Origin: a virus
Virus record (IMG/VR): IMGVR_UViG_3300026488_000020
Location: 1 to 64,000 of that record
Strand: one strand, 5' to 3'
Length of the DNA stretch: 64,000 nt
Position numbers and translations under genes: made by a program. The notes beneath the pieces were generated by a model. That model did no database searches and was not told the origin of the DNA. It saw nothing but the letters and a program-made list of their open reading frames with translations. Below, one piece after another: positions 1 to 64,000 of this stretch (positions within the stretch are counted from its first letter, which is position 1; every line of letters starts with the position of its first letter).

Positions 1-109
1 TCAACAGGTGTCTCAACTACTTCTTCAACAGTTTCAACAGGTGTCTCAACTACTTCTTCAACAGTTTCAACAGGTGTCTCAACTACTTCTTCAACAGCTT
101 CAACAGGTG
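1..109. repeat. 33-bp tandem repeat, about 3.3 copies, coding
   Basis: Units at 1-33, 34-66, 67-99 and a partial fourth at 100-109. The period of 33 bp keeps the frame and encodes the 11-residue protein repeat. Copies are nearly identical (GTT versus GCT at the end of the third), which suggests recent expansion or slippage. Confidence 0.9.
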
Positions 110-134
110 TTTCTTCTTTTTTTCTTTTAGCCAT
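1..134 (-). CDS. Partial CDS: 11-residue repeat protein (N-terminus only)
   Basis: The N-terminal 44 codons of a minus-strand gene that continues past the left edge. It starts MAKRKKEETPVE and then repeats an 11-residue acidic unit close to TPVETVEEVVE. The start at 134 is preceded by a good ribosome binding site (AGGAA) on the minus strand. It is the last visible gene of the leftward beta'/primase unit. The lysine-rich start followed by a Glu/Val/Thr/Pro repeat suggests an extended or coiled linker. No function can be given. Confidence 0.7.
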   Translation of the reverse strand, partial: MAKRKKEETPVEAVEEVVETPVETVEEVVETPVETVEEVVETPV

Positions 135-188
135 AATATAATTCCTATGTTTTATTTTAATATTTGTTATTGTTACCGAAAATATGTT

Positions 189-1352
189 TTAGAACATATT
201 TTCGATCTCATCCCTTAGATCAACATCTTGTTTATCTAGTCCAACACCAACATGTGATTTCTTTAGCGTAAGGTTTACAAGTGAGCCGGTTAATCCTGTA
301 CTAGCAATTAGTCCAATATTATCACCTGCTCGTAAATTCATTTTTGAAATGAATAATGGATTATAGCATCGATGACATATACCATCTTTTGCATGACAAT
401 ATAAAGGAGATCTAAGTTTAACAGTTTCACCAACAACATCTGATTTAGTTGTGAGTTGCATTTCTATTCCAACTTTAGTTCTATAATATCGACCTTCAAA
501 TGATTTTAACATATCTTTATCTCTAATTTTAATTTCAAGATACTTCTTTGTTCCACAATCTTCTAAATTAGATAATTTTATTCTTTCAGCAATTGCTGAT
601 AATTTTCGACCTAAATAACCAGGCTTAGCAGTTTCTGAACTCTTAGCATATAATGCTTGAATTGCTTGTGAACTACCATTAAAGAATTCTGTCTGAGTCA
701 TCCCCTCAACGTGTGAATTAGTAATAACATCATTAATTTCACCAAATGAATTAATAGATAATCCGACAGCAAGAAGAAGGGATTGAATATGTTCAACGCC
801 CCCTTTAGCTCCAGATTGATCACCTAGTAGATCAGCAACATAAATTTTATTTTCAATAAAATATGATTGTACTTCTTTAGCAATCTTTGTCATATCTTTT
901 TGTAGTTTTAATGCATCTTCCGGTGTTTGTTTAGATTTTTTATATACATCAACTGCTTCATTTTTTGCAGATACAAACTTCTTAGGAAGCGTTAACGCTT
1001 CAGGTTGAAATGAACTTGGAATAACTGATGATAATGTAAAACCTGCTTGCATCAATAGATAATAAAACCACATAAAATCAATACCATTATCAGTTACAGA
1101 ATCCGTTTTGTTTATCAATTCCGAGATTGTTTTTTTAGTTAATGTTTTAGTAATTTTAACTTTTGAATGTAAAATATTATCTTCGAGGTTATCTATAATA
1201 GAATCTCTTAGAAGAGATTCTGATAAATTTTTAGAAGTGTCTTGTTTGAGTCTTGTAAAGAATTTATCCAATCGCACATTTACCCATTCAGGTCTTTTAG
1301 TATGTTCAGGGTATACAAACTCCTGATTAAATGTTAAGTTGTCACCAATCAT
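189..1352 (-). CDS. RNA polymerase beta' subunit, C-terminal piece (trigger-loop part)
   Basis: 387 aa. It matches the second half of bacterial beta'. A stretch around residues 190-270 resembles the region leading into the bridge helix (PGYLGRKLSA), followed by LEDCGTKKYL (first Cys of the second zinc site) and LRSPLYC..GICHRCYN (the other three Cys). Then comes GDNIGLIAS...LTLKKSHVG, which corresponds to the trigger-loop block GEAVGIIA...LTMRTFHIG, with the catalytic-loop His kept and Met/Arg replaced by Leu/Lys. The protein ends about 15 residues after the trigger loop, so the jaw and C-terminal tail of cellular beta' are missing. The start codon overlaps the stop of the upstream homing endonuclease (ATGA) and has an AAGGA site. 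Partners are probably the products of 2943-4193 and 7411-8574; its beta subunits are not in this window. Confidence 0.85.
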   Translation of the reverse strand: MIGDNLTFNQEFVYPEHTKRPEWVNVRLDKFFTRLKQDTSKNLSESLLRDSIIDNLEDNILHSKVKITKTLTKKTISELINKTDSVTDNGIDFMWFYYLLMQAGFTLSSVIPSSFQPEALTLPKKFVSAKNEAVDVYKKSKQTPEDALKLQKDMTKIAKEVQSYFIENKIYVADLLGDQSGAKGGVEHIQSLLLAVGLSINSFGEINDVITNSHVEGMTQTEFFNGSSQAIQALYAKSSETAKPGYLGRKLSAIAERIKLSNLEDCGTKKYLEIKIRDKDMLKSFEGRYYRTKVGIEMQLTTKSDVVGETVKLRSPLYCHAKDGICHRCYNPLFISKMNLRAGDNIGLIASTGLTGSLVNLTLKKSHVGVGLDKQDVDLRDEIENMF

Positions 1353-2932
1353 GTTAGTTCCTTTATATATGTTTTTATATATGTTTTATTTCCGGCATCA
1401 AATATTTTTCTAAAATTATTTTGAAACATATTTGATGTTTCTGTTTTAGTATCATCAAATTGTTTCAACAATTTCTTTAATTTATGCTTCTGATATTTAA
1501 CTCTTGATTCGAGATTCAGACCTTTAAAATAAAAATAATTTGGAGGTGTTGTGTGTGTGTATTCAAATCCCAAAACCTCATATAAATTACCATTACTCCA
1601 TCGTCTGTTCGCGTATGATATTATACTTTCTGGCTCATAATTTCTTTCAAAATATTTTAATAATTTTGATGCACCACCAATAACAGTTGTATTCAATTTT
1701 GAACAGAATCTTATTAATTCATATTGATACCTTTTATCATAACGTGATTTTCCAAAAGTCATTAATGAAACTAATTCATCATTATAATATAAACCTAACC
1801 GTATTGATGATTTTCCTGGACCTTGTAAATGATTTAACAATTCAAAGTTTGTTGAATCATTTACTTCCTTTATAACACACTTTCTTGCAAAAATTCTAAC
1901 AGTGTTCCCAATTTTAGAATTTATAACACTTTCCCATATTTTTCTTTTATATATCCACTCATTTTCAAATATTTGATATAATTGAAAATCTTTTTGTTCA
2001 ACCATGTCCAATTTAACAACATGTCTATTACGGTCTTCTACTGGACTATTAAACATAGAATATTTGCTTATTCCATAGCTATGAAACATAAGGCCATGAT
2101 ATTCAATTGCGAATTTATGTTTATACGATAATATATCCAACTCTTTTCCAATAAATATTTTATCACTTTGGATAGCATCTGGAATTAATGCGAGTATTTC
2201 CGTTTCTGCAAATGAAGTGCCTTTCCGCTTAGTAAAATCAATAGATAGTTCTTTAAATTTTTTATGGACCGCTGGTTGACAAACATTAAAATATTCCATC
2301 ATTGAACGTACCATTATATGATTATTGCTATCTAAAAAATTAGATTTAATAAAATCAACATTATACCAATTATCAAAAGATTTTATATGACTATGTTGAA
2401 ACGATTCTGTACCAAATTTTTCAAGATTTGTCTGCTTAACTTTATCCTTTATCATATGCGATTGAGATGCATATTCTGTACCAAATTTTTCAAGATTTGT
2501 CTGCTTAACTTTATCAGAACATAATATATTTGTGTGACCATATTTTTTTAGATTTGTTTCTTTTTTCTTTTTTATTGAGTCTTCTGATGCAAAATTATAT
2601 TCATGACCATATTTTTTTAGATTTGTTTCTTTTTGACTCTTTATAAATTCAATTGAGGTGTTTGAACATTTAGGTGAACAGTAAGTTCCAAAACCTTTTG
2701 ACGGAGAATTAAATTTAACAAAATTGTCACATAAAGGTTGCTTGCATTTGAGATCATCTTCTTTTATATTATTTTTAATAATGTATGCTCTAACTTTTAT
2801 ATCAATAGTTTTTAAATTGATTGATGGATAAAAAGATGTCTCTTCAATTATTTGATTTTTTAGATCATCGGATAATTTTGATGATAATCTTTGTGATTTT
2901 CCAACAAAAATTTTTGCCTTTAAATCTGACAT
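1349..2932 (-). CDS. Free-standing homing endonuclease between two beta' cistrons
   Basis: 527 aa. A C4 zinc finger (CKQPLCD...YCSPKCS, around residues 63-90) is followed by four copies of a T-N-L-(E/K)-K-(F/Y)-G-(T/H) repeat typical of phage homing endonucleases. The C-terminal half has a nuclease-like core (ELDILSYKHKFAIEYHG) of the Vsr-like/PD-(D/E)xK type. The repeats are visible as DNA: a 43-bp identity at 2404-2446 and 2473-2515, 69 bp apart. It has its own ribosome binding site and sits exactly between the beta' N-terminal and C-terminal genes, its stop overlapping the start of the latter by 4 nt, so it is co-transcribed and probably translationally coupled. The family is known to invade and spread at conserved phage genes. 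The cleavage site is inferred to be the beta' locus. Confidence 0.8.
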   Translation of the reverse strand: MSDLKAKIFVGKSQRLSSKLSDDLKNQIIEETSFYPSINLKTIDIKVRAYIIKNNIKEDDLKCKQPLCDNFVKFNSPSKGFGTYCSPKCSNTSIEFIKSQKETNLKKYGHEYNFASEDSIKKKKETNLKKYGHTNILCSDKVKQTNLEKFGTEYASQSHMIKDKVKQTNLEKFGTESFQHSHIKSFDNWYNVDFIKSNFLDSNNHIMVRSMMEYFNVCQPAVHKKFKELSIDFTKRKGTSFAETEILALIPDAIQSDKIFIGKELDILSYKHKFAIEYHGLMFHSYGISKYSMFNSPVEDRNRHVVKLDMVEQKDFQLYQIFENEWIYKRKIWESVINSKIGNTVRIFARKCVIKEVNDSTNFELLNHLQGPGKSSIRLGLYYNDELVSLMTFGKSRYDKRYQYELIRFCSKLNTTVIGGASKLLKYFERNYEPESIISYANRRWSNGNLYEVLGFEYTHTTPPNYFYFKGLNLESRVKYQKHKLKKLLKQFDDTKTETSNMFQNNFRKIFDAGNKTYIKTYIKELT

Positions 2933-2942
2933 GATTTGGTCC

Positions 2943-4193
2943 TTATTTATAAATGTTATCTAATGATCTTAAATAATATGATTCTATTGTCTTTGTTCTA
3001 ATTGAACCAATATTGTCTTCACATACAATTGAATCTTTTACATCTAAAGTTAAAGATGTTGTAAATGAATCACCACCCAAAGGTTTATACAATAATGAAT
3101 TAACAACAATATGATATGAATTTGTTGGTATTATAACAGGTGATAAAGCATGATATGAATTTTTATCCCACGCCGGATCTCTCTTTAATAATACTCTAAG
3201 GCTTGGATGATGCTCAAACATTTCCTTTAAAAGTTTTACCCATATTTCACGTTTACCTGGATTAGCATCAGTATATGCGTCAACATTTCTATAAATGTAA
3301 TCAAAGTGTGTTCCAAATTTTGATTGTGATAATCCTTCAACGTTTAACTGTTTAGCAAAATCTTCTGAGAAAATTGATTTACCAATCGATCCTACAACAA
3401 AAACATCAAAAACATTTAATAACACGTGCCACGGTAGACCAGCACAATTGAATGGTATATCTGGGCGTGCATTTGCAACTAATCGTACATTATTATCAAT
3501 ACGTTTAGATATAAGAGATGCTCTAAATGCACCTTCTTTCTTTTCTAATAACTTTAAAAAATAATCGTAAATTTCGATAACTGATTTTTGGATTTCAAGC
3601 TCTCTGTTCGATGTTTTTAAAACTGCCTGCATTAATGCATTCTCTTGCTGACCAATAGTAGTCAATCCTAAAAGATTCTTATATAACATTGTTAATTCAT
3701 CTTCAATTGTTATACCATGATTCTGAGTAAACATGCGAAACTTAGGTGGAACTACTAAATATTTACTGATAAATAATTCATCTCTTTTTGTATTTTGGAA
3801 ATGTCCAATTACTGCTTTATTTTTCTCAGTTTTATATTTATCAAAATCTATTTTGTTCCAATTATTAAACAACCATCCGATACCTGTACTACCATTATCT
3901 GATTCGATTAGTTCACCATTTACTAAGTTAACTTTTTTATCTGAGTATACAATTCTTTTAAAAAGTGGTGAAACTTTTTGTAACGCTTGTAAAATTGCTG
4001 GATGTAAAACATTTGTTTTTAAATTTATATAACCAAATGTTTTTGATATTTCTTCAGAAGATGTTCCGAAGATAGTGTTAGAATATAAACCATCATCAGT
4101 AGGAACATTGTCTCTATTAAAAGAATTCCGGTTTGTAACTTCTAATACTGATTCTGATTTAATAAATTTATTAATACTTAAAACTTTTAACAA
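2943..4193 (-). CDS. RNA polymerase beta' N-terminal piece ending in a putative N-intein
   Basis: 416 aa. Residues 1-375 match beta' up to the active site: DDGLYSNTIFG near the start, FRASLISKRIDNNVRLVANA.PDIPFNCAGLPW (cellular GKRVDYSGRSVI..CGLP), and LKRDPAWDKNSYHALSPVII (cellular LNRAPTLHRLGIQAFEPVL). The protein should then reach NADFDGD but reads VVNSLLYKPLGGD (375) followed by about 41 unrelated residues starting SFTTSLTLDVKD and containing IRTKTIESYY, which resembles the first block of an intein. Aligned without gaps to VNSMNAPMFNFDFDGD of the other beta' (35877-38957), D375 is the first Asp of DxDGD and the rest is missing. The missing part is found in the 7411-8574 product. Zinc-binding Cys at the N-terminus are absent, unlike in the other beta'. 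Confidence 0.85.
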   Translation of the reverse strand: MLKVLSINKFIKSESVLEVTNRNSFNRDNVPTDDGLYSNTIFGTSSEEISKTFGYINLKTNVLHPAILQALQKVSPLFKRIVYSDKKVNLVNGELIESDNGSTGIGWLFNNWNKIDFDKYKTEKNKAVIGHFQNTKRDELFISKYLVVPPKFRMFTQNHGITIEDELTMLYKNLLGLTTIGQQENALMQAVLKTSNRELEIQKSVIEIYDYFLKLLEKKEGAFRASLISKRIDNNVRLVANARPDIPFNCAGLPWHVLLNVFDVFVVGSIGKSIFSEDFAKQLNVEGLSQSKFGTHFDYIYRNVDAYTDANPGKREIWVKLLKEMFEHHPSLRVLLKRDPAWDKNSYHALSPVIIPTNSYHIVVNSLLYKPLGGDSFTTSLTLDVKDSIVCEDNIGSIRTKTIESYYLRSLDNIYK

Positions 4194-4256
4194 CTGGAAT
4201 CCTTTATTTTATATTTCTTATTTGTTGCTGGACTCAAAATTCCAGACCTTGTTATA

Positions 4257-7200
4257 CTACTGTACAACAGTACCTGGAGCTTGAGGTTTAAGAATACCTA
4301 GAGGATCAGCAGTATGTGGAGTTAACCCCATATCAACTTCATTTAACTTATTTGTCATTATTTGAACTTTTTCTTCTCTATCATCAGCTGATATATTATG
4401 AATAGTATTCTCGATATTTTCATCATTATATTCTGGAAATAGATTTCCAAGATTATTAGACATTTTAATAAGATTCTTAATCTTCTCTTTATCAATACGA
4501 ATTTTAACAGATGCTGAATCAGTTAAAATTTCTATACCATTATAATCTAAAGCATTTGTCTTAATAAATTGAAGAACTGATTTAAATGATTTAAATGGTA
4601 ATGATTTAATATATTTATTAATCAATGTTAAATCAATTTGACCTGTTGTATCAAATGAATGTTTAATATTATCTACCATTTCTAAATTTGCCTGTATTAC
4701 CATAGCATCTTCAGCGTTTTCATTCATCTGTAATCTAATATCTGTCCAATCGTCTTCAATGATTTTAATTACTAACTTCCCGAAAGGATGCATCATTAGG
4801 ATCTGCTTATTGAATTGATTATCTTTTAAGTTCATTTGTTCCCATTCGAGAATAGAATCAGTTTTACATAAAATTGCCCAAAACTCTTGACGCTCATCCT
4901 GCATCGCGGATATAAGATCATTAATGTTTTTATGTTCTGTATATTTAATTGAATCAGCTAATGATATATCACCTCTAAAATAAGTCATACGGCGATCATT
5001 ACTAGGGTGTGATAATGGAGTATCTCCATTTGTAAGCATTAACATATTGAAATGTCTTTCTACTTTAGCACTATCAACACCTTTCTTTTCAATTTGAATC
5101 CATTGATTTCCAGAGAGCATTTTTAAATTATCAACATCATGTGTCTTAGAAAAGTCTGACTCATCTAAAACGATAAGAGAACTAGATTCCATGAATGCAT
5201 TAAAGTTATTAGCTATTTTTTCAGAATTAACAATGTTAACATATTTATGATTTAAATAGTACTCTAAAAGTTGAGTTACAAAAACACCTTTACCTGTACC
5301 TTGAACAGTAGTGATTACTGGAATCACAGGCATTGTTTTAAATTGTCCCACACATATTAACCAGTTTACGAAATATTCGATAGAACCCTTTTGTGTAATT
5401 TGATTTAAATAGAACCAGATATTTGGTAAACGTTCTTCAATAATTTTGAGAGCTGATGTTAAATCCATCTGTTCAATTGATTCAGCAAGTTCATGAATTT
5501 TAAGATAATCTTGACCAGGAATCCATAAGTTAACATATTTAATAAAATCAATTTCATATGTATAAGGTTTCCCTGGACGAAATTCTTCAAAAGCATCAAT
5601 AAGAATGTGTTGTACAAATTTCTCGTGAAATACTGCGCGTAATTCCATATCAGCTGCGTGAACACCTAACTGATTCGCTAATATATGATCAGATAACATT
5701 CTAGTACCATCAAAGACTGATGATTTACCATCTTTAAATGATCTAATAATACATGCTCGCTGTTTATTAGCTAAACGATAATAAACAAAATCATCTTGAT
5801 TAATAGTATGAATGATTCCCATCACTTCACCTTCAACCTCTTCTTTATGAATGGTTTTACGATCAGCTGTTTTTAATTCAATTTGAAATTCTGCTTGAAG
5901 ATCAGCTAATATAACTTCGCGAGATACTAATGCTCCACCACGTTCGATATGAACTGCTGCCTCACCTTTTTCTTTCGCTAAATCAATTAACATTGAGATT
6001 AAGTTATATGTTTTACCATCTTCATGAAAATCTTTTACAATCGCTACTGCACCTAAAGGAAAATTTCCATTTTCATCCGGTTCAGCGTTTTGATATATAG
6101 CAAATGATCCATTATCATCTTCATGAAATGGGCATTTATACATTTTATATTTACGACTAGCATCTGGTAACAATTCCAATTCAGCTGCTTTAACCATATA
6201 TGATATTTGATCTTGAACCGGTATTTGTTTTAAAATATTTGAATCAGTAACATTTGAAATAAGTTGTTTATTTCCTTCAGATACTGCTGACTTCGCTTGA
6301 GCAATTGCTCTAGTATCTAATAATATTCTATCAATATTGATATTTGGAACATCTTGTGTGATTTTAAAATTATTTTTAAAAGTAATTGATTGAACAATTA
6401 ATGCTTTTTTAAGACTATCTATTTTAGAATCAGTTAATGTGCTATCCATTAATGTTGAACGAAATGATAATACTGCATCATCATACTTATCTTCATTGTA
6501 AAATTCTTTTATTTCTTCAGCAAAAGCTTTTTGATATTCTAGTTTCGGATTGATAGTACCAGCTAAACGTTGGGTGTGTGTAAAATCACCTGAAGATTTA
6601 TCATATTCAAACCAACATGAACTAACATTACCTGCATGGTCTGAACCATATACTACAAATTTTTCAGATGCTTTAATTAGTGCAAATTTGATATAATCAT
6701 ATACTTTACCAGCTTCAACTCTTTCAACTGCTCTATTAAATTTTAATACAAATTGTAATCCACCACCAGTTGCATAAGCTTTTTGTGTATGTACTTGAAT
6801 ATCTAAACCAGTATTATATAAAACATCATTAACTTTATTTAACACATGAGATGCTGCTACATGTCTAGAAGTCTCTTCATATGAATTAAAATTAAATCTC
6901 CCTTTTTTCTCTTTATCTATATGTGAATCTAAATCGATCACCATAGTATTTACACGGCGAAAAGAATGAGAACCTGGCGCCACTGGTTCACCTCTTTCAT
7001 CTTTTTCAATATATTTAAAGATTGCTGATGAAATTGAAAATCCTACGTCATTTTTCCATTCATTTTTCTTTACACTATTATATGTCTTTTCAATAACTTG
7101 AATGAGTTCTTCAACATTTCTAATCTGATCATATATAGTTCTTTGATTATCAATTTTATTACCATTTTTTTCATATGGTGCAACACAAGTCATACGAATC

Positions 7201-7367
7201 GTTTCATCTTCTGCTAAATCTTCTCCAATTACTGTATCCCAATAATCTCTAATATCATTAACTCTGATTCTTTTTTTCCAATTCACTGACCCATTTATTG
7301 CTGGTGCCTTTTGAAATTCATTTACAATCTGTTCTGCTGTTTTTGTTGTTTGGTTTATTGTTTGCAT
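4257..7367 (-). CDS. Primase-helicase: AEP-type primase domain fused to SF3 helicase
   Basis: 1036 aa. An archaeo-eukaryotic primase-like domain occupies about residues 100-300: VIDLDSH (143-149) provides acidic metal ligands, with ATGGGLQFVLKFN and THTQRLAGTINPK downstream. Around 410 there is a remnant CHC2-type finger (YKCPFHEDDNGSF) whose second Cys pair is missing. The C-terminal part is an SF3/D5-like helicase: Walker A TVQGTGKGVF (about 685), Walker B LIVLDESDF (about 735), and sensor-like MLMLTNGD followed by a conserved Arg region (SNDRRMTYF). Such fusions prime and unwind at phage and plasmid origins. It lies inside the beta' operon, between the two beta' pieces that may be trans-spliced. 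No other primase or replicative helicase is visible in the window. Confidence 0.85.
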   Translation of the reverse strand: MQTINQTTKTAEQIVNEFQKAPAINGSVNWKKRIRVNDIRDYWDTVIGEDLAEDETIRMTCVAPYEKNGNKIDNQRTIYDQIRNVEELIQVIEKTYNSVKKNEWKNDVGFSISSAIFKYIEKDERGEPVAPGSHSFRRVNTMVIDLDSHIDKEKKGRFNFNSYEETSRHVAASHVLNKVNDVLYNTGLDIQVHTQKAYATGGGLQFVLKFNRAVERVEAGKVYDYIKFALIKASEKFVVYGSDHAGNVSSCWFEYDKSSGDFTHTQRLAGTINPKLEYQKAFAEEIKEFYNEDKYDDAVLSFRSTLMDSTLTDSKIDSLKKALIVQSITFKNNFKITQDVPNINIDRILLDTRAIAQAKSAVSEGNKQLISNVTDSNILKQIPVQDQISYMVKAAELELLPDASRKYKMYKCPFHEDDNGSFAIYQNAEPDENGNFPLGAVAIVKDFHEDGKTYNLISMLIDLAKEKGEAAVHIERGGALVSREVILADLQAEFQIELKTADRKTIHKEEVEGEVMGIIHTINQDDFVYYRLANKQRACIIRSFKDGKSSVFDGTRMLSDHILANQLGVHAADMELRAVFHEKFVQHILIDAFEEFRPGKPYTYEIDFIKYVNLWIPGQDYLKIHELAESIEQMDLTSALKIIEERLPNIWFYLNQITQKGSIEYFVNWLICVGQFKTMPVIPVITTVQGTGKGVFVTQLLEYYLNHKYVNIVNSEKIANNFNAFMESSSLIVLDESDFSKTHDVDNLKMLSGNQWIQIEKKGVDSAKVERHFNMLMLTNGDTPLSHPSNDRRMTYFRGDISLADSIKYTEHKNINDLISAMQDERQEFWAILCKTDSILEWEQMNLKDNQFNKQILMMHPFGKLVIKIIEDDWTDIRLQMNENAEDAMVIQANLEMVDNIKHSFDTTGQIDLTLINKYIKSLPFKSFKSVLQFIKTNALDYNGIEILTDSASVKIRIDKEKIKNLIKMSNNLGNLFPEYNDENIENTIHNISADDREEKVQIMTNKLNEVDMGLTPHTADPLGILKPQAPGTVVQ

Positions 7368-7410
7368 TTTGTGCCTTTTGATATATTTATTTTATTTTAT
7401 TTTTGATATG

Positions 7411-8574
7411 TTAATTTAAATTAGATGTAGCGTTATATAATCCTAGGATTGCATCATCAGCAATCCATTGGTTAATTTCACCGTCATTTAAATTTCGATA
7501 GTAGTCTTTATGTTCTGGAGAAAATTGATTAGAATCTTCAATACCTTCTTTAGTAAAAATACCTGAAGCTCCTAAAATGTCCCCATCAGAGTTCTTCATA
7601 ATTGGTGTAAGAGGTAAAGAATAATTCGTAGCATCAACTCTTTCAGAAGTTAAATCGTACATCTTATTATTATTAGTTACCTGCTCTAAATAAAAAGATG
7701 AAAGCGGTATTGCTAAAATTTTTCCAGAATTTATCATTGCTGATAGAGCGCTACTTGAGCTATTTTTTTCATCATGATAACATTCTTTTGCTAAATATAA
7801 TTCATCATTTTCAACCTGATATGCGTCTTTTTTGATAAATTTTGATGGAAAATATTTGCTGAATACTTTAGATAATTGAATAAAAAGTTTTTTACGATTA
7901 TCTCTTGAATTTCTGATAGAGTATGATGCTCCAAGATAATTTAAAATTACAGTAAATGTGTAAATGTTAACATTAGTATTAATAAAAAATGCATTATCAT
8001 TATTTTTTAAATAATAACCTTTTAATATACCTAAACAGAAATCAGCATTTGAATTCATCAATATATTTTTATTCAATGAAATACCGTTTTTAGTATTAAT
8101 AAATAACCGGTAGAAACCATTAGCAGCGATATCTGGTATATCTTTAGTTAATAAATAATCAACAATATTATCAGTGCCTGCTAATGCATTACCAATTTGT
8201 AATCCGAAATCATAATTTAATTTTATATCATGTGTTTCACCATCTTGCACATATTCCATTACATCATTAGTTTTTAAATTTAAAGCTGGTATTGGATATA
8301 ATATGAATGCATCATTCTCAACCATTTTTGAGGTACAATCATCTACTCGTTTCATATGTTTATCTATACCTATAATACTGCTATCTTCACCAATAATAAA
8401 ATTAGTTTTTTTATTAAAATATCCTGGTGCTAGAACAGTATCTGTTCTATTAAAGTTATTTATACTCAACATTAAATATTTAGTTTGTACTTGATGTTCT
8501 TCAATTGTTAATGTTTCTTGTGTAATGACATCATTGCTGTCTGTCAGTCCTAAGACTGTTATTTTTTTATTCAT
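7411..8574 (-). CDS. Putative split-intein C-part with degenerate LAGLIDADG domain, fused to beta' segment (DGD)
   Basis: 387 aa. Residues 1-328 read as an intein: ITVLGLTDSN..IEEHQVQTKYLMLSI (N-splice strand pattern), FIIGEDSSIIG (block B, usually TEDHS), YDFGLQIGNALAG and FCLGILKGYYLKNND (the two LAGLIDADG helices, acidic residues lost), KMYDLTSE..ATNYSLP (block F) and IMKN (block G, ends in Asn328). From Ser329 the sequence SDGDILGASGIFTKEG..DDAILGLYNAT matches beta' just after the catalytic site (cellular DGDQMAVHVPLTLEA..QDVVLGLYYMT). Joining D375 of the 2943-4193 product to S329 gives D-S-D-G-D. First gene of the leftward unit, 47 nt downstream of a promoter-like motif. Intein assignment is by eye; block B His and the penultimate His are missing. 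Confidence 0.7.
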   Translation of the reverse strand: MNKKITVLGLTDSNDVITQETLTIEEHQVQTKYLMLSINNFNRTDTVLAPGYFNKKTNFIIGEDSSIIGIDKHMKRVDDCTSKMVENDAFILYPIPALNLKTNDVMEYVQDGETHDIKLNYDFGLQIGNALAGTDNIVDYLLTKDIPDIAANGFYRLFINTKNGISLNKNILMNSNADFCLGILKGYYLKNNDNAFFINTNVNIYTFTVILNYLGASYSIRNSRDNRKKLFIQLSKVFSKYFPSKFIKKDAYQVENDELYLAKECYHDEKNSSSSALSAMINSGKILAIPLSSFYLEQVTNNNKMYDLTSERVDATNYSLPLTPIMKNSDGDILGASGIFTKEGIEDSNQFSPEHKDYYRNLNDGEINQWIADDAILGLYNATSNLN

Positions 8575-8621
8575 TCTTTTGCCTTTTTGGTTATTGATAA
8601 TTTGTTCTTTATTACAGTATA

Positions 8622-8635
8622 ATTTCTATACTAAC
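8622..8635 (-). promoter_or_regulatory. Promoter-like motif GTTAGTATAGAAAT upstream of the leftward unit
   Basis: On the minus strand, 47 nt before the start at 8574 and directly downstream of the palindrome at 8641-8664. Matches the 14-bp motif repeated through the window. Confidence 0.5.
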
Positions 8636-8640
8636 TCACT

Positions 8641-8664
8641 TCTATCTTTATCGATAAAGATAGA
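8641..8664. repeat. 24-bp perfect palindrome (TCTATCTTTATC half-site)
   Basis: Perfectly self-complementary with core TTATCGATAA. It belongs to the palindrome family also found at 22302, 31830, 49743 and 62889-63016. Could be an operator or a bidirectional hairpin. Confidence 0.7.
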
Positions 8665-8702
8665 AAAATATTGCCAATTTTCTATCTTTAAAGATCGTTT
8701 TT

Positions 8703-8741
8703 GTTACCATAGAAATCAATTCAATTCATTTCTATGGTAAC
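8703..8741. repeat. Inverted pair of GTTACCATAGAAAT motifs
   Basis: GTTACCATAGAAAT at 8703-8716 and its exact reverse complement at 8728-8741, 11 nt apart. The pair forms a 14-bp inverted repeat in the middle of the divergent control region. Confidence 0.8.
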
Positions 8742-8846
8742 TATTTTTCTATCTTAAAAGATCGTTTAATATTTTTTAAGTAATTTTATTTACGTGTTAA
8801 CTATTTTATTTTTTTAAGATTTTCTATCTTTAAAGATCGTTTTGAA

Positions 8847-8860
8847 GTTAATATAGAAAT
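8847..8860 (+). promoter_or_regulatory. Promoter-like motif GTTAATATAGAAAT upstream of 8881
   Basis: Ends 20 nt before the ATG at 8881 and follows a CTTTAAAGATCGTTTT element by 3 nt. The same pairing occurs upstream of the clamp gene at 31897. Confidence 0.5.
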
Positions 8861-8880
8861 AGTAATTAAAAAGGGCATAT

Positions 8881-9558
8881 ATGTACAAAGTAGATACAAC
8901 AGACGCATCAGATTTATCAATTGAGGGAGAGACTCAGATTGTGGATTCAGATGAATTATATTATATGAAAAACGTAATGGATTCAATTAAAAATGTTAAC
9001 ATTAGAGAATTTAACTATATTGTATTCGAAGAAGATATTGATAATATGTACAAAACAGAATTTAACACATTCTTTAATAAATATATCATTGATTTAATCC
9101 AGCATCTTGATCAATATTTAAGTATTAATATTGATGAATTATTAAATGAACCATATAGAGTTAAGCACGCTTTTGTTAAAAATATTGTAAGATTCTTTAT
9201 GAATACGTTACCATATATTTACATGAAAGAATTTTTAGAGAATAATGGTGCAGATGGACTCCATGATGCATTAGATATGTTTAATGATGATCTTAAAGAT
9301 AATATAATCAAGCAGATTATATCAGCGAACTCACAATATTCAAATTTTAATACAATGATGAATGAAGTTAAAGATACCATCACAAATGAGAAGAAAAAAT
9401 ACAAATTTGAAGGTATGTTATCATTACTTGAAGCGTCAATGGACAATAAGAGTAAATTGTTAGATTATTATATTGATATTATACAATCATCAGGAAATGA
9501 TGGATTAAAAGTATTATTTAAACTATATCTTAAAAATGATTTAGAGAATATTTTATAG
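8881..9558 (+). CDS. Hypothetical protein, mostly helical, first rightward gene
   Basis: 225 aa, acidic, rich in Asp, Asn and Leu with no recognisable motif; predicted mostly alpha-helical. No signal peptide or membrane segment is seen. The start is the first ATG after the motif at 8847-8860; a clear Shine-Dalgarno is limited to AAAAGGG about 5 nt upstream. It stands alone between the divergent control region and the long non-coding region that starts at 9559, and ends in a hairpin terminator, so it is probably a monocistronic unit, perhaps early expressed. Confidence 0.75.
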   Translation: MYKVDTTDASDLSIEGETQIVDSDELYYMKNVMDSIKNVNIREFNYIVFEEDIDNMYKTEFNTFFNKYIIDLIQHLDQYLSINIDELLNEPYRVKHAFVKNIVRFFMNTLPYIYMKEFLENNGADGLHDALDMFNDDLKDNIIKQIISANSQYSNFNTMMNEVKDTITNEKKKYKFEGMLSLLEASMDNKSKLLDYYIDIIQSSGNDGLKVLFKLYLKNDLENIL

Positions 9559-9578
9559 GAACCTAAGGGTTCCTTTCT
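9557..9578 (+). terminator. Hairpin terminator with TTCTTGTGGC tail
   Basis: Stem AGGAACC/GGTTCCT (7 bp) with loop TAAG, overlapping the stop codon of the 8881 gene and followed directly by TTTCTTGTGGC. The same tail follows hairpins at 35020 and 39494. Confidence 0.7.
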
Positions 9579-9630
9579 TGTGGCTCGATTCAGAGAATCG
9601 ATATAAATCAATAAAAATCTATATTTATTC

Positions 9631-9659
9631 TGGGAAATACAAATAGTTACCATAGAAAT
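9631..9659 (+). repeat. Intergenic module, copy 1 (29 bp)
   Basis: TGGGAAATACAAATAG followed by the motif GTTACCATAGAAAT. Identical over 29 bp to 9908-9936, then the copies diverge. Confidence 0.8.
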
Positions 9660-9803
9660 TAATATAGTAATAAAGAACAATACACAAGTATTAATATGGA
9701 ATAATCTATATGATATTAATATTGAGACTATATAAAGAAGAAAATGATTACAGCACTAGTTGCTATATGAAAAAGAGTAAATATAAAGTCAAGAGGCGGA
9801 TGG

Positions 9804-9836
9804 TCGTAACCATAGTTAGGTTATTCCTAGTTACGA
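9804..9836 (+). ncRNA. Two-part hairpin in possible small RNA
   Basis: Outer stem TCGTAAC/GTTACGA (9804-9810 with 9830-9836), inner stem TAGG/CCTA. A short hairpin plus six T at 9845-9860 could end a small transcript starting from the copy-1 module. Existence of the RNA is inferred only. Confidence 0.35.
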
Positions 9837-9905
9837 TTCTGAGCCCACTGGTGGTTTTTTATTGTTAGATTTCCTCTATTTATTAATGTATTTATACATT
9901 AATTC

Positions 9906-9948
9906 TTTGGGAAATACAAATAGTTACCATAGAAATAACTATAATAGA
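9906..9948 (+). promoter_or_regulatory. Intergenic module, copy 2 (43 bp), promoter-like
   Basis: Begins TTTGGGAAATAC, contains GTTACCATAGAAAT (9923-9936) and ends ACTATAATAGA. Differs by one base from 35087-35129. GTTA and TAAC flank the motif as short inverted arms, and TATAAT follows. Confidence 0.6.
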
Positions 9949-9992
9949 TAAAGAAGAAAAGGAAATATACCCGCCAGAGGAGGTATAACACA

Positions 9993-10012
9993 ACAATAGA
10001 AATATTGTTTTT
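9993..10012 (+). terminator. Small AT-rich hairpin followed by five T
   Basis: Stem ACAATA/TATTGT with loop GAAA, then TTTT. A weak candidate terminator or attenuator about 140 nt before the gene at 10155. Confidence 0.4.
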
Positions 10013-10086
10013 AATTATTAGTTACCATACGAATAATCTTAAAAATCTCTAGGGATAAAGAAGGTTATTTCTATGGTAATTTAGTT

Positions 10087-10133
10087 GATCGAAAGATCTA
10101 GAATTGACAGAAATGTCGAGGCAACATAAGCCT
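10087..10133 (+). ncRNA. Three stem-loops in the leader of the triple-HTH gene
   Basis: GATC-GAAA-GATC (10087-10098), GACA-GAAA-TGTC (10106-10117) and AGGC-N7-GCCT (10119-10133). Two have GNRA tetraloops. They end 8-10 nt before the ribosome binding site of 10155 and may affect translation or message stability. Confidence 0.4.
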
Positions 10134-10154
10134 GCAAGCTTTAAGGAGTAAATT

Positions 10155-11366
10155 ATGATAAATAGCAAAATAACAGAACAAGTTATTAAAAAAGTTTTAA
10201 AGGCAAAATTAAGGGGTTTGACATCTCCAGAGATATCAAATTTAGCAGATATTAGTTTCTCTACAGTAGATAAAATAATATCTGCTAGAGAAACATATGA
10301 GTATTTAAAAGACAAAGAGTTTTATAGAATATTTAAGATAAAATTCGACAATTTTTGTATTAAGAGTACAAAAATAACGAAGCTTGATATATTAAACATA
10401 TTAATGCAAAAATTAAATCAGACACCTATAGTTGATATAGCAAAGCAATATGTTATCTCAGAATCGTCAATCTGTAAAATAATATCTGCTGAAATTAATT
10501 TCAAATATTTAGAAGAGAAAGAATTTTATGATAAATTTAATAAAATCAACCAAAAGATTACAAATCAACCAAAAGATACATATGTTCCAACAAAAAATGT
10601 TTTAGAAATATATAAACATTGCATCAAATTTCCTGGATCAAAATTTTCAGAAATTAAAAAAAAATTTGAAATTAAAGAAACATTATTATCCAATATATTG
10701 TTAGCTCAGAAATCATATAGACGATTTAAAACTTCGCCTGAATTTTCGGATTATTTACATAGCGAAATTAATTTCACAAAAGAAAAATTAAAAAAAATAT
10801 CAAGTCTAAATGATAATAAAATTTGTAACGCATCTAAAAGAAAATTAATTTCATTAGAAGAGCAATTAGAAGGTATCAAAGAAGCGCAAGCTAATGAAAA
10901 ATCTTTTAAAAAGGATTTTAACGAAGCTAAAATAGCTCTAGAAAATGAACATGAACGTCTATTGAAGATTAATGTGTGCAACAATCTTCAAGAACTAGAA
11001 GAACTGGTAGGTTATGTAGAAGAAGTAGAAGAAGTAAAAGAAGTAAAAGAAGTAAAAGTACAGGTAATAAAAAATGAAAACTTTAACATAACAATGTTGA
11101 TTGGAGCAGTTAATGTTAAAAGATTTATTAGCTGGAGAATAAATGATATGTTGAATATCATTTATGATTTTAATATTGAGAAGTATGTTATGGTTCAGGA
11201 AGGTGTTGATTCACCTATAAATAAACCAACAGCTGAAGTATTAGTGCAATCAGCATTAGAAATATTGGAATATATTAACTTTACAAAAGATCATATAGAT
11301 TATTCTTTTGTGAAAAATATCAATAACAATCATTGGGAAAAAATGGAGAATAATAATGATCAATAA
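10155..11366 (+). CDS. DNA-binding protein with three tandem HTH-like units
   Basis: 403 aa. Three related segments of about 60 residues each look like helix-turn-helix units ending in a similar tail: STVDKIISARETYEYLKDKEFY, SSICKIISAEINFKYLEEKEFY (both about residues 35-130) and TLLSNILLAQKSYRRFKTSPEF (about 175-198). A coiled-coil with Glu/Lys repeats (EEVEEVKEVKEVKEV, about residues 283-300) separates them from a C-terminal domain. Start supported by AAGGAG. It heads an operon with a coiled-coil protein (11356) and a zinc-ribbon protein (11828). Likely a transcription regulator or DNA organiser; the target is unknown. Confidence 0.65.
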   Translation: MINSKITEQVIKKVLKAKLRGLTSPEISNLADISFSTVDKIISARETYEYLKDKEFYRIFKIKFDNFCIKSTKITKLDILNILMQKLNQTPIVDIAKQYVISESSICKIISAEINFKYLEEKEFYDKFNKINQKITNQPKDTYVPTKNVLEIYKHCIKFPGSKFSEIKKKFEIKETLLSNILLAQKSYRRFKTSPEFSDYLHSEINFTKEKLKKISSLNDNKICNASKRKLISLEEQLEGIKEAQANEKSFKKDFNEAKIALENEHERLLKINVCNNLQELEELVGYVEEVEEVKEVKEVKVQVIKNENFNITMLIGAVNVKRFISWRINDMLNIIYDFNIEKYVMVQEGVDSPINKPTAEVLVQSALEILEYINFTKDHIDYSFVKNINNNHWEKMENNNDQ

Positions 11367-11775
11367 ATTTATAAGTGCTTTAAAGAATTTTTTAAACACT
11401 GGAGAAAAAACTATTGTTTTAGATAGAGATAGTGCTATAAAGGTTTTAGGAGAATTTGAGAACTTAAAAAAGAAGTACTCAGATTTAGTTGATACTTATA
11501 ATATGACTGTCGATAAGTATGATGGTGCTGTTGATAAGTATAGTGAAGCTTTAACATCAAAAGAAGATTATAAAAACAGATGGGGAGCTAAAGTAAAAGA
11601 ACTATACACAAGTGAGTCCAAAAATAAAGAATTGATTGAGAAAGTGCATCGATTAGAAGCAACTGTTAAGTTACAACATGATAGAGTAATGTGTAATAAT
11701 TTGCAAAGATCGATCGATTTAATTGATCAGTTAAATGAACCAGAACCGCGGGAGCTTAAAAGTTTTTTAGCTTAG
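11356..11775 (+). CDS. Hypothetical coiled-coil protein
   Basis: 139 aa. Long heptad-like region from about residue 30 to 125 with an internal near-repeat (DTYNMTVDKYDGAVDKYSEAL). It overlaps the end of the triple-HTH gene by 11 nt with GGAG upstream, so the two are probably translated together and may interact. No known family recognised. Confidence 0.7.
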   Translation: MINKFISALKNFLNTGEKTIVLDRDSAIKVLGEFENLKKKYSDLVDTYNMTVDKYDGAVDKYSEALTSKEDYKNRWGAKVKELYTSESKNKELIEKVHRLEATVKLQHDRVMCNNLQRSIDLIDQLNEPEPRELKSFLA

Positions 11776-11827
11776 ATTATATTTTAGGGGATGCTGAGTT
11801 AAAGCATATAATTAAAAAGGAGCAGAA

Positions 11828-12169
11828 ATGCCATTAGAATCAAATATAGAAGAAGTAGAAGTCGAAGAAGTTGGTATTAAAAAATATATATGCTCACATT
11901 GTGGTGGAACAGTAAAAGGTTCTTTTACATTTAGTGAAATTTTAGAAAATAATAAAGAGTGCAAGCATTGTTATTTTGGCACAATGCAACAGAGAGAGAA
12001 ACGGAAAGATTTATTTAAAGGTACACAATATGTTATACCTAAAAGTGAATTTGAAAAACATGTTCCAAAACCTCGCAAAGAGTTTAAAGGACATGTAAAA
12101 AGATATTCAAAAAAAGAACAAGAAAGAAATAGAAAAAATAATAAAGCTTTAGAAGCTTTATTTGAATAG
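11828..12169 (+). CDS. Small zinc-ribbon protein
   Basis: 113 aa. YICSHCGG and CKHCYFG provide two CxxC pairs about 23 residues apart, a zinc-ribbon layout, followed by a very basic C-terminal half (Lys/Arg-rich, EQERNRKNNKALEALF). AAGGAG upstream. Probably binds nucleic acid. The precise role is unknown. Confidence 0.7.
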   Translation: MPLESNIEEVEVEEVGIKKYICSHCGGTVKGSFTFSEILENNKECKHCYFGTMQQREKRKDLFKGTQYVIPKSEFEKHVPKPRKEFKGHVKRYSKKEQERNRKNNKALEALFE

Positions 12170-12278
12170 GTACCTCTTCGGAGGGCTTTAACAAGTATTC
12201 CTAGGAGTACTTACTAAGCAATATATGGTGATTTAATTTTAAATCAAAAAAGTCTTAAAGGACAAAGGTAGGCACCTA
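12167..12278 (+). ncRNA. Structured intergenic RNA or leader
   Basis: A run of hairpins between the genes at 11828 and 12298: CCTC-TTCG-GAGG (12173-12184), AAGTA.TCCTAGGA.TACTT (about 12193-12212) and GATTTAA-TT-TTAAATC (about 12230-12245). UAGGU at 12167-12171 can pair with ACCUA at 12274-12278 and enclose them. Could be a terminator followed by a leader, or one multi-branched RNA. The fold is read by eye only. Confidence 0.35.
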
Positions 12279-12297
12279 AACAACTGAGGAGTTAAAA

Positions 12298-12864
12298 ATG
12301 TCAGAAAATATAGAAGCAATAGAAGTATTATTAGTTAAAGGTGATAGAGGTCGTGACACATTTGTAGGTAAAACATTAGAGAATGGTAAAATGGTATTTT
12401 TCAAAGATCTAATGATTGGTATGCAACCAAATTATTCAGAACAGGAATTAAGAAATATGGGTAGATCCAGTGGTGAAAGTGATACAATTATTACTGTTCA
12501 TAAAGTTGTTGAATACAAGGGTTATATCGATGCTGTTATAGATGTTCGCCAAGCAGCATCTGTTAAGATAAAAGAAAAAGAAGCAGCTGATTTTGCTGCT
12601 GATTTGGAAGCAATTGCATATAGAGAGACAGTTAAAGAACAAGAACATGAAGAAGAAATTAAAAACATTCACCATGATAATGCAATGATGGAACGCATCC
12701 TAAAACGCCGTGAAGATGAGCGTCTAAACGCTGAGATAGGAACAATTAAAATTGTTGACATTGATAGTGTAAACAATTATATGCATAATGGTTATTGGAA
12801 ACTCGTTACAAGTCATGTTGTATTAGATGAAGTGCAATTTGTGATCCAAAAAGTAATTCAATAA
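12298..12864 (+). CDS. Hypothetical protein with central charged helix
   Basis: 188 aa. N-terminal beta-rich domain (VLLVKGDRGRDTFVGKTLENGKMVFF), then a long charged helix (about 85-145, KIKEKEAADFAADLEAIA), then a short beta-rich end. GAGG ribosome binding site. No family recognised. Lies between structured leaders that precede it and the ParB-like gene. Confidence 0.7.
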   Translation: MSENIEAIEVLLVKGDRGRDTFVGKTLENGKMVFFKDLMIGMQPNYSEQELRNMGRSSGESDTIITVHKVVEYKGYIDAVIDVRQAASVKIKEKEAADFAADLEAIAYRETVKEQEHEEEIKNIHHDNAMMERILKRREDERLNAEIGTIKIVDIDSVNNYMHNGYWKLVTSHVVLDEVQFVIQKVIQ

Positions 12865-12881
12865 TGTCAGAAGAATCAGGA

Positions 12882-12950
12882 GACTATATCGATTCAGATA
12901 TAGTCGATTGGTAGTGCGAAATTTAGTGCGAAATAATGGAACCGGAAGGT
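12882..12950 (+). promoter_or_regulatory. Hairpin, 11-bp direct repeat and small hairpin before the ParB-like gene
   Basis: GACTATATC-GATTCA-GATATAGTC (12882-12905, 9-bp perfect stem, possible terminator without a T tract), then TAGTGCGAAAT twice (12912-12922 and 12924-12934), then ACC-GGAA-GGT (12941-12950). The direct repeat could bind a regulator, possibly the ParB-like product itself. Confidence 0.45.
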
Positions 12951-12970
12951 AATTAACAAGGAAATTAAAA

Positions 12971-13759
12971 ATGTCAAAAGCAAATACAAAATCACCAAAA
13001 ATTGAATTAAAGTCAAAATACAATATAAAGAAAATAACAACAGGTGTTACATATACAAAAGAATATACAAAATTTAAAGAAAATTCTATGTATCCAAAAC
13101 ATACCAAATATAATACTAAATTAGAACAAAATATTTTATCAGAAGGTACAAATCTTATTCCAATTCAGGTAGATAAAAATATGGTTATTGTTGATGGCCA
13201 TGGAAGATTAAAAATCTGTAAAAAACATAACCTGTTATTAAGTTATATAGTTGTACATTCAGATACGAAAACATTTGTAAAATTAAATGAGTGCTCAAGA
13301 AAATTAACACTGAGTGACAAGATTGAGATTCATGGTAGAACGGACTCTGAGTATAAAAAACTTTTTGATTTGCTTTTAAAATATAATTTAGGATATTCAT
13401 CAGTATCTCTTAAAACTGGTTATAAACCAGATTATGTCAAACAAGGTAAAACTATAAAAATTGACTTTATAGTATTAGAAGAGTTTATGAGATATATCCG
13501 AGATGTTCAAGGACTATCACATATTGTAGCAATTAAACCTATTGCTGATGCAATAGCAAAATTTGATAATGTTCAAGGCTTCAGTCGTAAACATTTAATT
13601 AAAAAAATGGTAACATATTGGGATGTTCTTAATCCTATACGTATAGGGGGATCAGAGGATACTTTATTTCAATTGAGCAGAGTTTATGATCACAAAGCTT
13701 TAAAGAAAAATCACAAGAATATGTTTTATAAAGTAAAATTAACAGATTCAAAAAACTAA
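12971..13759 (+). CDS. ParB-like nuclease-fold protein, copy 1
   Basis: 262 aa. Core signature IPIQVDKNMVIVDGHGRLKICKK (about residues 60-82) is the ParB/Srx-type strand-turn with the GHGR box. The C-terminal half (LEEFMRYI...FDNVQGFSRKHLIKKMVTYWDVLNP..IGG) is shared with the paralogue at 21578-22303. In bacteria this fold binds parS DNA or acts as a nuclease or CTP switch; in phages it is often a regulator or methylase partner. No ParA is nearby, so partitioning is not the obvious role. Good AAGGA site. Confidence 0.65.
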   Translation: MSKANTKSPKIELKSKYNIKKITTGVTYTKEYTKFKENSMYPKHTKYNTKLEQNILSEGTNLIPIQVDKNMVIVDGHGRLKICKKHNLLLSYIVVHSDTKTFVKLNECSRKLTLSDKIEIHGRTDSEYKKLFDLLLKYNLGYSSVSLKTGYKPDYVKQGKTIKIDFIVLEEFMRYIRDVQGLSHIVAIKPIADAIAKFDNVQGFSRKHLIKKMVTYWDVLNPIRIGGSEDTLFQLSRVYDHKALKKNHKNMFYKVKLTDSKN

Positions 13760-13772
13760 AAAAGGATCAGAA

Positions 13773-13958
13773 ATGATTACAGATGTAAATGAAATGAGTA
13801 TAGAGCAATTAGTTGCAACAGTAGATATAATCGTTGTTGGAGAATTTGATATCATGAATCTTGAATTAGCCGGTTTAAGAGTACCAATGAAAAGACATTC
13901 TTCTGAAGAAATAATTTCTTTAGATAAATGGCAATTACAATTACAAAAGGTTGCGTAA
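13773..13958 (+). CDS. Hypothetical small protein
   Basis: 61 aa, no motif recognised. AAGGA upstream; stop overlaps the next start (TAATG). Confidence 0.6.
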   Translation: MITDVNEMSIEQLVATVDIIVVGEFDIMNLELAGLRVPMKRHSSEEIISLDKWQLQLQKVA

Positions 13959-14458
13959 TGATAAACCTTACAAGATTGGCTCTAAGTATCCAAAAATTAT
14001 TTTTGGATACTTTAGATATAAAATTTAATGGTTCAGGGATCGAGTTTGATCTCTTTGGAGAACCTTTTAAAACTGACGGTGAAACATACACTCACTTATA
14101 TAAAGATTATAATTGTCAAGGTGATGTATCTGTAGATAATGATATATTGGAGTATATTAGTATCAAAATTATGTACCATCAAGGGATGTCATTACATCCA
14201 GAAGCGATCGTTGATATATCACAAATTCATAGTATGGATTATGATAAATTAAAAAATTTTAGTAAAAGAATTAAAATGCCAATGCAAGTTGCATATGAAG
14301 GGTTGATAAACCAATCAGGATCAGCAGCACACATTTCAAACATTTTAAATTTAAACAAAACATTTGTAAAAAATGTTCGATCAATCAATCGACGTAATAT
14401 GATTAAAGTTGCCACACAAAAGGCTTTTGAAGAGTTTTCGGGATTAGGAGAAAATTAA
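13958..14458 (+). CDS. Hypothetical protein
   Basis: 166 aa from the ATG at 13958, chosen because it overlaps the previous stop in the TAATG arrangement used throughout this phage; an upstream in-frame ATG at 13928 has no ribosome binding site. The C-terminal 60 residues (SAAHISNILNLNKTFVKNVRS) look like a helix-turn-helix, so DNA binding is possible. Overlaps the next start by one base. Confidence 0.65.
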   Translation: MINLTRLALSIQKLFLDTLDIKFNGSGIEFDLFGEPFKTDGETYTHLYKDYNCQGDVSVDNDILEYISIKIMYHQGMSLHPEAIVDISQIHSMDYDKLKNFSKRIKMPMQVAYEGLINQSGSAAHISNILNLNKTFVKNVRSINRRNMIKVATQKAFEEFSGLGEN

Positions 14459-15723
14459 TGAAATTTGTAGATATAATGGAAGGATCAAAACATACAGATA
14501 TTGTATGTATTATTGATAAGAATGATGATTATCATTTAATCTTTAAGTTTGAGGGATTGTTTTATAATGAGATAATGAAAGTTGATAAACATTTTGGAAA
14601 AATTGGTCGATGTACATTAGATGCTTTTGATACTTTGCAAGATTTTGCAATCTTGACCTTATCGAAGAATGAACGAGTAACATTAGCACAAAGATTTTTT
14701 AGTTATGTTTATGCTAAGCAAGAAGTTCAATCAAATAAAAAAGCTTTGATAGATGCAAAACCAGTTGATGGTAATGTTGATGCTGAGATGAAAAAAGTTG
14801 TTGATGTAAAAATTGATAATCTTGATGAAATTGATGATACAGATGTATCTGTTGTATCTGATACATCAGATACAACATTATTTCCTCGTTGGAGAATACC
14901 AACAATAACAGAGTTTAATAAATTCTTTAAAAAGGGTTTATTGCCAAAACATTTAAATGTGTGGGCAGATGGAACTCAAACTTTTGGATTAAACTCTGGA
15001 TTCGTAGAGGAAACAACTTCTTTTGCAAAACATTTTCTATTACTAACTGATGGTAAAAATCTTCATAGAGTAAAAGGTTTGTTTACATATCAGGAAGCAT
15101 TAGAAGTTGCAACAGATTTATTTATTAATGAGACAGAATTTAACAATTTTGAATCAACACTAAAACTCATTCAAAAAGCAACTTATAAGAAAGCAACAGG
15201 TACAGGAGCAGTCGGTCGTAGAAGATCAACAGCTAAACCTATGCGATCAAAATTTAAGACTGGTGTCAAATATGTATCATTCCATTATGGTTTCGGCAAA
15301 CAGGAACAAGCACCAATAGATACAAAAGCTTTTTGTGTTAGAGCAGTAATTAATGCGTCTCAATCAAATCCCGTAGGAGTTAAGATTAGAGACTTTGAAT
15401 GTAATGATGTTGGAATAGTAAATGCTAGACATTATATAGATTCAGAAATAAGAAAATTAGGATTAGAAATTCCTTTATATTTCACACAATCACAATATGC
15501 ATTTATTAGTCAATATGGTGCAAGAATGTATGTTACAGTTACTGAATTTAAATCAGAATTAGATTTTGATAAAGCAAAATTTGAAATTATGGATCGTTAT
15601 TTTGATATTCCAGATAATTTTGTAATTGCCGAATCATTTGCAAAACGATTAGTGGTTGATCACAAACCACAAATAGCAACAGATACAATTAGTCCGGCTA
15701 TTTTAAACAACTTAAAGGTATAA
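14458..15723 (+). CDS. Hypothetical protein with acidic linker
   Basis: 421 aa. An N-terminal domain of about 100 residues, an acidic linker (about 100-145, with DDTDVSVVSDTSDTT), and a larger C-terminal domain with a basic patch (GRRRSTAKPMRSKFKTG, about 257-273). No family recognised. The linker is encoded by a 12-bp perfect inverted repeat at 14850-14877. Follows the previous gene directly (TAATG). Confidence 0.7.
   Translation: MKFVDIMEGSKHTDIVCIIDKNDDYHLIFKFEGLFYNEIMKVDKHFGKIGRCTLDAFDTLQDFAILTLSKNERVTLAQRFFSYVYAKQEVQSNKKALIDAKPVDGNVDAEMKKVVDVKIDNLDEIDDTDVSVVSDTSDTTLFPRWRIPTITEFNKFFKKGLLPKHLNVWADGTQTFGLNSGFVEETTSFAKHFLLLTDGKNLHRVKGLFTYQEALEVATDLFINETEFNNFESTLKLIQKATYKKATGTGAVGRRRSTAKPMRSKFKTGVKYVSFHYGFGKQEQAPIDTKAFCVRAVINASQSNPVGVKIRDFECNDVGIVNARHYIDSEIRKLGLEIPLYFTQSQYAFISQYGARMYVTVTEFKSELDFDKAKFEIMDRYFDIPDNFVIAESFAKRLVVDHKPQIATDTISPAILNNLKV
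14850..14877. repeat. 12-bp perfect inverted repeat inside a coding region
   Basis: TGTTGTATCTGA / TCAGATACAACA with a 4-nt loop (TACA). It lies in the acidic-linker codons of the 14458 gene. Confidence 0.7.
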
Positions 15724-15725
15724 TT

Positions 15726-16010
15726 ATGTCAACAGTAAAATTTTATGAAGATGATAAAGCAAAGATATTAGCAGCATTATATAATGCATCTAAACCTCTT
15801 GGTATGGGAATGTTGCATTTTGACCCTACTGATATGACAGAAGCTGAGGCTTCTGAATTATTAAAAGAAACTCAACAATTTGATTATTTAAAAGGAAGAG
15901 TTATGAAAATATCTTTAGAATCAGATGAACTTAATACTTGGGCATATGATAGAGATAATGGTGAAGGTGCTGCACTACGCGTAATTGAAAAAATTAGAAT
16001 CAGAGCATAA
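15726..16010 (+). CDS. Hypothetical small protein
   Basis: 94 aa, acidic, no motif. Starts 3 nt after the previous stop with AAAGG upstream. Confidence 0.65.
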   Translation: MSTVKFYEDDKAKILAALYNASKPLGMGMLHFDPTDMTEAEASELLKETQQFDYLKGRVMKISLESDELNTWAYDRDNGEGAALRVIEKIRIRA

Positions 16011-16036
16011 TTTAAAATAAAATTAAGGAGCTAGAA

Positions 16037-16567
16037 ATGGCTGATGATATAGAAAATATAAGACTAGTTCAAAAGGCAGAAAATCTTCAAAGAGTAACTC
16101 TACCTTATGATTATAAATTTCAATTAGGAAATCCACCATCAAATCAACAATTGTTAGAGATGACAAAACATTGTGATGAGGTAGGTGTTGCACATGCGAA
16201 TGAGCAATTATTTAACGCTGAGATATCTATTAATACTCCTGATATGTTAAAAATAAATTTACCATTTTTAGAAAAAGAATTTGAAAATGGTAGAGGTGAG
16301 GGAGTATGGGTATATCCATTAACATCAGATGATAATGATATATATAAAACAAACGAAATAGGTTCGGTTTTTAAATGTATTTTATTAAATGATAGTGAGT
16401 ACTACCCGTTCATATTTGGAACAATACTTGAAGCAGTTATTATAGACAAAACTAAAAGGCCAGTTATGAGAAAAAAATGGTTAAGTGATTCTATTGATAG
16501 ATCAGATGCACCATTCACTTTAGATGATGTACTTAAAGGTAGATTACATGAACAAGAGACAAACTAA
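16037..16567 (+). CDS. Hypothetical protein
   Basis: 176 aa, soluble, mixed alpha/beta by composition; no family recognised. Strong AAGGAG site. Its end overlaps the start of the next gene by 20 nt. Confidence 0.65.
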   Translation: MADDIENIRLVQKAENLQRVTLPYDYKFQLGNPPSNQQLLEMTKHCDEVGVAHANEQLFNAEISINTPDMLKINLPFLEKEFENGRGEGVWVYPLTSDDNDIYKTNEIGSVFKCILLNDSEYYPFIFGTILEAVIIDKTKRPVMRKKWLSDSIDRSDAPFTLDDVLKGRLHEQETN

Positions 16568-17516
16568 AAAACGTAATAAGAAAGTTCATCAGAATCTTCT
16601 TTCAATGATTCCATTCACGGTTAAAAATGATGTATATGGTGATGGATATTTTATATTCGAATTTGGTCCAGCTGAAATATGTTGGTTTTATCTTAAAGAA
16701 TTTTCAAACTGGAAATTTGGAATATGGTTAACTGAATATGGTTATGAAATATTTGGTCAAGGCATCGCTTCGATTGATAAATTCAAACCAACATATTCTG
16801 AAATAGCAACTGATGATATTAACGAGTTCGTTGATGATTTATTTATATTGTTAGAAACATATAAAGGTGAAGATACAAAATTTACAGAATATGTTGCCTC
16901 AGATAATGAATTGATCATATCTAATGCTAAAGTCCAGAAAGTTAATAATATACGTTTAGATTTTGTTAAACTATTCATTCATAATTTTAATGAATCATTT
17001 GAGTTAATTCAATTAACGCTGCATGATAGAAATACTAAAAATATGAATATTAGCCCAAGATATCAAATCAATGTTCATACACATAAAGATTTACAAAATG
17101 AAGAAAAATGTATTTTTGATGCATATGTGTATCTTCAGAATCAATTTGATGCTATAGGAATGTCTCCTGAAGATATTGATGCATTTGATGTTGATAGTTA
17201 TATTTTCGATTATTTTTCAGATGAATTAAAAGGTCGAAAATTTTATGAATATCAACAGAAACGATATGAATGGAAAGAATCATACGATGAATATGTTCAA
17301 TATCAATTTGATTATTATTGTAAAACATATGATGTGTTGGATAGCGATTTAGAGCAGTTTATACACAGTTTAAACACTTCTGCATATAAAGATGCAGATG
17401 ACATTAATCTTGCTATATACGACAAGTATAAGCCAGATGAATTAACATACAATGTTGGATATGCTAAAACATTATCTTTCAATCAAGCTAGAAAAAATCG
17501 AAAGATAAAGGACTAA
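16548..17516 (+). CDS. Hypothetical protein
   Basis: 322 aa from ATG 16548, chosen over the upstream ATG at 16524 because AAAGG lies at a proper distance only for the former. Begins with a very basic tail (MNKRQTKKRNKK), the rest acidic and rich in Tyr, Phe and Asp. No family recognised. Confidence 0.65.
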   Translation: MNKRQTKKRNKKVHQNLLSMIPFTVKNDVYGDGYFIFEFGPAEICWFYLKEFSNWKFGIWLTEYGYEIFGQGIASIDKFKPTYSEIATDDINEFVDDLFILLETYKGEDTKFTEYVASDNELIISNAKVQKVNNIRLDFVKLFIHNFNESFELIQLTLHDRNTKNMNISPRYQINVHTHKDLQNEEKCIFDAYVYLQNQFDAIGMSPEDIDAFDVDSYIFDYFSDELKGRKFYEYQQKRYEWKESYDEYVQYQFDYYCKTYDVLDSDLEQFIHSLNTSAYKDADDINLAIYDKYKPDELTYNVGYAKTLSFNQARKNRKIKD

Positions 17517-17519
17517 AAA

Positions 17520-17819
17520 TTGCAAAATTTAATGGATCAATCTCATGAAAAAAGAGACATTACCTTATTGACAAATTTTAATAAGCAAGAACGAGTATTA
17601 TATGAGGCAGCATTAATTTATGCATCGAATCATGCTAAAGGTTTAGCAATTGAAGAGAATGCATATGATCGTTTGGGTGGATTATTACCTGGAGATAATT
17701 CATTACATACTGCAAGACATTTGACACATATTGATAGAGGCAAGTTTTGGGACAAGTTTAGAAAACTTAAAAAGAAATCAACAGTTGAACATTTACAAAT
17801 TATTAAAGGAAGTAAATAA
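17520..17819 (+). CDS. Hypothetical protein, TTG start
   Basis: 99 aa. The best start is TTG at 17520 because AAAGGA is 7 nt upstream; the first in-frame ATG (17532) would be about 19 nt from it. Helical, basic at the C-terminus. Stop overlaps the next ATG (TAATG). Function unknown. Confidence 0.6.
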   Translation: MQNLMDQSHEKRDITLLTNFNKQERVLYEAALIYASNHAKGLAIEENAYDRLGGLLPGDNSLHTARHLTHIDRGKFWDKFRKLKKKSTVEHLQIIKGSK

Positions 17820-18184
17820 TGCAAGATATGCAAGAATTGCCTAGACTAGATCTAGCATTTTTAGATGTGTGTTTAGAGCAAGACAAAAATTTTGATGAGG
17901 ATCAATTTATTGAAAAGTTTTGTGGGAGCGATATCCAAGATAAAATGGATAATGGTTGGGTTAATGTTCCAGATACAAAAACAACAACTGCAGTTGTTTT
18001 TAATGGTGCTGTTCCATATGATAATGATGAAATGGATAAACTAGAATTATTCGAATCACCTATTGTAACTTTTAAAAATTTAAAACTATTAAAAAGTTTT
18101 ATTCAACAGAAAGGTACAATACAAGAGAAAGAATCAATTCTTAAAATGATCAAAAAATTTAAGAGTGGAGAATACGATGCATAA
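17819..18184 (+). CDS. Hypothetical protein
   Basis: 121 aa, acidic, no motif recognised. AAGGA site, overlaps its neighbours on both sides. Confidence 0.65.
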   Translation: MQDMQELPRLDLAFLDVCLEQDKNFDEDQFIEKFCGSDIQDKMDNGWVNVPDTKTTTAVVFNGAVPYDNDEMDKLELFESPIVTFKNLKLLKSFIQQKGTIQEKESILKMIKKFKSGEYDA

Positions 18185-18305
18185 AATCACACAAACTGGT
18201 TGGTTATTATTAGCGGTGTCTATAGGTATCGGCTGGTTAATTGGTGACAGCAATGGAGCAGTTGTAGGATTCGTTGCATTTGCAACACTGTTGGCAATTA
18301 TTTAA
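18177..18305 (+). CDS. Small membrane protein (42 aa)
   Basis: Begins MHKITQTGWLLLAVSIG and ends FVAFATLLAII. Two hydrophobic stretches separated by GDSNGA suggest a membrane hairpin. GGAG lies 7 nt before the ATG, which overlaps the end of the previous gene by 8 nt. Function unknown. Confidence 0.55.
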   Translation: MHKITQTGWLLLAVSIGIGWLIGDSNGAVVGFVAFATLLAII

Positions 18306-18316
18306 AGGGTTATATA

Positions 18317-19279
18317 ATGAAGCAAAAAAACAAACGAAAACTAAAACCATTCTCAGATAAAACAATACATGCTACAATAAAGCAGAAAATGGATAAATGG
18401 ATATCGACTTTGCCAATTGAACTAAAAACAGAAGTTCAAAAATCTATTATTGTTACAGGTGGCTGTATTCCAAGTATGATGCTTGGAGAAAAAGTTAATG
18501 ATTATGATGTATATTTTAACAATTTAAAAACATTAGAAAAAATTACATTATATTACATACAACAATTCACTGATTTAAATAGTGAATCAGTGATGATGAT
18601 TCATAAAAAAACGTCAAAAGAAGATCGTTGTACAATCATCGATACGTTATATCCAGAGTCATCCGAAATGTCTAATATGAAATCGCAAGATTCATTTGAA
18701 TTAGATTATAATGATATCACACAAACCGTTGGAATTTATATACCATCAAATGGTGTAGCAAAAGAAACATTTTCAGCAAAAGATGATAAAAAATCTGAAA
18801 ATGAAAAGAAGCGAAAAACAAAATTTCGACCAGTATTTTTATCAGAGAATGCAATAACATTGTCGGATAATATACAAATGGTTATTAGATTTTGGGGAGA
18901 GCCTCAAGTTATCCACAAGAACTATGATTTTGTACATGCGACAAATTATTGGACATATGACGAAGGTGTTGTTATGAATCTACCAGCGGCTGAAGCTATT
19001 AGATTAAAACAATTAAAATATATTGGATCAAAGTATCCACTATCATCTATTATTCGTATGAATAAATTTCAAAAACGAAAATGGGTGGTATCAACAGTTG
19101 AGACAACTAAGATTTTATTCAATCTTAATGATTTTGACCTATATGATAAAACAACGTTAAAGGATCAATTAACTGGAGTTGACTTGCAATATTTTGAAAT
19201 ATTTTTCAAAAAGATTAGTGCAGGTGAAGATATAACATATGATTATTTAATTAAAGTGATGGATGAAGTAATCGTTTAA
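18317..19279 (+). CDS. Nucleotidyltransferase-like protein
   Basis: 320 aa. IIVTGGCIPSMMLGEKVNDYDVYF (about residues 44-67) matches the nucleotidyltransferase pattern GG..(S)..L..-DyDvy, with two aspartates able to bind metal. A conserved phage family with this signature is often annotated simply as nucleotidyltransferase. A basic N-terminal tail (MKQKNKRKLK) could bind nucleic acid. The substrate is unknown; a role in RNA end processing beside the RNA ligase at 53483 is only a possibility. Confidence 0.6.
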   Translation: MKQKNKRKLKPFSDKTIHATIKQKMDKWISTLPIELKTEVQKSIIVTGGCIPSMMLGEKVNDYDVYFNNLKTLEKITLYYIQQFTDLNSESVMMIHKKTSKEDRCTIIDTLYPESSEMSNMKSQDSFELDYNDITQTVGIYIPSNGVAKETFSAKDDKKSENEKKRKTKFRPVFLSENAITLSDNIQMVIRFWGEPQVIHKNYDFVHATNYWTYDEGVVMNLPAAEAIRLKQLKYIGSKYPLSSIIRMNKFQKRKWVVSTVETTKILFNLNDFDLYDKTTLKDQLTGVDLQYFEIFFKKISAGEDITYDYLIKVMDEVIV

Positions 19280-19292
19280 AAAAAGGACAGAA

Positions 19293-19886
19293 ATGTTTAA
19301 TGTAGAAACTGGGATGTTTACAAAAGAAAATGGCAAAATGTTTATTGATTGGTTTGATGAAGAAATCAATACAGAGAATCAATTGAATATGGTAGAATTA
19401 GATTATGTATATTTTAATCTTTTTGAGATCAATAAAACAGAGTTTCAAAAAGTTCTTGAAAAATGTAAAGAGTATAGTGAAATAACATATGAACAACATC
19501 AGGAATTGGTGGATGATGATCATTCCAAAAAATATATAGATATTAATAATAACTTATTTTTATCTGGAGCAATTGAAGGTGTTTCATTCGATTCAAATAA
19601 ACAGCTCACAATTTACGGAACAAACGCTCATTATACTATTTTGAGATTCGACGACAAGGATGCAACAACTGATGCTTATAATTTATTATGGCAAGGAATT
19701 GTTTATAATCGTTATGCAGTAATTGGTAAAGCCTTTGTAAAAAGAAGCCGTGTTGTTTCAACAAGATGGGACGATAATCAAGAGATGTTTATTACTTTAA
19801 AATCTAGATTGTTTTTAAAAACAATTGCCAATGAACATCAGGTTCAAGACTTTAATGATGTTATGAAAGGTAACTCATGTTATTAA
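19293..19886 (+). CDS. Hypothetical protein
   Basis: 197 aa, soluble, no motif recognised. AAGGA site; overlaps the next membrane gene by 10 nt. Confidence 0.65.
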   Translation: MFNVETGMFTKENGKMFIDWFDEEINTENQLNMVELDYVYFNLFEINKTEFQKVLEKCKEYSEITYEQHQELVDDDHSKKYIDINNNLFLSGAIEGVSFDSNKQLTIYGTNAHYTILRFDDKDATTDAYNLLWQGIVYNRYAVIGKAFVKRSRVVSTRWDDNQEMFITLKSRLFLKTIANEHQVQDFNDVMKGNSCY

Positions 19887-20149
19887 GATTAATATTACAA
19901 TTAATCGTTTTAGGAATTGTTGCTCTTGATGGAAATGGTTACATTATTTATGTATTAACTATTATATTCATTATGCAATGGATGATCTTAAAACCTGCTT
20001 GGTCAAAAGCAAAAGAAGTTCACAGAGTTGAAATCTATAAGATCTATCGTCAGATGGAGTTACAGAGATTGATGCTAGTTGGTGATGTATTATTCATAGG
20101 TGTAACATTCTATGAACTTATATCATTTGTATTATATTTAATTAAATAA
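19877..20149 (+). CDS. Small membrane protein
   Basis: 90 aa with three hydrophobic segments (about 2-17, 20-38 and 67-88) around a charged loop. First of three consecutive envelope-type genes (19877, 20170, 20524). A holin-like or envelope role is possible but unsupported. Confidence 0.6.
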   Translation: MLLRLILQLIVLGIVALDGNGYIIYVLTIIFIMQWMILKPAWSKAKEVHRVEIYKIYRQMELQRLMLVGDVLFIGVTFYELISFVLYLIK

Positions 20150-20169
20150 AGAAAATAAGGGAGAGAGTT

Positions 20170-20490
20170 ATGGGATATTACCATGAATTTAAAGAAGATA
20201 GAAAAGATGCCTTAAAACGGGTATTATGGATAAGTGCAATTGTATTGTTGCTTATGGTAATTTTTGGAATTGCTAGATCAGTTGGACTAATCGGTCAAAC
20301 TGCTGTTGAGAATGCGGTTTTTCAAAACTCATATCAAAAACAAAATGCTGATAAAAAAGCAAAAAATGTTTTTGCAGCACAACTTGCAGAGATTGAATAT
20401 CAACTTGCACATGAAACAGATGAAGATGTAATCAATCAACTTAGAAAACAACAGTCGATGCTTAGAGTCCAATCAGCGTCAGTTAGATAA
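20170..20490 (+). CDS. Membrane-anchored helical protein, possible i-spanin-like
   Basis: 106 aa. One membrane segment at about residues 17-38, then a polar helical region with coiled-coil character. It is followed after 33 nt by a lipoprotein gene, an order seen for spanin pairs, but the endolysin candidate (34374) is far away, so this is only a suggestion. Strong GGGAGAG site. Confidence 0.55.
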   Translation: MGYYHEFKEDRKDALKRVLWISAIVLLLMVIFGIARSVGLIGQTAVENAVFQNSYQKQNADKKAKNVFAAQLAEIEYQLAHETDEDVINQLRKQQSMLRVQSASVR

Positions 20491-20523
20491 TCAGTTAGAT
20501 AAAAAACACAAAAAGGTAAAATC

Positions 20524-21084
20524 ATGAAAAAAATAATCGTATTAATCGCAACTCTAGTTGCCGTAACATTTAGCGCGTGTGGAACGCAATCAGCAGCAAA
20601 TAAAGAATCAGAAGCAGTTGAGAGACAACAAACACAATTCGCGAAAGGACAGCCCGTTCCAGCGAGTGCTTGGTCTCTAGAAAGAGATCTTTTAATTAAA
20701 CTTTATAACTTACGCAATGAGCGTGTATCAACGCACTCTGTATGGAGAAGCGATTACGGAATGATTGAAGGTGAATGTCAATCAATGGGTTACGGACTTC
20801 CTTATGATACATCATTAACAAACCCTTTTATGTTAACACATAAATATATTAGTTCAACAGCTGGTCGTATGAGTGGAGTAGTAGGTCAAGCAGAACCAAA
20901 TGGTATATTTGCAAGTACAAATACAAGTGCAACTTGGGTAATGTGTATTGGTGCAGGTGGAACTTTACAACCACATTATGTGGAGAGTAAGGTTACAGTT
21001 TATCCATATTTAGTTAAAGTAAATTTTGAAACTAATCGCGTTACACGTGTTGGTAAAAAATCAGTGAGCATTTCACAAAAATAA
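20524..21084 (+). CDS. Lipoprotein of a conserved phage/bacterial family
   Basis: 186 aa. Signal peptide with lipobox FSAC (Cys19), so probably lipidated and exported. The mature part has SLERDLLIKLYNLRNE, HSVWRSDYGMIEGEC, TSLTNP and NTSATWVMC, a pattern I recognise from uncharacterised lipoproteins, although I cannot name a family. Codon use and G+C look slightly higher than the neighbours. Could act at the host surface (for example in superinfection exclusion) or as an outer-membrane lysis factor; both are inference. Confidence 0.65.
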   Translation: MKKIIVLIATLVAVTFSACGTQSAANKESEAVERQQTQFAKGQPVPASAWSLERDLLIKLYNLRNERVSTHSVWRSDYGMIEGECQSMGYGLPYDTSLTNPFMLTHKYISSTAGRMSGVVGQAEPNGIFASTNTSATWVMCIGAGGTLQPHYVESKVTVYPYLVKVNFETNRVTRVGKKSVSISQK

Positions 21085-21124
21085 AACATTATAAAAAACA
21101 GTTAGAGTTTTTTAAGGGATCTAA

Positions 21125-21556
21125 ATGAAAAAAATAGAATTACACACAGATGGTTCAGCGTTAGGTAATCCAGGAAGAGGTGGATGGGGATTTATCCTTA
21201 TCTTTGGTAAACATGAGAAAGAAGGTTCTGGTAGTTTTAAACATGCTACAAATAATCAAATGGAGCTCACCGCCGTAATTAAAGGATTAGAATCAATTAA
21301 AGAACCATGTGATGTTCAATTATATTCTGATTCAAAGTATGTTTTAGATGGACTTGAAAAATGGATGATTAATTGGAAAAAGAACAATTGGAAAACAGCT
21401 GCGAAAAAACCAGTGAAAAATAAGGAACTCTGGATGGAATTAGATGCTTTAAGAGATAAGCATAAAATAACATTCAATTGGGTTAAGGGTCACAATGGTG
21501 ATGAATATAATGAACGAGTTGATGTTTTAGCAAATACTGCTGCACATAACGCGTAA
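21125..21556 (+). CDS. rnhA: Ribonuclease HI
   Basis: 143 aa, close to the usual length. All four catalytic acids are visible: D9 (TDGS), E47 (NQMEL), D69 (YSDS) and D133 (ERVDVLA), plus H123 in KGHNGD. Cleaves RNA in RNA-DNA hybrids and would remove Okazaki primers, fitting the phage replisome genes elsewhere in the window. Start supported by AAGGG. No truncation. Confidence 0.95.
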   Translation: MKKIELHTDGSALGNPGRGGWGFILIFGKHEKEGSGSFKHATNNQMELTAVIKGLESIKEPCDVQLYSDSKYVLDGLEKWMINWKKNNWKTAAKKPVKNKELWMELDALRDKHKITFNWVKGHNGDEYNERVDVLANTAAHNA

Positions 21557-21577
21557 ACGAAAGTTAAGGAAATTAAA

Positions 21578-22303
21578 ATGAGTAAAATGCAAAGAAAAAG
21601 ATTACACGTAAACGAGACAACTAAATATGGTTCATTAAAAATGCACCCATCACAACCTAAACACCGTAAACATGACCCAGATTTAGAAGCATCAATTATC
21701 AAACATGGAGGAAATATTCAACCAGGTCAGGTAAATAAACATAAAGTAATTTTAGATGGTCATGGTAGATTCCTTTATTGTAAAAAAAATAATCTACCTT
21801 TTAGTTACATCACTGTAGATGAGGGTGACTACAATTTAATTTCCGAACTTAACACAACTGGTTCATCATGGAGATTAGTAGATCATTTAGAATCACATGG
21901 TGCAACAGATAATAACTATAAGCAGTTATTTAATATGTTACTAAAACATGGTATAGCGTTTTCTGTTATTGATCAAAAACTCAATTTAACAACAAAACAT
22001 GTAAAACATGGATTACCAATAAATATTGATTTTGTTGATTTAGAAGAATTTATTCTTTTCAATAAAGAAGTGATAAAACTCACAGGTATTACAGCAACTA
22101 GAGCAGTTGCTAGAGCACTAGCATCATTCGATAAAATTGAAAAATTTGATCGAGAAAGAATGTTAAAAGCAATTATGAAAAATTGGACAAAACTTAATCC
22201 TGAAGTGATAGGTGGTGATCAATTTATTGCTAAAAAGTTATCAGAGGTTTATGATTATAAATCTAGATCAAAACTTAAACTATATTATTTAGTAAATAGT
22301 TAA
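21578..22303 (+). CDS. ParB-like nuclease-fold protein, copy 2
   Basis: 241 aa, paralogue of 12971-13759. Signature GQVNKHKVILDGHGRFLYCKK and C-terminal LEEFILFNKEV...FDKIEKFDRERMLKAIMKNWTKLNPEVIGG align along the whole length. Basic N-terminus (MSKMQRKRLHVNE). Its stop codon abuts a 30-bp palindrome (22302-22331), a possible terminator or binding site. Confidence 0.65.
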   Translation: MSKMQRKRLHVNETTKYGSLKMHPSQPKHRKHDPDLEASIIKHGGNIQPGQVNKHKVILDGHGRFLYCKKNNLPFSYITVDEGDYNLISELNTTGSSWRLVDHLESHGATDNNYKQLFNMLLKHGIAFSVIDQKLNLTTKHVKHGLPINIDFVDLEEFILFNKEVIKLTGITATRAVARALASFDKIEKFDRERMLKAIMKNWTKLNPEVIGGDQFIAKKLSEVYDYKSRSKLKLYYLVNS

Positions 22304-22331
22304 AACGATCTTTATCGATAAAGATCGTTTT
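22302..22331. repeat. 30-bp perfect palindrome, bidirectional terminator or operator
   Basis: Half-site AAAACGATCTTTATC, perfectly self-complementary. Identical copies occur at 62889, 62938 and 62987. A long stem ending in TTTT on both strands would work as a two-way terminator. Confidence 0.75.
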
Positions 22332-22459
22332 GTAAGATTAGATAGATAAAGAGATAAAGATGTAAAGATAATTATAGTTGAAACACTTGAACACTACAAT
22401 TGATGAGATTTAATCTCTGCTCTACATATCAATAACCCGAAACAGGAACAGGAAAAATT

Positions 22460-23572
22460 ATGAACAACAATACTACAACATCAGTAACAACACCAGTAAC
22501 AGCACCAGTAACAGCACCAGTGGAGGCGCCTTCAGTGGCAGTATCAAACACAACACCAGGAGTAACACCAATGATGAATACAACAGAAGCAACAACAGAA
22601 GCAACAACAGAAGCAACAACAGAAGCAACAACAGAAGCAACAACAGAAGCAGTAGTGGATGTAACAGCAGATTTATTTGATGCTGATGCACCAAAAGCGG
22701 AAAAAGTAGAAGTGCTTGAAAAAACAGAAACACACACAGCAGCGGTTGAAGCGGTTGAAGCAGCAAAAGCATTAGTTGATGAAGCGGTTGAAGCAGCAAA
22801 AGCTGAAAAAGAAACAGAAGTTGATGATATTGCACGCGTACAAAAAGTTATCCCAGCTGATTTAAAAGCTGATGTTAATTTCGACTTTTCAACATTACAT
22901 GCAGACCTTGCAACAGTTCATGCAGATAAAAATGTTTCACTAACAGCAAAAGATTTTGGTGGAAAAAACAACACAGCAGTTGTTCAATTTAATAATGGAA
23001 CATCAAAAGTTTTATCAAACATTTCAATGGATGGTTTAAGTACTTCAGTTGAGGGTGGATTCGTTCAAGCTCATGTTATGATTCCTTTAGATATGGTTGA
23101 AGATATTAGATCAATTCTTAAAGAAGCAAATGATAGAGCTTCTCAAATGATCGTTGATATGGTTGCTGCAAAAGCATCTAAGAAACAATCAGCTTTAAAA
23201 GAAGCAGTTAAAGCAGCAAAAGAAACTTTAAAAGAAGCAAAAGAAGCTCTAGCACCATTAGCTGATGAACACAAAGAAGCAATTAAAGTTGAGAAAGCTC
23301 GTCTTAAAGTAGTAGCAGATGCAGAAAAAGCTGCAAAAAAAGAAGAGAGAACTAAAGCAGCAGAAGCTAAAAAAGTAGAAGCCGAAGCTAAAAAAGCAGC
23401 AAAGATTGCAGCAAAAGCAGCAGCAGAAGCTAAAAAAGCAGCAGCAAAAGCAGCAGCAGTTGTAGCACCAGCAACAACAGTTTCAGCAGAAGAAGCAGCA
23501 GCAGCAAGTATTGTAGTTGATGCACCAGCAGCAACTCCTTCAATTGATATTGAAGCACTAGTAGCAGAGTAA
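22460..23572 (+). CDS. Ala/Thr/Lys-rich protein with TTEA repeats and folded centre
   Basis: 370 aa in three parts. The N-terminus is Thr/Ala/Pro-rich with six TTEA repeats (about residues 41-64). A probable folded domain follows (about 135-230, VNFDFSTLHADLATVHADKN...IPLDMVEDIRSIL). The C-terminus is a long Ala/Lys/Glu coiled region resembling histone-H1-like or TolA-like tails. The composition is far from the AT-rich neighbours because of Ala codons. Basic tail could bind DNA or act as a spacer. A 157-bp leader with a GAGAT/ATCTC hairpin (22405-22417) precedes it. Similar low-complexity N-termini occur on the clamp (31897). Confidence 0.65.
   Translation: MNNNTTTSVTTPVTAPVTAPVEAPSVAVSNTTPGVTPMMNTTEATTEATTEATTEATTEATTEAVVDVTADLFDADAPKAEKVEVLEKTETHTAAVEAVEAAKALVDEAVEAAKAEKETEVDDIARVQKVIPADLKADVNFDFSTLHADLATVHADKNVSLTAKDFGGKNNTAVVQFNNGTSKVLSNISMDGLSTSVEGGFVQAHVMIPLDMVEDIRSILKEANDRASQMIVDMVAAKASKKQSALKEAVKAAKETLKEAKEALAPLADEHKEAIKVEKARLKVVADAEKAAKKEERTKAAEAKKVEAEAKKAAKIAAKAAAEAKKAAAKAAAVVAPATTVSAEEAAAASIVVDAPAATPSIDIEALVAE
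22580..22651 (+). repeat. 12-bp tandem repeat, six copies, coding
   Basis: Unit ACAACAGAAGCA repeated six times without change, encoding (TTEA)6. Perfect copies suggest recent slippage and likely length variation between relatives. Confidence 0.95.
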
Positions 23573-23600
23573 ATTATGAATCAATTTCAGGATATAGAAG

Positions 23601-23620
23601 AAGAAGACTTCGGTCTTCTT
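23601..23620 (+). terminator. Strong hairpin with TTCG tetraloop
   Basis: AAGAAGAC-TTCG-GTCTTCTT, 8-bp perfect stem, 28 nt after the Ala-rich gene. No T tract follows. The stretch 23576-23629 could also encode a 17-residue peptide (MNQFQDIEEEDFGLLEE), but the hairpin explains it better. Confidence 0.55.
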
Positions 23621-23649
23621 GAAGAATAAATACAAATTAAAGGGAAATT

Positions 23650-24069
23650 ATGATAGTTGAAGTTGAAGAAGAATGGTATACGATTGGAATGTTATCAGCG
23701 AATCCTAAAAAATTATATGTTTTTGGTGATAACACTATTCGTGCAGGTCGAGGAGGACAAGCAGTTATTCGAGATTGTTTTAATGCAGTCGGAGTAGCTA
23801 CAAAACGATTACCAAGTGTTAGTGATAGTTCATATTATGCTGACACTCAATCAGATTATAAATCATTGACAAATGATTTATTTAATTTGTCAAAAGTAAT
23901 GGCGTCCCCTGAATTTCAGGACTGGACGATAGTATTTCCAAAAGATGGTTTAGGAACAGGTTTATCAGAAATGCCGCAAAGATCACCTTTTCTCTTTGAT
24001 GTTATGTCAAAATATTTAAAACAATATTTCAATGTTAATACAAACGATGATGGAACTTTAAACATTTAA
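23650..24069 (+). CDS. Conserved phage protein with FGDN..GRGGQA signature
   Basis: 139 aa. YVFGDNTIRAGRGGQAVIRD, FPKDGLGTGLSEMPQRSP and a Ser/Tyr-rich middle match a widespread uncharacterised phage/bacterial family. The glycine-rich loop layout recalls macro-type or NADAR-like nucleotide-binding folds, but the reaction is unknown. AAGGG site; ends in a textbook terminator. Confidence 0.65.
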   Translation: MIVEVEEEWYTIGMLSANPKKLYVFGDNTIRAGRGGQAVIRDCFNAVGVATKRLPSVSDSSYYADTQSDYKSLTNDLFNLSKVMASPEFQDWTIVFPKDGLGTGLSEMPQRSPFLFDVMSKYLKQYFNVNTNDDGTLNI

Positions 24070-24095
24070 ACATTAGCTTCGGCTAATGTTTTTTT
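24068..24095 (+). terminator. Rho-independent terminator
   Basis: AAACATTAGC-TTCG-GCTAATGTTT, 10-bp perfect stem, TTCG loop, followed by a T tract. The clearest terminator in the window. Confidence 0.9.
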
Positions 24096-24132
24096 AATTC
24101 AAAACACTTTTGAAGAACATAAAGGATAAGAA

Positions 24133-24987
24133 ATGTCAAAGAATAAAAAGCAAAGAGAACCAAGAAATGATGAAGGATATGATAAAACATATTTTTTAAA
24201 ACCCGAGAGATATGCAATTGATGAAATAGTTGAATATATCAACTCTGACGAATCATATGTTATATTAAATGATACTAGAGTAAAAGTTGAAGGTTTGAGA
24301 TTAAACACTTTTACAAAACACACAGTATGTTCATCATGTGGTAGAGCAGGATCACATTTTAGAATTGCTAGCAACAATGATTCTAAAAATGGTCCACACT
24401 CATTCCATTTATGTTTATGGTCAGATGATAAAATTCAAATGACAAAAGATCACATAATCCCAAAATCAAAAGGTGGTGCAGATCATCTCTCAAATATGCA
24501 ATGTATGTGCACAAAGTGTAATATGAAAAAGGGAAATAAGATGACAGACGATGACATCAAAAAAGGAGCATTTGTTGAAAATTATGATCCTATAAATTAT
24601 CCTGATAAACATGATAGTGGAAAGAAGATTGGAAAATCAACGGGTTTATCATATATATCGATCATGAAAAAACATGATCCAAAACATGAAGATATTTCAA
24701 GAGATGTTTTTAGAAATTCATATATAGGAAATTTATCAACCAGAGTAAATAAATGGTGTGAAAAACATCGTGCAAATATATACGAGCTTACAAAAGATCA
24801 TAATTTATGGGATCAGGCAACTATTGATGGAGTGTTAGATGATGCAACTATTGTATATAATTGTGTTCAAGAAATAGTAGACACATATCGAGGAACTTTT
24901 AGTGTTGAACATAAAGTTATGCGATTATTACCAAAGAAACAGCGACGCAAACTTTTAAAGAAATGGAGAACAGATGAAGAATCGTAA
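24133..24987 (+). CDS. HNH endonuclease
   Basis: 284 aa. CSSCGRAG (CxxC), then MTKDHIIPKSKGGADHLSNMQCMCTKCNMKKGNK, a complete HNH motif with the second CxxC. N-terminal 55 residues and C-terminal 130 residues are extra domains. Likely a homing-type or nicking nuclease. It has its own ribosome binding site and overlaps the next gene by 14 nt, so it is a settled operon member rather than an insertion breaking a recognisable gene. Confidence 0.8.
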   Translation: MSKNKKQREPRNDEGYDKTYFLKPERYAIDEIVEYINSDESYVILNDTRVKVEGLRLNTFTKHTVCSSCGRAGSHFRIASNNDSKNGPHSFHLCLWSDDKIQMTKDHIIPKSKGGADHLSNMQCMCTKCNMKKGNKMTDDDIKKGAFVENYDPINYPDKHDSGKKIGKSTGLSYISIMKKHDPKHEDISRDVFRNSYIGNLSTRVNKWCEKHRANIYELTKDHNLWDQATIDGVLDDATIVYNCVQEIVDTYRGTFSVEHKVMRLLPKKQRRKLLKKWRTDEES

Positions 24988-25345
24988 ATATAAAACTTTA
25001 ATGTATGAAGCATTATCTGATGCTAATGAATATGCGTATGAGTCGAAACTTGATACAATATTGGAAGAAGTTAGAAAAGAAAAAAAGGACCTTAAACCTC
25101 ATGAGTTACATCTAGGTCATGGTGATGTGATTGATATGGCAGATATTTATAACCATCAGTCATTAGATGATGGTTGGCAAATGCGGGATGATCGTTCCGG
25201 TGAATATAGGGACACAATTTATTATTGTTATGATGCTAAAAAAGTATTAGAATTAATTAATCAAGGTTATGCAGAACTTGATTCAATTGAGTCATCAGCT
25301 GCAAAAAAAACAGCTTATTATTTTCGCATGCGTAGAAATTATTAA
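24974..25345 (+). CDS. Hypothetical protein
   Basis: 123 aa, charged, no motif. GGAG upstream, overlapping the HNH gene end. Confidence 0.6.
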   Translation: MKNRKYKTLMYEALSDANEYAYESKLDTILEEVRKEKKDLKPHELHLGHGDVIDMADIYNHQSLDDGWQMRDDRSGEYRDTIYYCYDAKKVLELINQGYAELDSIESSAAKKTAYYFRMRRNY

Positions 25346-25356
25346 AAGGTTGTTAT

Positions 25357-25725
25357 ATGGATAATTTAGGATTAATAATTAATAGTCAATATGGTATAGC
25401 AGGTATAGCAGGAGATAGACAAAAAATGGATAGTTATCTAATGTTGATAATTTATGAACAATCTAATCCATATAATTTTTTGGCATCTCAAGCAGAAGCA
25501 GCAGTTGAATCATCATATTATTGGGAGAGTGAAAATGTAAAGTCTCTAATTAAAAGGGAACTATCCATTCAAGAAATACAGAAAAAGATAATGGGGAATG
25601 CAAAATTACACATTAATAAATATGCAGATTTAGATGTATCATGTTTTGAAAATTTGAAATATCAAGAAATACATGATTATAAATCTTTAGAATATCCAGG
25701 AAAAAGGAGTCGCAGATGGCGTTAA
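25357..25725 (+). CDS. Hypothetical protein
   Basis: 122 aa, no motif recognised. AAAGG site; overlaps the next start by 10 nt. Confidence 0.6.
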   Translation: MDNLGLIINSQYGIAGIAGDRQKMDSYLMLIIYEQSNPYNFLASQAEAAVESSYYWESENVKSLIKRELSIQEIQKKIMGNAKLHINKYADLDVSCFENLKYQEIHDYKSLEYPGKRSRRWR

Positions 25726-25994
25726 GTTTTGAAGAGGCTAGAAAATTATTAGCACAGGAAGAAGCTGTTCTAACAGCTTATAATATAATGTTGGTAAATG
25801 CTCAAGAGTATTTTGAAGCAAACTCGGTTAGTTCCAGATCAGAAGAAGATCAGATAATGTTTAGAAAGGTTGCAGTGTGCGATCATAGAAGATTAACGCA
25901 ACCACCTGGAACACCTTATATGACCGATGATGAAATTATATCTAGACTTCAAAGTCTAGATGAAAAATATGAAAAGGAAAAAGACAATGCGTAG
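25716..25994 (+). CDS. Hypothetical small protein
   Basis: 92 aa, helical, acidic C-terminus. AAGGAG site. Overlaps the following membrane gene by 8 nt. Confidence 0.6.
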   Translation: MALSFEEARKLLAQEEAVLTAYNIMLVNAQEYFEANSVSSRSEEDQIMFRKVAVCDHRRLTQPPGTPYMTDDEIISRLQSLDEKYEKEKDNA

Positions 25995-26304
25995 AAAAAC
26001 TTTAGATATTATAATGATGGGAATCTTATTAATGCCAAATGTAACTGTTAGTTACATTAGTGTATTTATTTCAAAATCTGATCAAGATTTATGGTTCGTC
26101 CTTAGTAGTTTGATCATTGCACTTATTGTGTTCGCGTCAAGTATATATGAGATGAAAGATGATAAAGAGTTTAAAAATTTTGGGTGGTATACTATATTAG
26201 TGATGCCTGGAATCAATGTAATATTACTTTTTGTAATATTAGTATTAGGTGGATTCATATATATGATCGAATCTTTTAAAAAATTTAGAAAGAATTTAAA
26301 ATGA
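25987..26304 (+). CDS. Small membrane protein
   Basis: 105 aa from ATG 25987, preferred over 25960 because AAGGA precedes it and it fits the overlapping-gene style. About three membrane segments (residues 6-28, 34-52 and 70-92) and a basic C-terminus. Function unknown. Confidence 0.6.
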   Translation: MRRKTLDIIMMGILLMPNVTVSYISVFISKSDQDLWFVLSSLIIALIVFASSIYEMKDDKEFKNFGWYTILVMPGINVILLFVILVLGGFIYMIESFKKFRKNLK

Positions 26305-26654
26305 AAATAAATTTTAAACTAGGAAAAGCCTTTTCAAAAGATGTTTTAACACGACTCATCAATCAAGGAGTTTGTAAAAATGTTTCGATTAATTCCAATG
26401 ATTTACACTTAACTGATATATTAACATTTGAGAATGAGTCTATAAACTTAATACTACATTTACCAAACTTTAAAAATGATGGGTGTTTATTTTTTATAGA
26501 AACTGGCTCTAATGACAATGCTATAGATTTAGTGGAAATATATTATAAATCATCTAAAACAATTGGAGAAGATTTTATAGTTACAGAAATTTTAAATTTT
26601 GCAGAACATGCTGCATTTAATTATGGTGAAATTAAAATTAAAATTAAGGAATAA
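26301..26654 (+). CDS. Hypothetical protein
   Basis: 117 aa, no motif. ATGA overlap with the preceding gene, so probably translationally coupled. Confidence 0.6.
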   Translation: MKINFKLGKAFSKDVLTRLINQGVCKNVSINSNDLHLTDILTFENESINLILHLPNFKNDGCLFFIETGSNDNAIDLVEIYYKSSKTIGEDFIVTEILNFAEHAAFNYGEIKIKIKE

Positions 26655-26656
26655 TT

Positions 26657-27067
26657 ATGAGCCCCGAATTAATGACTTATAAAACGTTTTGTGATTTAGA
26701 AGAAGAGAATATTTTAGAAATGAGAGATGATTTTGTATCAGACAATTATGATCGAATGAACTCAATTGCATTTATGTCACTAATTCCTGAAGGAGTTTTT
26801 GGTGTATCTATTTTTGGTGTAAGTTCAAAACTTTATATGAAATATGATGCAATTGATGTTGATAAATTTACAATAGATGAAACTAAAATATTATCAACAG
26901 CAGCTAATAAACTAATTGAGAAAAGTGATAAAGAGTTTTTAATATTAATATTAAAAACTCTTTTATTTAATTGTCAATGTGAGTTAGGTGGTATGTATAT
27001 AATGATGAAAATTCTTAGAGACCATCTTATAGAGCAAGGTGTAAATAAAATAGATTTGGAGTGTTAA
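26657..27067 (+). CDS. Hypothetical protein
   Basis: 136 aa, mixed alpha/beta, no motif recognised. AAGGA site. Confidence 0.6.
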   Translation: MSPELMTYKTFCDLEEENILEMRDDFVSDNYDRMNSIAFMSLIPEGVFGVSIFGVSSKLYMKYDAIDVDKFTIDETKILSTAANKLIEKSDKEFLILILKTLLFNCQCELGGMYIMMKILRDHLIEQGVNKIDLEC

Positions 27068-27069
27068 TT

Positions 27070-27489
27070 ATGAGAGATTATGAAAGTATTAGAGAAGAGT
27101 GGATTCATTTAAGAAAGATCCCAAGTACAAAAAAAGTTGAAGTTGATTTTGTTAAACAAGCTACACTTGGACTAATTGTAGATAAGGTTGATAAGATGCG
27201 CAAGAGCGCTGGAAAAGGTGTATACGATGATTACGTCGCAGCAGCAATTAAAAGTGAATATAAGCAAACTATTGACGCTTTAAATCAAGGTGTTGAATGC
27301 CAAATTCAAGTAGATGTATTAGAAGCATTAATGCCTAAAGCATTAAGTCCTGAAGAAACATCTGGAACAATAATTGCGATAATTGCGAAATATGAAAAAC
27401 CAAATATGGGCACCATAATGAAAGATTTAAAAGATATCGAAGGCATCGATATGAAAATTGCATCTAAATTGGTCAAGGAGTTATTATAA
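27070..27489 (+). CDS. YqeY/GatB-C-terminal-like protein
   Basis: 139 aa from ATG 27070 (GGAG upstream). Helical, ending ALMPKALSPEETSGTIIAII...MGTIMKDLKDIEGIDMKIASKLVKELL. This follows the YqeY pattern yLP..ls.eEi...i......MGkvMk.L......s.lVk..L. The domain is tRNA-binding in GatB; stand-alone YqeY function is unsettled. Confidence 0.6.
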   Translation: MRDYESIREEWIHLRKIPSTKKVEVDFVKQATLGLIVDKVDKMRKSAGKGVYDDYVAAAIKSEYKQTIDALNQGVECQIQVDVLEALMPKALSPEETSGTIIAIIAKYEKPNMGTIMKDLKDIEGIDMKIASKLVKELL

Positions 27490-27677
27490 TGGAAATTTTT
27501 TTAAATATATTATATATTTTAGTATTTGCTTCATATGTCTATATTGGTACAAAATTTATTGGAAGATCATCTCAATCTTGGAATTGGTATATATATATAT
27601 TTGAATTTTGTTTAGTATTACTTTGGCCAATTATTGCGATATTGGTTGCATTATTTGATAATAAGGATAAGTTATAG
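27489..27677 (+). CDS. Small membrane protein
   Basis: 62 aa with two hydrophobic segments (about 3-21 and 34-53). AAGGAG upstream; start overlaps the previous stop (TAATG). Function unknown. Confidence 0.6.
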   Translation: MEIFLNILYILVFASYVYIGTKFIGRSSQSWNWYIYIFEFCLVLLWPIIAILVALFDNKDKL

Positions 27678-27877
27678 CTACAAAATTACGTGAACTTCAT
27701 TACACATACAATGAAAAACATTATGAAAAATTAAAACATATGAAAAATGTTGAAGTGACAATTGAGTATTTATATTATCACCCAACAATTCCATCATACT
27801 TAGTTGTAACATCAGATAAAAAAACAATAAATAAAATATTAAAAGATTTTAATATTTTAACATATGCACTTTCATAA
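27674..27877 (+). CDS. Small ORF with no standard start codon in place
   Basis: An open frame of 67 codons reads ATKLRELHYTYNEKHYEKLK...LKDFNILTYALS up to TAA at 27875. The frame opens after a stop at 27668 and contains no ATG, GTG or TTG before ATG 27742, which lacks a ribosome binding site. AAGGA at 27664 lies at the right distance from ATA 27674, which overlaps the previous TAG. Either AUA initiation or a decayed start. Protein-like composition supports a real or recently lost gene. Confidence 0.4.
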   Translation: MATKLRELHYTYNEKHYEKLKHMKNVEVTIEYLYYHPTIPSYLVVTSDKKTINKILKDFNILTYALS

Positions 27878-27886
27878 GGAGGAAGC

Positions 27887-28462
27887 ATGATCAGTAAAAC
27901 ATTAACATGGGACGCAATATCACCTGGTGATAAATTCATAAGTTTCGATAAAGAATACACAATTGAATCAGTTATGGAATCAAAAACTAGTTTTTTATTA
28001 GAAGAATTAGATAGAGGTTTTTTAGCATTTAAAGATATTAATGATGTTGATTGGACATATATACAATCTAAGAATTATTTAGAAGTTAAAGAATCAGATG
28101 CGGATCATCCGCATGATCTTAACATTGTTATGAATAAAAAAGGTAAAGCAATTTTATCGTATTATTTATTTAAGACTGCTAAGAGATTAACATTTGATAT
28201 TTTACAACAATCAGATGAAACTAAATTTAAAGGAGATGATTTTGTAGGTTCGGGATTTGTATTTAAGGCTTCAAATGGTTATGAAGTAATCAGTAGAAGT
28301 AGAATGGATATTCAAACTGAGAGAATATGGTTACATGGTGCAACAACTAATGGTACTGAACATCGTTCAGGAACAATGGTTTTTTCATCGGATGCAAAAA
28401 GAGATATAGCTTATACAGAATTTGTAAAAGCTTTAAATGAATGGGGAGAAAATTATGAATAA
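27887..28462 (+). CDS. Hypothetical protein
   Basis: 191 aa, soluble, beta-rich; begins MISKTLTWDAISPGDKF. A similar opening, TKELVWDDETRNGD, is seen in the protein at 38974. Very strong AAGGAGG site. Directly upstream of QueC and overlapping it by 8 nt. Function unknown. Confidence 0.65.
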   Translation: MISKTLTWDAISPGDKFISFDKEYTIESVMESKTSFLLEELDRGFLAFKDINDVDWTYIQSKNYLEVKESDADHPHDLNIVMNKKGKAILSYYLFKTAKRLTFDILQQSDETKFKGDDFVGSGFVFKASNGYEVISRSRMDIQTERIWLHGATTNGTEHRSGTMVFSSDAKRDIAYTEFVKALNEWGENYE

Positions 28463-29231
28463 TAAATTATGTGTAGTATCAATGTCTGGTGGATTAGATA
28501 GTTCAACATTATTAGCTAGAGCTTTATCCGAAGGTAAAACATGTTTACCTATAAATTACAACTATGGTCAAGTCAATATTGTTGAAATGCACGCTCAAAA
28601 AAATGTATGGAAACATTTTAAAGATATTTATGGGGAACAACTGTTAGATACAATTGTTATTGATTTTACTAGCACCGTTGGTGATGTTATTAAAACATTT
28701 AGAGATAATATTGAGAATGGACACGCTGAAGAAACAACAGATATGAAATATTATATGCCATCAAGAAATCTTTTATTTATGAGTATGGCAGCTGTTGTTG
28801 GAGAAATTATAGCAAATGATAAAAGAATAACTAAACTAAGTTTAGGATTAGGTATTCATCAACATTCAGATATTTATGCAAAAGATTATTGGGATATTAG
28901 TCCACAATTTGCTAGTAAGTTGGCAGATCTTTTGAATTTAAATGATAATCTTGATGTTGAAATATATGCACCATATAAAGATGGATATAAATCTGAAATC
29001 GTAAAAGATTGTAAAACTTTTAAAGTTCCATATAAAAAAACTTGGACTTGTTATGAACCATATAAGTTACAAACTTGGAACGATGGGGACAATGATGGTG
29101 ATGCTATATATCAAAGATATGTTCCATGTTTAACGTGTGAAGCGTGTTTAGAAAGAGAAACACAATCAGAAGGTATCATTGAAGATATTAATGAATATTC
29201 AACAGATATTCAAATCGGTGTGATGGGTTAA
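28455..29231 (+). CDS. queC: 7-cyano-7-deazaguanine synthase (QueC)
   Basis: 258 aa from ATG 28455 (GGGGAG upstream; an in-frame ATG at 28437 is less likely). PP-loop VSMSGGLDSSTLL at residues 8-20, and zinc site WTCYEP...VPCLTCEACLER near the C-terminus. QueC uses ATP and ammonia to convert 7-carboxy-7-deazaguanine to preQ0. In phages this pathway feeds DNA rather than tRNA modification. QueD, QueE and a DpdA transferase are not in this window. Pairs with the Gat-QueC fusion at 40086. Confidence 0.9.
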   Translation: MNNKLCVVSMSGGLDSSTLLARALSEGKTCLPINYNYGQVNIVEMHAQKNVWKHFKDIYGEQLLDTIVIDFTSTVGDVIKTFRDNIENGHAEETTDMKYYMPSRNLLFMSMAAVVGEIIANDKRITKLSLGLGIHQHSDIYAKDYWDISPQFASKLADLLNLNDNLDVEIYAPYKDGYKSEIVKDCKTFKVPYKKTWTCYEPYKLQTWNDGDNDGDAIYQRYVPCLTCEACLERETQSEGIIEDINEYSTDIQIGVMG

Positions 29232-29232
29232 T

Positions 29233-29568
29233 ATGATGTTATATATATTTTATTTTTTTAGTACATTACTAATTTTAATGAATATTCGAATTTATATGAA
29301 CGCTATTTTGGGTCGTTCGTATAAACATTTTAATTTTTTATTATTATCATTAACTCTTATTGGAGTCCTTCTTACACCGTATCATTTATCTATTGAATTA
29401 ATTTTATATGTGTTATTTGGGACACTCTATGCGAATTTTATTAAGTTATCAATATCAGATGATATATCTGATTTTGGGATAAAAAGTTTTATTTTATTAA
29501 TACTATCACATGCATCATTTATGATATATGCAAATAATTATCAATCAATTTTTGATTACTGGAGATAA
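29233..29568 (+). CDS. Small membrane protein
   Basis: 111 aa, three or four hydrophobic segments across most of its length. Sits between QueC and the RecJ-like gene. Function unknown. Confidence 0.6.
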   Translation: MMLYIFYFFSTLLILMNIRIYMNAILGRSYKHFNFLLLSLTLIGVLLTPYHLSIELILYVLFGTLYANFIKLSISDDISDFGIKSFILLILSHASFMIYANNYQSIFDYWR

Positions 29569-29571
29569 ATA

Positions 29572-31218
29572 ATGAGAGCACTAACACAACAAGACGTTGT
29601 GACACACCTATCATCAACAGTTGATGATAGCGTCACATCATGGGAACAGGTTCCGGGAACATCAGCAATGTTGAATTTAGATTTAGCAGTACAAAGATTT
29701 ATGCAAGCTGTAAATAACAATGAGCGAATAGTTTTTGTTCATGATAGTGATGCAGATGGGCTAGGAACATATATGTTATCTATGATTTTCTTTAAAGTGT
29801 TTGGATATGCGAACATTGAAGTTATAATTACTGACCGTAAAAATGGTTATGGTTTTGTACCAAAATATGTTAATGATAGAATTAATGACAATGTTGGATT
29901 ATACATAACAGCTGATAATGGTATCACAAGTTTAGAAGCATGTGCCAGAGCAAAAGAATTAGGAATTGATACAATCATAACTGATCACCATCAAGTAGAC
30001 TCATATAGAGGATTACCTGATGCAATCGTTGTTGATCCACATCAAGAAGCAGATTCATTTCCATATCCAAATATTAATGGGACGTTTGTATATTGGTACT
30101 TCCTTAATGCAATTCAAGAAGTATCAAATACTCCTATAAATATGTATACTGAATTTTTACCGGAATTAGCATTAACAACAATATCTGATGTTATGCCGTT
30201 AACTGGTATCAATAGATTTATAGTTAAACAAGGTTTACATGTTTTTCCAACGCATCATCGACAGTGGGTAAAAACTTTTTTTGAGATGCATGATCGTCCG
30301 AATGTTACAGCCGAAGATTTATCTTTTGGTTTGATACCATCAATAAATGTTACATCAAGATTAACGAATGCTGAGGAATCAGCAATGTTTTTAACTCGTG
30401 AAAATCATTGGGAATCAAAAGAATGGTTAACATATATAAAAACTTTAAATGATGTTAGAAAGAAAAAGCAAGAATCATTAATGAAAGATATTAATAATTT
30501 ATATGCATCATGGATTGATGCTCCGTTTATATTGGTGCCTGGAAAAGATTTTGAAAAAGGTATTTTAGGACCAACAGCTGGCCGAATTGCTCAGCATCAT
30601 AGAAAGCCTACGATAATAATGTCACTAAATAAAGCAGGTGATACATATTCAGGGTCAGGTAGAAGTACAGGAGCAATTGATTTATTAGGGTTAGTAAAAG
30701 ATAATCCATATGTTATCAAAGATAAAACTGGTGGGCACAAAGCTGCATGTGGAGTATCTGTACCAGAAGAAGATTTGATACCATTTTGGCAACAGCTTCA
30801 AAAAGATACAATGGCTTTACATCCAGATCTATATATTGATAAACAAGTTGAACCTCTAGGTAAAATAGAGCTTCGAGATATAGATTATGAATTATTTAAA
30901 AGTATTGATGCTTTTCAACCATTTGGTGAGAAATTTAAGAAGCCATTATTTTATGGTAGAGCGATTTTTAAAAAAGTTGCTAAAATGGGAAAAGATAAGA
31001 ATCATTATCAGATGATCATATCTGATGGTTTAGGTACAGAAATTCGTGCAGTGTGGTTCTTTTTTACAGGAGAATTAAAATCAAATAAAAAATATGGCTT
31101 CGCATTTACAATAAATAAAGAAACATTTAAACCAAAATCTGATGAAGATCTAAGTTTAATGATTGAAAAAATTTATACGGAGGTTGAGTGGTCAGACATT
31201 GAAGATAAGGTTGATTAA
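29572..31218 (+). CDS. recJ: RecJ-like single-strand DNA exonuclease (DHH family)
   Basis: 548 aa. DHH-family motifs in order: VFVHDSDADGLGT (motif I, around 53-65), ITADNGITS (about 115-123), TIITDHHQVD (DHH, about 135-145), and a DHHA1-type part with SGSGRSTG..IDLLGLV and GGHKAACG (about 360-405). Degrades single-stranded DNA 5' to 3' in recombination and repair, using Mn or Mg. GGAG site; overlaps the next start (TAATG). Length is typical of bacterial RecJ. Confidence 0.85.
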   Translation: MRALTQQDVVTHLSSTVDDSVTSWEQVPGTSAMLNLDLAVQRFMQAVNNNERIVFVHDSDADGLGTYMLSMIFFKVFGYANIEVIITDRKNGYGFVPKYVNDRINDNVGLYITADNGITSLEACARAKELGIDTIITDHHQVDSYRGLPDAIVVDPHQEADSFPYPNINGTFVYWYFLNAIQEVSNTPINMYTEFLPELALTTISDVMPLTGINRFIVKQGLHVFPTHHRQWVKTFFEMHDRPNVTAEDLSFGLIPSINVTSRLTNAEESAMFLTRENHWESKEWLTYIKTLNDVRKKKQESLMKDINNLYASWIDAPFILVPGKDFEKGILGPTAGRIAQHHRKPTIIMSLNKAGDTYSGSGRSTGAIDLLGLVKDNPYVIKDKTGGHKAACGVSVPEEDLIPFWQQLQKDTMALHPDLYIDKQVEPLGKIELRDIDYELFKSIDAFQPFGEKFKKPLFYGRAIFKKVAKMGKDKNHYQMIISDGLGTEIRAVWFFFTGELKSNKKYGFAFTINKETFKPKSDEDLSLMIEKIYTEVEWSDIEDKVD

Positions 31219-31436
31219 TGAATTGGTTTGAAAAATGGTTTTTGAAACAAGTATTTAAAAAACAAGTAAGACAAGGTTTTTTTCATCATGCGAACATTAT
31301 TGAATTATATACAATGATTGGTAATGCAGCAAGAGATGAATTTCATGAAGATAATGAACAAACTTTAAAACACTTTTTAAAAGAGTGTTTTGATAGTTCG
31401 TTAAATAATATTAAGAAGGCAGCAAGCAGATGGTAA
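31218..31436 (+). CDS. Hypothetical small protein
   Basis: 72 aa, basic start (MNWFEKWFLKQVFKKQ) that may form an amphipathic helix. TAATG overlap with RecJ. No family recognised. Confidence 0.6.
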   Translation: MNWFEKWFLKQVFKKQVRQGFFHHANIIELYTMIGNAARDEFHEDNEQTLKHFLKECFDSSLNNIKKAASRW

Positions 31437-31831
31437 GATATGATAAAAAAGATTCAATGGGTAATAAGCCGAAAGTAAAAGAAGATTTTAAAAGAGAACA
31501 TGTTCAAATATCAAAAGATATTATGCAAAAGATCTCGAAGATTTATATTGATAGATTAAAAGCTTTAGAAGTCAATGATGTTAAAATTGTGTCAAATGTT
31601 CATAGAGATCAAATTATTTTTAATGAGGCAGTATCACTTACACAATTAAGCACAAAACTTGGTAAAAAACTTGTATCAAAAAATGAGTTTGCAAAAGAGT
31701 TTTATATGTATTCATTGGATTCAATGATTGATGAAGCATATGGTAAAAAAGTTACAGCAATACAAGAGTTTCCATATAGTTTTCAAGAGACTCAAAATGA
31801 CAATGTTATCACATTTGAGTTTATAGTTTAA
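31430..31831 (+). CDS. Hypothetical protein
   Basis: 133 aa, helical, charged. Last gene before a palindromic terminator. No motif recognised. Confidence 0.6.
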   Translation: MVRYDKKDSMGNKPKVKEDFKREHVQISKDIMQKISKIYIDRLKALEVNDVKIVSNVHRDQIIFNEAVSLTQLSTKLGKKLVSKNEFAKEFYMYSLDSMIDEAYGKKVTAIQEFPYSFQETQNDNVITFEFIV

Positions 31832-31849
31832 CGATCTTTAAAGATCGTT
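31830..31849. terminator. 20-bp palindrome, terminator-like
   Basis: AACGATCTTT/AAAGATCGTT, perfect, overlapping the stop of the 31430 gene and followed by TTTC. Same family as 8641 and 22302. Confidence 0.65.
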
Positions 31850-31852
31850 TTC

Positions 31853-31866
31853 ATTAGTATAGAAAT
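31853..31866 (+). promoter_or_regulatory. Promoter-like motif ATTAGTATAGAAAT upstream of the clamp operon
   Basis: Lies 3 nt after the palindrome and 30 nt before the ATG at 31897, the same palindrome-plus-motif layout as before 8881. Confidence 0.5.
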
Positions 31867-31896
31867 AATACATATTACACAAACAAGGAATTAAAA

Positions 31897-32940
31897 ATGG
31901 AAAGAGTAGAAGCACCAACAACAGTACAAGCAGTAGAGACACATGTATCACAATCACCGGCAGTAGCACCTGTTCAACAGGCAGCGGCAGTAGCACCTGT
32001 TCAACAGGCAGCAGCAATTGGTATTGACATTGGAGCAGCATTAGCTGATACACCTGCACCTGCACCAACACCTGAACAAGTTCAACAAGTTGCGCCCATT
32101 GAAGTTTCACCAATGGATATTGCAGTTGAGCCTGTAAAAGAAGCAGAGATTGCACAAGCGAAAGCTGAATCTCAAGCAGCGAAAGCAAATGAAGAAATTG
32201 AAGGTACAGAAATTGCAAGCATTCGTTCAGATTATTGGGGCGGTTTCACAGCAGCAATTGAAACCGTATCTGCAAACTTAGGTTCCGAAGATGTTGTTAG
32301 TATTAAAAAAGGTAAGCTGGTAGCATCAAAAGATGGTGGAATCATTGATTGTAATCTTACAAATCTTTTTGGAGATCAAGATTGGGACATTCAAGATCCA
32401 AACTTAAATCTTAAACTTCTAAAACTTATTAGAGGTGGAGACACAATTACAATCATGAAAGATGGAAATAAAAATCTTATTTATTCATCAAGTGCTGGAA
32501 AAATTCATTCATCAATTGCGATTACAACTCCTGATACTACTAACTTCAAACAGACAGAATTGGTTGATCTTGGAACAATTAAAACTAAATTTGAAATTGA
32601 TAAAGATGCTGTAAAAAATCTTATCACTGCTCGTAACATCTATAGTGCGCTTTATTATAATGTTACAATCGATACTAATACTTTTGAAATTCTTTCAATT
32701 GATGTTGATGATAAATTTAAAGAAGTATTTCACAGCGCGACTGGTCGTGAAACTATGAGATATAAAGTTCGTGAATTATTTCCAACAGCTAAGCCTGATT
32801 CTATTATTTTAGAAATTTATGATAATGCTGGTTCAGTGTTTATTCGCTCAGTAAATGATTATGCAATCACTACTATCTATTTTCAAATCGAAGCAATCAC
32901 TAATGAGGTTCGCGCAGATTTAGATTTCGATGATATGTAA
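31897..32940 (+). CDS. Sliding-clamp-like protein (T4 gp45 type) with long N-terminal extension
   Basis: 347 aa. Residues 1-100 are a low-complexity Ala/Pro/Gln/Glu extension with a repeat (AVAPVQQAA twice). The rest is beta-rich and follows the T4 clamp pattern: VSIKKGKLVASKDGGIIDCNLTNLF, DWDIQDPNLNLKLLKLIRGGDTITI, then ELVDLGTIKTKFEIDKDAVKNLI. The clamp-loader ATPase is 365 nt downstream, which strongly supports the call. Clamps tether the polymerase and, in T4, also activate late transcription. No DNA polymerase is in the window. AAGGA site. Confidence 0.65.
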   Translation: MERVEAPTTVQAVETHVSQSPAVAPVQQAAAVAPVQQAAAIGIDIGAALADTPAPAPTPEQVQQVAPIEVSPMDIAVEPVKEAEIAQAKAESQAAKANEEIEGTEIASIRSDYWGGFTAAIETVSANLGSEDVVSIKKGKLVASKDGGIIDCNLTNLFGDQDWDIQDPNLNLKLLKLIRGGDTITIMKDGNKNLIYSSSAGKIHSSIAITTPDTTNFKQTELVDLGTIKTKFEIDKDAVKNLITARNIYSALYYNVTIDTNTFEILSIDVDDKFKEVFHSATGRETMRYKVRELFPTAKPDSIILEIYDNAGSVFIRSVNDYAITTIYFQIEAITNEVRADLDFDDM

Positions 32941-33296
32941 TGAGAACATTTTCTCCTGCAATGGACCATATTTATAAAAAGGTCCAATATCATATTGATA
33001 ACTTAGACTCAAAAGGTAATGGTGAAATCACAGCTCTATTTATAGAAGCTGCTGATTCAATGAATAGAACTTTTCAAAAATATTTTGAAGAGATGAATGC
33101 TATTGTAGATTCGGATATCAGTAGAAGAATTAAAATTAATATTTTACAAAGTATTCATTTAACTTTTGATGATTTATTTGATGATTTCGATGCAATTTCG
33201 GACATTTTAGGAAGTGTTGTTTATCATAAAGAATTTAGTTCTTTTATTAGCAATGTTTTAGATACAAAATATAAGAGATGCTTAGCTAAACTTTAG
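32940..33296 (+). CDS. Hypothetical helical protein between clamp and clamp loader
   Basis: 118 aa, helical. Overlaps the clamp stop by one base. By position it could be a small clamp-loader subunit (the role of gp62 in T4) but the sequence shows no match I can point to. Confidence 0.6.
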   Translation: MRTFSPAMDHIYKKVQYHIDNLDSKGNGEITALFIEAADSMNRTFQKYFEEMNAIVDSDISRRIKINILQSIHLTFDDLFDDFDAISDILGSVVYHKEFSSFISNVLDTKYKRCLAKL

Positions 33297-33304
33297 GAGA
33301 ATCA

Positions 33305-34336
33305 ATGGAAGATTTAATGCAGAAGCCATGGTTTGAAAAACATCGTCCTCGAGATATAGATGAAGTTGTTTTTGAATCAGCTGAAGATGAGAGAAAGATT
33401 AAAAGTTTTATTGAACAAGGATACATACAGGGAAATATTATCTCGTATGGTCCAGGTGGTGTCGGAAAAACAACAATTAATAAAATTTTATTACATAGTA
33501 TTGTAAAAACAAAAGATGATTATTTTGTTCTAAAAAAATCAGTTGCAAGTATTGAAGAATTGAAAGGTTGGTTAATAAACTCATCAATTGCTTCTAAGCA
33601 ACGTATTGTTATATGCGAAGAGTTTGATCAACTTAGTCCTCAAGCGCAAACTGCTTTGAAAGATGGACTAATGGAAAAATATATGCCTAAAGTCGCATTT
33701 ATTGTTACGACAAATAATATACATTCATTAGATCCAGCATTGTTGCAAAGATTTAATGAAAAACTTAATTTTACAACATTTAATGTTGATGGATGTTATT
33801 TTAGAATGAAACATATTTTAGATTTAGAGAATGTAAAATATGTTGAAGATGAGTTATATCAAGTTGTTGATTCTTTTAAAAATAAAGGAATTCGTGAACT
33901 TATTAATAATTTACAATCTGCGTCGGTAAATGGTGAATTTTCGTTAGCAAATTTAAATGCTAATATTATCAGTACATCTGGTATTGAGGATATTATATTA
34001 TCATATATTAAATATTATTTTCAAGTTATACTTGCTGAGACAGATATGGAGAAAGTATTTACAATATGTAATACACCAACACAATCAGTAGTAAATGATT
34101 ACTATTCACCAATGTTAAAATTTATGGAAACTGATCCATCTATAAATTATGATTATATCTACCGTACACTATTAAATGATCATGATGTAACATTACCGTT
34201 AAAGAATGTTATTACAAAATACTATCAACAAGCAAAATTGGTGCCTTTGAATAATATTCACTTACAATCATGCTTATTTGAATGTTTTGTAAGTTTGTAT
34301 ACTTTAAAAGGTGGAGAGAAAAAATTAATTCACTAA
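33305..34336 (+). CDS. Clamp-loader ATPase (T4 gp44/RFC-like)
   Basis: 343 aa. PWFEKHRPRDIDEVVF opening typical of RFC/gp44. Walker A GPGGVGKT (49-56), Walker B-like IVICEEFDQL, sensor 1 IVTTNN, and arginine finger region LLQRFNEKL. The C-terminal half is a helical collar. Loads the clamp onto primed DNA with ATP. GGAG site. Single ORF with no frameshift. Confidence 0.9.
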   Translation: MEDLMQKPWFEKHRPRDIDEVVFESAEDERKIKSFIEQGYIQGNIISYGPGGVGKTTINKILLHSIVKTKDDYFVLKKSVASIEELKGWLINSSIASKQRIVICEEFDQLSPQAQTALKDGLMEKYMPKVAFIVTTNNIHSLDPALLQRFNEKLNFTTFNVDGCYFRMKHILDLENVKYVEDELYQVVDSFKNKGIRELINNLQSASVNGEFSLANLNANIISTSGIEDIILSYIKYYFQVILAETDMEKVFTICNTPTQSVVNDYYSPMLKFMETDPSINYDYIYRTLLNDHDVTLPLKNVITKYYQQAKLVPLNNIHLQSCLFECFVSLYTLKGGEKKLIH

Positions 34337-34373
34337 CATGAATCATTAAACGTTGAAAAACAAGGAATTTATT

Positions 34374-35030
34374 ATGAAGTTATTCATTCTAATCACATTT
34401 ATTACAATAACATTATATGCTAAAACTCTGAACACCATCCAAAAGGATAATTTAGAATTTGCGTATAATGTTGGAAAAACATTTACAATTGGTGGAGTGC
34501 ATCTAGGACATTCTGTTTCAGCATTAATGCTTAATGAAACGGAAGCTAGAAGATCGGTAGTTGGTGACAGATATCGATTAAAACATTACATTAAAGTTAA
34601 TGGTGCACTTATTAAAATTAAGTTTACTATAAAAAAATCAAAAAATTATGAGGGCAAGATTTTCAAAGTTATAACTAAAAGAACTTTAAATCCTTATAAT
34701 AAAAGATCATTTGGATATTATCAATTTAAAGTTGCTACAGCAAAACCTTTAATTCGAAAATATAAAAGATTATCAAATTATAAACATTTATTATTAGATG
34801 ATTCATTATTAATTAATGCATTGTTAAATGATTTAACATTTTCAGCAACACTTGCTGGTGTTTATTTAGTTGATCGTTATAATTCCGCAAAGAGATTAAA
34901 CTTATCAAATCCGCGAAATCGTGCAATATCCGCATATAATGGTGGTTGGGATAATACTGAATATTTAAGTAAATTCCGAAAACATATAAAAATTGTTTTG
35001 ACCTTAGGTCGAACATTACACTGGTCTTAG
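34374..35030 (+). CDS. Secreted lytic-transglycosylase-like protein, possible endolysin
   Basis: 218 aa from ATG 34374 (AAGGA 8 nt upstream; a TTG at 34353 is less likely). Signal peptide MKLFILITFITITLYA. SFGYYQFKVATAKPL and AISAYNGGWDN correspond to the S-x-G-xx-Q...TA and AYNxG blocks of SLT-type transglycosylases; E in LNETEARR is the candidate catalytic acid. Would cleave peptidoglycan in the periplasm. No holin adjacent. Stop codon lies inside the hairpin at 35020-35036. Confidence 0.6.
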   Translation: MKLFILITFITITLYAKTLNTIQKDNLEFAYNVGKTFTIGGVHLGHSVSALMLNETEARRSVVGDRYRLKHYIKVNGALIKIKFTIKKSKNYEGKIFKVITKRTLNPYNKRSFGYYQFKVATAKPLIRKYKRLSNYKHLLLDDSLLINALLNDLTFSATLAGVYLVDRYNSAKRLNLSNPRNRAISAYNGGWDNTEYLSKFRKHIKIVLTLGRTLHWS

Positions 35031-35047
35031 GCCAGTATTCTTGTCGC
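35020..35047 (+). terminator. Hairpin with TTCTTGTCGC tail
   Basis: ACTGG/CCAGT plus a G-U pair, loop around the stop codon, then ATTCTTGTCGC. Same tail as at 9575 and 39519. Confidence 0.55.
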
Positions 35048-35086
35048 AAAATCTCTAGGGATTAATGCATATATTTCTATATTAAC

Positions 35087-35129
35087 TTTGGGAAATACAA
35101 ACAGTTACCATAGAAATAACTATAATAGA
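35087..35129 (+). promoter_or_regulatory. Intergenic module, copy 3 (43 bp), promoter-like
   Basis: Contains GTTACCATAGAAAT (35104-35117) followed by AACTATAATAG. It would drive the operon that starts at 35267 and includes beta'. Confidence 0.6.
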
Positions 35130-35153
35130 AGAAGACTTTTACATATGATAGGT

Positions 35154-35210
35154 CTCATACTCTCAGCTATACGTTGGTCATCGATGACAACTGTAGCTGA
35201 GTGGTGTGAG
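35154..35210 (+). ncRNA. 57-nt imperfect hairpin in leader of the beta' operon
   Basis: Arms CAGCTA/TAGCTG, GTTG/CAAC and outer TCATAC/GTGTGA pair around the self-complementary centre TCATCGATGA. No T tract follows, so it is more likely a leader element or small RNA than a terminator. Confidence 0.45.
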
Positions 35211-35266
35211 TCGCTTGACTATGTAGTAAGTCTTTCTTATTTTATTCAAAAAATTAAAGGGGTACC

Positions 35267-35485
35267 ATGTTTAAAAAAATTAAAGTTTTAAAAGATGCTA
35301 TAATGGCTAATGATATGGAAACAGCAAAAGAAACGATAAAAGATAGTTTATCAACAATACACACAGATACATTGCAAACTGTAAGAGAGAGTACATTTGA
35401 AGCATTAGTATGGGGAGAACAAACGATAAAAAAAGCTAAAAGTAATTTAGCAAAAACAATCGCAGAATCAATAGGAGATAAATAA
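35267..35485 (+). CDS. Hypothetical small helical protein
   Basis: 72 aa, amphipathic helices, AAAGGGG site. First gene of the beta' operon; overlaps the next start by one base. Confidence 0.65.
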   Translation: MFKKIKVLKDAIMANDMETAKETIKDSLSTIHTDTLQTVRESTFEALVWGEQTIKKAKSNLAKTIAESIGDK

Positions 35486-35877
35486 TGATAGCATTACAAG
35501 ATTTAGCAAAGCCACCTAAAGATTATAATACAATGGTGGCGCGCAAAACTGGAGTTACCCCAAATAAGGTTGAAGGTGTTGTAGTCAATAAAAAATCTGG
35601 AAAAGGATACAATGTAGTTATTCTTATGGATACTGAAGAGATGCAACCAAATTCACAATTAAAAGTATATTGTAATTGTGACGATTTTAAGTTCAGATGG
35701 GCTTATGTTTTACATCAACAATCAGCTTTATTGTATCCAGCAAAGTTTAGATTAGAGCCACCAAAAAGTACAAATCCTGATCAAATTATGAATGCGTGTA
35801 AACATATTCATACCTTTATTAAATCAGAATCAGATAAAGGTTTAAAAGCATTTTCTAAAAGAAAAGGTAGTTTATAA
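35485..35877 (+). CDS. SWIM-type zinc-binding protein
   Basis: 130 aa. VYCNCDDFKFRW...NACKHIHTFI gives the CxC-(n)-CxH SWIM pattern (about residues 60-115). SWIM domains bind nucleic acid or protein. It directly precedes beta' with a one-base overlap, so it may work with the polymerase. GGAG site. Confidence 0.6.
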   Translation: MIALQDLAKPPKDYNTMVARKTGVTPNKVEGVVVNKKSGKGYNVVILMDTEEMQPNSQLKVYCNCDDFKFRWAYVLHQQSALLYPAKFRLEPPKSTNPDQIMNACKHIHTFIKSESDKGLKAFSKRKGSL

Positions 35878-38800
35878 TGGCTATTGAATTATCATTTTCT
35901 CTTTTTGAGAATGCATATAAATTAAGAGGCGTTACCAATCCTAGCCCTCTTAAAGCTGGTAAATTCAAATTTACAGAAGATGGTTTATATAGTGAATCAA
36001 TATTTGGTCCACTAAAATCATATTCTTGTAATTGTGGAAACTTATTTTCACGTGAGAATACTGGAATCAGATGTCCAACGTGTGATGTATTATGTGATAC
36101 AAATACTTTACGAAGTTCAACTTTTGGTAGAATAGATTTACCAAAAAATATTTTTATTGTGTTGCCAATTTTTCAAACATTCTTAGCAAATGTTTTTGGA
36201 CAAACAGCAATTAAGAGTTTATTAGATTATAGAAAATATGAAACCAATAAGCAGAAGCCTTATTTTTATTCGATCCAACAGCAGAAACTGATTAAAGGAA
36301 GTGCCTTTAAAAAGACAGAAGAGCGGATAATGAAGGAAGTGTATGATATAACAACACTGCATAAATTGTATAGAGCAATGTTAAAATCAAAAGTATTTCG
36401 TGAAAATATAATTGATCATTTATCTGATGCTAGAATTGCAGATTTTGTATTCGTAAATTTTATTTTAGTTATTCCACCAGATTCTAGACCATTGGTTCAA
36501 TTGAATAAACAATATCAAGCGCATCCAATAACAGCAGCATATACTGAGATTCTTAAGAATATTAAAAATTCTTTTCTTGATAAAGCATTTGTAACTAAAT
36601 CCGAAGGGTTTGGACAAACAGTTTATAAATATCAAAAATCAGTTAATAAACTATATGAAGAAGTTACAGATAAAAACTTTCAACGTAAAGAGAGTATTGT
36701 TCGAGAATCATTAGCTGGTAAAACTGTTGAGACATCTCAACGTGCAGTTATTGTACCTGAGCCAGTACTTGCTCCAGGTTCAGTTGCATTGCATGAAGAG
36801 ACTGTAAAAAAGATTTTTCAGCCTGAGTTATTACATTTTGTGAATAAACAATATGAAGCACAAGAAGGTGATTATTCAATTACTAATTTTGTAGAAACTG
36901 TTCATAATCAAACATCATCAAATGGTGATATTATTATCGATGATCAAATGTTTATTGATTTCTTAGATGCGAAAGCTTCTGATTTACGAATGATAATGGA
37001 GCGACCCCCAGTTTTATATAGATATAATATGGGTAATGTTTTACTCGGTTCAGTTTATATGGATAATAAACATGTGGGATTTAAACAAGATAGAGTTATT
37101 GGAGTAAATTCCATGAATGCTCCAATGTTTAACTTTGATTTTGATGGAGATTCAGTATCAATATATGCTTTAACCTCAAAACAATCTAAAGAAGCATTTA
37201 AATATGGATACACTGAAAATTCAATCGAGTTTGAACATAATAGAAACCTGATTCCTAGTTTGGAACATGAATCAATTTATGCCGCATACATGTTATCATT
37301 AGGTGCAAGTAAAAAAACTATTCGTAAATACGACATTGATGAATACGATGATTTCGATTCAATGAATGTTACTATTGATAGCATTAATAGAACACCTGGT
37401 AGACCAGTAGTGATTGCTGGTAAACAATATCCATATATTGTTGCGGTATTAAATAAAGCTTTAAATTGCAACAAAGAAATTTATGATGGGTCATATGTTT
37501 TAAATAAAAAGAATATAAATAAATTATTAAAGTTGTTAAGAGCTGAAGTTGGAGATGTTGAATTCTTTACTTATATGCATAACTTTGATAAATTTTTATT
37601 AGAGTGTTCTACTATTATTCAAGATTGTAATCCAACATTTGATTTACACGACTTTGCAATTGGTAATACTGAGATTGATGAATATAAAACAACATTGATT
37701 AATGAACCATATATAGCATTTCATCAGAATGATATATTATTCCAAGAGTTGGTTACACCAGCTGTAAAAGAATCAGATACAAATATTCTATCGAGAGTTT
37801 TTGAATCTGGCGCAAGAATAAAATCAGTACAACTTTTAAAAGCTGTATCAAATAATGGTGTACCGACAAATATTTATGGTAAAGCATTCCAAGAGAATAT
37901 TAAAAATTCTTTATTAGATGGCTTGACAAAAAAAGAATTTTTCATGGGTGGAGATTCGGCACGACTTGCTCTAGCACAAAGACAGGAAGCGATTCCTAAA
38001 GGTGGAGAACTTCAGAGAAAATTTTATTACAGTACTGGTTTTTTAAAATTATCAGATGATGATGATTGCGGGAGCACTAGAGGTTTTGAATTTAAGATTG
38101 TTGATAAAACACATCTTGAATCATTATTTTCCAGACATTATATGGATGGTTCAGAAATTGATACAACAGATATGAGTCTTATTGGTTCATATGTAACTTT
38201 ACGCTCACCTATATATTGTGAATCAAAAGGTTATAAAATTTGTAAAAAATGTTTTGGTAAAAAACAACCTCAGTCGAAAGCATTAGGTGCATCTATTGGT
38301 GCATATATCTCTGAGTCGATAATCCAATCTGTTTTAAGAACGCATCACTTTAGTGGAGCGTTTATTACTCAGATTAATTCAGTGATGGTAAAATTGATTA
38401 AGAAATTAAGATTTAAGTCACCAGATTTAGTATATTATGATGATGAGCAAGATATTCATGACTTACAAGAGTTATTAAATTCTGCAAAATATTATGATTC
38501 TGCAAATATGGTTGAGTTAGTTAAACAAGATGATGATACAGATAATGTTCATTATAAAGTTCAAATTAATGAGTTACCATTTAACGATGATTCAGTTAAA
38601 CAGTTAAATAATATTGTTGGTTATATTGATAGAAATCGTTCTGTTGATAATCTGATTAGTATTCCAGATATGTATAATTTTCTATTAGATAATGTTGTAT
38701 TACCAAATGGTATGTTATCAATATTTATCGAACTAGTTATTAGTATCTTATATTATGATGAACATGATGTTATGATTCGATATTCTAATTTAGAACCTGA

Positions 38801-38957
38801 CCATCAAGTAGCATTGAAAAATGTTATTGATAAGTTAGATCCAAAATTAGCAATATTTCACAATTTTAGTAATAAGGCTATTAATAGAATTTATACTACT
38901 AAAATAGATGGTAATTTAGATCATATGTATTTTGATCTGATAAATTGCTATCATTAA
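35877..38957 (+). CDS. RNA polymerase beta' subunit, uninterrupted
   Basis: 1026 aa. N-terminal zinc site C51, C53, C66 and C69 (CNCG...CPTC). The catalytic motif NFDFDGD is intact (DFDGD at 421-425). The second zinc site is LRSPIYCESKGYKICKKCFG, and the trigger-loop block ASIGAYISES..QSVLRTHHFSG keeps the R-T-x-H. About 200 residues follow the trigger loop. Unlike the leftward beta' it is one gene with all catalytic residues. Its beta partners are probably 43146 and 44605. Such polymerases in jumbo phages are either packaged in the virion or made after infection; the sequence does not tell which. Confidence 0.92.
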   Translation: MAIELSFSLFENAYKLRGVTNPSPLKAGKFKFTEDGLYSESIFGPLKSYSCNCGNLFSRENTGIRCPTCDVLCDTNTLRSSTFGRIDLPKNIFIVLPIFQTFLANVFGQTAIKSLLDYRKYETNKQKPYFYSIQQQKLIKGSAFKKTEERIMKEVYDITTLHKLYRAMLKSKVFRENIIDHLSDARIADFVFVNFILVIPPDSRPLVQLNKQYQAHPITAAYTEILKNIKNSFLDKAFVTKSEGFGQTVYKYQKSVNKLYEEVTDKNFQRKESIVRESLAGKTVETSQRAVIVPEPVLAPGSVALHEETVKKIFQPELLHFVNKQYEAQEGDYSITNFVETVHNQTSSNGDIIIDDQMFIDFLDAKASDLRMIMERPPVLYRYNMGNVLLGSVYMDNKHVGFKQDRVIGVNSMNAPMFNFDFDGDSVSIYALTSKQSKEAFKYGYTENSIEFEHNRNLIPSLEHESIYAAYMLSLGASKKTIRKYDIDEYDDFDSMNVTIDSINRTPGRPVVIAGKQYPYIVAVLNKALNCNKEIYDGSYVLNKKNINKLLKLLRAEVGDVEFFTYMHNFDKFLLECSTIIQDCNPTFDLHDFAIGNTEIDEYKTTLINEPYIAFHQNDILFQELVTPAVKESDTNILSRVFESGARIKSVQLLKAVSNNGVPTNIYGKAFQENIKNSLLDGLTKKEFFMGGDSARLALAQRQEAIPKGGELQRKFYYSTGFLKLSDDDDCGSTRGFEFKIVDKTHLESLFSRHYMDGSEIDTTDMSLIGSYVTLRSPIYCESKGYKICKKCFGKKQPQSKALGASIGAYISESIIQSVLRTHHFSGAFITQINSVMVKLIKKLRFKSPDLVYYDDEQDIHDLQELLNSAKYYDSANMVELVKQDDDTDNVHYKVQINELPFNDDSVKQLNNIVGYIDRNRSVDNLISIPDMYNFLLDNVVLPNGMLSIFIELVISILYYDEHDVMIRYSNLEPDHQVALKNVIDKLDPKLAIFHNFSNKAINRIYTTKIDGNLDHMYFDLINCYH

Positions 38958-38973
38958 TCTTAAAAGGGATTAC

Positions 38974-39276
38974 ATGAAAGTTACAAAAGAATTAGTTTGG
39001 GATGATGAAACCAGAAATGGTGATTGTTATATGATTTCATATTATGATGATCTTGAAATCCAAGTTAACTATTTTGGTAAAGATTGTTATGGACTCATAA
39101 TGGAATATTGTGGTGATCTAATTTTTGAAAACGATATTAGTACTAATATCAACGTTGAAAGAGAAATTCTAAAAATGTTAAAAAAATATAAGATTGCGCA
39201 TGGAGCATTAGAGTTCCCAACAGAAGTTGAATTTGAAAAAATTTATATAGAATCTAAAAAAAATAAGGAAAAATAA
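38974..39276 (+). CDS. Hypothetical small protein
   Basis: 100 aa, no family recognised. Opens TKELVWDDETRNGDCYMI, similar to the start of the 27887 protein (TLTWDAISPGDKF) and of 41808 (KLKPGQDCYQLL). AAGGG site. Confidence 0.6.
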   Translation: MKVTKELVWDDETRNGDCYMISYYDDLEIQVNYFGKDCYGLIMEYCGDLIFENDISTNINVEREILKMLKKYKIAHGALEFPTEVEFEKIYIESKKNKEK

Positions 39277-39500
39277 TGTTAAAGTCATTCACAAAAAAAG
39301 ATCTAAAAAAAGTGTTAAAAAATAAACTCGTTCAAGCAGGTGTACTTATTGTTGGTGCAGGATTTATTCTTGCAAACTTTTGGTCAATTGTTGGTTACGG
39401 TTTATTGGGTGCAGTTGTAGTTGTAGGTGGATTATTTGCATATGGTATGTATGAAGGTTATAAAGAAAATGCAGAAAATGCAGACGCTAAAAAGGATTAG
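39276..39500 (+). CDS. Small membrane protein
   Basis: 74 aa with a basic N-terminus and a long Gly/Val/Leu hydrophobic stretch (about 19-58) that could form two helices. Ends in a hairpin terminator. Confidence 0.6.
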   Translation: MLKSFTKKDLKKVLKNKLVQAGVLIVGAGFILANFWSIVGYGLLGAVVVVGGLFAYGMYEGYKENAENADAKKD

Positions 39501-39528
39501 ACTTAATTGTCTAATCCATTCTTGTGGC
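39494..39528 (+). terminator. Hairpin with TTCTTGTGGC tail
   Basis: GGATTAGAC-TTAATT-GTCTAATCC, 9-bp perfect stem, followed by ATTCTTGTGGC. Confidence 0.7.
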
Positions 39529-39548
39529 AAAATTCAACAAGGAATAAT

Positions 39549-40085
39549 ATGAATAAATTTAAAAGGTTAAAAGTATTTATTATAGATACTGTAAAGCAGA
39601 TATTGCAATTAGTAACATCAATTGCTTTTTTTTGGATGGTAATATCATACCCAATTTATATTGCAGGATTTGTTGTATTTATAGTTATATATATAGCATT
39701 CTCAGCTTGGAGAGTACATAACTTTATTTCGGAAACAGAAACAATAGGTGACCTTAGTAAATTATCAAATATTCAAATATCAAAAGAAGCATTCAGTTGG
39801 AATATTCTTTCACGTTTGATTTTATTAAAGGTTCTAAATGATTTTGAAAAAAAGGAGGCATCAAAAGATAATGATTTTGAAGATGCTAAAAATAGTGTAA
39901 GCTGTTGGGATGTATTAGATTTACATTTTGATGCAACATTAATTGATGTAAAAAAAGCATATAAACGATTAGCTAAAATTTACCATCCAGATACAACTGC
40001 ATTAGATATAGTTGATGCAAAAAGAAAATTCGACGAACTTACAAGATGTAAGAATATCTTAATATCAATTACTAAAGGAAAATAG
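39549..40085 (+). CDS. Membrane-anchored J-domain protein
   Basis: 178 aa from ATG 39549 (AAGGA 6 nt upstream). One or two membrane segments at about residues 15-60. The C-terminal 60 residues are a J domain: CWDVLDLHFDATLIDVKKAYKRLAKIYHPDTT with the HPD tripeptide. J domains stimulate DnaK ATPase. A membrane-bound J protein may recruit host DnaK to phage assembly or envelope sites; this is inference. Confidence 0.75.
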   Translation: MNKFKRLKVFIIDTVKQILQLVTSIAFFWMVISYPIYIAGFVVFIVIYIAFSAWRVHNFISETETIGDLSKLSNIQISKEAFSWNILSRLILLKVLNDFEKKEASKDNDFEDAKNSVSCWDVLDLHFDATLIDVKKAYKRLAKIYHPDTTALDIVDAKRKFDELTRCKNILISITKGK

Positions 40086-41480
40086 ATGTGTTCATTTGTA
40101 AAATTAAATAGTACTAAACAGAGAATTAGTGCACAACTTCCAGTTATATTAGAAGCATTAAATACAAAAGGTGGTGACGAATATACGTTTGTTATCGAAC
40201 ATAATGGATTTATTAACAGAATCACTAATGATGAATTAAATATTCTAAGTAAGTCTATTCCCGAAAATAGTTTTAAAGATATAGTTGATGAAGCATTTCA
40301 CTGTTTATTAGAAGATTTTGGAACATATGATGATTTTAATATTATTGCATTTTCCCGACTAACTCCTGAAATGGAAGAGACTAATAATTTATTATCTCAA
40401 CCATATGTTAGACCAAATGGTGATATTATTGTTGCTCATGGTACAATTCCGAAAGCTGAAGAACTTGCTAAGCAACATGGTATTAGTATTACTGTTGATA
40501 CTGATCTATTCTTTTGGTTAGATTTTAAAACAGTTTGTGATTATACTGAAGTAGTTGGTGGAAAGATATCAGCGATGATATGTAACGCAAAATCGGAGAT
40601 TAAAACATATCAAAATGGTTTAGGTCTTTATGGTTATAAAGTTACACATAATATAACAGGTTATTCATCAGATTATATTTCAAATATTGATTATGATTTT
40701 TTAAAGAAGATTCCAGATTTTGATATACGCAAAGTAAAAACATATGATCGACCCGAACGTGAAGTGTTGGAACCATTAAGATTAATTTCTTTATTTTCTG
40801 GCGGGTTAGATATTACATGTGCAACACAAAAAGCAATTGAAGATTTAGGACCAGATGAAATAAATTTATGGTATTTTGATTGGGGCACAAATGCAGCATC
40901 AGCTGAAATTGAGGCAGGTTGGAAATTTATGAAACGTTTAAAAGCAGAAACAAACATTACTGAAATTAATCATGAAACAATTAAAACTGATCAAATGTTT
41001 AGAGGTATTCTAAGTGCTTGTGATATGAATGGTACTAGATTAACAGATGATAGCGCTGTTGGTGCAGGTGAAGCGGAAGCTGAAGCTGCAATTTCATATG
41101 TTCCATATAGAAATACATTTTTAATTACTTTAGCTGCTGCTAGAGCTGAGCAAATGTATCCTAATGAGCGCATAGCGTTTGTTATTGGGGCAAACTTATC
41201 AGAGGGGATGGTTTATCTTGATAACTCTGAAACTTGGTTACATCGCATTAATGCAATGATTAAAGTAGGAGGTCAAAACACTATTGATTATAGTGTGATC
41301 GCACCATATGTTAACAGAACTAAAACTGCTATGGTTAAAGATGCAATTGATAATAATTTTATTCTTGATACATCATTTAGTTGCTACTTCCCAACAGGTA
41401 TAACTAAAAGCATTCCATGTGGAAAATGTGGTTCATGTTTATTAAAAGAAAATGCTCTTTCAAGAGCAGAAGGAAAATAA
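40086..41480 (+). CDS. Gat-QueC: class II amidotransferase fused to QueC-like synthase
   Basis: 464 aa. Cys2 after the initiator Met and the N-terminal beta-rich domain (to about 220; NGDIIVAHGT, YGYKVTHN) fit a class II glutamine amidotransferase. The C-terminal half is QueC-like: LISLFSGGLDITCATQKA (PP-loop 238-242) and the Cys cluster SCYFPTGITKSIPCGKCGSCLL. Gat-QueC proteins are known from archaea and phages, where they turn preQ0 into an amidine (archaeosine-type) or related base. With QueC at 28455 this points to 7-deazaguanine in the phage DNA. AAGGA site. Confidence 0.85.
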   Translation: MCSFVKLNSTKQRISAQLPVILEALNTKGGDEYTFVIEHNGFINRITNDELNILSKSIPENSFKDIVDEAFHCLLEDFGTYDDFNIIAFSRLTPEMEETNNLLSQPYVRPNGDIIVAHGTIPKAEELAKQHGISITVDTDLFFWLDFKTVCDYTEVVGGKISAMICNAKSEIKTYQNGLGLYGYKVTHNITGYSSDYISNIDYDFLKKIPDFDIRKVKTYDRPEREVLEPLRLISLFSGGLDITCATQKAIEDLGPDEINLWYFDWGTNAASAEIEAGWKFMKRLKAETNITEINHETIKTDQMFRGILSACDMNGTRLTDDSAVGAGEAEAEAAISYVPYRNTFLITLAAARAEQMYPNERIAFVIGANLSEGMVYLDNSETWLHRINAMIKVGGQNTIDYSVIAPYVNRTKTAMVKDAIDNNFILDTSFSCYFPTGITKSIPCGKCGSCLLKENALSRAEGK

Positions 41481-41482
41481 AT

Positions 41483-41797
41483 ATGGAAATAGAATATAAC
41501 TATAAATATGTCATTGGAGGTATTTCCAATACAACAAAAATTGATAAATTAGTATCAAAAGATGAATTATTGGATTATTTATATAACACAATTACTCATG
41601 TGCAACTTCCTAGTCAAAAAGGAAGCCTCTTAAATTTTTGGGGAGAATATGAAGTATGTGTTGTAAATGCGCCACCTGAAATTAAAAAAATGTTTCCAGA
41701 CCCTCCTTCGCAAATAAAGAAAACTGAGCAGGAATGGATTAATGATGAAAAAATAGCAAAAGAAATTTTTATGACTTTTGCAAATACAATAAAATAA
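41483..41797 (+). CDS. Hypothetical protein
   Basis: 104 aa from ATG 41483 (AGGA upstream); longer in-frame starts inside the Gat-QueC gene are unlikely. No motif recognised. Confidence 0.6.
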   Translation: MEIEYNYKYVIGGISNTTKIDKLVSKDELLDYLYNTITHVQLPSQKGSLLNFWGEYEVCVVNAPPEIKKMFPDPPSQIKKTEQEWINDEKIAKEIFMTFANTIK

Positions 41798-41807
41798 GGG
41801 GAAATAA

Positions 41808-42104
41808 ATGTTATATGATATGCCAATGACACAAGCACAGATCAGAGATACAAAATTGAAGCCTGGTCAAGATTGTTATCAACTTCTTACGATTGAAGGT
41901 GATGACTTTACACAGATTAAAAGTATTTCTGAGATTGCTCAGAAATTAATTGAAAAGTATCCTAAAATTGATTTATTTATTTCCAGTAATGCTCATGATT
42001 TTGGAACCTATTATGGTCTAGAGGTTGAAGACTCATGGTTAGGTTGTTCAGATATTGAAGATGATAGTTTAATGATTGCTGAGGAGTTAGGTTATGATGT
42101 TTAA
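41808..42104 (+). CDS. Hypothetical protein
   Basis: 98 aa, acidic, no motif recognised. AAGGGG site. Overlaps the next small gene. Confidence 0.6.
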   Translation: MLYDMPMTQAQIRDTKLKPGQDCYQLLTIEGDDFTQIKSISEIAQKLIEKYPKIDLFISSNAHDFGTYYGLEVEDSWLGCSDIEDDSLMIAEELGYDV

Positions 42105-42267
42105 TCAACCAAAAGATTATACAGATGATGATATTGACTATACAGGTGTTGAAACAGAACCAAAAAGATTTAATCCTGTAAGCTTGACCATAGCTATCGT
42201 GATGTTTAGTGCAATTGTTTTTGGATTAACGAAATGTTCAAATGATTTACAGAGTGTTATATTTTAG
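42094..42267 (+). CDS. Small single-pass membrane protein
   Basis: 57 aa: acidic N-terminus (MMFNQPKDYTDDD), one membrane segment (LTIAIVMFSAIVFGL) and a short polar end. GAGGAG precedes the ATG, which overlaps the previous gene by 11 nt. Start could also be 42097. Function unknown. Confidence 0.55.
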   Translation: MMFNQPKDYTDDDIDYTGVETEPKRFNPVSLTIAIVMFSAIVFGLTKCSNDLQSVIF

Positions 42268-42287
42268 TTATATTTTAAGGAGAAATT

Positions 42288-42491
42288 ATGGATGAGTTAA
42301 GAGAAAACATTGATAAGATGTTTGAGGCTATGCATAATGGTCAATGGGATGAAGCAGGAACAATTTTAAGAAATTTTAGATGTTCTGGTCAAGAGTTTCA
42401 CGAAGGTATTCAAACACGTGGAGAGTCAGAATTATTTAAACTAAGCATGCTTGGGTTTTATAATAGAGAAATTGATTTTAAAGGAAAATAA
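42288..42491 (+). CDS. Hypothetical small protein
   Basis: 67 aa, no motif. AAGGAG site. Confidence 0.6.
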   Translation: MDELRENIDKMFEAMHNGQWDEAGTILRNFRCSGQEFHEGIQTRGESELFKLSMLGFYNREIDFKGK

Positions 42492-42492
42492 T

Positions 42493-43143
42493 ATGAAAAT
42501 GTTTAAATTTGAGTTACCTGAAGATATAAAAAAGGCGCTATTAACATTTGAATCAATAACATTGAAAAATGGTACAATACTTAATCAATCAATTCTTGTG
42601 AATGATAAAAAAGAATTTACAGAAGAAGAGATTGGTATTAAAATTGCTTATGGGCATCCTAAAGATTATTTCGTTGAGATTATTCCAAAAGAAGATTTAT
42701 TCGAAATGGAATTAGATAAATTAATGAGTGCTGTTAATAATTTAACGGATGAATTCGATGATGATGTTGCTGGTCACATGATTGCTATTTATAGTAGTTA
42801 TAGACCAACGATGTATTTTAAAAAAACAGATGTTATATGCGCAATCAATGATAATGCTCAAGAAGGTATTCAAGACAATCTTAGAAGTCATTTGAAAAAT
42901 AAGATGCAAGGTAATGAATTTGTATGGTCAATAGGTGAATTATTTTATGATGATTTGCAAGCCGTTTATAAGTTTTATTATTATGATGAAAATTATAGAC
43001 ACACTACATCATCAGGTGCTGGAACACTAACTGGGTGGTTATTAGCGGAAGAGATTGAAAAAAGAGCGAAAGATAAAACAGTAATAACTTTAAATAACAA
43101 TTACAGATTATCAGAAAGTTTTTTTGATAGAATAAAAGGATAA
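42493..43143 (+). CDS. Hypothetical protein
   Basis: 216 aa from ATG 42493 (AAAGGA upstream), acidic, mixed alpha/beta. Directly precedes the beta N-terminal gene and may belong to its unit. No family recognised. Confidence 0.65.
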   Translation: MKMFKFELPEDIKKALLTFESITLKNGTILNQSILVNDKKEFTEEEIGIKIAYGHPKDYFVEIIPKEDLFEMELDKLMSAVNNLTDEFDDDVAGHMIAIYSSYRPTMYFKKTDVICAINDNAQEGIQDNLRSHLKNKMQGNEFVWSIGELFYDDLQAVYKFYYYDENYRHTTSSGAGTLTGWLLAEEIEKRAKDKTVITLNNNYRLSESFFDRIKG

Positions 43144-43145
43144 AA

Positions 43146-44324
43146 ATGAATTTAATTAAATTCGAACCAAAAGTAGAATCTGATGCAGAGTTTTCAATTG
43201 TTCATGAATATCGAAAAATTGATCATACGAAAGTATATGATATTTTAGAAAACATGATGGCAAATATTGAGAATTTATTACCTGGAAACTTCACGGGTTC
43301 AATCACAAAAGAAGATCAAATAAGTGACTATCTTGGTGAACAAGCAAGTTATTTTGAAAAGATAATTATTAAAATGGGTGCTGATAATCATGATCAAAAA
43401 GTTGAGTTATTATATCCAAAGTTATTACAAGGCAACTATTTTAGAATGAATGGCTCATTATATGTTCCTATTCTATTCTTGGAACGCTCGCCATTGGATG
43501 TTTTAAAAGATGTTAAAAAAGGTAATAAAATTTTTGTAAACTTATTGCCAACATTTAATCTAACGTTTAACTTCCAAAAGAATGAAGTTCTATTTAGAAA
43601 GAAAACTGTAGAACTTAACACTTTTATGAGAGTGTTGTTTGCGAATGAGATTGATTATTATGAAGATCTTATTAGAGCAAAAGTTATAACTAGATGTGAA
43701 TTACCAGCACATGAGATCAATGCTCATGTTTATAAGATGATGGGATTCTATGAGACTAGTTTCTTTGATGTTCATAAAATAGGACTAGCTAAATTTTTTG
43801 ATGAATATATTTTATTAGATTATTTTAGAGGAATGTTTAAAGACTTCTTTGATGTTGATAATATTAAAGATATTGTCAAATTGGTTATTAAATATCATGT
43901 TGATGATGTTGATATTAATATGTCTGATTTAACTAACCGTAGAATCGTGATGAATGAATATCTTATTAATCCGATTTATGAAATGTATTTGAGATTACTA
44001 TATGGAGCAATCGATAAGAATGAGAAGCAACAGTTCTTACCGACTATGAATTCAAGAGTATTAATTACTTCAGGTTTTAGAGGGTTAATGCATGCTGGGC
44101 AGTATTTTAATATTAGTCTACCATACACATCACCTCTTATAAATAAAGTGTCGCAAGATATTTATATTATTAATGATGGACGTATTCCAAAATCATGGAC
44201 AGCGAATCATCCATCTGGTTTTGGTAAGCTTTGTCCGATTTCAGTATCAGCTCAAAAAATGGGTTCAAACCTTGTATTTACAAATAATACAAGAATTAAT
44301 TATTATGGTAAGGTTGAGGTATAA
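43146..44324 (+). CDS. RNA polymerase beta subunit, N-terminal piece
   Basis: 392 aa. DINMSDLTNRRIVMNEYLINPIYEMYL corresponds to beta DDIDHLGNRR...E......R. Near the end, HPSGFGKLCPISVSAQKMGSNLVFTNNTRINYYGKVEV corresponds to [33 protein letters not shown]. The piece ends just after this block, and the next large gene continues with the beta C-terminal half. AAAGGA site. Split beta genes are typical of jumbo-phage polymerases. Confidence 0.88.
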   Translation: MNLIKFEPKVESDAEFSIVHEYRKIDHTKVYDILENMMANIENLLPGNFTGSITKEDQISDYLGEQASYFEKIIIKMGADNHDQKVELLYPKLLQGNYFRMNGSLYVPILFLERSPLDVLKDVKKGNKIFVNLLPTFNLTFNFQKNEVLFRKKTVELNTFMRVLFANEIDYYEDLIRAKVITRCELPAHEINAHVYKMMGFYETSFFDVHKIGLAKFFDEYILLDYFRGMFKDFFDVDNIKDIVKLVIKYHVDDVDINMSDLTNRRIVMNEYLINPIYEMYLRLLYGAIDKNEKQQFLPTMNSRVLITSGFRGLMHAGQYFNISLPYTSPLINKVSQDIYIINDGRIPKSWTANHPSGFGKLCPISVSAQKMGSNLVFTNNTRINYYGKVEV

Positions 44325-44326
44325 AT

Positions 44327-44605
44327 ATGAAAATAGAAAATATCGAAAGAGTAAATCAAATAAAAGATGAGTTGTCAACATTTAAAAAAAATATTAATCA
44401 GATGCAAAATTGGATTAAAATTCATCCTGATGGCGAAGGTTTTTTATTACAAGAATTTTCAGATGGTTCTGGTCATTTAAATATTGGTTTTATGTTTAAG
44501 GATGGTGATTACAATGCTGGTATTTATAAAGAGTTAGCTAATGCTACTCTTGAAATATTTGAAAAGCATTATGCAGTATTACTTGCAGAAATTGAGGAGC
44601 TATAA
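44327..44605 (+). CDS. Hypothetical helical protein between the beta pieces
   Basis: 92 aa, coiled-coil-like N-terminus. Lies between the two beta genes with 2-nt and one-base junctions, so it is co-expressed with them and could be an accessory polymerase protein; no sequence proof. Confidence 0.65.
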   Translation: MKIENIERVNQIKDELSTFKKNINQMQNWIKIHPDGEGFLLQEFSDGSGHLNIGFMFKDGDYNAGIYKELANATLEIFEKHYAVLLAEIEEL

Positions 44606-47118
44606 TGAGTTTAGATAAATTAGTATATGATGGAAATTTAGAAGATGCTTTAGATGAAGCAAATCAACTAGAGCCATTGGATACAATTAATGAATTGACC
44701 GCTAAAGAATTAGCTGAATCAATTGAGTTGGATAAACTTGACTTAACAGAAGCATACGAAAATGCTGATGAATCTCAAATTATGTTTAGTCCACAAATTG
44801 AAGTTTTTGAACCATGGGCAGCACATGTTGATGCATCAAGAACAAACATGTCTGCAAAACAGTTGCTTCAAACAGTAACATCAGATAATAATGATTCACC
44901 ATATGTTTTAAATAAAAACTATCAAGCAATGACAAATATCAATTCCCCATTCATTGAGTATGCAAAAGAAGATGGTGTAATTTTATACTCAAATTTCAAC
45001 TTCTTGATAATTTATTATCTTGCATCAAACGAGTTAGAAACATTATATTGTCCAGATGTAAAAAAACTTACAAATAATACTTTAACTTTAAAGTATAAAT
45101 TAGATATGCATAAGAGTAAAAAGTTTTCAAAAGGAGATATATTATTTGATTATACTGGTCAATCAATTGATGGTAATGTTCCAAAGATTGGATACAGAAC
45201 TAAAATTCTATATGGTTCGTTTTATGGATATACCGCAGATGATGCATTTGTAATGTCTGAATCATATGCTGATAGAACTCGCATCGATTATAGTAAAAAG
45301 GTTTTTGTACCTGTTACTAAAGAGTTAAAATATTTAAAAAATTCTCTAGATAAATATTTATTTACTCCTGGTGAAGTATCAGATGTAAATTATTTAGAAT
45401 ATTTTAAAATTGATTCGTCTGATAGTATGTTATCAGAGTTTAACAATACAAGTACTAGACAATCAAAGATTTATGGTAAGTCTGTTGATTCAATTCATGG
45501 TGGAACTATCAAATCTTTAAAGGTTCATAGAATCACAGATAAAACCTTTGATGAATTAGATGATGAGTATATATACACTGAAGGGTTAATTCGCGAGGTT
45601 CAAGAACAATATCAACGTCAGATTGAGATTAAAAAAGATTTATTTAAACATTTAAATAATGTTTTTACAGTTGAAGGTCAAGCAGTTGAGTTCACGAACA
45701 ATATTTTTTCACAGTGGGAAAGTACTGATAAATTTCCGAATCTGTCATTAGAAGCGATTGCAACTGATTATAGAATTGATAAAGATAAGATTGATTATGT
45801 TGTTGAAATTGAGATATATAAATCTGAACCAACATGTGTTGGTGATAAATTTGCAAATGTTTTTGCAGGTAAGGGTGTATGTTCGTTAATTTTGCCAGAT
45901 AATATTATGCCCGCTGGTGCAGATATTATATTTAATCCTCTTGGGTTATTTGGTCGTAATAACTGGGGGACTGTTTTTGAGATGGGAATTTCAAAAGTTA
46001 TCCAAGATATTGAATCACATCTAGATGATCAATCTGCTGTTGTTTCAAGATTAGAGTTTGTGCGCCAAAATTTCTTTGAAGTATTTGATAAAGAATATTC
46101 AAAAGCAGTATTAGAATTAATATATTCATTTGATGATCCAAAAATGTATGGTTTATTTAAAGAATCTGTTTTAAAAAATGGATTATATTTCTTCGTGGAT
46201 AATTTTCCTGGTATATCATTTAAAGATTATATCGATACTTTTATCTTAAAATATCAAGAACGTTACGATATTAATATCACAGATAAAGAACCTATTGTTT
46301 ATTCTGAGGAGTTGATGCAATTTCTTAGAGATAGAGGTTTTATTCATTCAGTATGGGGTGATGATATTGTTCAAGCAGTTCAACAAGAATGTTATGTTGG
46401 ATACAATTACTGGATTAAATTATTTCATACATCTTATAGTAAATACAATGCAATTTCTTTTGCAAATAGTTATTCTAAGAGTACGGGTGAACCTCCTCGG
46501 GGTAGAACTAAGGGTGGTGGCTGTCATATTAGTTGGCAATCAACTGCTGCGTTGATTGGTCATATGGAAGGCAATCCATGTTCTGTCGAATTACGAACAA
46601 TTAAATCTGACGCAGTTCAAGATAAAAATAACTTTAATCGTAAGATGATCCAAAATGGTGAATATATTATGAAAGATAAATATAAGTCTCCCACAGTTAA
46701 TACTTTAAATAATGGCCTTAATATGCTTTGTTTAAAATTTAGTTCTATTCATGATAATAATGATGAAGATTCATTTGATGATGATTATTCTGAAGCATTA
46801 GAAGATGAAGAAGAAGTGAAAATTGATGATTTATTTACTGGAGGAAATAAAGATTATGAAAGGGCGGATAATCAAGATTTAGAAATTGATGAAGATGAAG
46901 ATATGGTTGAATCTGTTGCAGTTGAATCTACACCTGCACATAATCCAGAGACCGGCGAAATTATAAAGGTTATAGAATATACGCCTGAAAGTGTTATAAA
47001 GGTTATAGATATAACTGATATTGGTGAGCCAATAATTGAAGAAGAAATTGATAATTCTGATATTGAAGAGGTTTTAAATTCTGATTCTGTTCAGATCGAT
47101 ATAGATATAGATGATTAA
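44605..47118 (+). CDS. RNA polymerase beta subunit, C-terminal piece
   Basis: 837 aa. PTCVGDKFANVFAGKGVCSLILP..IMPAGADIIFNPLGLFGRNNWG matches the beta block GDKMAGRHGNKGVVSKI...DMPY..G.PVDIVLNPLGVPSRMN. The region GHMEGNPCSVELRTIKSDAVQDKN lies near the switch/clamp segment. The C-terminal about 100 residues are an acidic tail (many Asp/Glu, DIDIDD at the end) absent from cellular beta. The N-terminal about 60 residues are also acidic. GAGGAG site; ends in a strong palindrome. Confidence 0.88.
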   Translation: MSLDKLVYDGNLEDALDEANQLEPLDTINELTAKELAESIELDKLDLTEAYENADESQIMFSPQIEVFEPWAAHVDASRTNMSAKQLLQTVTSDNNDSPYVLNKNYQAMTNINSPFIEYAKEDGVILYSNFNFLIIYYLASNELETLYCPDVKKLTNNTLTLKYKLDMHKSKKFSKGDILFDYTGQSIDGNVPKIGYRTKILYGSFYGYTADDAFVMSESYADRTRIDYSKKVFVPVTKELKYLKNSLDKYLFTPGEVSDVNYLEYFKIDSSDSMLSEFNNTSTRQSKIYGKSVDSIHGGTIKSLKVHRITDKTFDELDDEYIYTEGLIREVQEQYQRQIEIKKDLFKHLNNVFTVEGQAVEFTNNIFSQWESTDKFPNLSLEAIATDYRIDKDKIDYVVEIEIYKSEPTCVGDKFANVFAGKGVCSLILPDNIMPAGADIIFNPLGLFGRNNWGTVFEMGISKVIQDIESHLDDQSAVVSRLEFVRQNFFEVFDKEYSKAVLELIYSFDDPKMYGLFKESVLKNGLYFFVDNFPGISFKDYIDTFILKYQERYDINITDKEPIVYSEELMQFLRDRGFIHSVWGDDIVQAVQQECYVGYNYWIKLFHTSYSKYNAISFANSYSKSTGEPPRGRTKGGGCHISWQSTAALIGHMEGNPCSVELRTIKSDAVQDKNNFNRKMIQNGEYIMKDKYKSPTVNTLNNGLNMLCLKFSSIHDNNDEDSFDDDYSEALEDEEEVKIDDLFTGGNKDYERADNQDLEIDEDEDMVESVAVESTPAHNPETGEIIKVIEYTPESVIKVIDITDIGEPIIEEEIDNSDIEEVLNSDSVQIDIDIDD

Positions 47119-47148
47119 ACGCATATTACTATAGTAATATGCGTTTAA
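47115..47148. terminator. 34-bp perfect palindrome after the beta operon
   Basis: TTAAACGCATATTACTA and its exact reverse complement, starting at the beta stop codon. A long stem suited to ending transcription in both directions. Confidence 0.75.
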
Positions 47149-47175
47149 AATAAAATTAACATATAAAGGGTCGCA

Positions 47176-47625
47176 ATGAGAAAATATGATGATATTGAGC
47201 GAGATATGTTGTCAAATTATATTTTAGATGTTGTTCGAAATTTAATTGAAAACAAGATTCCATTTACATTGGCAATTGATAATTGGAATAATTGGTCAGC
47301 TGAGTTTCCTGCAAATTTAAAAGATAAAGATCGATTTATGATAAACATTAAAGAACAAGCATTGGATGATTCGTATGCAGATAAAGATGTTGTTGATATT
47401 GTGATTGATATTCAAGGAATTGAGTATCAAAAACGATTAGATATCAGCGACATACATGCAGTTTCATTTGATACTGGTTTACCACCTTTTATTGTAAAGC
47501 AGTATAAAGATAAACCTCCTGCACCCACTCCTAAAAAAACATTATCTAGGGATGTTGAAGATAAAGAAGGTTTAGAACATTCTTTAAAAATGTGGAAATT
47601 ACATAATAAGGAGATGTTTCAATGA
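47176..47625 (+). CDS. SspB-like adaptor candidate
   Basis: 149 aa. The order LIENKIPFTLAIDNW...FPANLKDKDRFMINIKEQA...DIVIDIQGIEYQKRLDISDIHAVSFD resembles SspB, the adaptor that brings substrates to ClpXP, including the pattern of N-terminal helix, beta-sandwich and linker with a short C-terminal tail. Similarity is weak and seen by eye. If right, it may redirect host proteolysis. Overlaps the topoisomerase gene start by 4 nt. Confidence 0.45.
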   Translation: MRKYDDIERDMLSNYILDVVRNLIENKIPFTLAIDNWNNWSAEFPANLKDKDRFMINIKEQALDDSYADKDVVDIVIDIQGIEYQKRLDISDIHAVSFDTGLPPFIVKQYKDKPPAPTPKKTLSRDVEDKEGLEHSLKMWKLHNKEMFQ

Positions 47626-49502
47626 GACATGCAATTAAAGATGATAGATGGCACGTTCTGAATAGAACTGGAATGTATCTTGGCTCAACTGTTCAAACAG
47701 ATTGTGAAGAATATTTAATTATAAATAACGAGTTTAAATTATTTAAGACTAAGTATGTGCCTGCTCTTGTAAAAATGGTAAATGAAATTATTGATAATTC
47801 TGTTGATATTTTAAAAGATTACAAATCAGGTAAAATTGATGTTGTAATGAATGTTGAAAAGAATCAAGTTATGGTAACAGATAATGGGAAAGGTATTCCT
47901 ATTAAAGAAATTGAGAATCTTGATGGTTCGCATATTCTAGTACCAAAGGCTTGTTGGTCGATTGCAAAATCAGGTTCAAATTTTAATGATGATGAAGAAG
48001 ATGCAAGTACAATTGGAACCAATGGTGTTGGATCATTTTGTACTAATGTATTATCTTCAAAGTTTGTTGGTATCACAGATGATGGAGAAAAAAAATATTC
48101 AGGTACATGGGGATCAAATTGTGATCCGAGTTCATATAATGAGACAATAAAAGAGAGTTCTGGTAAGAAAGGTACTTCAGTATACTTTGAACCGGATTTA
48201 GGTAGATTAGGTATTGAATCATTTAATGATGACACAATGTTAATTATTAAGCAACGGTTGATAAACTTAACGATCGCTTATCCAACTATTAAGTTTACAT
48301 TTAATGGTGAAAAAATCCAATATACTCAAAAGCAATTTATGGAATTGTTGGGTACAAATGGGAATATCTTTTCAGATAAAACTGGTAAATATTCTTACGC
48401 TGTGTTTCCAAGTGTCTCAGGAGATTTTGAAACATTTTCGATTGTAAATGGTTTGAACATTAAATCAGGTACACATATTGATTACTTATTAAAATATATT
48501 ACATCAACAATTAAAGAAAAACTTCCTAAAAAGTTTGATAAGATTACAGTTGGTGATATCAAAAATAAACTAAAGATTGTTTTTATTGGTAAAGATTTTC
48601 CTAAGATACAATGGAGTGGTCAAACTAAAGAGGTTGTTGGTAATTCTAATAAAGATATTAGAAGTTATCTTGGAGAAGATTGGAAAAAACTATTAATAGA
48701 TATTTCAAAAAATAAAGAAATCATTGCTCCAATTACATTTTTACATGAAGCTAAGCTTGATGCTGAAGAACGTAAAAAGGCAGCTGAAGTTGATAAAGAG
48801 TTAAAGAAAACTAAGGTAATGAAGCTTCGACACGCATCAAAAGAGAAAGTCTTTTTAATGTTAACAGAAGGTGATTCAGCACTTAAAGGAATTATTAAGG
48901 CTCTAGGCAGACTTTTAAATGGTTACTTACCACTTCGTGGAGTTGTAGCAAATCCATACACAAACAATATTCAAAAGATTGTTAAGAATGCTGAGTATAA
49001 AGATATTATGAATACTCTAGGATTAAAATTCTCAGAAGTTAATACATGTTTAAATATGAATTATAAGTATGTTGTTTTAACTACAGATGCTGATGTTGAT
49101 GGTGCACACATTCAAGGATTATTATTAGGATTCTTTTATAAATTTTGCCCTGATATATTTGAGCATAAACGTATTCTTATTTTAAGAACGCCAATTAAAG
49201 TTGCAAAAGATAAAAAAGAAAATATGGTTGCAGCATTTATTACTGAGCAAGAATATGTTGATTTTATGAAAGTGAAATCAAATTCAAAATATACGATTGA
49301 GTATAAAAAAGGGTTGGGTTCTCTTAATCCAAAAGAATATGAACAGTTTTTTAAATTGAGACCATTTGAGGAATGTTTAGTACAACTTGATTATACTGAA
49401 CATGATTTACAGCAAATGGTTAAATGGTTAGAAGATGATGCAGATTTTAGAAAAACTAAGATACAAGAACGCATCAAAGATTTTGATGTTGATTCAATAT
49501 GA
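47622..49502 (+). CDS. Type II topoisomerase, ATPase/TOPRIM subunit (GyrB/T4 gp39-60-like)
   Basis: 626 aa. GHKL ATPase: VNEIIDNSVD (N59), VTDNGKGIP (87-93), IGTNGVGSFCTNVLS. TOPRIM: FLMLTEGDSALKGIIKALGR and VVLTTDADVDGAHI. In T4 the two parts are separate genes (39 and 60); here they are one protein, as in other phages. Works with the breakage-reunion subunit at 51699. AAGGAG site. Full length, no missing catalytic residue seen. Confidence 0.92.
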   Translation: MRHAIKDDRWHVLNRTGMYLGSTVQTDCEEYLIINNEFKLFKTKYVPALVKMVNEIIDNSVDILKDYKSGKIDVVMNVEKNQVMVTDNGKGIPIKEIENLDGSHILVPKACWSIAKSGSNFNDDEEDASTIGTNGVGSFCTNVLSSKFVGITDDGEKKYSGTWGSNCDPSSYNETIKESSGKKGTSVYFEPDLGRLGIESFNDDTMLIIKQRLINLTIAYPTIKFTFNGEKIQYTQKQFMELLGTNGNIFSDKTGKYSYAVFPSVSGDFETFSIVNGLNIKSGTHIDYLLKYITSTIKEKLPKKFDKITVGDIKNKLKIVFIGKDFPKIQWSGQTKEVVGNSNKDIRSYLGEDWKKLLIDISKNKEIIAPITFLHEAKLDAEERKKAAEVDKELKKTKVMKLRHASKEKVFLMLTEGDSALKGIIKALGRLLNGYLPLRGVVANPYTNNIQKIVKNAEYKDIMNTLGLKFSEVNTCLNMNYKYVVLTTDADVDGAHIQGLLLGFFYKFCPDIFEHKRILILRTPIKVAKDKKENMVAAFITEQEYVDFMKVKSNSKYTIEYKKGLGSLNPKEYEQFFKLRPFEECLVQLDYTEHDLQQMVKWLEDDADFRKTKIQERIKDFDVDSI

Positions 49503-49618
49503 TTGAAATATCGTATGCTGATGCTGGAATATATACGTTTTTAGTTTTTGTTGCTGGTATTGTGTATGAACACATTGCTAGCAAATTCAATTACAAAACC
49601 GGTAAATATGAAGGTTAA
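49499..49618 (+). CDS. Small membrane peptide (39 aa)
   Basis: MIEISYADAGIYTFLVFVAGIV then a polar end. ATGA overlap with the topoisomerase stop; no clear ribosome binding site, so it would depend on coupling. The frame stays open after its TAA for another 41 codons (to 49744) with protein-like sequence ending RAASRAANFDQSF, suggesting readthrough or a recently split gene. Confidence 0.4.
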   Translation: MIEISYADAGIYTFLVFVAGIVYEHIASKFNYKTGKYEG

Positions 49619-49771
49619 TTTAAAATAAACACTAAATGCTATGCAATAGCAAACTCAAATTATGGAAACGTATTCGGACATAACACAAGTACTCGCGAAG
49701 GTAGAGCTGCTTCTAGAGCCGCAAATTTTGATCAATCGTTTTAAACGATCTTTATCGATAAGGATAGAAAA

Positions 49772-50311
49772 ATGAAAATAGTAGAAATACTTGAAGATTT
49801 ATATAATATACATGGCAGATTATTAAATGATTATGCATGGCTAACCGCTGAGAAAATAGAAACATATAAATATGCATCAAAAGGTGATTATTTTATATAT
49901 GATGAGGTTAATGAGTGTTATGTTAATCATAACTCTTCAATTCCAAAACATGTAATTGAAGAAGCAAAACACAAAGTTTCTAATATTTTAGAATTACTCT
50001 ATCAGATGGAAGATGTTGCAAAAAATAGATACGATATATCATGTCTTAGAGGAGAGCCTCTAAGACACTTTATAGAATTAGATGTTGATAATCTGATTAT
50101 TGGTGAAATAGATACAATGTCTGGTGATGGTGAAGTAGGTGTAACATTAGAATTAAATTCAAACATCTTTAACTTTTGGTGGGTAGGAGCAGAGCCTCTA
50201 GGACACTTTCAATATTTTAATGATTCTGAAGATGCAAGAGATGAAGCTAAAATGTTTATATTAGATGCGCGAATAGATTTGATACAAAATTTAATTGAAA
50301 GAAGTGTTTAA
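49772..50311 (+). CDS. Hypothetical protein
   Basis: 179 aa, acidic, contains LRGEPLRHF and GAEPLGHF as an internal near-repeat. Its AAGGA ribosome binding site lies inside a degenerate copy of the CGATCTTTATCGATAA palindrome (49743-49765). No family recognised. Confidence 0.65.
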   Translation: MKIVEILEDLYNIHGRLLNDYAWLTAEKIETYKYASKGDYFIYDEVNECYVNHNSSIPKHVIEEAKHKVSNILELLYQMEDVAKNRYDISCLRGEPLRHFIELDVDNLIIGEIDTMSGDGEVGVTLELNSNIFNFWWVGAEPLGHFQYFNDSEDARDEAKMFILDARIDLIQNLIERSV

Positions 50312-50707
50312 ATGACAATAATTAGAAATGAGTATGGTAATTCAATGTTTATTGCTATACGATTAAAAAAGGGTGATGTTACTGATAAAATGTTTAAATA
50401 CATTTTGAACTGTTCACAATCAGATATTGATGAACTCAAAGAAGGTCATCAATATGATGGATATATTGATTATCTTAATATGCAGGATGAAGTGGATAGT
50501 GATATTCGAGGTGATCATATTCTACAATTTATCTGGCCAGAAGATGATGATGACTCTTTATTTATAGGTGTTCCTATAAGTTTTGAATCTCTTGAACCAT
50601 TTAGTATCAACTTTATTGATGTTGATGTTCAAAAAATTGTTAACTTTAAAATGAGATTTAAACTAGATTTAGGTATCAAAAACTATATTACATGTCCAGG
50701 AGAATAA
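50312..50707 (+). CDS. Hypothetical protein
   Basis: 131 aa, acidic, no motif recognised. Abuts its neighbours. Confidence 0.6.
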   Translation: MTIIRNEYGNSMFIAIRLKKGDVTDKMFKYILNCSQSDIDELKEGHQYDGYIDYLNMQDEVDSDIRGDHILQFIWPEDDDDSLFIGVPISFESLEPFSINFIDVDVQKIVNFKMRFKLDLGIKNYITCPGE

Positions 50708-50968
50708 ATGGAAAAAATGAATGTTGAGTGGAGAGAAACGGCAAGTGCAAGTGCGATTGCAAAAATTCTAGGAATTGATTTTAGCAAACATAAAGAGTTT
50801 AAAACTCTTTTAGAAGGTTCTGGTCTGGAAACCACAGATGAGGAATATGTTGTAAAAAATAGAACAGTACAATATAAAGCATATAATATTATTGATACAA
50901 TTTATTTTTGTAAAGATGCATTAGTTCGTGAAAATGAAAAAACAGTTACTATTGAGATCGAGGAGTAA
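50708..50968 (+). CDS. Hypothetical small protein
   Basis: 86 aa. SASAIAKILGIDFSKHKEFKTLL may be a helix-turn-helix-like start; otherwise no motif. AGGAG site. Confidence 0.6.
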   Translation: MEKMNVEWRETASASAIAKILGIDFSKHKEFKTLLEGSGLETTDEEYVVKNRTVQYKAYNIIDTIYFCKDALVRENEKTVTIEIEE

Positions 50969-50970
50969 TT

Positions 50971-51690
50971 ATGTTAGAATATTTTAGAGTTCAAAAAGAT
51001 AAATTAAAAGATGCTAGACATATATTACCATTATGGAATTATTTAGAACCAACATTAGAAGTATCTTCTAATGTATCTGAAAATAATGATTATGAAATTG
51101 AAAAGGTATCTTCAAAAACGTTACAAATTGTTTTAAATTCACATATTACTGGAGAATTATATTTAAGAACTTTTGGAGATACTAAATACATTGTGTGTCA
51201 ATTTGGTGATGAAGAGATTTGGTTTGATGTTGATACATTAGAAACACGTGCACCAAGTTCTTGGAAATATGGTGAAGATTTTTATATTAGAAAGAAGAAG
51301 CCTAAAACATCGATTAGAAATTGTTTATCACATGAAGAAGCAGTTTTATTATACAACCAGGGTGTTGCATTATACAATGCTATATCAAAAGATTATGCAT
51401 TTAAATATGCAAACAAACATTATGTTTCAAAAGATATTGCTAGGAACAATCAACACACTTTTAAGAAACAGATTTGGAAGATTAGTAGATTAACTGTTCA
51501 AGATAACCTGATTGAGTTATTAGAGAAATCTAAGAAAGTTATATTAACACAATCTAATCATAATGTTGGAATTGTTGGTAAATTTACAAAACATGTAAAT
51601 GGTCAAAAATCTTTAAAAAATCAAATTAAGGGTGAGTTCAAATTAGTAAAACATTTTATACATAATGTTTTACACCATTTTAAAAAATAG
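50971..51690 (+). CDS. Hypothetical protein
   Basis: 239 aa, basic C-terminal half. No family recognised. Lies between the topoisomerase subunits. GAGGAG site. Confidence 0.65.
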   Translation: MLEYFRVQKDKLKDARHILPLWNYLEPTLEVSSNVSENNDYEIEKVSSKTLQIVLNSHITGELYLRTFGDTKYIVCQFGDEEIWFDVDTLETRAPSSWKYGEDFYIRKKKPKTSIRNCLSHEEAVLLYNQGVALYNAISKDYAFKYANKHYVSKDIARNNQHTFKKQIWKISRLTVQDNLIELLEKSKKVILTQSNHNVGIVGKFTKHVNGQKSLKNQIKGEFKLVKHFIHNVLHHFKK

Positions 51691-51698
51691 GAGCATTA

Positions 51699-53117
51699 AT
51701 GGCAAACTTAAAAGAATTGAATAGAGTATTCTCTGAGATTAATCTTGGAGATTTTTATGATACAGATTATTGTGATTATGCAATTTATAGAGCACTGCAA
51801 CGTATTCCAAGTTTAATTGATGGTTTTGCTCAGACGCAGCGTAAAGTTGTATACACAATGATTGATCAAAATATTGATAAAAAGACGAAAGTATCCGATT
51901 TAGCCGCAGTTGTATCATTAGCTACAAAGTATCATCATGGTTCTTTATCTATTGAAACAACAATTACAAATTTAGTTCCTCAATGGAATAATCAAGTGCC
52001 TCTTCTTAGAGAGGATGGTACATATGGTTCAAGATCAGAAAGAGAAGCTTCAGCTTCTAGATATATCGAATCGAGATTGTATAAATATTCAAAAGTTATT
52101 TTTAATAAGATAGATAATGAATTATTTGTGAAGAAACAGATTGTTGAAGGTAAGCAGATTGAGCCAGCGAATATGTTGCCAATTGTACCTTTACTCTTGA
52201 TTAATGGTCAAAGTCAAATTGGTGTTGGATATTCATCGGATGTTCTACCTCGAGATATAAAAGTTATTTTAAAATTGATGCGAGAAGTTTTAACAGGTAA
52301 GCGTAAAGAGATACCAACTGAGATACCACCAGCTGCTCCGTTATTTAAAGGCTCCATTATAAAAAATGATAAGAGTGGTTGGGATTTTTATGGAATCGTT
52401 GAAGAGTTGAAAAAAGGCGAAATTCATATAACTGAAGTTCCTCCTAGATATACTCGAGAATCATATATGAATGTTTTAGAAGTTTTAAAAGATGCTGGTA
52501 AAATAAAATCGTATAATGAAAATATTGTCGGAGATGAATTTGATATAGTTGTAAAATTTGGGTCATTGGCTACTTTAAACGATGCTATTAAACTTGATTC
52601 AAAAACTGACCAAAATGTTAGAAATTTAAAGATTATTCAATTTTTAAAACTAACTGGTACAAAGTCGGAAAACTTAACAGTTGTTAACACTAAAGATGAG
52701 ATAGTAAGATATAACAATGTTGCTGAAATATTGTTTGAATATATTATTTACATGCTTGGTGTTTACAAGAAGCGTAAAGCATATTTGCTTGAGAAGATGC
52801 GTAAAGATACTATCATGAATAATGAAAAGATTAGATTTATTCAAATGGTAAATAATGATATAATTCTTTTAAAAAATAGAAAGCGTAAAGTTATTGATGA
52901 TGATCTAGTTTTAAAAAACTTTGAGAAATTTGATAATTGTTATGATTATTTATTGAATATGCGTCTAGCGAGTTTAACTTCTGAAAAGATTGATGAATTA
53001 GAAAGTGTTATTAAAGAGGATGCTGCATCTATTATTAAATTAGAAGAAACAACTGCTGCAAAAATATGGTTAGAAGATTTAGATCAATTTGAGAAATTTC
53101 TCAAAAAAGGAGAGTAA
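51699..53117 (+). CDS. Type II topoisomerase, DNA breakage-reunion subunit (GyrA/ParC, T4 gp52-like)
   Basis: 472 aa. ALQRIPSLIDGFAQTQRKVVYTM (start of the winged-helix domain), KVSDLAAVVSLATKYHHGSLSIETTI, and the active-site segment REDGTYGSRSEREASASRYIESRL with Tyr122. The length equals the T4-type medium subunit; the beta-pinwheel tail of gyrase A is absent, so it is not expected to introduce negative supercoils. GGAG site. Confidence 0.92.
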   Translation: MANLKELNRVFSEINLGDFYDTDYCDYAIYRALQRIPSLIDGFAQTQRKVVYTMIDQNIDKKTKVSDLAAVVSLATKYHHGSLSIETTITNLVPQWNNQVPLLREDGTYGSRSEREASASRYIESRLYKYSKVIFNKIDNELFVKKQIVEGKQIEPANMLPIVPLLLINGQSQIGVGYSSDVLPRDIKVILKLMREVLTGKRKEIPTEIPPAAPLFKGSIIKNDKSGWDFYGIVEELKKGEIHITEVPPRYTRESYMNVLEVLKDAGKIKSYNENIVGDEFDIVVKFGSLATLNDAIKLDSKTDQNVRNLKIIQFLKLTGTKSENLTVVNTKDEIVRYNNVAEILFEYIIYMLGVYKKRKAYLLEKMRKDTIMNNEKIRFIQMVNNDIILLKNRKRKVIDDDLVLKNFEKFDNCYDYLLNMRLASLTSEKIDELESVIKEDAASIIKLEETTAAKIWLEDLDQFEKFLKKGE

Positions 53118-53483
53118 ATGAAAATAACTCTCCCATCAAAAGATACTGATCATTACGAAATCATGAATTATAAAATCAATTTTAACATTGATCTAAAATC
53201 AATTAAAGTTGATAACGATATTTTTGAGGATATGCAACGATACACGCTACCAATATTAGATAAACATTTATCTAAAGTTTTTAAATTATATGGTGATGTT
53301 ATGCGCAAAGATACAAAAAGACTTAGATTTAAATATGTTATTGAAAAACTTGATAATCCTGAAAAAGTTATTGATGATTTAAATGATAAATTAAAGCATA
53401 TTTTTAATGTTGCGAGTATAACATATTTAAAAAAAGGGACTGATTATATGATTATCATATGGATTGGTCAAAAGGAGAATTAA
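53118..53483 (+). CDS. Hypothetical protein
   Basis: 121 aa, mixed alpha/beta, no motif. AAGGAG site. Stop overlaps the RNA ligase start. Confidence 0.6.
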   Translation: MKITLPSKDTDHYEIMNYKINFNIDLKSIKVDNDIFEDMQRYTLPILDKHLSKVFKLYGDVMRKDTKRLRFKYVIEKLDNPEKVIDDLNDKLKHIFNVASITYLKKGTDYMIIIWIGQKEN

Positions 53484-54541
53484 TGGTAAGAATGATAAAA
53501 TATAATAAGATTGGTGATTTTAAAAAAGTTATTCGATCAATAAAAGATCAAGCAAAATATGATGGTATTGCAAGATTACCTACAATTGAGTTTGATGGTA
53601 CTGAAAAAATTCATGGTACAAACGCGGCAGTCTGTTATTCACATTCCGATGGCTTCTGGGTACAGAGTCGAGAAAGAGTTTTAACAATTGCTGAAGATAA
53701 TTTAGGATGTGCTTACGCAGCATATAAACATGAAAATGAATGGACAACGCTGCTTTTAGATTTAGCAAAGTCACATAATGTTGATCTAGATAATGAAATT
53801 CTCACTATTTATTATGAATGGGCTGGAGGATCTATTCAAAAGAAAAGTGCATTGACTGGTCTTGATAAAAGATCAATAATATTTGCACATGCGAAAGTAT
53901 CTCCTCTATTACCTGATCCAAAAATTGTTAAATCTGAACATCAACCTGCATATTGGGTTGATACTGTAGACGATGATGGAAATTATATAATGAATGCTGA
54001 AGCAGAAATTTATAATGTCTTAGCATATACAACTTGGAGAATTGAAATAAATTTTAATAATCCAGAAGCATCAGTAAATGATCTTAACAAAACACTTCAT
54101 GACAATGAATCAAATTCCCCTATTGGAAAATATATGGGAATCGAAAACAATGTTTTAGAAGGTATGGTATGGACAGGTAGAAATACTGATGGCACCCTTT
54201 TAAAATTTAAAGTTAAAGGTGAGAAACATACTGTTTCAAAAGTTCGCACATTAAAACCAGTTGATGATGTTAAAGAGCAGGCTAAAAATGATTTGATTAA
54301 ACTTGTATGTAATCCTTCAAGATTAGAACAAGGCTGGCAGCTCATATTTGGTGCAAACAATGAAAAGAAAAGACCAGAGAAAACAGACATTCCTGATTTT
54401 CTAAGATGGGTAATTAATGACATCATGGATGAACATGTTGATGATTATTTTGAAGCAAACATTGAGCCGAAAGAACTCAATGGAAAGATTAGCACTGTTG
54501 CAAGAATATGGTTTCTTGATCAGTACGCGGCATCAGAATAA
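53483..54541 (+). CDS. RNA ligase (Rnl2-like nucleotidyltransferase)
   Basis: 352 aa from ATG 53483 (AAGGAG just upstream and TAATG overlap; the in-frame ATG at 53459 is less likely). Motif I is EKIHGTN with Lys42 as the adenylated residue. A IYYEWAGG segment and motif V-like EGMVWTG..TLLKFKVKGEKH follow. T4 Rnl2-type ligases seal nicks in RNA. It could repair phage or host RNA cut during infection. Stop overlaps the GGDEF gene. Confidence 0.8.
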   Translation: MVRMIKYNKIGDFKKVIRSIKDQAKYDGIARLPTIEFDGTEKIHGTNAAVCYSHSDGFWVQSRERVLTIAEDNLGCAYAAYKHENEWTTLLLDLAKSHNVDLDNEILTIYYEWAGGSIQKKSALTGLDKRSIIFAHAKVSPLLPDPKIVKSEHQPAYWVDTVDDDGNYIMNAEAEIYNVLAYTTWRIEINFNNPEASVNDLNKTLHDNESNSPIGKYMGIENNVLEGMVWTGRNTDGTLLKFKVKGEKHTVSKVRTLKPVDDVKEQAKNDLIKLVCNPSRLEQGWQLIFGANNEKKRPEKTDIPDFLRWVINDIMDEHVDDYFEANIEPKELNGKISTVARIWFLDQYAASE

Positions 54542-55056
54542 TGAAAATTGTTTTAGAAGGTGAAACCTTAGAGGAGCAACTTGAACATGCAAAAAGATTG
54601 ATTGAAAAATATCGAATGGATAAACTAACAGGTTTATATCGTAGAGATGATTTTGATGAAACTATAACTAGATTTATATCAGAATTTAATTCAAAACGCA
54701 AAGATTTTTTAGTTGCATTGGTGGATTTGAATGATTTACATAATCTAAACTACACTCATGGTTATGATTATGGTGATGATAAGTTAGTGCAACTTGCTGA
54801 CTCATTATTAGAGGTATTTGATAAATCTTTAATTTATAGAATTGGAGGCGATGAATTTGCAATATTGTGCAGACAAGAAACATATGAATCCATTTATTTA
54901 AAATTAGATTCACTTGGATGTAGAGACCATATTGAATTTGGAATTGTTGATACAATTGGAAAAGATTTATCACACACCAAAGGAAAACATTTTGTTAAAG
55001 AAGCTCATGCTATTTTAACTTCACATAAAAGAGAAAAGAAGATAGCTCGTAAATGA
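54541..55056 (+). CDS. GGDEF-domain protein (possible diguanylate cyclase)
   Basis: 171 aa. MDKLTGLYRRDDF opening of the domain, LVALVDLNDLHNLN with metal-ligand Asp62, GYDYGDDKL, and an intact RIGGDEF (GGDEF at 102-106). The RxxD inhibitory site is absent (FDKS at that place), so product inhibition is not expected. No sensor domain: only about 25 residues precede the GGDEF domain. Would make c-di-GMP or a related dinucleotide from GTP. Very uncommon in phages. Ends in a hairpin that overlaps the stop. Confidence 0.85.
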   Translation: MKIVLEGETLEEQLEHAKRLIEKYRMDKLTGLYRRDDFDETITRFISEFNSKRKDFLVALVDLNDLHNLNYTHGYDYGDDKLVQLADSLLEVFDKSLIYRIGGDEFAILCRQETYESIYLKLDSLGCRDHIEFGIVDTIGKDLSHTKGKHFVKEAHAILTSHKREKKIARK

Positions 55057-55062
55057 GCTATC
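55041..55062 (+). terminator. Hairpin overlapping the GGDEF stop codon
   Basis: GATAGCTC-GTAAAT-GAGCTATC, 8-bp perfect stem, no T tract. Confidence 0.5.
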
Positions 55063-55097
55063 TAAAAGTGTAAACACAATTCAATTAGGAGAATTTT

Positions 55098-56222
55098 ATG
55101 ACAGAAAACGATAATATAACAACATTGGCTGTTCCAGAATACATTACAGCCGAGCTTAATATTCAAGAAGTAAAAGAAGAATATAATAAGTTTATGGAAG
55201 CATCAAGAAGTGTTTCTGAAGAGATTGCTGATGTTATTAATGTAAAAGAGATTCAAGATATTGCAGATTTGATTAAACAATTCAATGACCGATTAGAAGG
55301 AACTGTTGAAGTTGAACAACAATCAACTACTGAAAAAGCAACAGGTAAAACGATTCAACGTTTATCAATGATACCATTTATTGGTAAATTTTTAGAAGAT
55401 GATGCTACAGAAGCGAAAGAGAAAGAAGAAAAATCTAAAACAGCTAGAAGTATTCTACAAGAAATGTTTGATGTGTTCACAGAGAAATCTGACATGTTAT
55501 CATTATCATTTGAGAGAGCATTTAAATTGAGAGAGATTCTTTTAGCAAAAGAAATTAAACTTAATATGTTTAGCACGCAAGTAAAATATATAGTTATGAA
55601 TACTGATAATCCTATGGATAAAATCAACGCTATTAAACTTGGTGGATTAGTTGAAGCAAATAAACTTAAAAATAAAGAAAAGATTTATAATAAACTTGAC
55701 TTTATTTTACAATTCATTGAAGAACAATTAACTACAATTTCGTTGATGATGCCTGGTATAGAAACAGGTTTAGTTGAAGATTCTGAAATTGCAGATTTCT
55801 TAACATCTGTTGCTGATATGAATAAAATATTTAAATCGTTAACTGATTTATCAAATTCTGTTGGGCGTGCAAGTTCAGAAAAAGTTATGACTTTAATCAC
55901 TGAAGTTAATGAATCTATGTCTGAGACAGTAGATATTGAACATATGGAAAAGCTTGCTGCGACCAATAAGAAATTTATGGATCGTATGATTAAAGGAACT
56001 GAATCAAAGATTCGTCGAGATGCAACATCATATGGAAAATTGATGGATATTGGTCAATCACTTGATCAAAATGTTATAGCATATCAATCATCTGCTAAAA
56101 AGGTTTTATTGGAATCTAAAACATATATGGGTGCTCTTGATTCCGCAGTTGAAGAATCTTTTGAGGCTTCAATAATTGAAGTTGAATCAGATCCTAAAGG
56201 CACAGTTATCACCGCTGAGTAG
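55098..56222 (+). CDS. Coiled-coil protein, TelA-like
   Basis: 374 aa, almost all helical. QRLSMIPFIGKFLED and the later helical array (AKEIKLNMFSTQVKYIVM, SVGRASSEKVMTLI) recall TelA-family proteins, linked to tellurite and phage-resistance phenotypes in bacteria, but similarity is weak. First of three consecutive helical proteins (55098, 56226, 56926). AGGAG site. Confidence 0.5.
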   Translation: MTENDNITTLAVPEYITAELNIQEVKEEYNKFMEASRSVSEEIADVINVKEIQDIADLIKQFNDRLEGTVEVEQQSTTEKATGKTIQRLSMIPFIGKFLEDDATEAKEKEEKSKTARSILQEMFDVFTEKSDMLSLSFERAFKLREILLAKEIKLNMFSTQVKYIVMNTDNPMDKINAIKLGGLVEANKLKNKEKIYNKLDFILQFIEEQLTTISLMMPGIETGLVEDSEIADFLTSVADMNKIFKSLTDLSNSVGRASSEKVMTLITEVNESMSETVDIEHMEKLAATNKKFMDRMIKGTESKIRRDATSYGKLMDIGQSLDQNVIAYQSSAKKVLLESKTYMGALDSAVEESFEASIIEVESDPKGTVITAE

Positions 56223-56225
56223 ACA

Positions 56226-56924
56226 ATGTCTTATAAGATAGATAATGTTCCGATGAATTATAATAAAAAAATAAAGGATATAAATATGGAAGCAGATTTA
56301 AATGTTGAATATGGTGAGTTCAACAAAAATGATAAAGATTTAATTAAAGTAAAAATGTTTACTGAACGAGAGATTAACGAAATGTCTCCTAATGATATTT
56401 TAGATATTATTAGTATTAGCACGTTAGATGATGATATTGTTTATTTAGATAATGTTGTATCAGTTAGTCCTGGCGAAGTTTTGCTGAAACATGGAGAACC
56501 GATCCCGGTTTCTTCATATGAGAAATATGAAGAACTTCGATTACGATTTGAAAGATATAAATTATTTAAAATTGTTAAAGATCCTACTGATCAAGTTGCA
56601 TCATTATTAAAACATAAGATCGAACTTACAGAACAGAATATTGTTGAGATGCAGGAAATGCGTGGTCAATTTGCAACTGAAATGGAGACTCTTCGTGAAG
56701 ATGTTCGAAATAGTATGAACAATGCGAGTGATAAAATGTTGCAAGAAATGAGAATATCAATTGAATCTTTAAAAGACTCAGCTAAGAAAACTAGTGATAC
56801 AGTCAATGATTTAGTCACAAATGTTAATTTTAAATTAGATAGAATTAAGGCGAATGAACTTAATGCTGTTTTAGATAAATTAAAAGTTGTTACAACAATG
56901 CTTGCGGATGTAGTGGAGGATTAA
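56226..56924 (+). CDS. Coiled-coil protein
   Basis: 232 aa. C-terminal half (about 130-232) is a continuous coiled-coil with many Met and Glu. The start is uncertain: ATG 56226 directly follows the upstream gene, but ATG 56286 has the better site (AAAGGA, 8 nt). Likely works with its neighbours. No family recognised. Confidence 0.6.
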   Translation: MSYKIDNVPMNYNKKIKDINMEADLNVEYGEFNKNDKDLIKVKMFTEREINEMSPNDILDIISISTLDDDIVYLDNVVSVSPGEVLLKHGEPIPVSSYEKYEELRLRFERYKLFKIVKDPTDQVASLLKHKIELTEQNIVEMQEMRGQFATEMETLREDVRNSMNNASDKMLQEMRISIESLKDSAKKTSDTVNDLVTNVNFKLDRIKANELNAVLDKLKVVTTMLADVVED

Positions 56925-56925
56925 T

Positions 56926-57651
56926 ATGGGTTTTTTTAATCGTATGAATCATCGCATAAAAAGTATTTTTAAAGATTATTATATAGAGTTGGCTGATACC
57001 ATAAAAGAGCAACGACAAATTATTGAAGATGCTCATAATATTTTAGTTGCTGGTGATGATTTGATTGGTAAAGATATTAAATTTGCAACAATTGAGCAAG
57101 CAGAAGCAAATATTATTGCACTGTCAAAAACAATTGATAAATATCTTGATCAACAACCAGATGTAGTAATGACTGTTGATAATTTGCAAAAATTATTAGT
57201 TAATAATCGTTATCCAATGGAAGCATCTGGCCGAGTATATAGATCAAGTATAAGTTCTAAAAATGTTTATTTTGATATGTATAATAAAATATTAGATTTT
57301 GATTTTAGAAACGTTGATGTTATTGAACTTGAAATATTTCATAAATTTGGACAAAAATCAAAATTTACACCAAAGATGCAGAAACTATATGATATGAAAT
57401 TGAAGAAAAAAGTTGCTAAATTTACGGATGATTATGATCATGGATTAGCAATTTATTTTGAAGATTTAGTATATCCTAGACATTATACACAATTCTTTTA
57501 TTTTATGCATCGATACTTAGCAATAATGATTGATCATGTTGAGACAAATAAAAAACCTAAGATAATGTTGAGACCAACGGAAATTGACTTTTTAAAATTT
57601 TTAAAATTCGCAGAGAATCCTCAAGGGTTTTTTGTAGTATCAAAGGATTAA
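56926..57651 (+). CDS. Hypothetical protein
   Basis: 241 aa, helical, with an amphipathic start (MGFFNRMNHRIKSIFKDYY). No family recognised. GGAGG site. Third member of the helical cluster. Confidence 0.65.
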   Translation: MGFFNRMNHRIKSIFKDYYIELADTIKEQRQIIEDAHNILVAGDDLIGKDIKFATIEQAEANIIALSKTIDKYLDQQPDVVMTVDNLQKLLVNNRYPMEASGRVYRSSISSKNVYFDMYNKILDFDFRNVDVIELEIFHKFGQKSKFTPKMQKLYDMKLKKKVAKFTDDYDHGLAIYFEDLVYPRHYTQFFYFMHRYLAIMIDHVETNKKPKIMLRPTEIDFLKFLKFAENPQGFFVVSKD

Positions 57652-57652
57652 T

Positions 57653-57931
57653 ATGAATATTCCACTATATTTACAATTGTATATCGGGTTCGTTATATTA
57701 GGATATGTTGTGAATTTTTATTATATGAATTCAATATTATTTTCAACATTTAAAACAGATGATCAAAAATTTAAAGTTTATGGTCCTACACTATTAGATT
57801 TATTATTTAAAAAAATGTATATACCATATCAATTTGCATTTTTAAAAACTGACTTTAAAAAAGAATTTTTAAAGAAGCAGAACTTTATAGATATGAGCTA
57901 TATTGAATATGTTATAACACAAGTTCGATAA
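57653..57931 (+). CDS. Small membrane protein
   Basis: 92 aa, one N-terminal membrane segment (about 5-24), basic C-terminus. AAAGGA site. Confidence 0.6.
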   Translation: MNIPLYLQLYIGFVILGYVVNFYYMNSILFSTFKTDDQKFKVYGPTLLDLLFKKMYIPYQFAFLKTDFKKEFLKKQNFIDMSYIEYVITQVR

Positions 57932-57950
57932 CACAAAATAAGGAAATAAT

Positions 57951-58223
57951 ATGGCAAAAATAACTACTCAAAGAAATGGATGGTTAATTCCCGGAACTGA
58001 TTGTGGAATGATGAATTCCGAAAACGCTATCAGAATTAAAATTGAAAGTATTGCTCAGTTTAGAAAGAAGGTTCATGCTGATTCAAATAGTTCATTCTTT
58101 TATAATGTAGAAATTAATGGTAAATTAATTTACAAATATATTACAAAAAAAGATATGGATGATGATTTTGAAAGAATTGAATATATTATCACGAATGATG
58201 TTGATGAAGGTCGGGTATTTTAA
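57951..58223 (+). CDS. Hypothetical small protein
   Basis: 90 aa, no motif recognised. AAGGA site; overlaps the next ATG. Confidence 0.6.
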   Translation: MAKITTQRNGWLIPGTDCGMMNSENAIRIKIESIAQFRKKVHADSNSSFFYNVEINGKLIYKYITKKDMDDDFERIEYIITNDVDEGRVF

Positions 58224-58555
58224 TGAAATTATCAGACAATGAAATATATGCTATTCAGTGGTTGATCGTTGGATTGATTATGAGTTTAACCGCTTTAATT
58301 GTTCATCCAGAATGGGCAATAACATTAGGTGGTTTTCTTTTAATGTTTGGGGCAGTGTATGTATATTTTGGTAAGATATTTTATTCGATTATGGTGTATA
58401 CTATTGCCGATGTATGTTGGTTAGTTAACGCTTATCAACATGGAGATGGATTTGGAGCGCTAACAGTAACTATTGGTATAATTGTAGGTACATCTGTTGT
58501 TTATAAGATGCAAGTTGGTAAATTTAGAAAAAGTATAAGGAAAGATAATGAATAA
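58223..58555 (+). CDS. Multi-pass membrane protein
   Basis: 110 aa with about four membrane segments and a short basic tail. NEIYAIQWLIVGLIMSLTALIV and a conserved-looking Trp/Tyr pattern recall small transporter halves, but no family can be named. Confidence 0.55.
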   Translation: MKLSDNEIYAIQWLIVGLIMSLTALIVHPEWAITLGGFLLMFGAVYVYFGKIFYSIMVYTIADVCWLVNAYQHGDGFGALTVTIGIIVGTSVVYKMQVGKFRKSIRKDNE

Positions 58556-59570
58556 AAAAATAATAAAAAAATTAGAGAAATCTAAAATAACTTTACATAA
58601 GTATCAAATTAAAAAATTTATAAATTTCTTAGAAGAATTAGGATTTGATAGTGTTTTTATTTCTTATGATGAAGCATCTTATAATAAATATGTTTTTTGC
58701 ATAAATCAATATAAAAACACTTGTACATTATATTATTATGTTGAAGATGAATGTTGTACGCGAGAAGAAATCAGTTTTGGCGACTTAATCTTGATAAGTA
58801 ACGGTGAAGATTTTAAAGAAATTACAACAATTAGTAAAATGTGTAATTATAAAGAAGCATCCCAAAAAAAAGAAGCTATTGATAAAATGCTTCTAAAAAC
58901 ATTATCATCTGAAAATCGCAAATTTGCGCAAAGTATTAAAAATCTAATTATGGTTAATGAAGTAATTGAGAAATATAATACACAAATTACACAAATTTTT
59001 AATACTAATTATTATTCAAAATTATGTAAAGATATATTACGTGATTTGACAGGAGATGATTGTTATGGTCTGATTGAAATTCCAGTTGGTAATAGATACG
59101 AGGAACTCATGTTACATTTACATTTGGATAATGTTAATTTATATAGAGGTGCTGCAACATATGAAGGTTCCGGCATATTTGCTGATGTTGGATTACAACA
59201 TGTGTCACATATTATAAATATTCAAACATTTATTGACGAATTAGATTCCGCAGTTATACAATCATCTAAATTAAATAGTATGTTTGAAGTATCTTTTGAT
59301 GGAACGTTTAATTGGGCAAATGACAATAATGATGTTCAAAAATTTATTTCATTTAAAGAATTTGAATGTGCTATAGAAAGACAATTATATGAAATTAAAA
59401 ACTCTCAAGATATTATATTTAAAAATTTTTATAAAATTTTAGTTTTATTAAAAGCTGATATGACAGCTTGTGATATATTAGTTATTGATAAATATCAAGA
59501 TTGTGGAAATGAGCCTGATAGTGCATCAATACAAGACAGCATTGAGATAGATAAAAAGGAAATTAAATGA
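58548..59570 (+). CDS. Hypothetical protein
   Basis: 340 aa, soluble, basic N-terminus and acidic C-terminus. No family recognised. Overlaps both neighbours by a few bases. Confidence 0.65.
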   Translation: MNKKIIKKLEKSKITLHKYQIKKFINFLEELGFDSVFISYDEASYNKYVFCINQYKNTCTLYYYVEDECCTREEISFGDLILISNGEDFKEITTISKMCNYKEASQKKEAIDKMLLKTLSSENRKFAQSIKNLIMVNEVIEKYNTQITQIFNTNYYSKLCKDILRDLTGDDCYGLIEIPVGNRYEELMLHLHLDNVNLYRGAATYEGSGIFADVGLQHVSHIINIQTFIDELDSAVIQSSKLNSMFEVSFDGTFNWANDNNDVQKFISFKEFECAIERQLYEIKNSQDIIFKNFYKILVLLKADMTACDILVIDKYQDCGNEPDSASIQDSIEIDKKEIK

Positions 59571-60022
59571 ATGTTATAGAATTACCGAAAATGATAGCTG
59601 AGGATATTTGGAATTTAATTGATGAGCTTCAAAATACATCAGGCACAAATGATAAAAAAGAAATTCTTGCGGCAACTTTAGGACATCAAGAATTATATAA
59701 ATATTTACAATATGTCTATGATGAGGTCCATTATGTATATGGTAAATCAAAATTGCCATCAATTCCAAGAGTTGTTCCAACAGATGAAAAAGATTGGATA
59801 CATGATGAGAATTTATTAGAACTATATGCATTAGTTGAAAATATGAATGATGGTGTATTAAAAGGCAATTCATCTGATCAAGCAATGATTGATTATTGTG
59901 TGGGTAAGCCTTCTTATTATGAAGACCTGCTTTTCTATATCATAAAACGCAATATAAAAGCTGGTATCAACGCAAAAGGAATTAATGATGTATTTGGTCG
60001 AGTAATACCTATTGCGCCATAA
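59567..60022 (+). pseudogene. DNA ligase N-terminal domain remnant
   Basis: 151 aa. Aligns with residues 6-139 of the full ligase at 60582: LQNTSGTNDKKEIL / LQSTSGSNDKKIIL and YVYDEVHYVYGKS / YVYDEVNYVYGKS. It stops (RVIPIAP) right before the catalytic domain. It has a good AAGGA site and an open frame, so it may still be made as a separate domain. The two copies differ at roughly half of positions, so this is not a recent duplication. A homing endonuclease follows directly, suggesting the old ligase gene was cut and replaced. Confidence 0.7.
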
Positions 60023-60103
60023 ATAATATAATTATTTTCAGTTTGTCCAAAATGTGCTAGTGAACTGGTTGGAAAAAATAATACTAAACCACAGAGTGAA
60101 ATA

Positions 60104-60625
60104 GTGAATCGATTTATTAAATCTCACGGAGATAGATATGATTATTCAAAATTTGAATATGTTGATGCTCACACAAAAGCTAAAATTATTTGTAGAAAGC
60201 ATGGGATATTTGAACAAAAGGTTCACGATCATTCAAAAGGAATAGGTTGTCCAATATGTTCATCATCAAAAGGAGAATTGAAAATAATTAATTTTTTACA
60301 AAAGAATGGTATTGATTTTAAAACTCAATATAAATTTAAAGATTTGAAACAATTAAGGTTTGATTTTTATTTACATGATTTAAATATCTTGATAGAATAT
60401 GATGGTATTCAACATTTTAAGCCTATTGATTTTTTTGGTGGAGTAAATTCTTTTAAAATATTAAAAGATAATGATACATTAAAAAATAATTATTGTAAAA
60501 ATAATAATATTCGACTAATTCGAATAAATTATAAGCAATTTAAAAAGTTAGATAAAATTTTATCTAAAATAAAGGAAATATATGAAAACAGTAATGGAAA
60601 TGATATTGCGGCTACAATCAACTAG
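60104..60625 (+). CDS. Homing endonuclease inside the DNA ligase locus, probably 5'-truncated
   Basis: 173 aa from GTG 60104. HGDRYDYSKFEY..TKAKIICRKHGIFEQ.....GCPIC is the zinc-binding repeat of phage homing endonucleases; the end (ELKIINFLQKNGIDF, LRFDFYLHDLNILIEYDGIQHF, NNIRLIRINY) is a Vsr-like PD-(D/E)xK nuclease core. The open frame extends upstream to 60032 and encodes another CPKC knuckle but has no start codon, which suggests N-terminal loss. The 3' end overlaps the ligase start by 44 nt. Confidence 0.7.
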   Translation: MNRFIKSHGDRYDYSKFEYVDAHTKAKIICRKHGIFEQKVHDHSKGIGCPICSSSKGELKIINFLQKNGIDFKTQYKFKDLKQLRFDFYLHDLNILIEYDGIQHFKPIDFFGGVNSFKILKDNDTLKNNYCKNNNIRLIRINYKQFKKLDKILSKIKEIYENSNGNDIAATIN

Positions 60626-62144
60626 TGGGTCAAATGATAAAAAAATTATTCTTGAAGAATATAAAGATGATGAATCAGTTAAAAAATATTTAGTATATGT
60701 TTATGATGAAGTAAATTATGTTTACGGTAAATCAAGTTTACCTAAAAATTTAGTATCTGAAAGTGAAGAACTTGTTGATATTGATGATGGGGAAGATGCA
60801 TTCTATAAACTTATAAATGACATGTCTACTCGAAAAATTGTCGGAAAAGAAGCAGATAAAGAAATAAATTCTTTTATTATTCAAAATCACCCATTTTATC
60901 AAAATTTATTATTGTACATTTTAAAGAGAGATATAAAAGCATCTGTTGGAGCAAAGTTAATAAATAAAGTTGTTCCGAAACTAATTTTAATTTGGCCATA
61001 TCAACGATGTGAATCAGAATCATATATGAAGAAAAGAATCGTCTATCAAACAGATGGAGATAATCATGGTGCAATGGCTCAATCGAAAGCTGATGGTTCA
61101 TTTTTAAATGTAGTTGTGTCTCCAGAAGTCGGTAATGTATCAGCAACTACTCGATATGGTAGAGAAGCCCAAACTTCTATATTTTTAAATACTTTATCAA
61201 ATATTCCAACATTGATGGATTTTGATGAAGATTGGGTAATTCATGGAGAACTTTTAATTAAGAATCCTGATGGAACTATTATGGAACGTGCTAAGGGTAA
61301 TGGTAAAATTAATAAGTTTAATAAAAGAAATAGCACTTGGAAAGAGATGCAAAATAAACTAGATAAAGCAAAAACATCAAAAGCTTGTGAGAAAATTGAA
61401 AAAGAGATGGATGAGGCACATGCAGAATGGTTATATATTTCTAAGAATCTTGTTTATGAAGTATGGGATATTTTACCATATGAGAATTGGATGTCTCTAG
61501 AATATTCAGTTGATACATTAACTCGTTTTAACACTATAATGGATTGTGTTGCAAAATATAATGATTATATTGAAAAAGCAGGTACAAATATTAATAATTG
61601 TGAATTACGAATAATTGACCACGAAATTGTTTTTGATGAAGAACAAGCTATGGAATTCTATCAAAAACAATTAGATGCTGGTCTAGAAGGCATGGTAATT
61701 AAAAATCTTGATGCAACATGGGAACATGATACAAATCGTCAAGGAATTATTAAACTTAAAGATTTTAAAGAAAATGATTTAATTATTGTTGGTGTTAAAA
61801 TGGCTGATCCTGATTCAGCATTCGCTGGTGGTATTGGAGCATTAATTGTTGAATCGTCAGATGGTATCATTCATACAAATGTTAGTGGTATGAAGAGACA
61901 CGAAAGAGGATTAGAAAGAGTTGATCCAAATGACTCATCAAAAGGTCTTAAAATTATCGATGGTTTCGATTTTGAACAATTTACAGGTAAAGTTGCTGCT
62001 GTAAAATATAATGAGATGTCTTGTAACAAGCAAGGGTCTTATGATTTATTTCTTGCAAATGTTTTAGAAATAAGAGACGCGTCTGATAAGTCGTTTCCAG
62101 ATGACTTTGAAAAAATTAAGAAAGAAGCAAAATTTAAAGGATAG
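60582..62144 (+). CDS. ATP-dependent DNA ligase (T4-like)
   Basis: 520 aa. N-terminal DNA-binding domain (1-140), then the adenylation domain with motif I SKADGS (Lys169), DWVIHGELLI, AEWLYISKNLVYEVWDILPY, EGMVIKN and GIIKLKDF, and an OB-fold end. Seals DNA nicks in replication. Start at 60582 has AAAGGA inside the endonuclease gene. The gene is complete in spite of the insertion upstream. Confidence 0.92.
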   Translation: MKTVMEMILRLQSTSGSNDKKIILEEYKDDESVKKYLVYVYDEVNYVYGKSSLPKNLVSESEELVDIDDGEDAFYKLINDMSTRKIVGKEADKEINSFIIQNHPFYQNLLLYILKRDIKASVGAKLINKVVPKLILIWPYQRCESESYMKKRIVYQTDGDNHGAMAQSKADGSFLNVVVSPEVGNVSATTRYGREAQTSIFLNTLSNIPTLMDFDEDWVIHGELLIKNPDGTIMERAKGNGKINKFNKRNSTWKEMQNKLDKAKTSKACEKIEKEMDEAHAEWLYISKNLVYEVWDILPYENWMSLEYSVDTLTRFNTIMDCVAKYNDYIEKAGTNINNCELRIIDHEIVFDEEQAMEFYQKQLDAGLEGMVIKNLDATWEHDTNRQGIIKLKDFKENDLIIVGVKMADPDSAFAGGIGALIVESSDGIIHTNVSGMKRHERGLERVDPNDSSKGLKIIDGFDFEQFTGKVAAVKYNEMSCNKQGSYDLFLANVLEIRDASDKSFPDDFEKIKKEAKFKG

Positions 62145-62146
62145 AA

Positions 62147-62488
62147 ATGCATTTTAAAACGGTAAGTTCAAAGAAAACCGTAAAATCAAAGGATAGTTTT
62201 AGTCGAAAATGGAGTGCCAGTACAACAGTAAGAGCTGTAAATTTAGGCAATGTTTATATTATTAAAGTTAAATCAAATATTGATTCATCATTTGGTATCA
62301 CTTTAGGAAATTTTGAATTAATGTATCTTAAAGATGGTAAATGGTTACAGATAGCGAATGGTTATGATATTGATAATGATATTATGAGTAAATTTAAAAT
62401 GGGGACATATGATAGTATTGAATTAGCTTATGAACAATGGTTCAATCTATGTATAGATTATGTTATTAAAATAGAGGATGGTTTATAA
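62147..62488 (+). CDS. Hypothetical protein
   Basis: 113 aa, basic start, beta-rich. No family recognised. AAAGGA site. Stop lies in a 20-bp palindrome. Confidence 0.6.
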   Translation: MHFKTVSSKKTVKSKDSFSRKWSASTTVRAVNLGNVYIIKVKSNIDSSFGITLGNFELMYLKDGKWLQIANGYDIDNDIMSKFKMGTYDSIELAYEQWFNLCIDYVIKIEDGL

Positions 62489-62495
62489 ACCATCC
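62476..62495. terminator. 20-bp palindrome overlapping a stop codon
   Basis: GGATGGTTTA/TAAACCATCC, perfect. Followed by an AT-rich stretch, not a clean T tract. Confidence 0.55.
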
Positions 62496-62521
62496 ATAAA
62501 ATTGTATGGAATAATATTGTT

Positions 62522-62535
62522 ATTTCTATACTAAC
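62522..62535 (-). promoter_or_regulatory. Motif copy GTTAGTATAGAAAT (minus orientation)
   Basis: Lies just before the gene at 62549 but points the other way. Short GTTA/TAAC arms make the element partly symmetric. Confidence 0.35.
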
Positions 62536-62548
62536 TAAGGAAAAATAA

Positions 62549-62884
62549 ATGCGAGAAACATTTAATGAATTTATAAAAAAAGATCATGATTTATTTAATC
62601 AATTGATTGAGGTTAATCCTAACCTAGCTGAGAAGTCAGTTAAAAATGATAAGTATATTGTTTATTATAAAAATGATTTAATTTTAGTATTAGATAACAG
62701 ACCTTCTGCGGTATTCATAATGGGAGTTATTGTTCGAGAAGATAAAAGAAATAATGGCATTTGTACAAATGCTTTAAAAGATGCAATGATGGATATAAAC
62801 AAACCTTATTATGCAATTCCTCAAAATGATATTGCTAAGCACATTATGTTAAAATTAGGTGTGAAGTTTTTTAAAGCAAAATAA
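62549..62884 (+). CDS. GNAT-like acetyltransferase candidate
   Basis: 111 aa. FIMGVIVREDKRNNGICTNALKDAM resembles the GNAT acetyl-CoA loop (V.p..R..GiG..L). Shorter than typical GNAT proteins, so it may be minimal or degenerate. Substrate unknown. AAGGA site. Its last codons form the start of the 49-bp repeat. Confidence 0.5.
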   Translation: MRETFNEFIKKDHDLFNQLIEVNPNLAEKSVKNDKYIVYYKNDLILVLDNRPSAVFIMGVIVREDKRNNGICTNALKDAMMDINKPYYAIPQNDIAKHIMLKLGVKFFKAK

Positions 62885-63019
62885 TGACAAAACGATCTTT
62901 ATCGATAAAGATCGTTTTATAAAAGCAAAATAATGACAAAACGATCTTTATCGATAAAGATCGTTTTATAAAAGCAAAATAATGACAAAACGATCTTTAT
63001 CGATAAAGATCGTTTTATA
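62873..63019. repeat. 49-bp tandem repeat, three copies, each with the 30-bp palindrome
   Basis: Units at 62873-62921, 62922-62970 and 62971-63019, essentially identical. Each holds the palindrome with half-site AAAACGATCTTTATC (62889, 62938, 62987). The first unit begins in the last codons of the GNAT-like gene (AAAGCAAAATAATGAC). Confidence 0.95.
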
Positions 63020-63032
63020 AAAGGAAATTAAT

Positions 63033-63347
63033 ATGTCAAAAGAAATTTGGGAAGAAGACCCAGCAAATTTATTAAAAAATTTAGATACTGATGCTAGTCA
63101 TTGGGCGCGAGCCTTTATGTCTAGAATTGAACATGGGTATTTTACAAAAGAAGGTATTGATGAAGATTTAATGATATCATGGTTTGCAAATGCTATTGAG
63201 AATGCTAAAGATTCTGAGAGATTTGTGTATGCGAAACCTGATGAAATGGATGAAATTTTAGATACTATGATGAATGAATGTAATGATCATAATGAACGAT
63301 CGAAAAGCATTAATGTAAACACAGCAAAGGTTGTTAATAATGGATAA
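63033..63347 (+). CDS. Hypothetical protein
   Basis: 104 aa, acidic, helical. AAAGGA site just after the triple repeat. No motif recognised. Confidence 0.6.
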   Translation: MSKEIWEEDPANLLKNLDTDASHWARAFMSRIEHGYFTKEGIDEDLMISWFANAIENAKDSERFVYAKPDEMDEILDTMMNECNDHNERSKSINVNTAKVVNNG

Positions 63348-63498
63348 AGAAGATTTTTATGATATGTTATTATCATTTGCTAAGATGTCTCAAACAATTG
63401 ATGATAAACATTTTAAAACTATTTTAGATTCAGTTGATGCTGAAAAATATGATAATGATATGAAAGTAGAATTTGCAGATATGGTTAGGAGTTTTTAA
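63340..63498 (+). CDS. Small acidic protein (52 aa)
   Basis: Begins MDKEDFYDMLLSFAKMSQ and ends EFADMVRSF. AAAGG upstream; overlaps the previous gene by 8 nt and abuts the next ATG. Function unknown. Confidence 0.55.
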   Translation: MDKEDFYDMLLSFAKMSQTIDDKHFKTILDSVDAEKYDNDMKVEFADMVRSF

Positions 63499-63780
63499 AT
63501 GAAACCTTTAGGATTTAATGTACAATCAGAAATGGTGTCAGCAATGTCTGCGATGAACATGAGAGAAGATGATGCTGAAAGATATATTTATTTTACAGAC
63601 ATATATGATTCAGTTAAGAACGCTCATAATATGTGTTCAAATAATATACAATCACCATCAGAAGATATATTATTAAAAGTTATTGAATTGTTAAAACATG
63701 ATGATTTACACAAAAAGCATTTTTTATTAAATCATGCTATCGAACACATTGAATCAGCGATAGAGGCGTTAAATCGCTAA
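63499..63780 (+). CDS. Hypothetical small protein
   Basis: 93 aa, helical. AGGAG site. Ends before a hairpin terminator. Confidence 0.6.
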   Translation: MKPLGFNVQSEMVSAMSAMNMREDDAERYIYFTDIYDSVKNAHNMCSNNIQSPSEDILLKVIELLKHDDLHKKHFLLNHAIEHIESAIEALNR

Positions 63781-63789
63781 GAAATTTTA

Positions 63790-63814
63790 CAGAGTTATTT
63801 CTAACTTAACTCTG
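63790..63814 (+). terminator. Hairpin terminator candidate
   Basis: CAGAGTT/AACTCTG, 7-bp stem with an 11-nt loop, followed by AATTTAT. Confidence 0.5.
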
Positions 63815-63834
63815 AATTTATATGAGGAGAAAAT

Positions 63835-64000
63835 ATGAATTTTAAATTAGTACAGGAAGCTATTCAACGAGGATGGAGTACAACAGAAACTGATTTTGAT
63901 AATATAATATTTGATCAAGATTTTTTAGATTGGACAAGTATTGAATCATATGATAATGATGATATACTGGAAGTATATGAAGAAGTATCAAAAGAAGAAT
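63835..64000 (+). CDS. Partial CDS, N-terminus of a hypothetical acidic protein
   Basis: 55 codons from ATG 63835 to the window edge, beginning MNFKLVQEAIQRGWSTTETD. GAGGAG upstream. No function can be given. Confidence 0.65.
   Translation, partial: MNFKLVQEAIQRGWSTTETDFDNIIFDQDFLDWTSIESYDNDDILEVYEEVSKEE

Follow-up and report, generated by a model that had tools for sequence, protein, structure and literature searches.

The gene at 54541–55056 of the window, by which we mean the whole 64,000-nucleotide stretch of DNA analysed here, encodes a phage protein that is a GGDEF domain with a short N-terminal helix. On the sequences compared, it belongs to a branch of putative diguanylate cyclases that is phage-restricted and previously undescribed, although stand-alone phage GGDEFs as such are already known. 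We hold with moderate confidence that the protein is a constitutive, coil-dimerised phage diguanylate cyclase whose product, c-di-GMP, overrides the signalling of the host. Enzymatic activity taken alone appears quite probable, while the specific outcome for the host is proposed with less confidence than the statement as a whole.

In many bacteria, c-di-GMP determines whether the cells swim or live attached, and the phages of this branch probably drive the c-di-GMP signalling of the host directly in infection. In the open-access papers, we found no account of a phage-only GGDEF branch spread across many large phages that are otherwise unalike, and none of paired phage genes for a cyclase and a phosphodiesterase such as those described below. 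If the enzymes are active, direct control of host second-messenger levels by a lytic phage becomes testable with one small gene.

Domain content and predicted structure

The window lies within a virus record of 84,234 bases (29% G+C), which carries the genes for a split multisubunit RNA polymerase, topoisomerase II subunits, and an RNA ligase. In tblastn comparisons, the RNA polymerase genes matched those of Rhizobium RHph_TM-type, Yersinia phiR1-37, and similar phages with an identity of 22–25%. No close named phage relative was found, and a 20-kb DNA search gave no match. The window contains no tRNA genes and no Rfam families at the gathering score. The features discussed below are collected in Table 1.

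Table 1. Positions of the GGDEF gene, its neighbours, and the residues considered, numbered within the window
Feature	Position	Strand	Remark
Upstream RNA ligase (phrog_548, E 8e-39)	53459..54541	+	Stop overlaps GGDEF start by 1 nt (TAATG)
GGDEF-only protein, putative phage diguanylate cyclase, 171 aa	54541..55056	+	ATG start
N-terminal helix, residues 7–24, putative coiled-coil dimerisation stalk	54559..54612	+	Model helix 10–25; group-wide hydrophobic pattern
D62, metal-binding Asp (PleD D327 equivalent)	54724..54726	+	32/32; aligned to DgcR
H67 where Lys is usual (PleD K332 equivalent)	54739..54741	+	His in 28/32 of group vs 18/80 bacterial
N70, guanine-contacting Asn (PleD N335 equivalent)	54748..54750	+	32/32; DgcR register
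Y75 for the usual His of GHxxGD (H340 position)	54763..54765	+	Tyr in 26/32 of group; His in 79/80 bacterial
D79, Asp reading the Watson-Crick face of guanine (product specificity)	54775..54777	+	Asp 30/32, Asn 2
I-site position, four residues ending five before GGDEF: FDKS	54817..54828	+	RxxD absent
GGDEF signature, residues 102–106	54844..54858	+	
K163, phosphate-binding Lys (PleD K442 equivalent)	55027..55029	+	32/32; aligned to DgcR terminal Lys
Downstream 374-aa protein, relative of L001 5006-6031	55098..56222	+	L001 copy lies five genes before GGDEF there

The domain search of the 171-aa protein gave a match to PF00990 (GGDEF) over residues 26–115, with an E value of 2e-15 and 57.4 bits (cut-off 23.8), and nothing credible besides. 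Only 26 residues lie upstream of the domain core, 16 of them in a predicted helix, and there is no sensor region. The AlphaFold2 model of the protein, built with 18 relatives, had a mean pLDDT of 87.6 and a pTM of 0.78. When the model was compared with solved structures using Foldseek, it matched the diguanylate cyclases 5llx, 6ttr, and 6zxb with E values from 1e-10 to 6e-10, and its TM scores by query against PDB GGDEFs of 0.7–0.8 showed the GGDEF fold. The agreement of the model with solved diguanylate cyclases (E ~1e-10) confirms, far beyond chance, that the gene encodes a genuine GGDEF-domain protein.

The best match among solved sequences was DgcR, a response-regulator diguanylate cyclase (6zxb/6zxc/6zxm). 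All the main active-site positions of the two proteins align, and no gap interrupts the alignment between the metal Asp and the specificity Asp (VDLNDLHNLNYTHGYDYGDD in the phage protein over IDIDKFKNINDTYGHEIGDQ). DgcR differs in having a receiver domain, the canonical FK and GH, and a longer stretch after the GGDEF motif, which comprises roughly 80-odd residues compared with about 58 in the phage protein, so that ~25 are missing from the latter.

The hydrophobic residues before the domain are spaced 3-4-3-4 in nearly all members of the group, the spacing that a short coiled coil ahead of the GGDEF domain would show. In bacterial cyclases (PleD, WspR, DgcB-type), a coil at the same place joins the halves of the dimer. 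Taken together, the spacing and the position suggest that the phage protein has kept the stalk and dropped the sensor.

A branch of stand-alone GGDEF proteins restricted to phages

Relatives of the protein were gathered by scans of IMG/VR, and a further alignment scan of viral_contigs gave these loci once more. The search for the gene in related phages, which the earlier note had recommended, yielded at least 31 stand-alone relatives, all in one branch. Together with the protein of the window, the group comprises at least 32 proteins of 147–222 aa from otherwise dissimilar phages, and the median identity inside the 32-member branch is 31%.

For the comparison with bacteria, the best 80 matches from 84,980 genomes were used. 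In the tree of 20 phage proteins and these 80 bacterial matches, the phage proteins formed one branch (SH-aLRT 99). In the enlarged tree, to which 12 further members, gp350 of phage G, the Yuavirus protein, and others were added, the branch consisted of 32 rows (SH-aLRT 96). Meanwhile, other phage stand-alone GGDEFs (Yuavirus AN14, L186, phage G gp350, L020, L022/L024, and L180) were placed outside it. As these proteins fall elsewhere in the tree, the sequences indicate that GGDEFs were captured several times by phages and that the 32-member group is one diversified branch. The searches made here found no bacterial members of this branch, and the fecal "Bacteriophage sp." matches examined were large multidomain cyclases of bacterial type.

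The group is marked by the N-terminal coiled-coil pattern, a shortened C-terminal half, the changes of FK to LH and GH to GY, and an invariant Lys at the phosphate position. The nearest bacterial proteins in the larger tree were clostridial GGDEFs (DxNGLHELNNxxGHxxGD; e.g. L077, L079, L093), although this link is weak (85–89). They have both the LH change and the absence of RxxD in common with the phage group, but are multidomain proteins of 300–900 aa, which keep GH and the Asn after the guanine Asn.

Two kinds of known phage proteins resemble the group. Yuavirus and Vojvodinavirus members (Pseudomonas YuA and AN14; Bordetella CN1 and LK3) likewise have a sensorless stand-alone GGDEF of ~150–170 aa (PMC10333796, PMC8471281). 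However, these are temperate siphoviruses, and the Yuavirus-type protein has the canonical DxDxLKxIND..GH..GD, lacks the N-terminal coil signature of the group, and lies outside the 32-member branch (L031, L186). Lysogens of LK3, which carries such a stand-alone GGDEF, are hyper-biofilm formers, a property that was not tied to the gene (PMC8471281). The other protein is gp350 of Bacillus phage G, annotated as "GGDEF motif diguanylate cyclase" and likewise a GGDEF of a very large phage; it differs from the group in its length of 254 aa, its hydrophobic N-terminal part, and its canonical motifs, and is placed among bacterial GGDEFs.

The distribution of the group also bears on the possibility that the gene is a lineage-specific capture of a host GGDEF, useless to the phage and carried as a passenger or a decaying remnant. 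The neighbourhood of the gene does differ between relatives, with no neighbour gene conserved across the group, which speaks for such a capture. This explanation nevertheless seems very improbable to us, since the frame is intact, the active site is conserved, and a single branch extends over many dissimilar phages while being absent from bacteria in the searches made here.

Active-site residues and the I-site

The earlier note described a phage GGDEF protein with intact catalytic residues and with neither an I-site nor a sensor, and the alignment of the group bore this out. Residues D27, T30, D62, L66, N70, G78, R100–F106, and K163 were identical in all 32 members. It should be noted that the invariance of [YF]RIGGDEF is partly by construction, because this block served as the search motif, while D62, N70, D79, and K163 lie outside the motif used in the scans that supplied most members. 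As positions that played no part in the search motif do not vary among the 32 relatives, whose median identity is given above, the activity appears to be under selection.

Several other positions depart from the canonical enzyme (Table 1). No Asp or Asn follows N70 (the D336 position) in the 20-member phage set, whereas 79 of the 80 bacterial relatives have one; PleD R446 has no clear or fixed Arg equivalent in the phage group, in contrast to the invariant K163. The exchanges of K332 for His and of H340 for Tyr, the loss of the Asp after N70, the missing R446, and the shortening by ~25 residues could reduce or abolish turnover, and the main doubts concern the first two of these and the missing equivalent of R446. 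We read the His and Tyr changes as probably tolerated, because the His also occurs in 18/80 bacterial relatives and the remaining active site is conserved. The possibility raised previously that the changes around GYDYGDD make the protein inactive has become less likely, as Tyr is the norm of the group and the other catalytic residues are kept.

The same positions would be the mark of a catalytically dead GGDEF that is kept for binding GTP, c-di-GMP, or a partner, like the degenerate domains of FimX or LapD. Such a role would agree with the changed K332, D336, and H340 positions and with the shortened C-terminal half. We regard it as unlikely, because known degenerate GGDEFs mostly lose the GGDEF motif itself, D62, N70, D79, D104, E105, and K163 are kept over the 32 divergent members, and the metal Asp and the catalytic Glu would be needless in a pure receptor.

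The product of an active enzyme is predicted by position 79. The Asp equivalent to D79 makes GGDEFs specific for GTP, and the Hypr GGDEFs, which make cGAMP, carry Ser at this position and become diguanylate cyclases when the Asp is restored (PMC6456294). In the phage protein, position 79 is Asp and not the Ser or Thr of the Hypr signature; it predicts GTP specificity and c-di-GMP as the product. The suggestion of another cyclic dinucleotide in the earlier note loses ground for this reason.

With the catalytic residues intact and FDKS at the I-site, the protein is probably a diguanylate cyclase not subject to feedback by its product, as had been supposed. The missing I-site is, however, nothing special to the phage protein: RxxD was found at this site in 0/32 members of the phage group and in only 4/80 of the nearest bacterial GGDEFs, the other 76 being likewise without it. 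Judging from these counts, the I-site was lost either before the bacterial kin arose or together with them, and phages did not invent this loss.

According to the mechanism that we favour, two copies of the protein would pair via the short N-terminal coiled coil, which stands in for a sensor, and each half-site would bind one GTP. Metals would be held by D62 with D104/E105, guanine by N70 and D79, and phosphates by K163, and the product would be 3',3'-c-di-GMP. In the absence of a sensor and an I-site, the output would be set by the expression of the phage gene. The c-di-GMP of the host would then rise during infection and yield a non-motile or surface-attached cell; alternatively, the envelope or metabolism might be changed otherwise to the benefit of the phage.

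The overlapping RNA ligase gene and other neighbours

The earlier note considered the overlap of the GGDEF gene with an RNA ligase gene an odd pairing, and the two products could in principle be partners: the palm fold of GGDEFs has relatives among Thg1-type 3'-5' polymerases, and the protein could be an RNA-repair nucleotidyltransferase. The 1-nt overlap is in line with this, as is the presence in L001 of an RlaP-like RNA-repair gene, located three genes downstream of the GGDEF. However, an RNA ligase adjoins the GGDEF gene in no other member. A ligase was recognisable in six of 20 records, and its distances from the GGDEF gene there were chance-like (Fisher p 0.22). Same-strand neighbours overlap in 31 of 85 pairs in the window, the overlap being exactly 1 nt in 11 of these pairs, and for this reason the ligase overlap amounts to ordinary packing. 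On these grounds, the RNA ligase was rejected as a functional partner. As the sequence is, in addition, plainly that of a GGDEF with the guanine-pocket residues kept, a role in RNA repair appears extremely improbable.

The gene downstream of the GGDEF (55098-56222 in the window) and its relative in L001 (L001:5006-6031) encode a helical protein of 341–374 aa, which is found near the GGDEF in both phages. By eye, it has a TelA-type likeness; no Pfam match was obtained. Elsewhere in the window, two QueC-like proteins are encoded at 28437-29231 and 40086-41480, the first of which is common to L003 and L007. Judged from the sequences and the shared matches, the pair suggests a DNA modification of the preQ0 type.

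Links to c-di-GMP in related phage records

The related records were examined for other c-di-GMP genes. In the 110-kb record L006 (IMGVR_UViG_3300026484_000095), an HD-GYP gene (L006:7418-7993) lies directly upstream of the GGDEF gene and overlaps it by 8 nt. Its HD-GYP-type domain matched PF13487 with 105 bits and contains the motif HDIGKVKIP ... HHHEKWNGEGYP. HD-GYP proteins are known c-di-GMP phosphodiesterases, and it is possible that the two genes of L006 form a module for making and breaking c-di-GMP. The 224-kb record G002 (IMGVR_UViG_3300026521_000471) has four GGDEF domains, one of them in a dCache-GGDEF-EAL membrane protein (L155:3852-6029) and the others in three further proteins. 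The dCache-GGDEF-EAL gene is flanked by phage-type replication genes and has genes for a DnaB-type helicase, an HD-domain protein, and a Band-7 protein beside it. Because of the HD-GYP overlap in L006 and the GGDEF-EAL protein in G002, guilt by association in these two records only points to c-di-GMP as the product.

In the 84-kb record of the window, which may be incomplete, neither a second GGDEF nor EAL, HD-GYP, or PilZ genes were found. PilZ receptors of c-di-GMP were present in 0/20 records, and the c-di-GMP-I riboswitch RF01051 also gave matches in 0/20, the positive controls likewise being without a match, so that the riboswitch result carries no weight. We propose only tentatively that the group is an old lineage of c-di-GMP synthases confined to viruses, accompanied in some genomes by a phosphodiesterase of the phage's own, and that the phage and not the host sets the level of c-di-GMP in infection.

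A cyclic dinucleotide might instead serve mainly against cyclic-nucleotide immunity, as a decoy or competitor for CBASS or Panoptes-like sensors, rather than change the lifestyle of the host. Phages fight cyclic-nucleotide defences, and Panoptes employs decoy nucleotides (PMC12657218). Its OptS/mCpol minimal CRISPR polymerase is likewise a small stand-alone palm-domain cyclase making cyclic dinucleotides (PMC12657218), but this is an ATP-using bacterial defence protein without a GGDEF motif, whereas the phage protein has a guanine pocket. Genes for YAcAr (SLOG family, PF10686), a family thought to handle nucleotides, tend to lie near the GGDEF gene in 6 records, a weak, post hoc association (Fisher p 0.008), and the window's own phage record has no YAcAr gene. 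No OptE-like partner was recognised among the neighbours scanned and no defence-related gene was found beside the GGDEF. Since D79, moreover, predicts c-di-GMP, unlike the cA or cGAMP of most such systems, we consider a main role in counter-defence quite unlikely.

In L001, the YAcAr gene (L001:7580-7975) overlaps the GGDEF gene, and YAcAr genes are also near the GGDEF at L011, L015, and L062. Two further types of GGDEF-like phage proteins were seen. Phage proteins of ~410 aa whose GGDEF-like domain is highly divergent (HIRMDGNDFGGINKVHG...FRIGGDEFHAFVPSHEHAA) occur at L175, L182, L191, and L194 and are near-identical among contigs. At L025, L026, L028, and L029, GGDEF domains lie inside phage proteins of 3,200–3,700 aa, which are possibly delivered with the virion.
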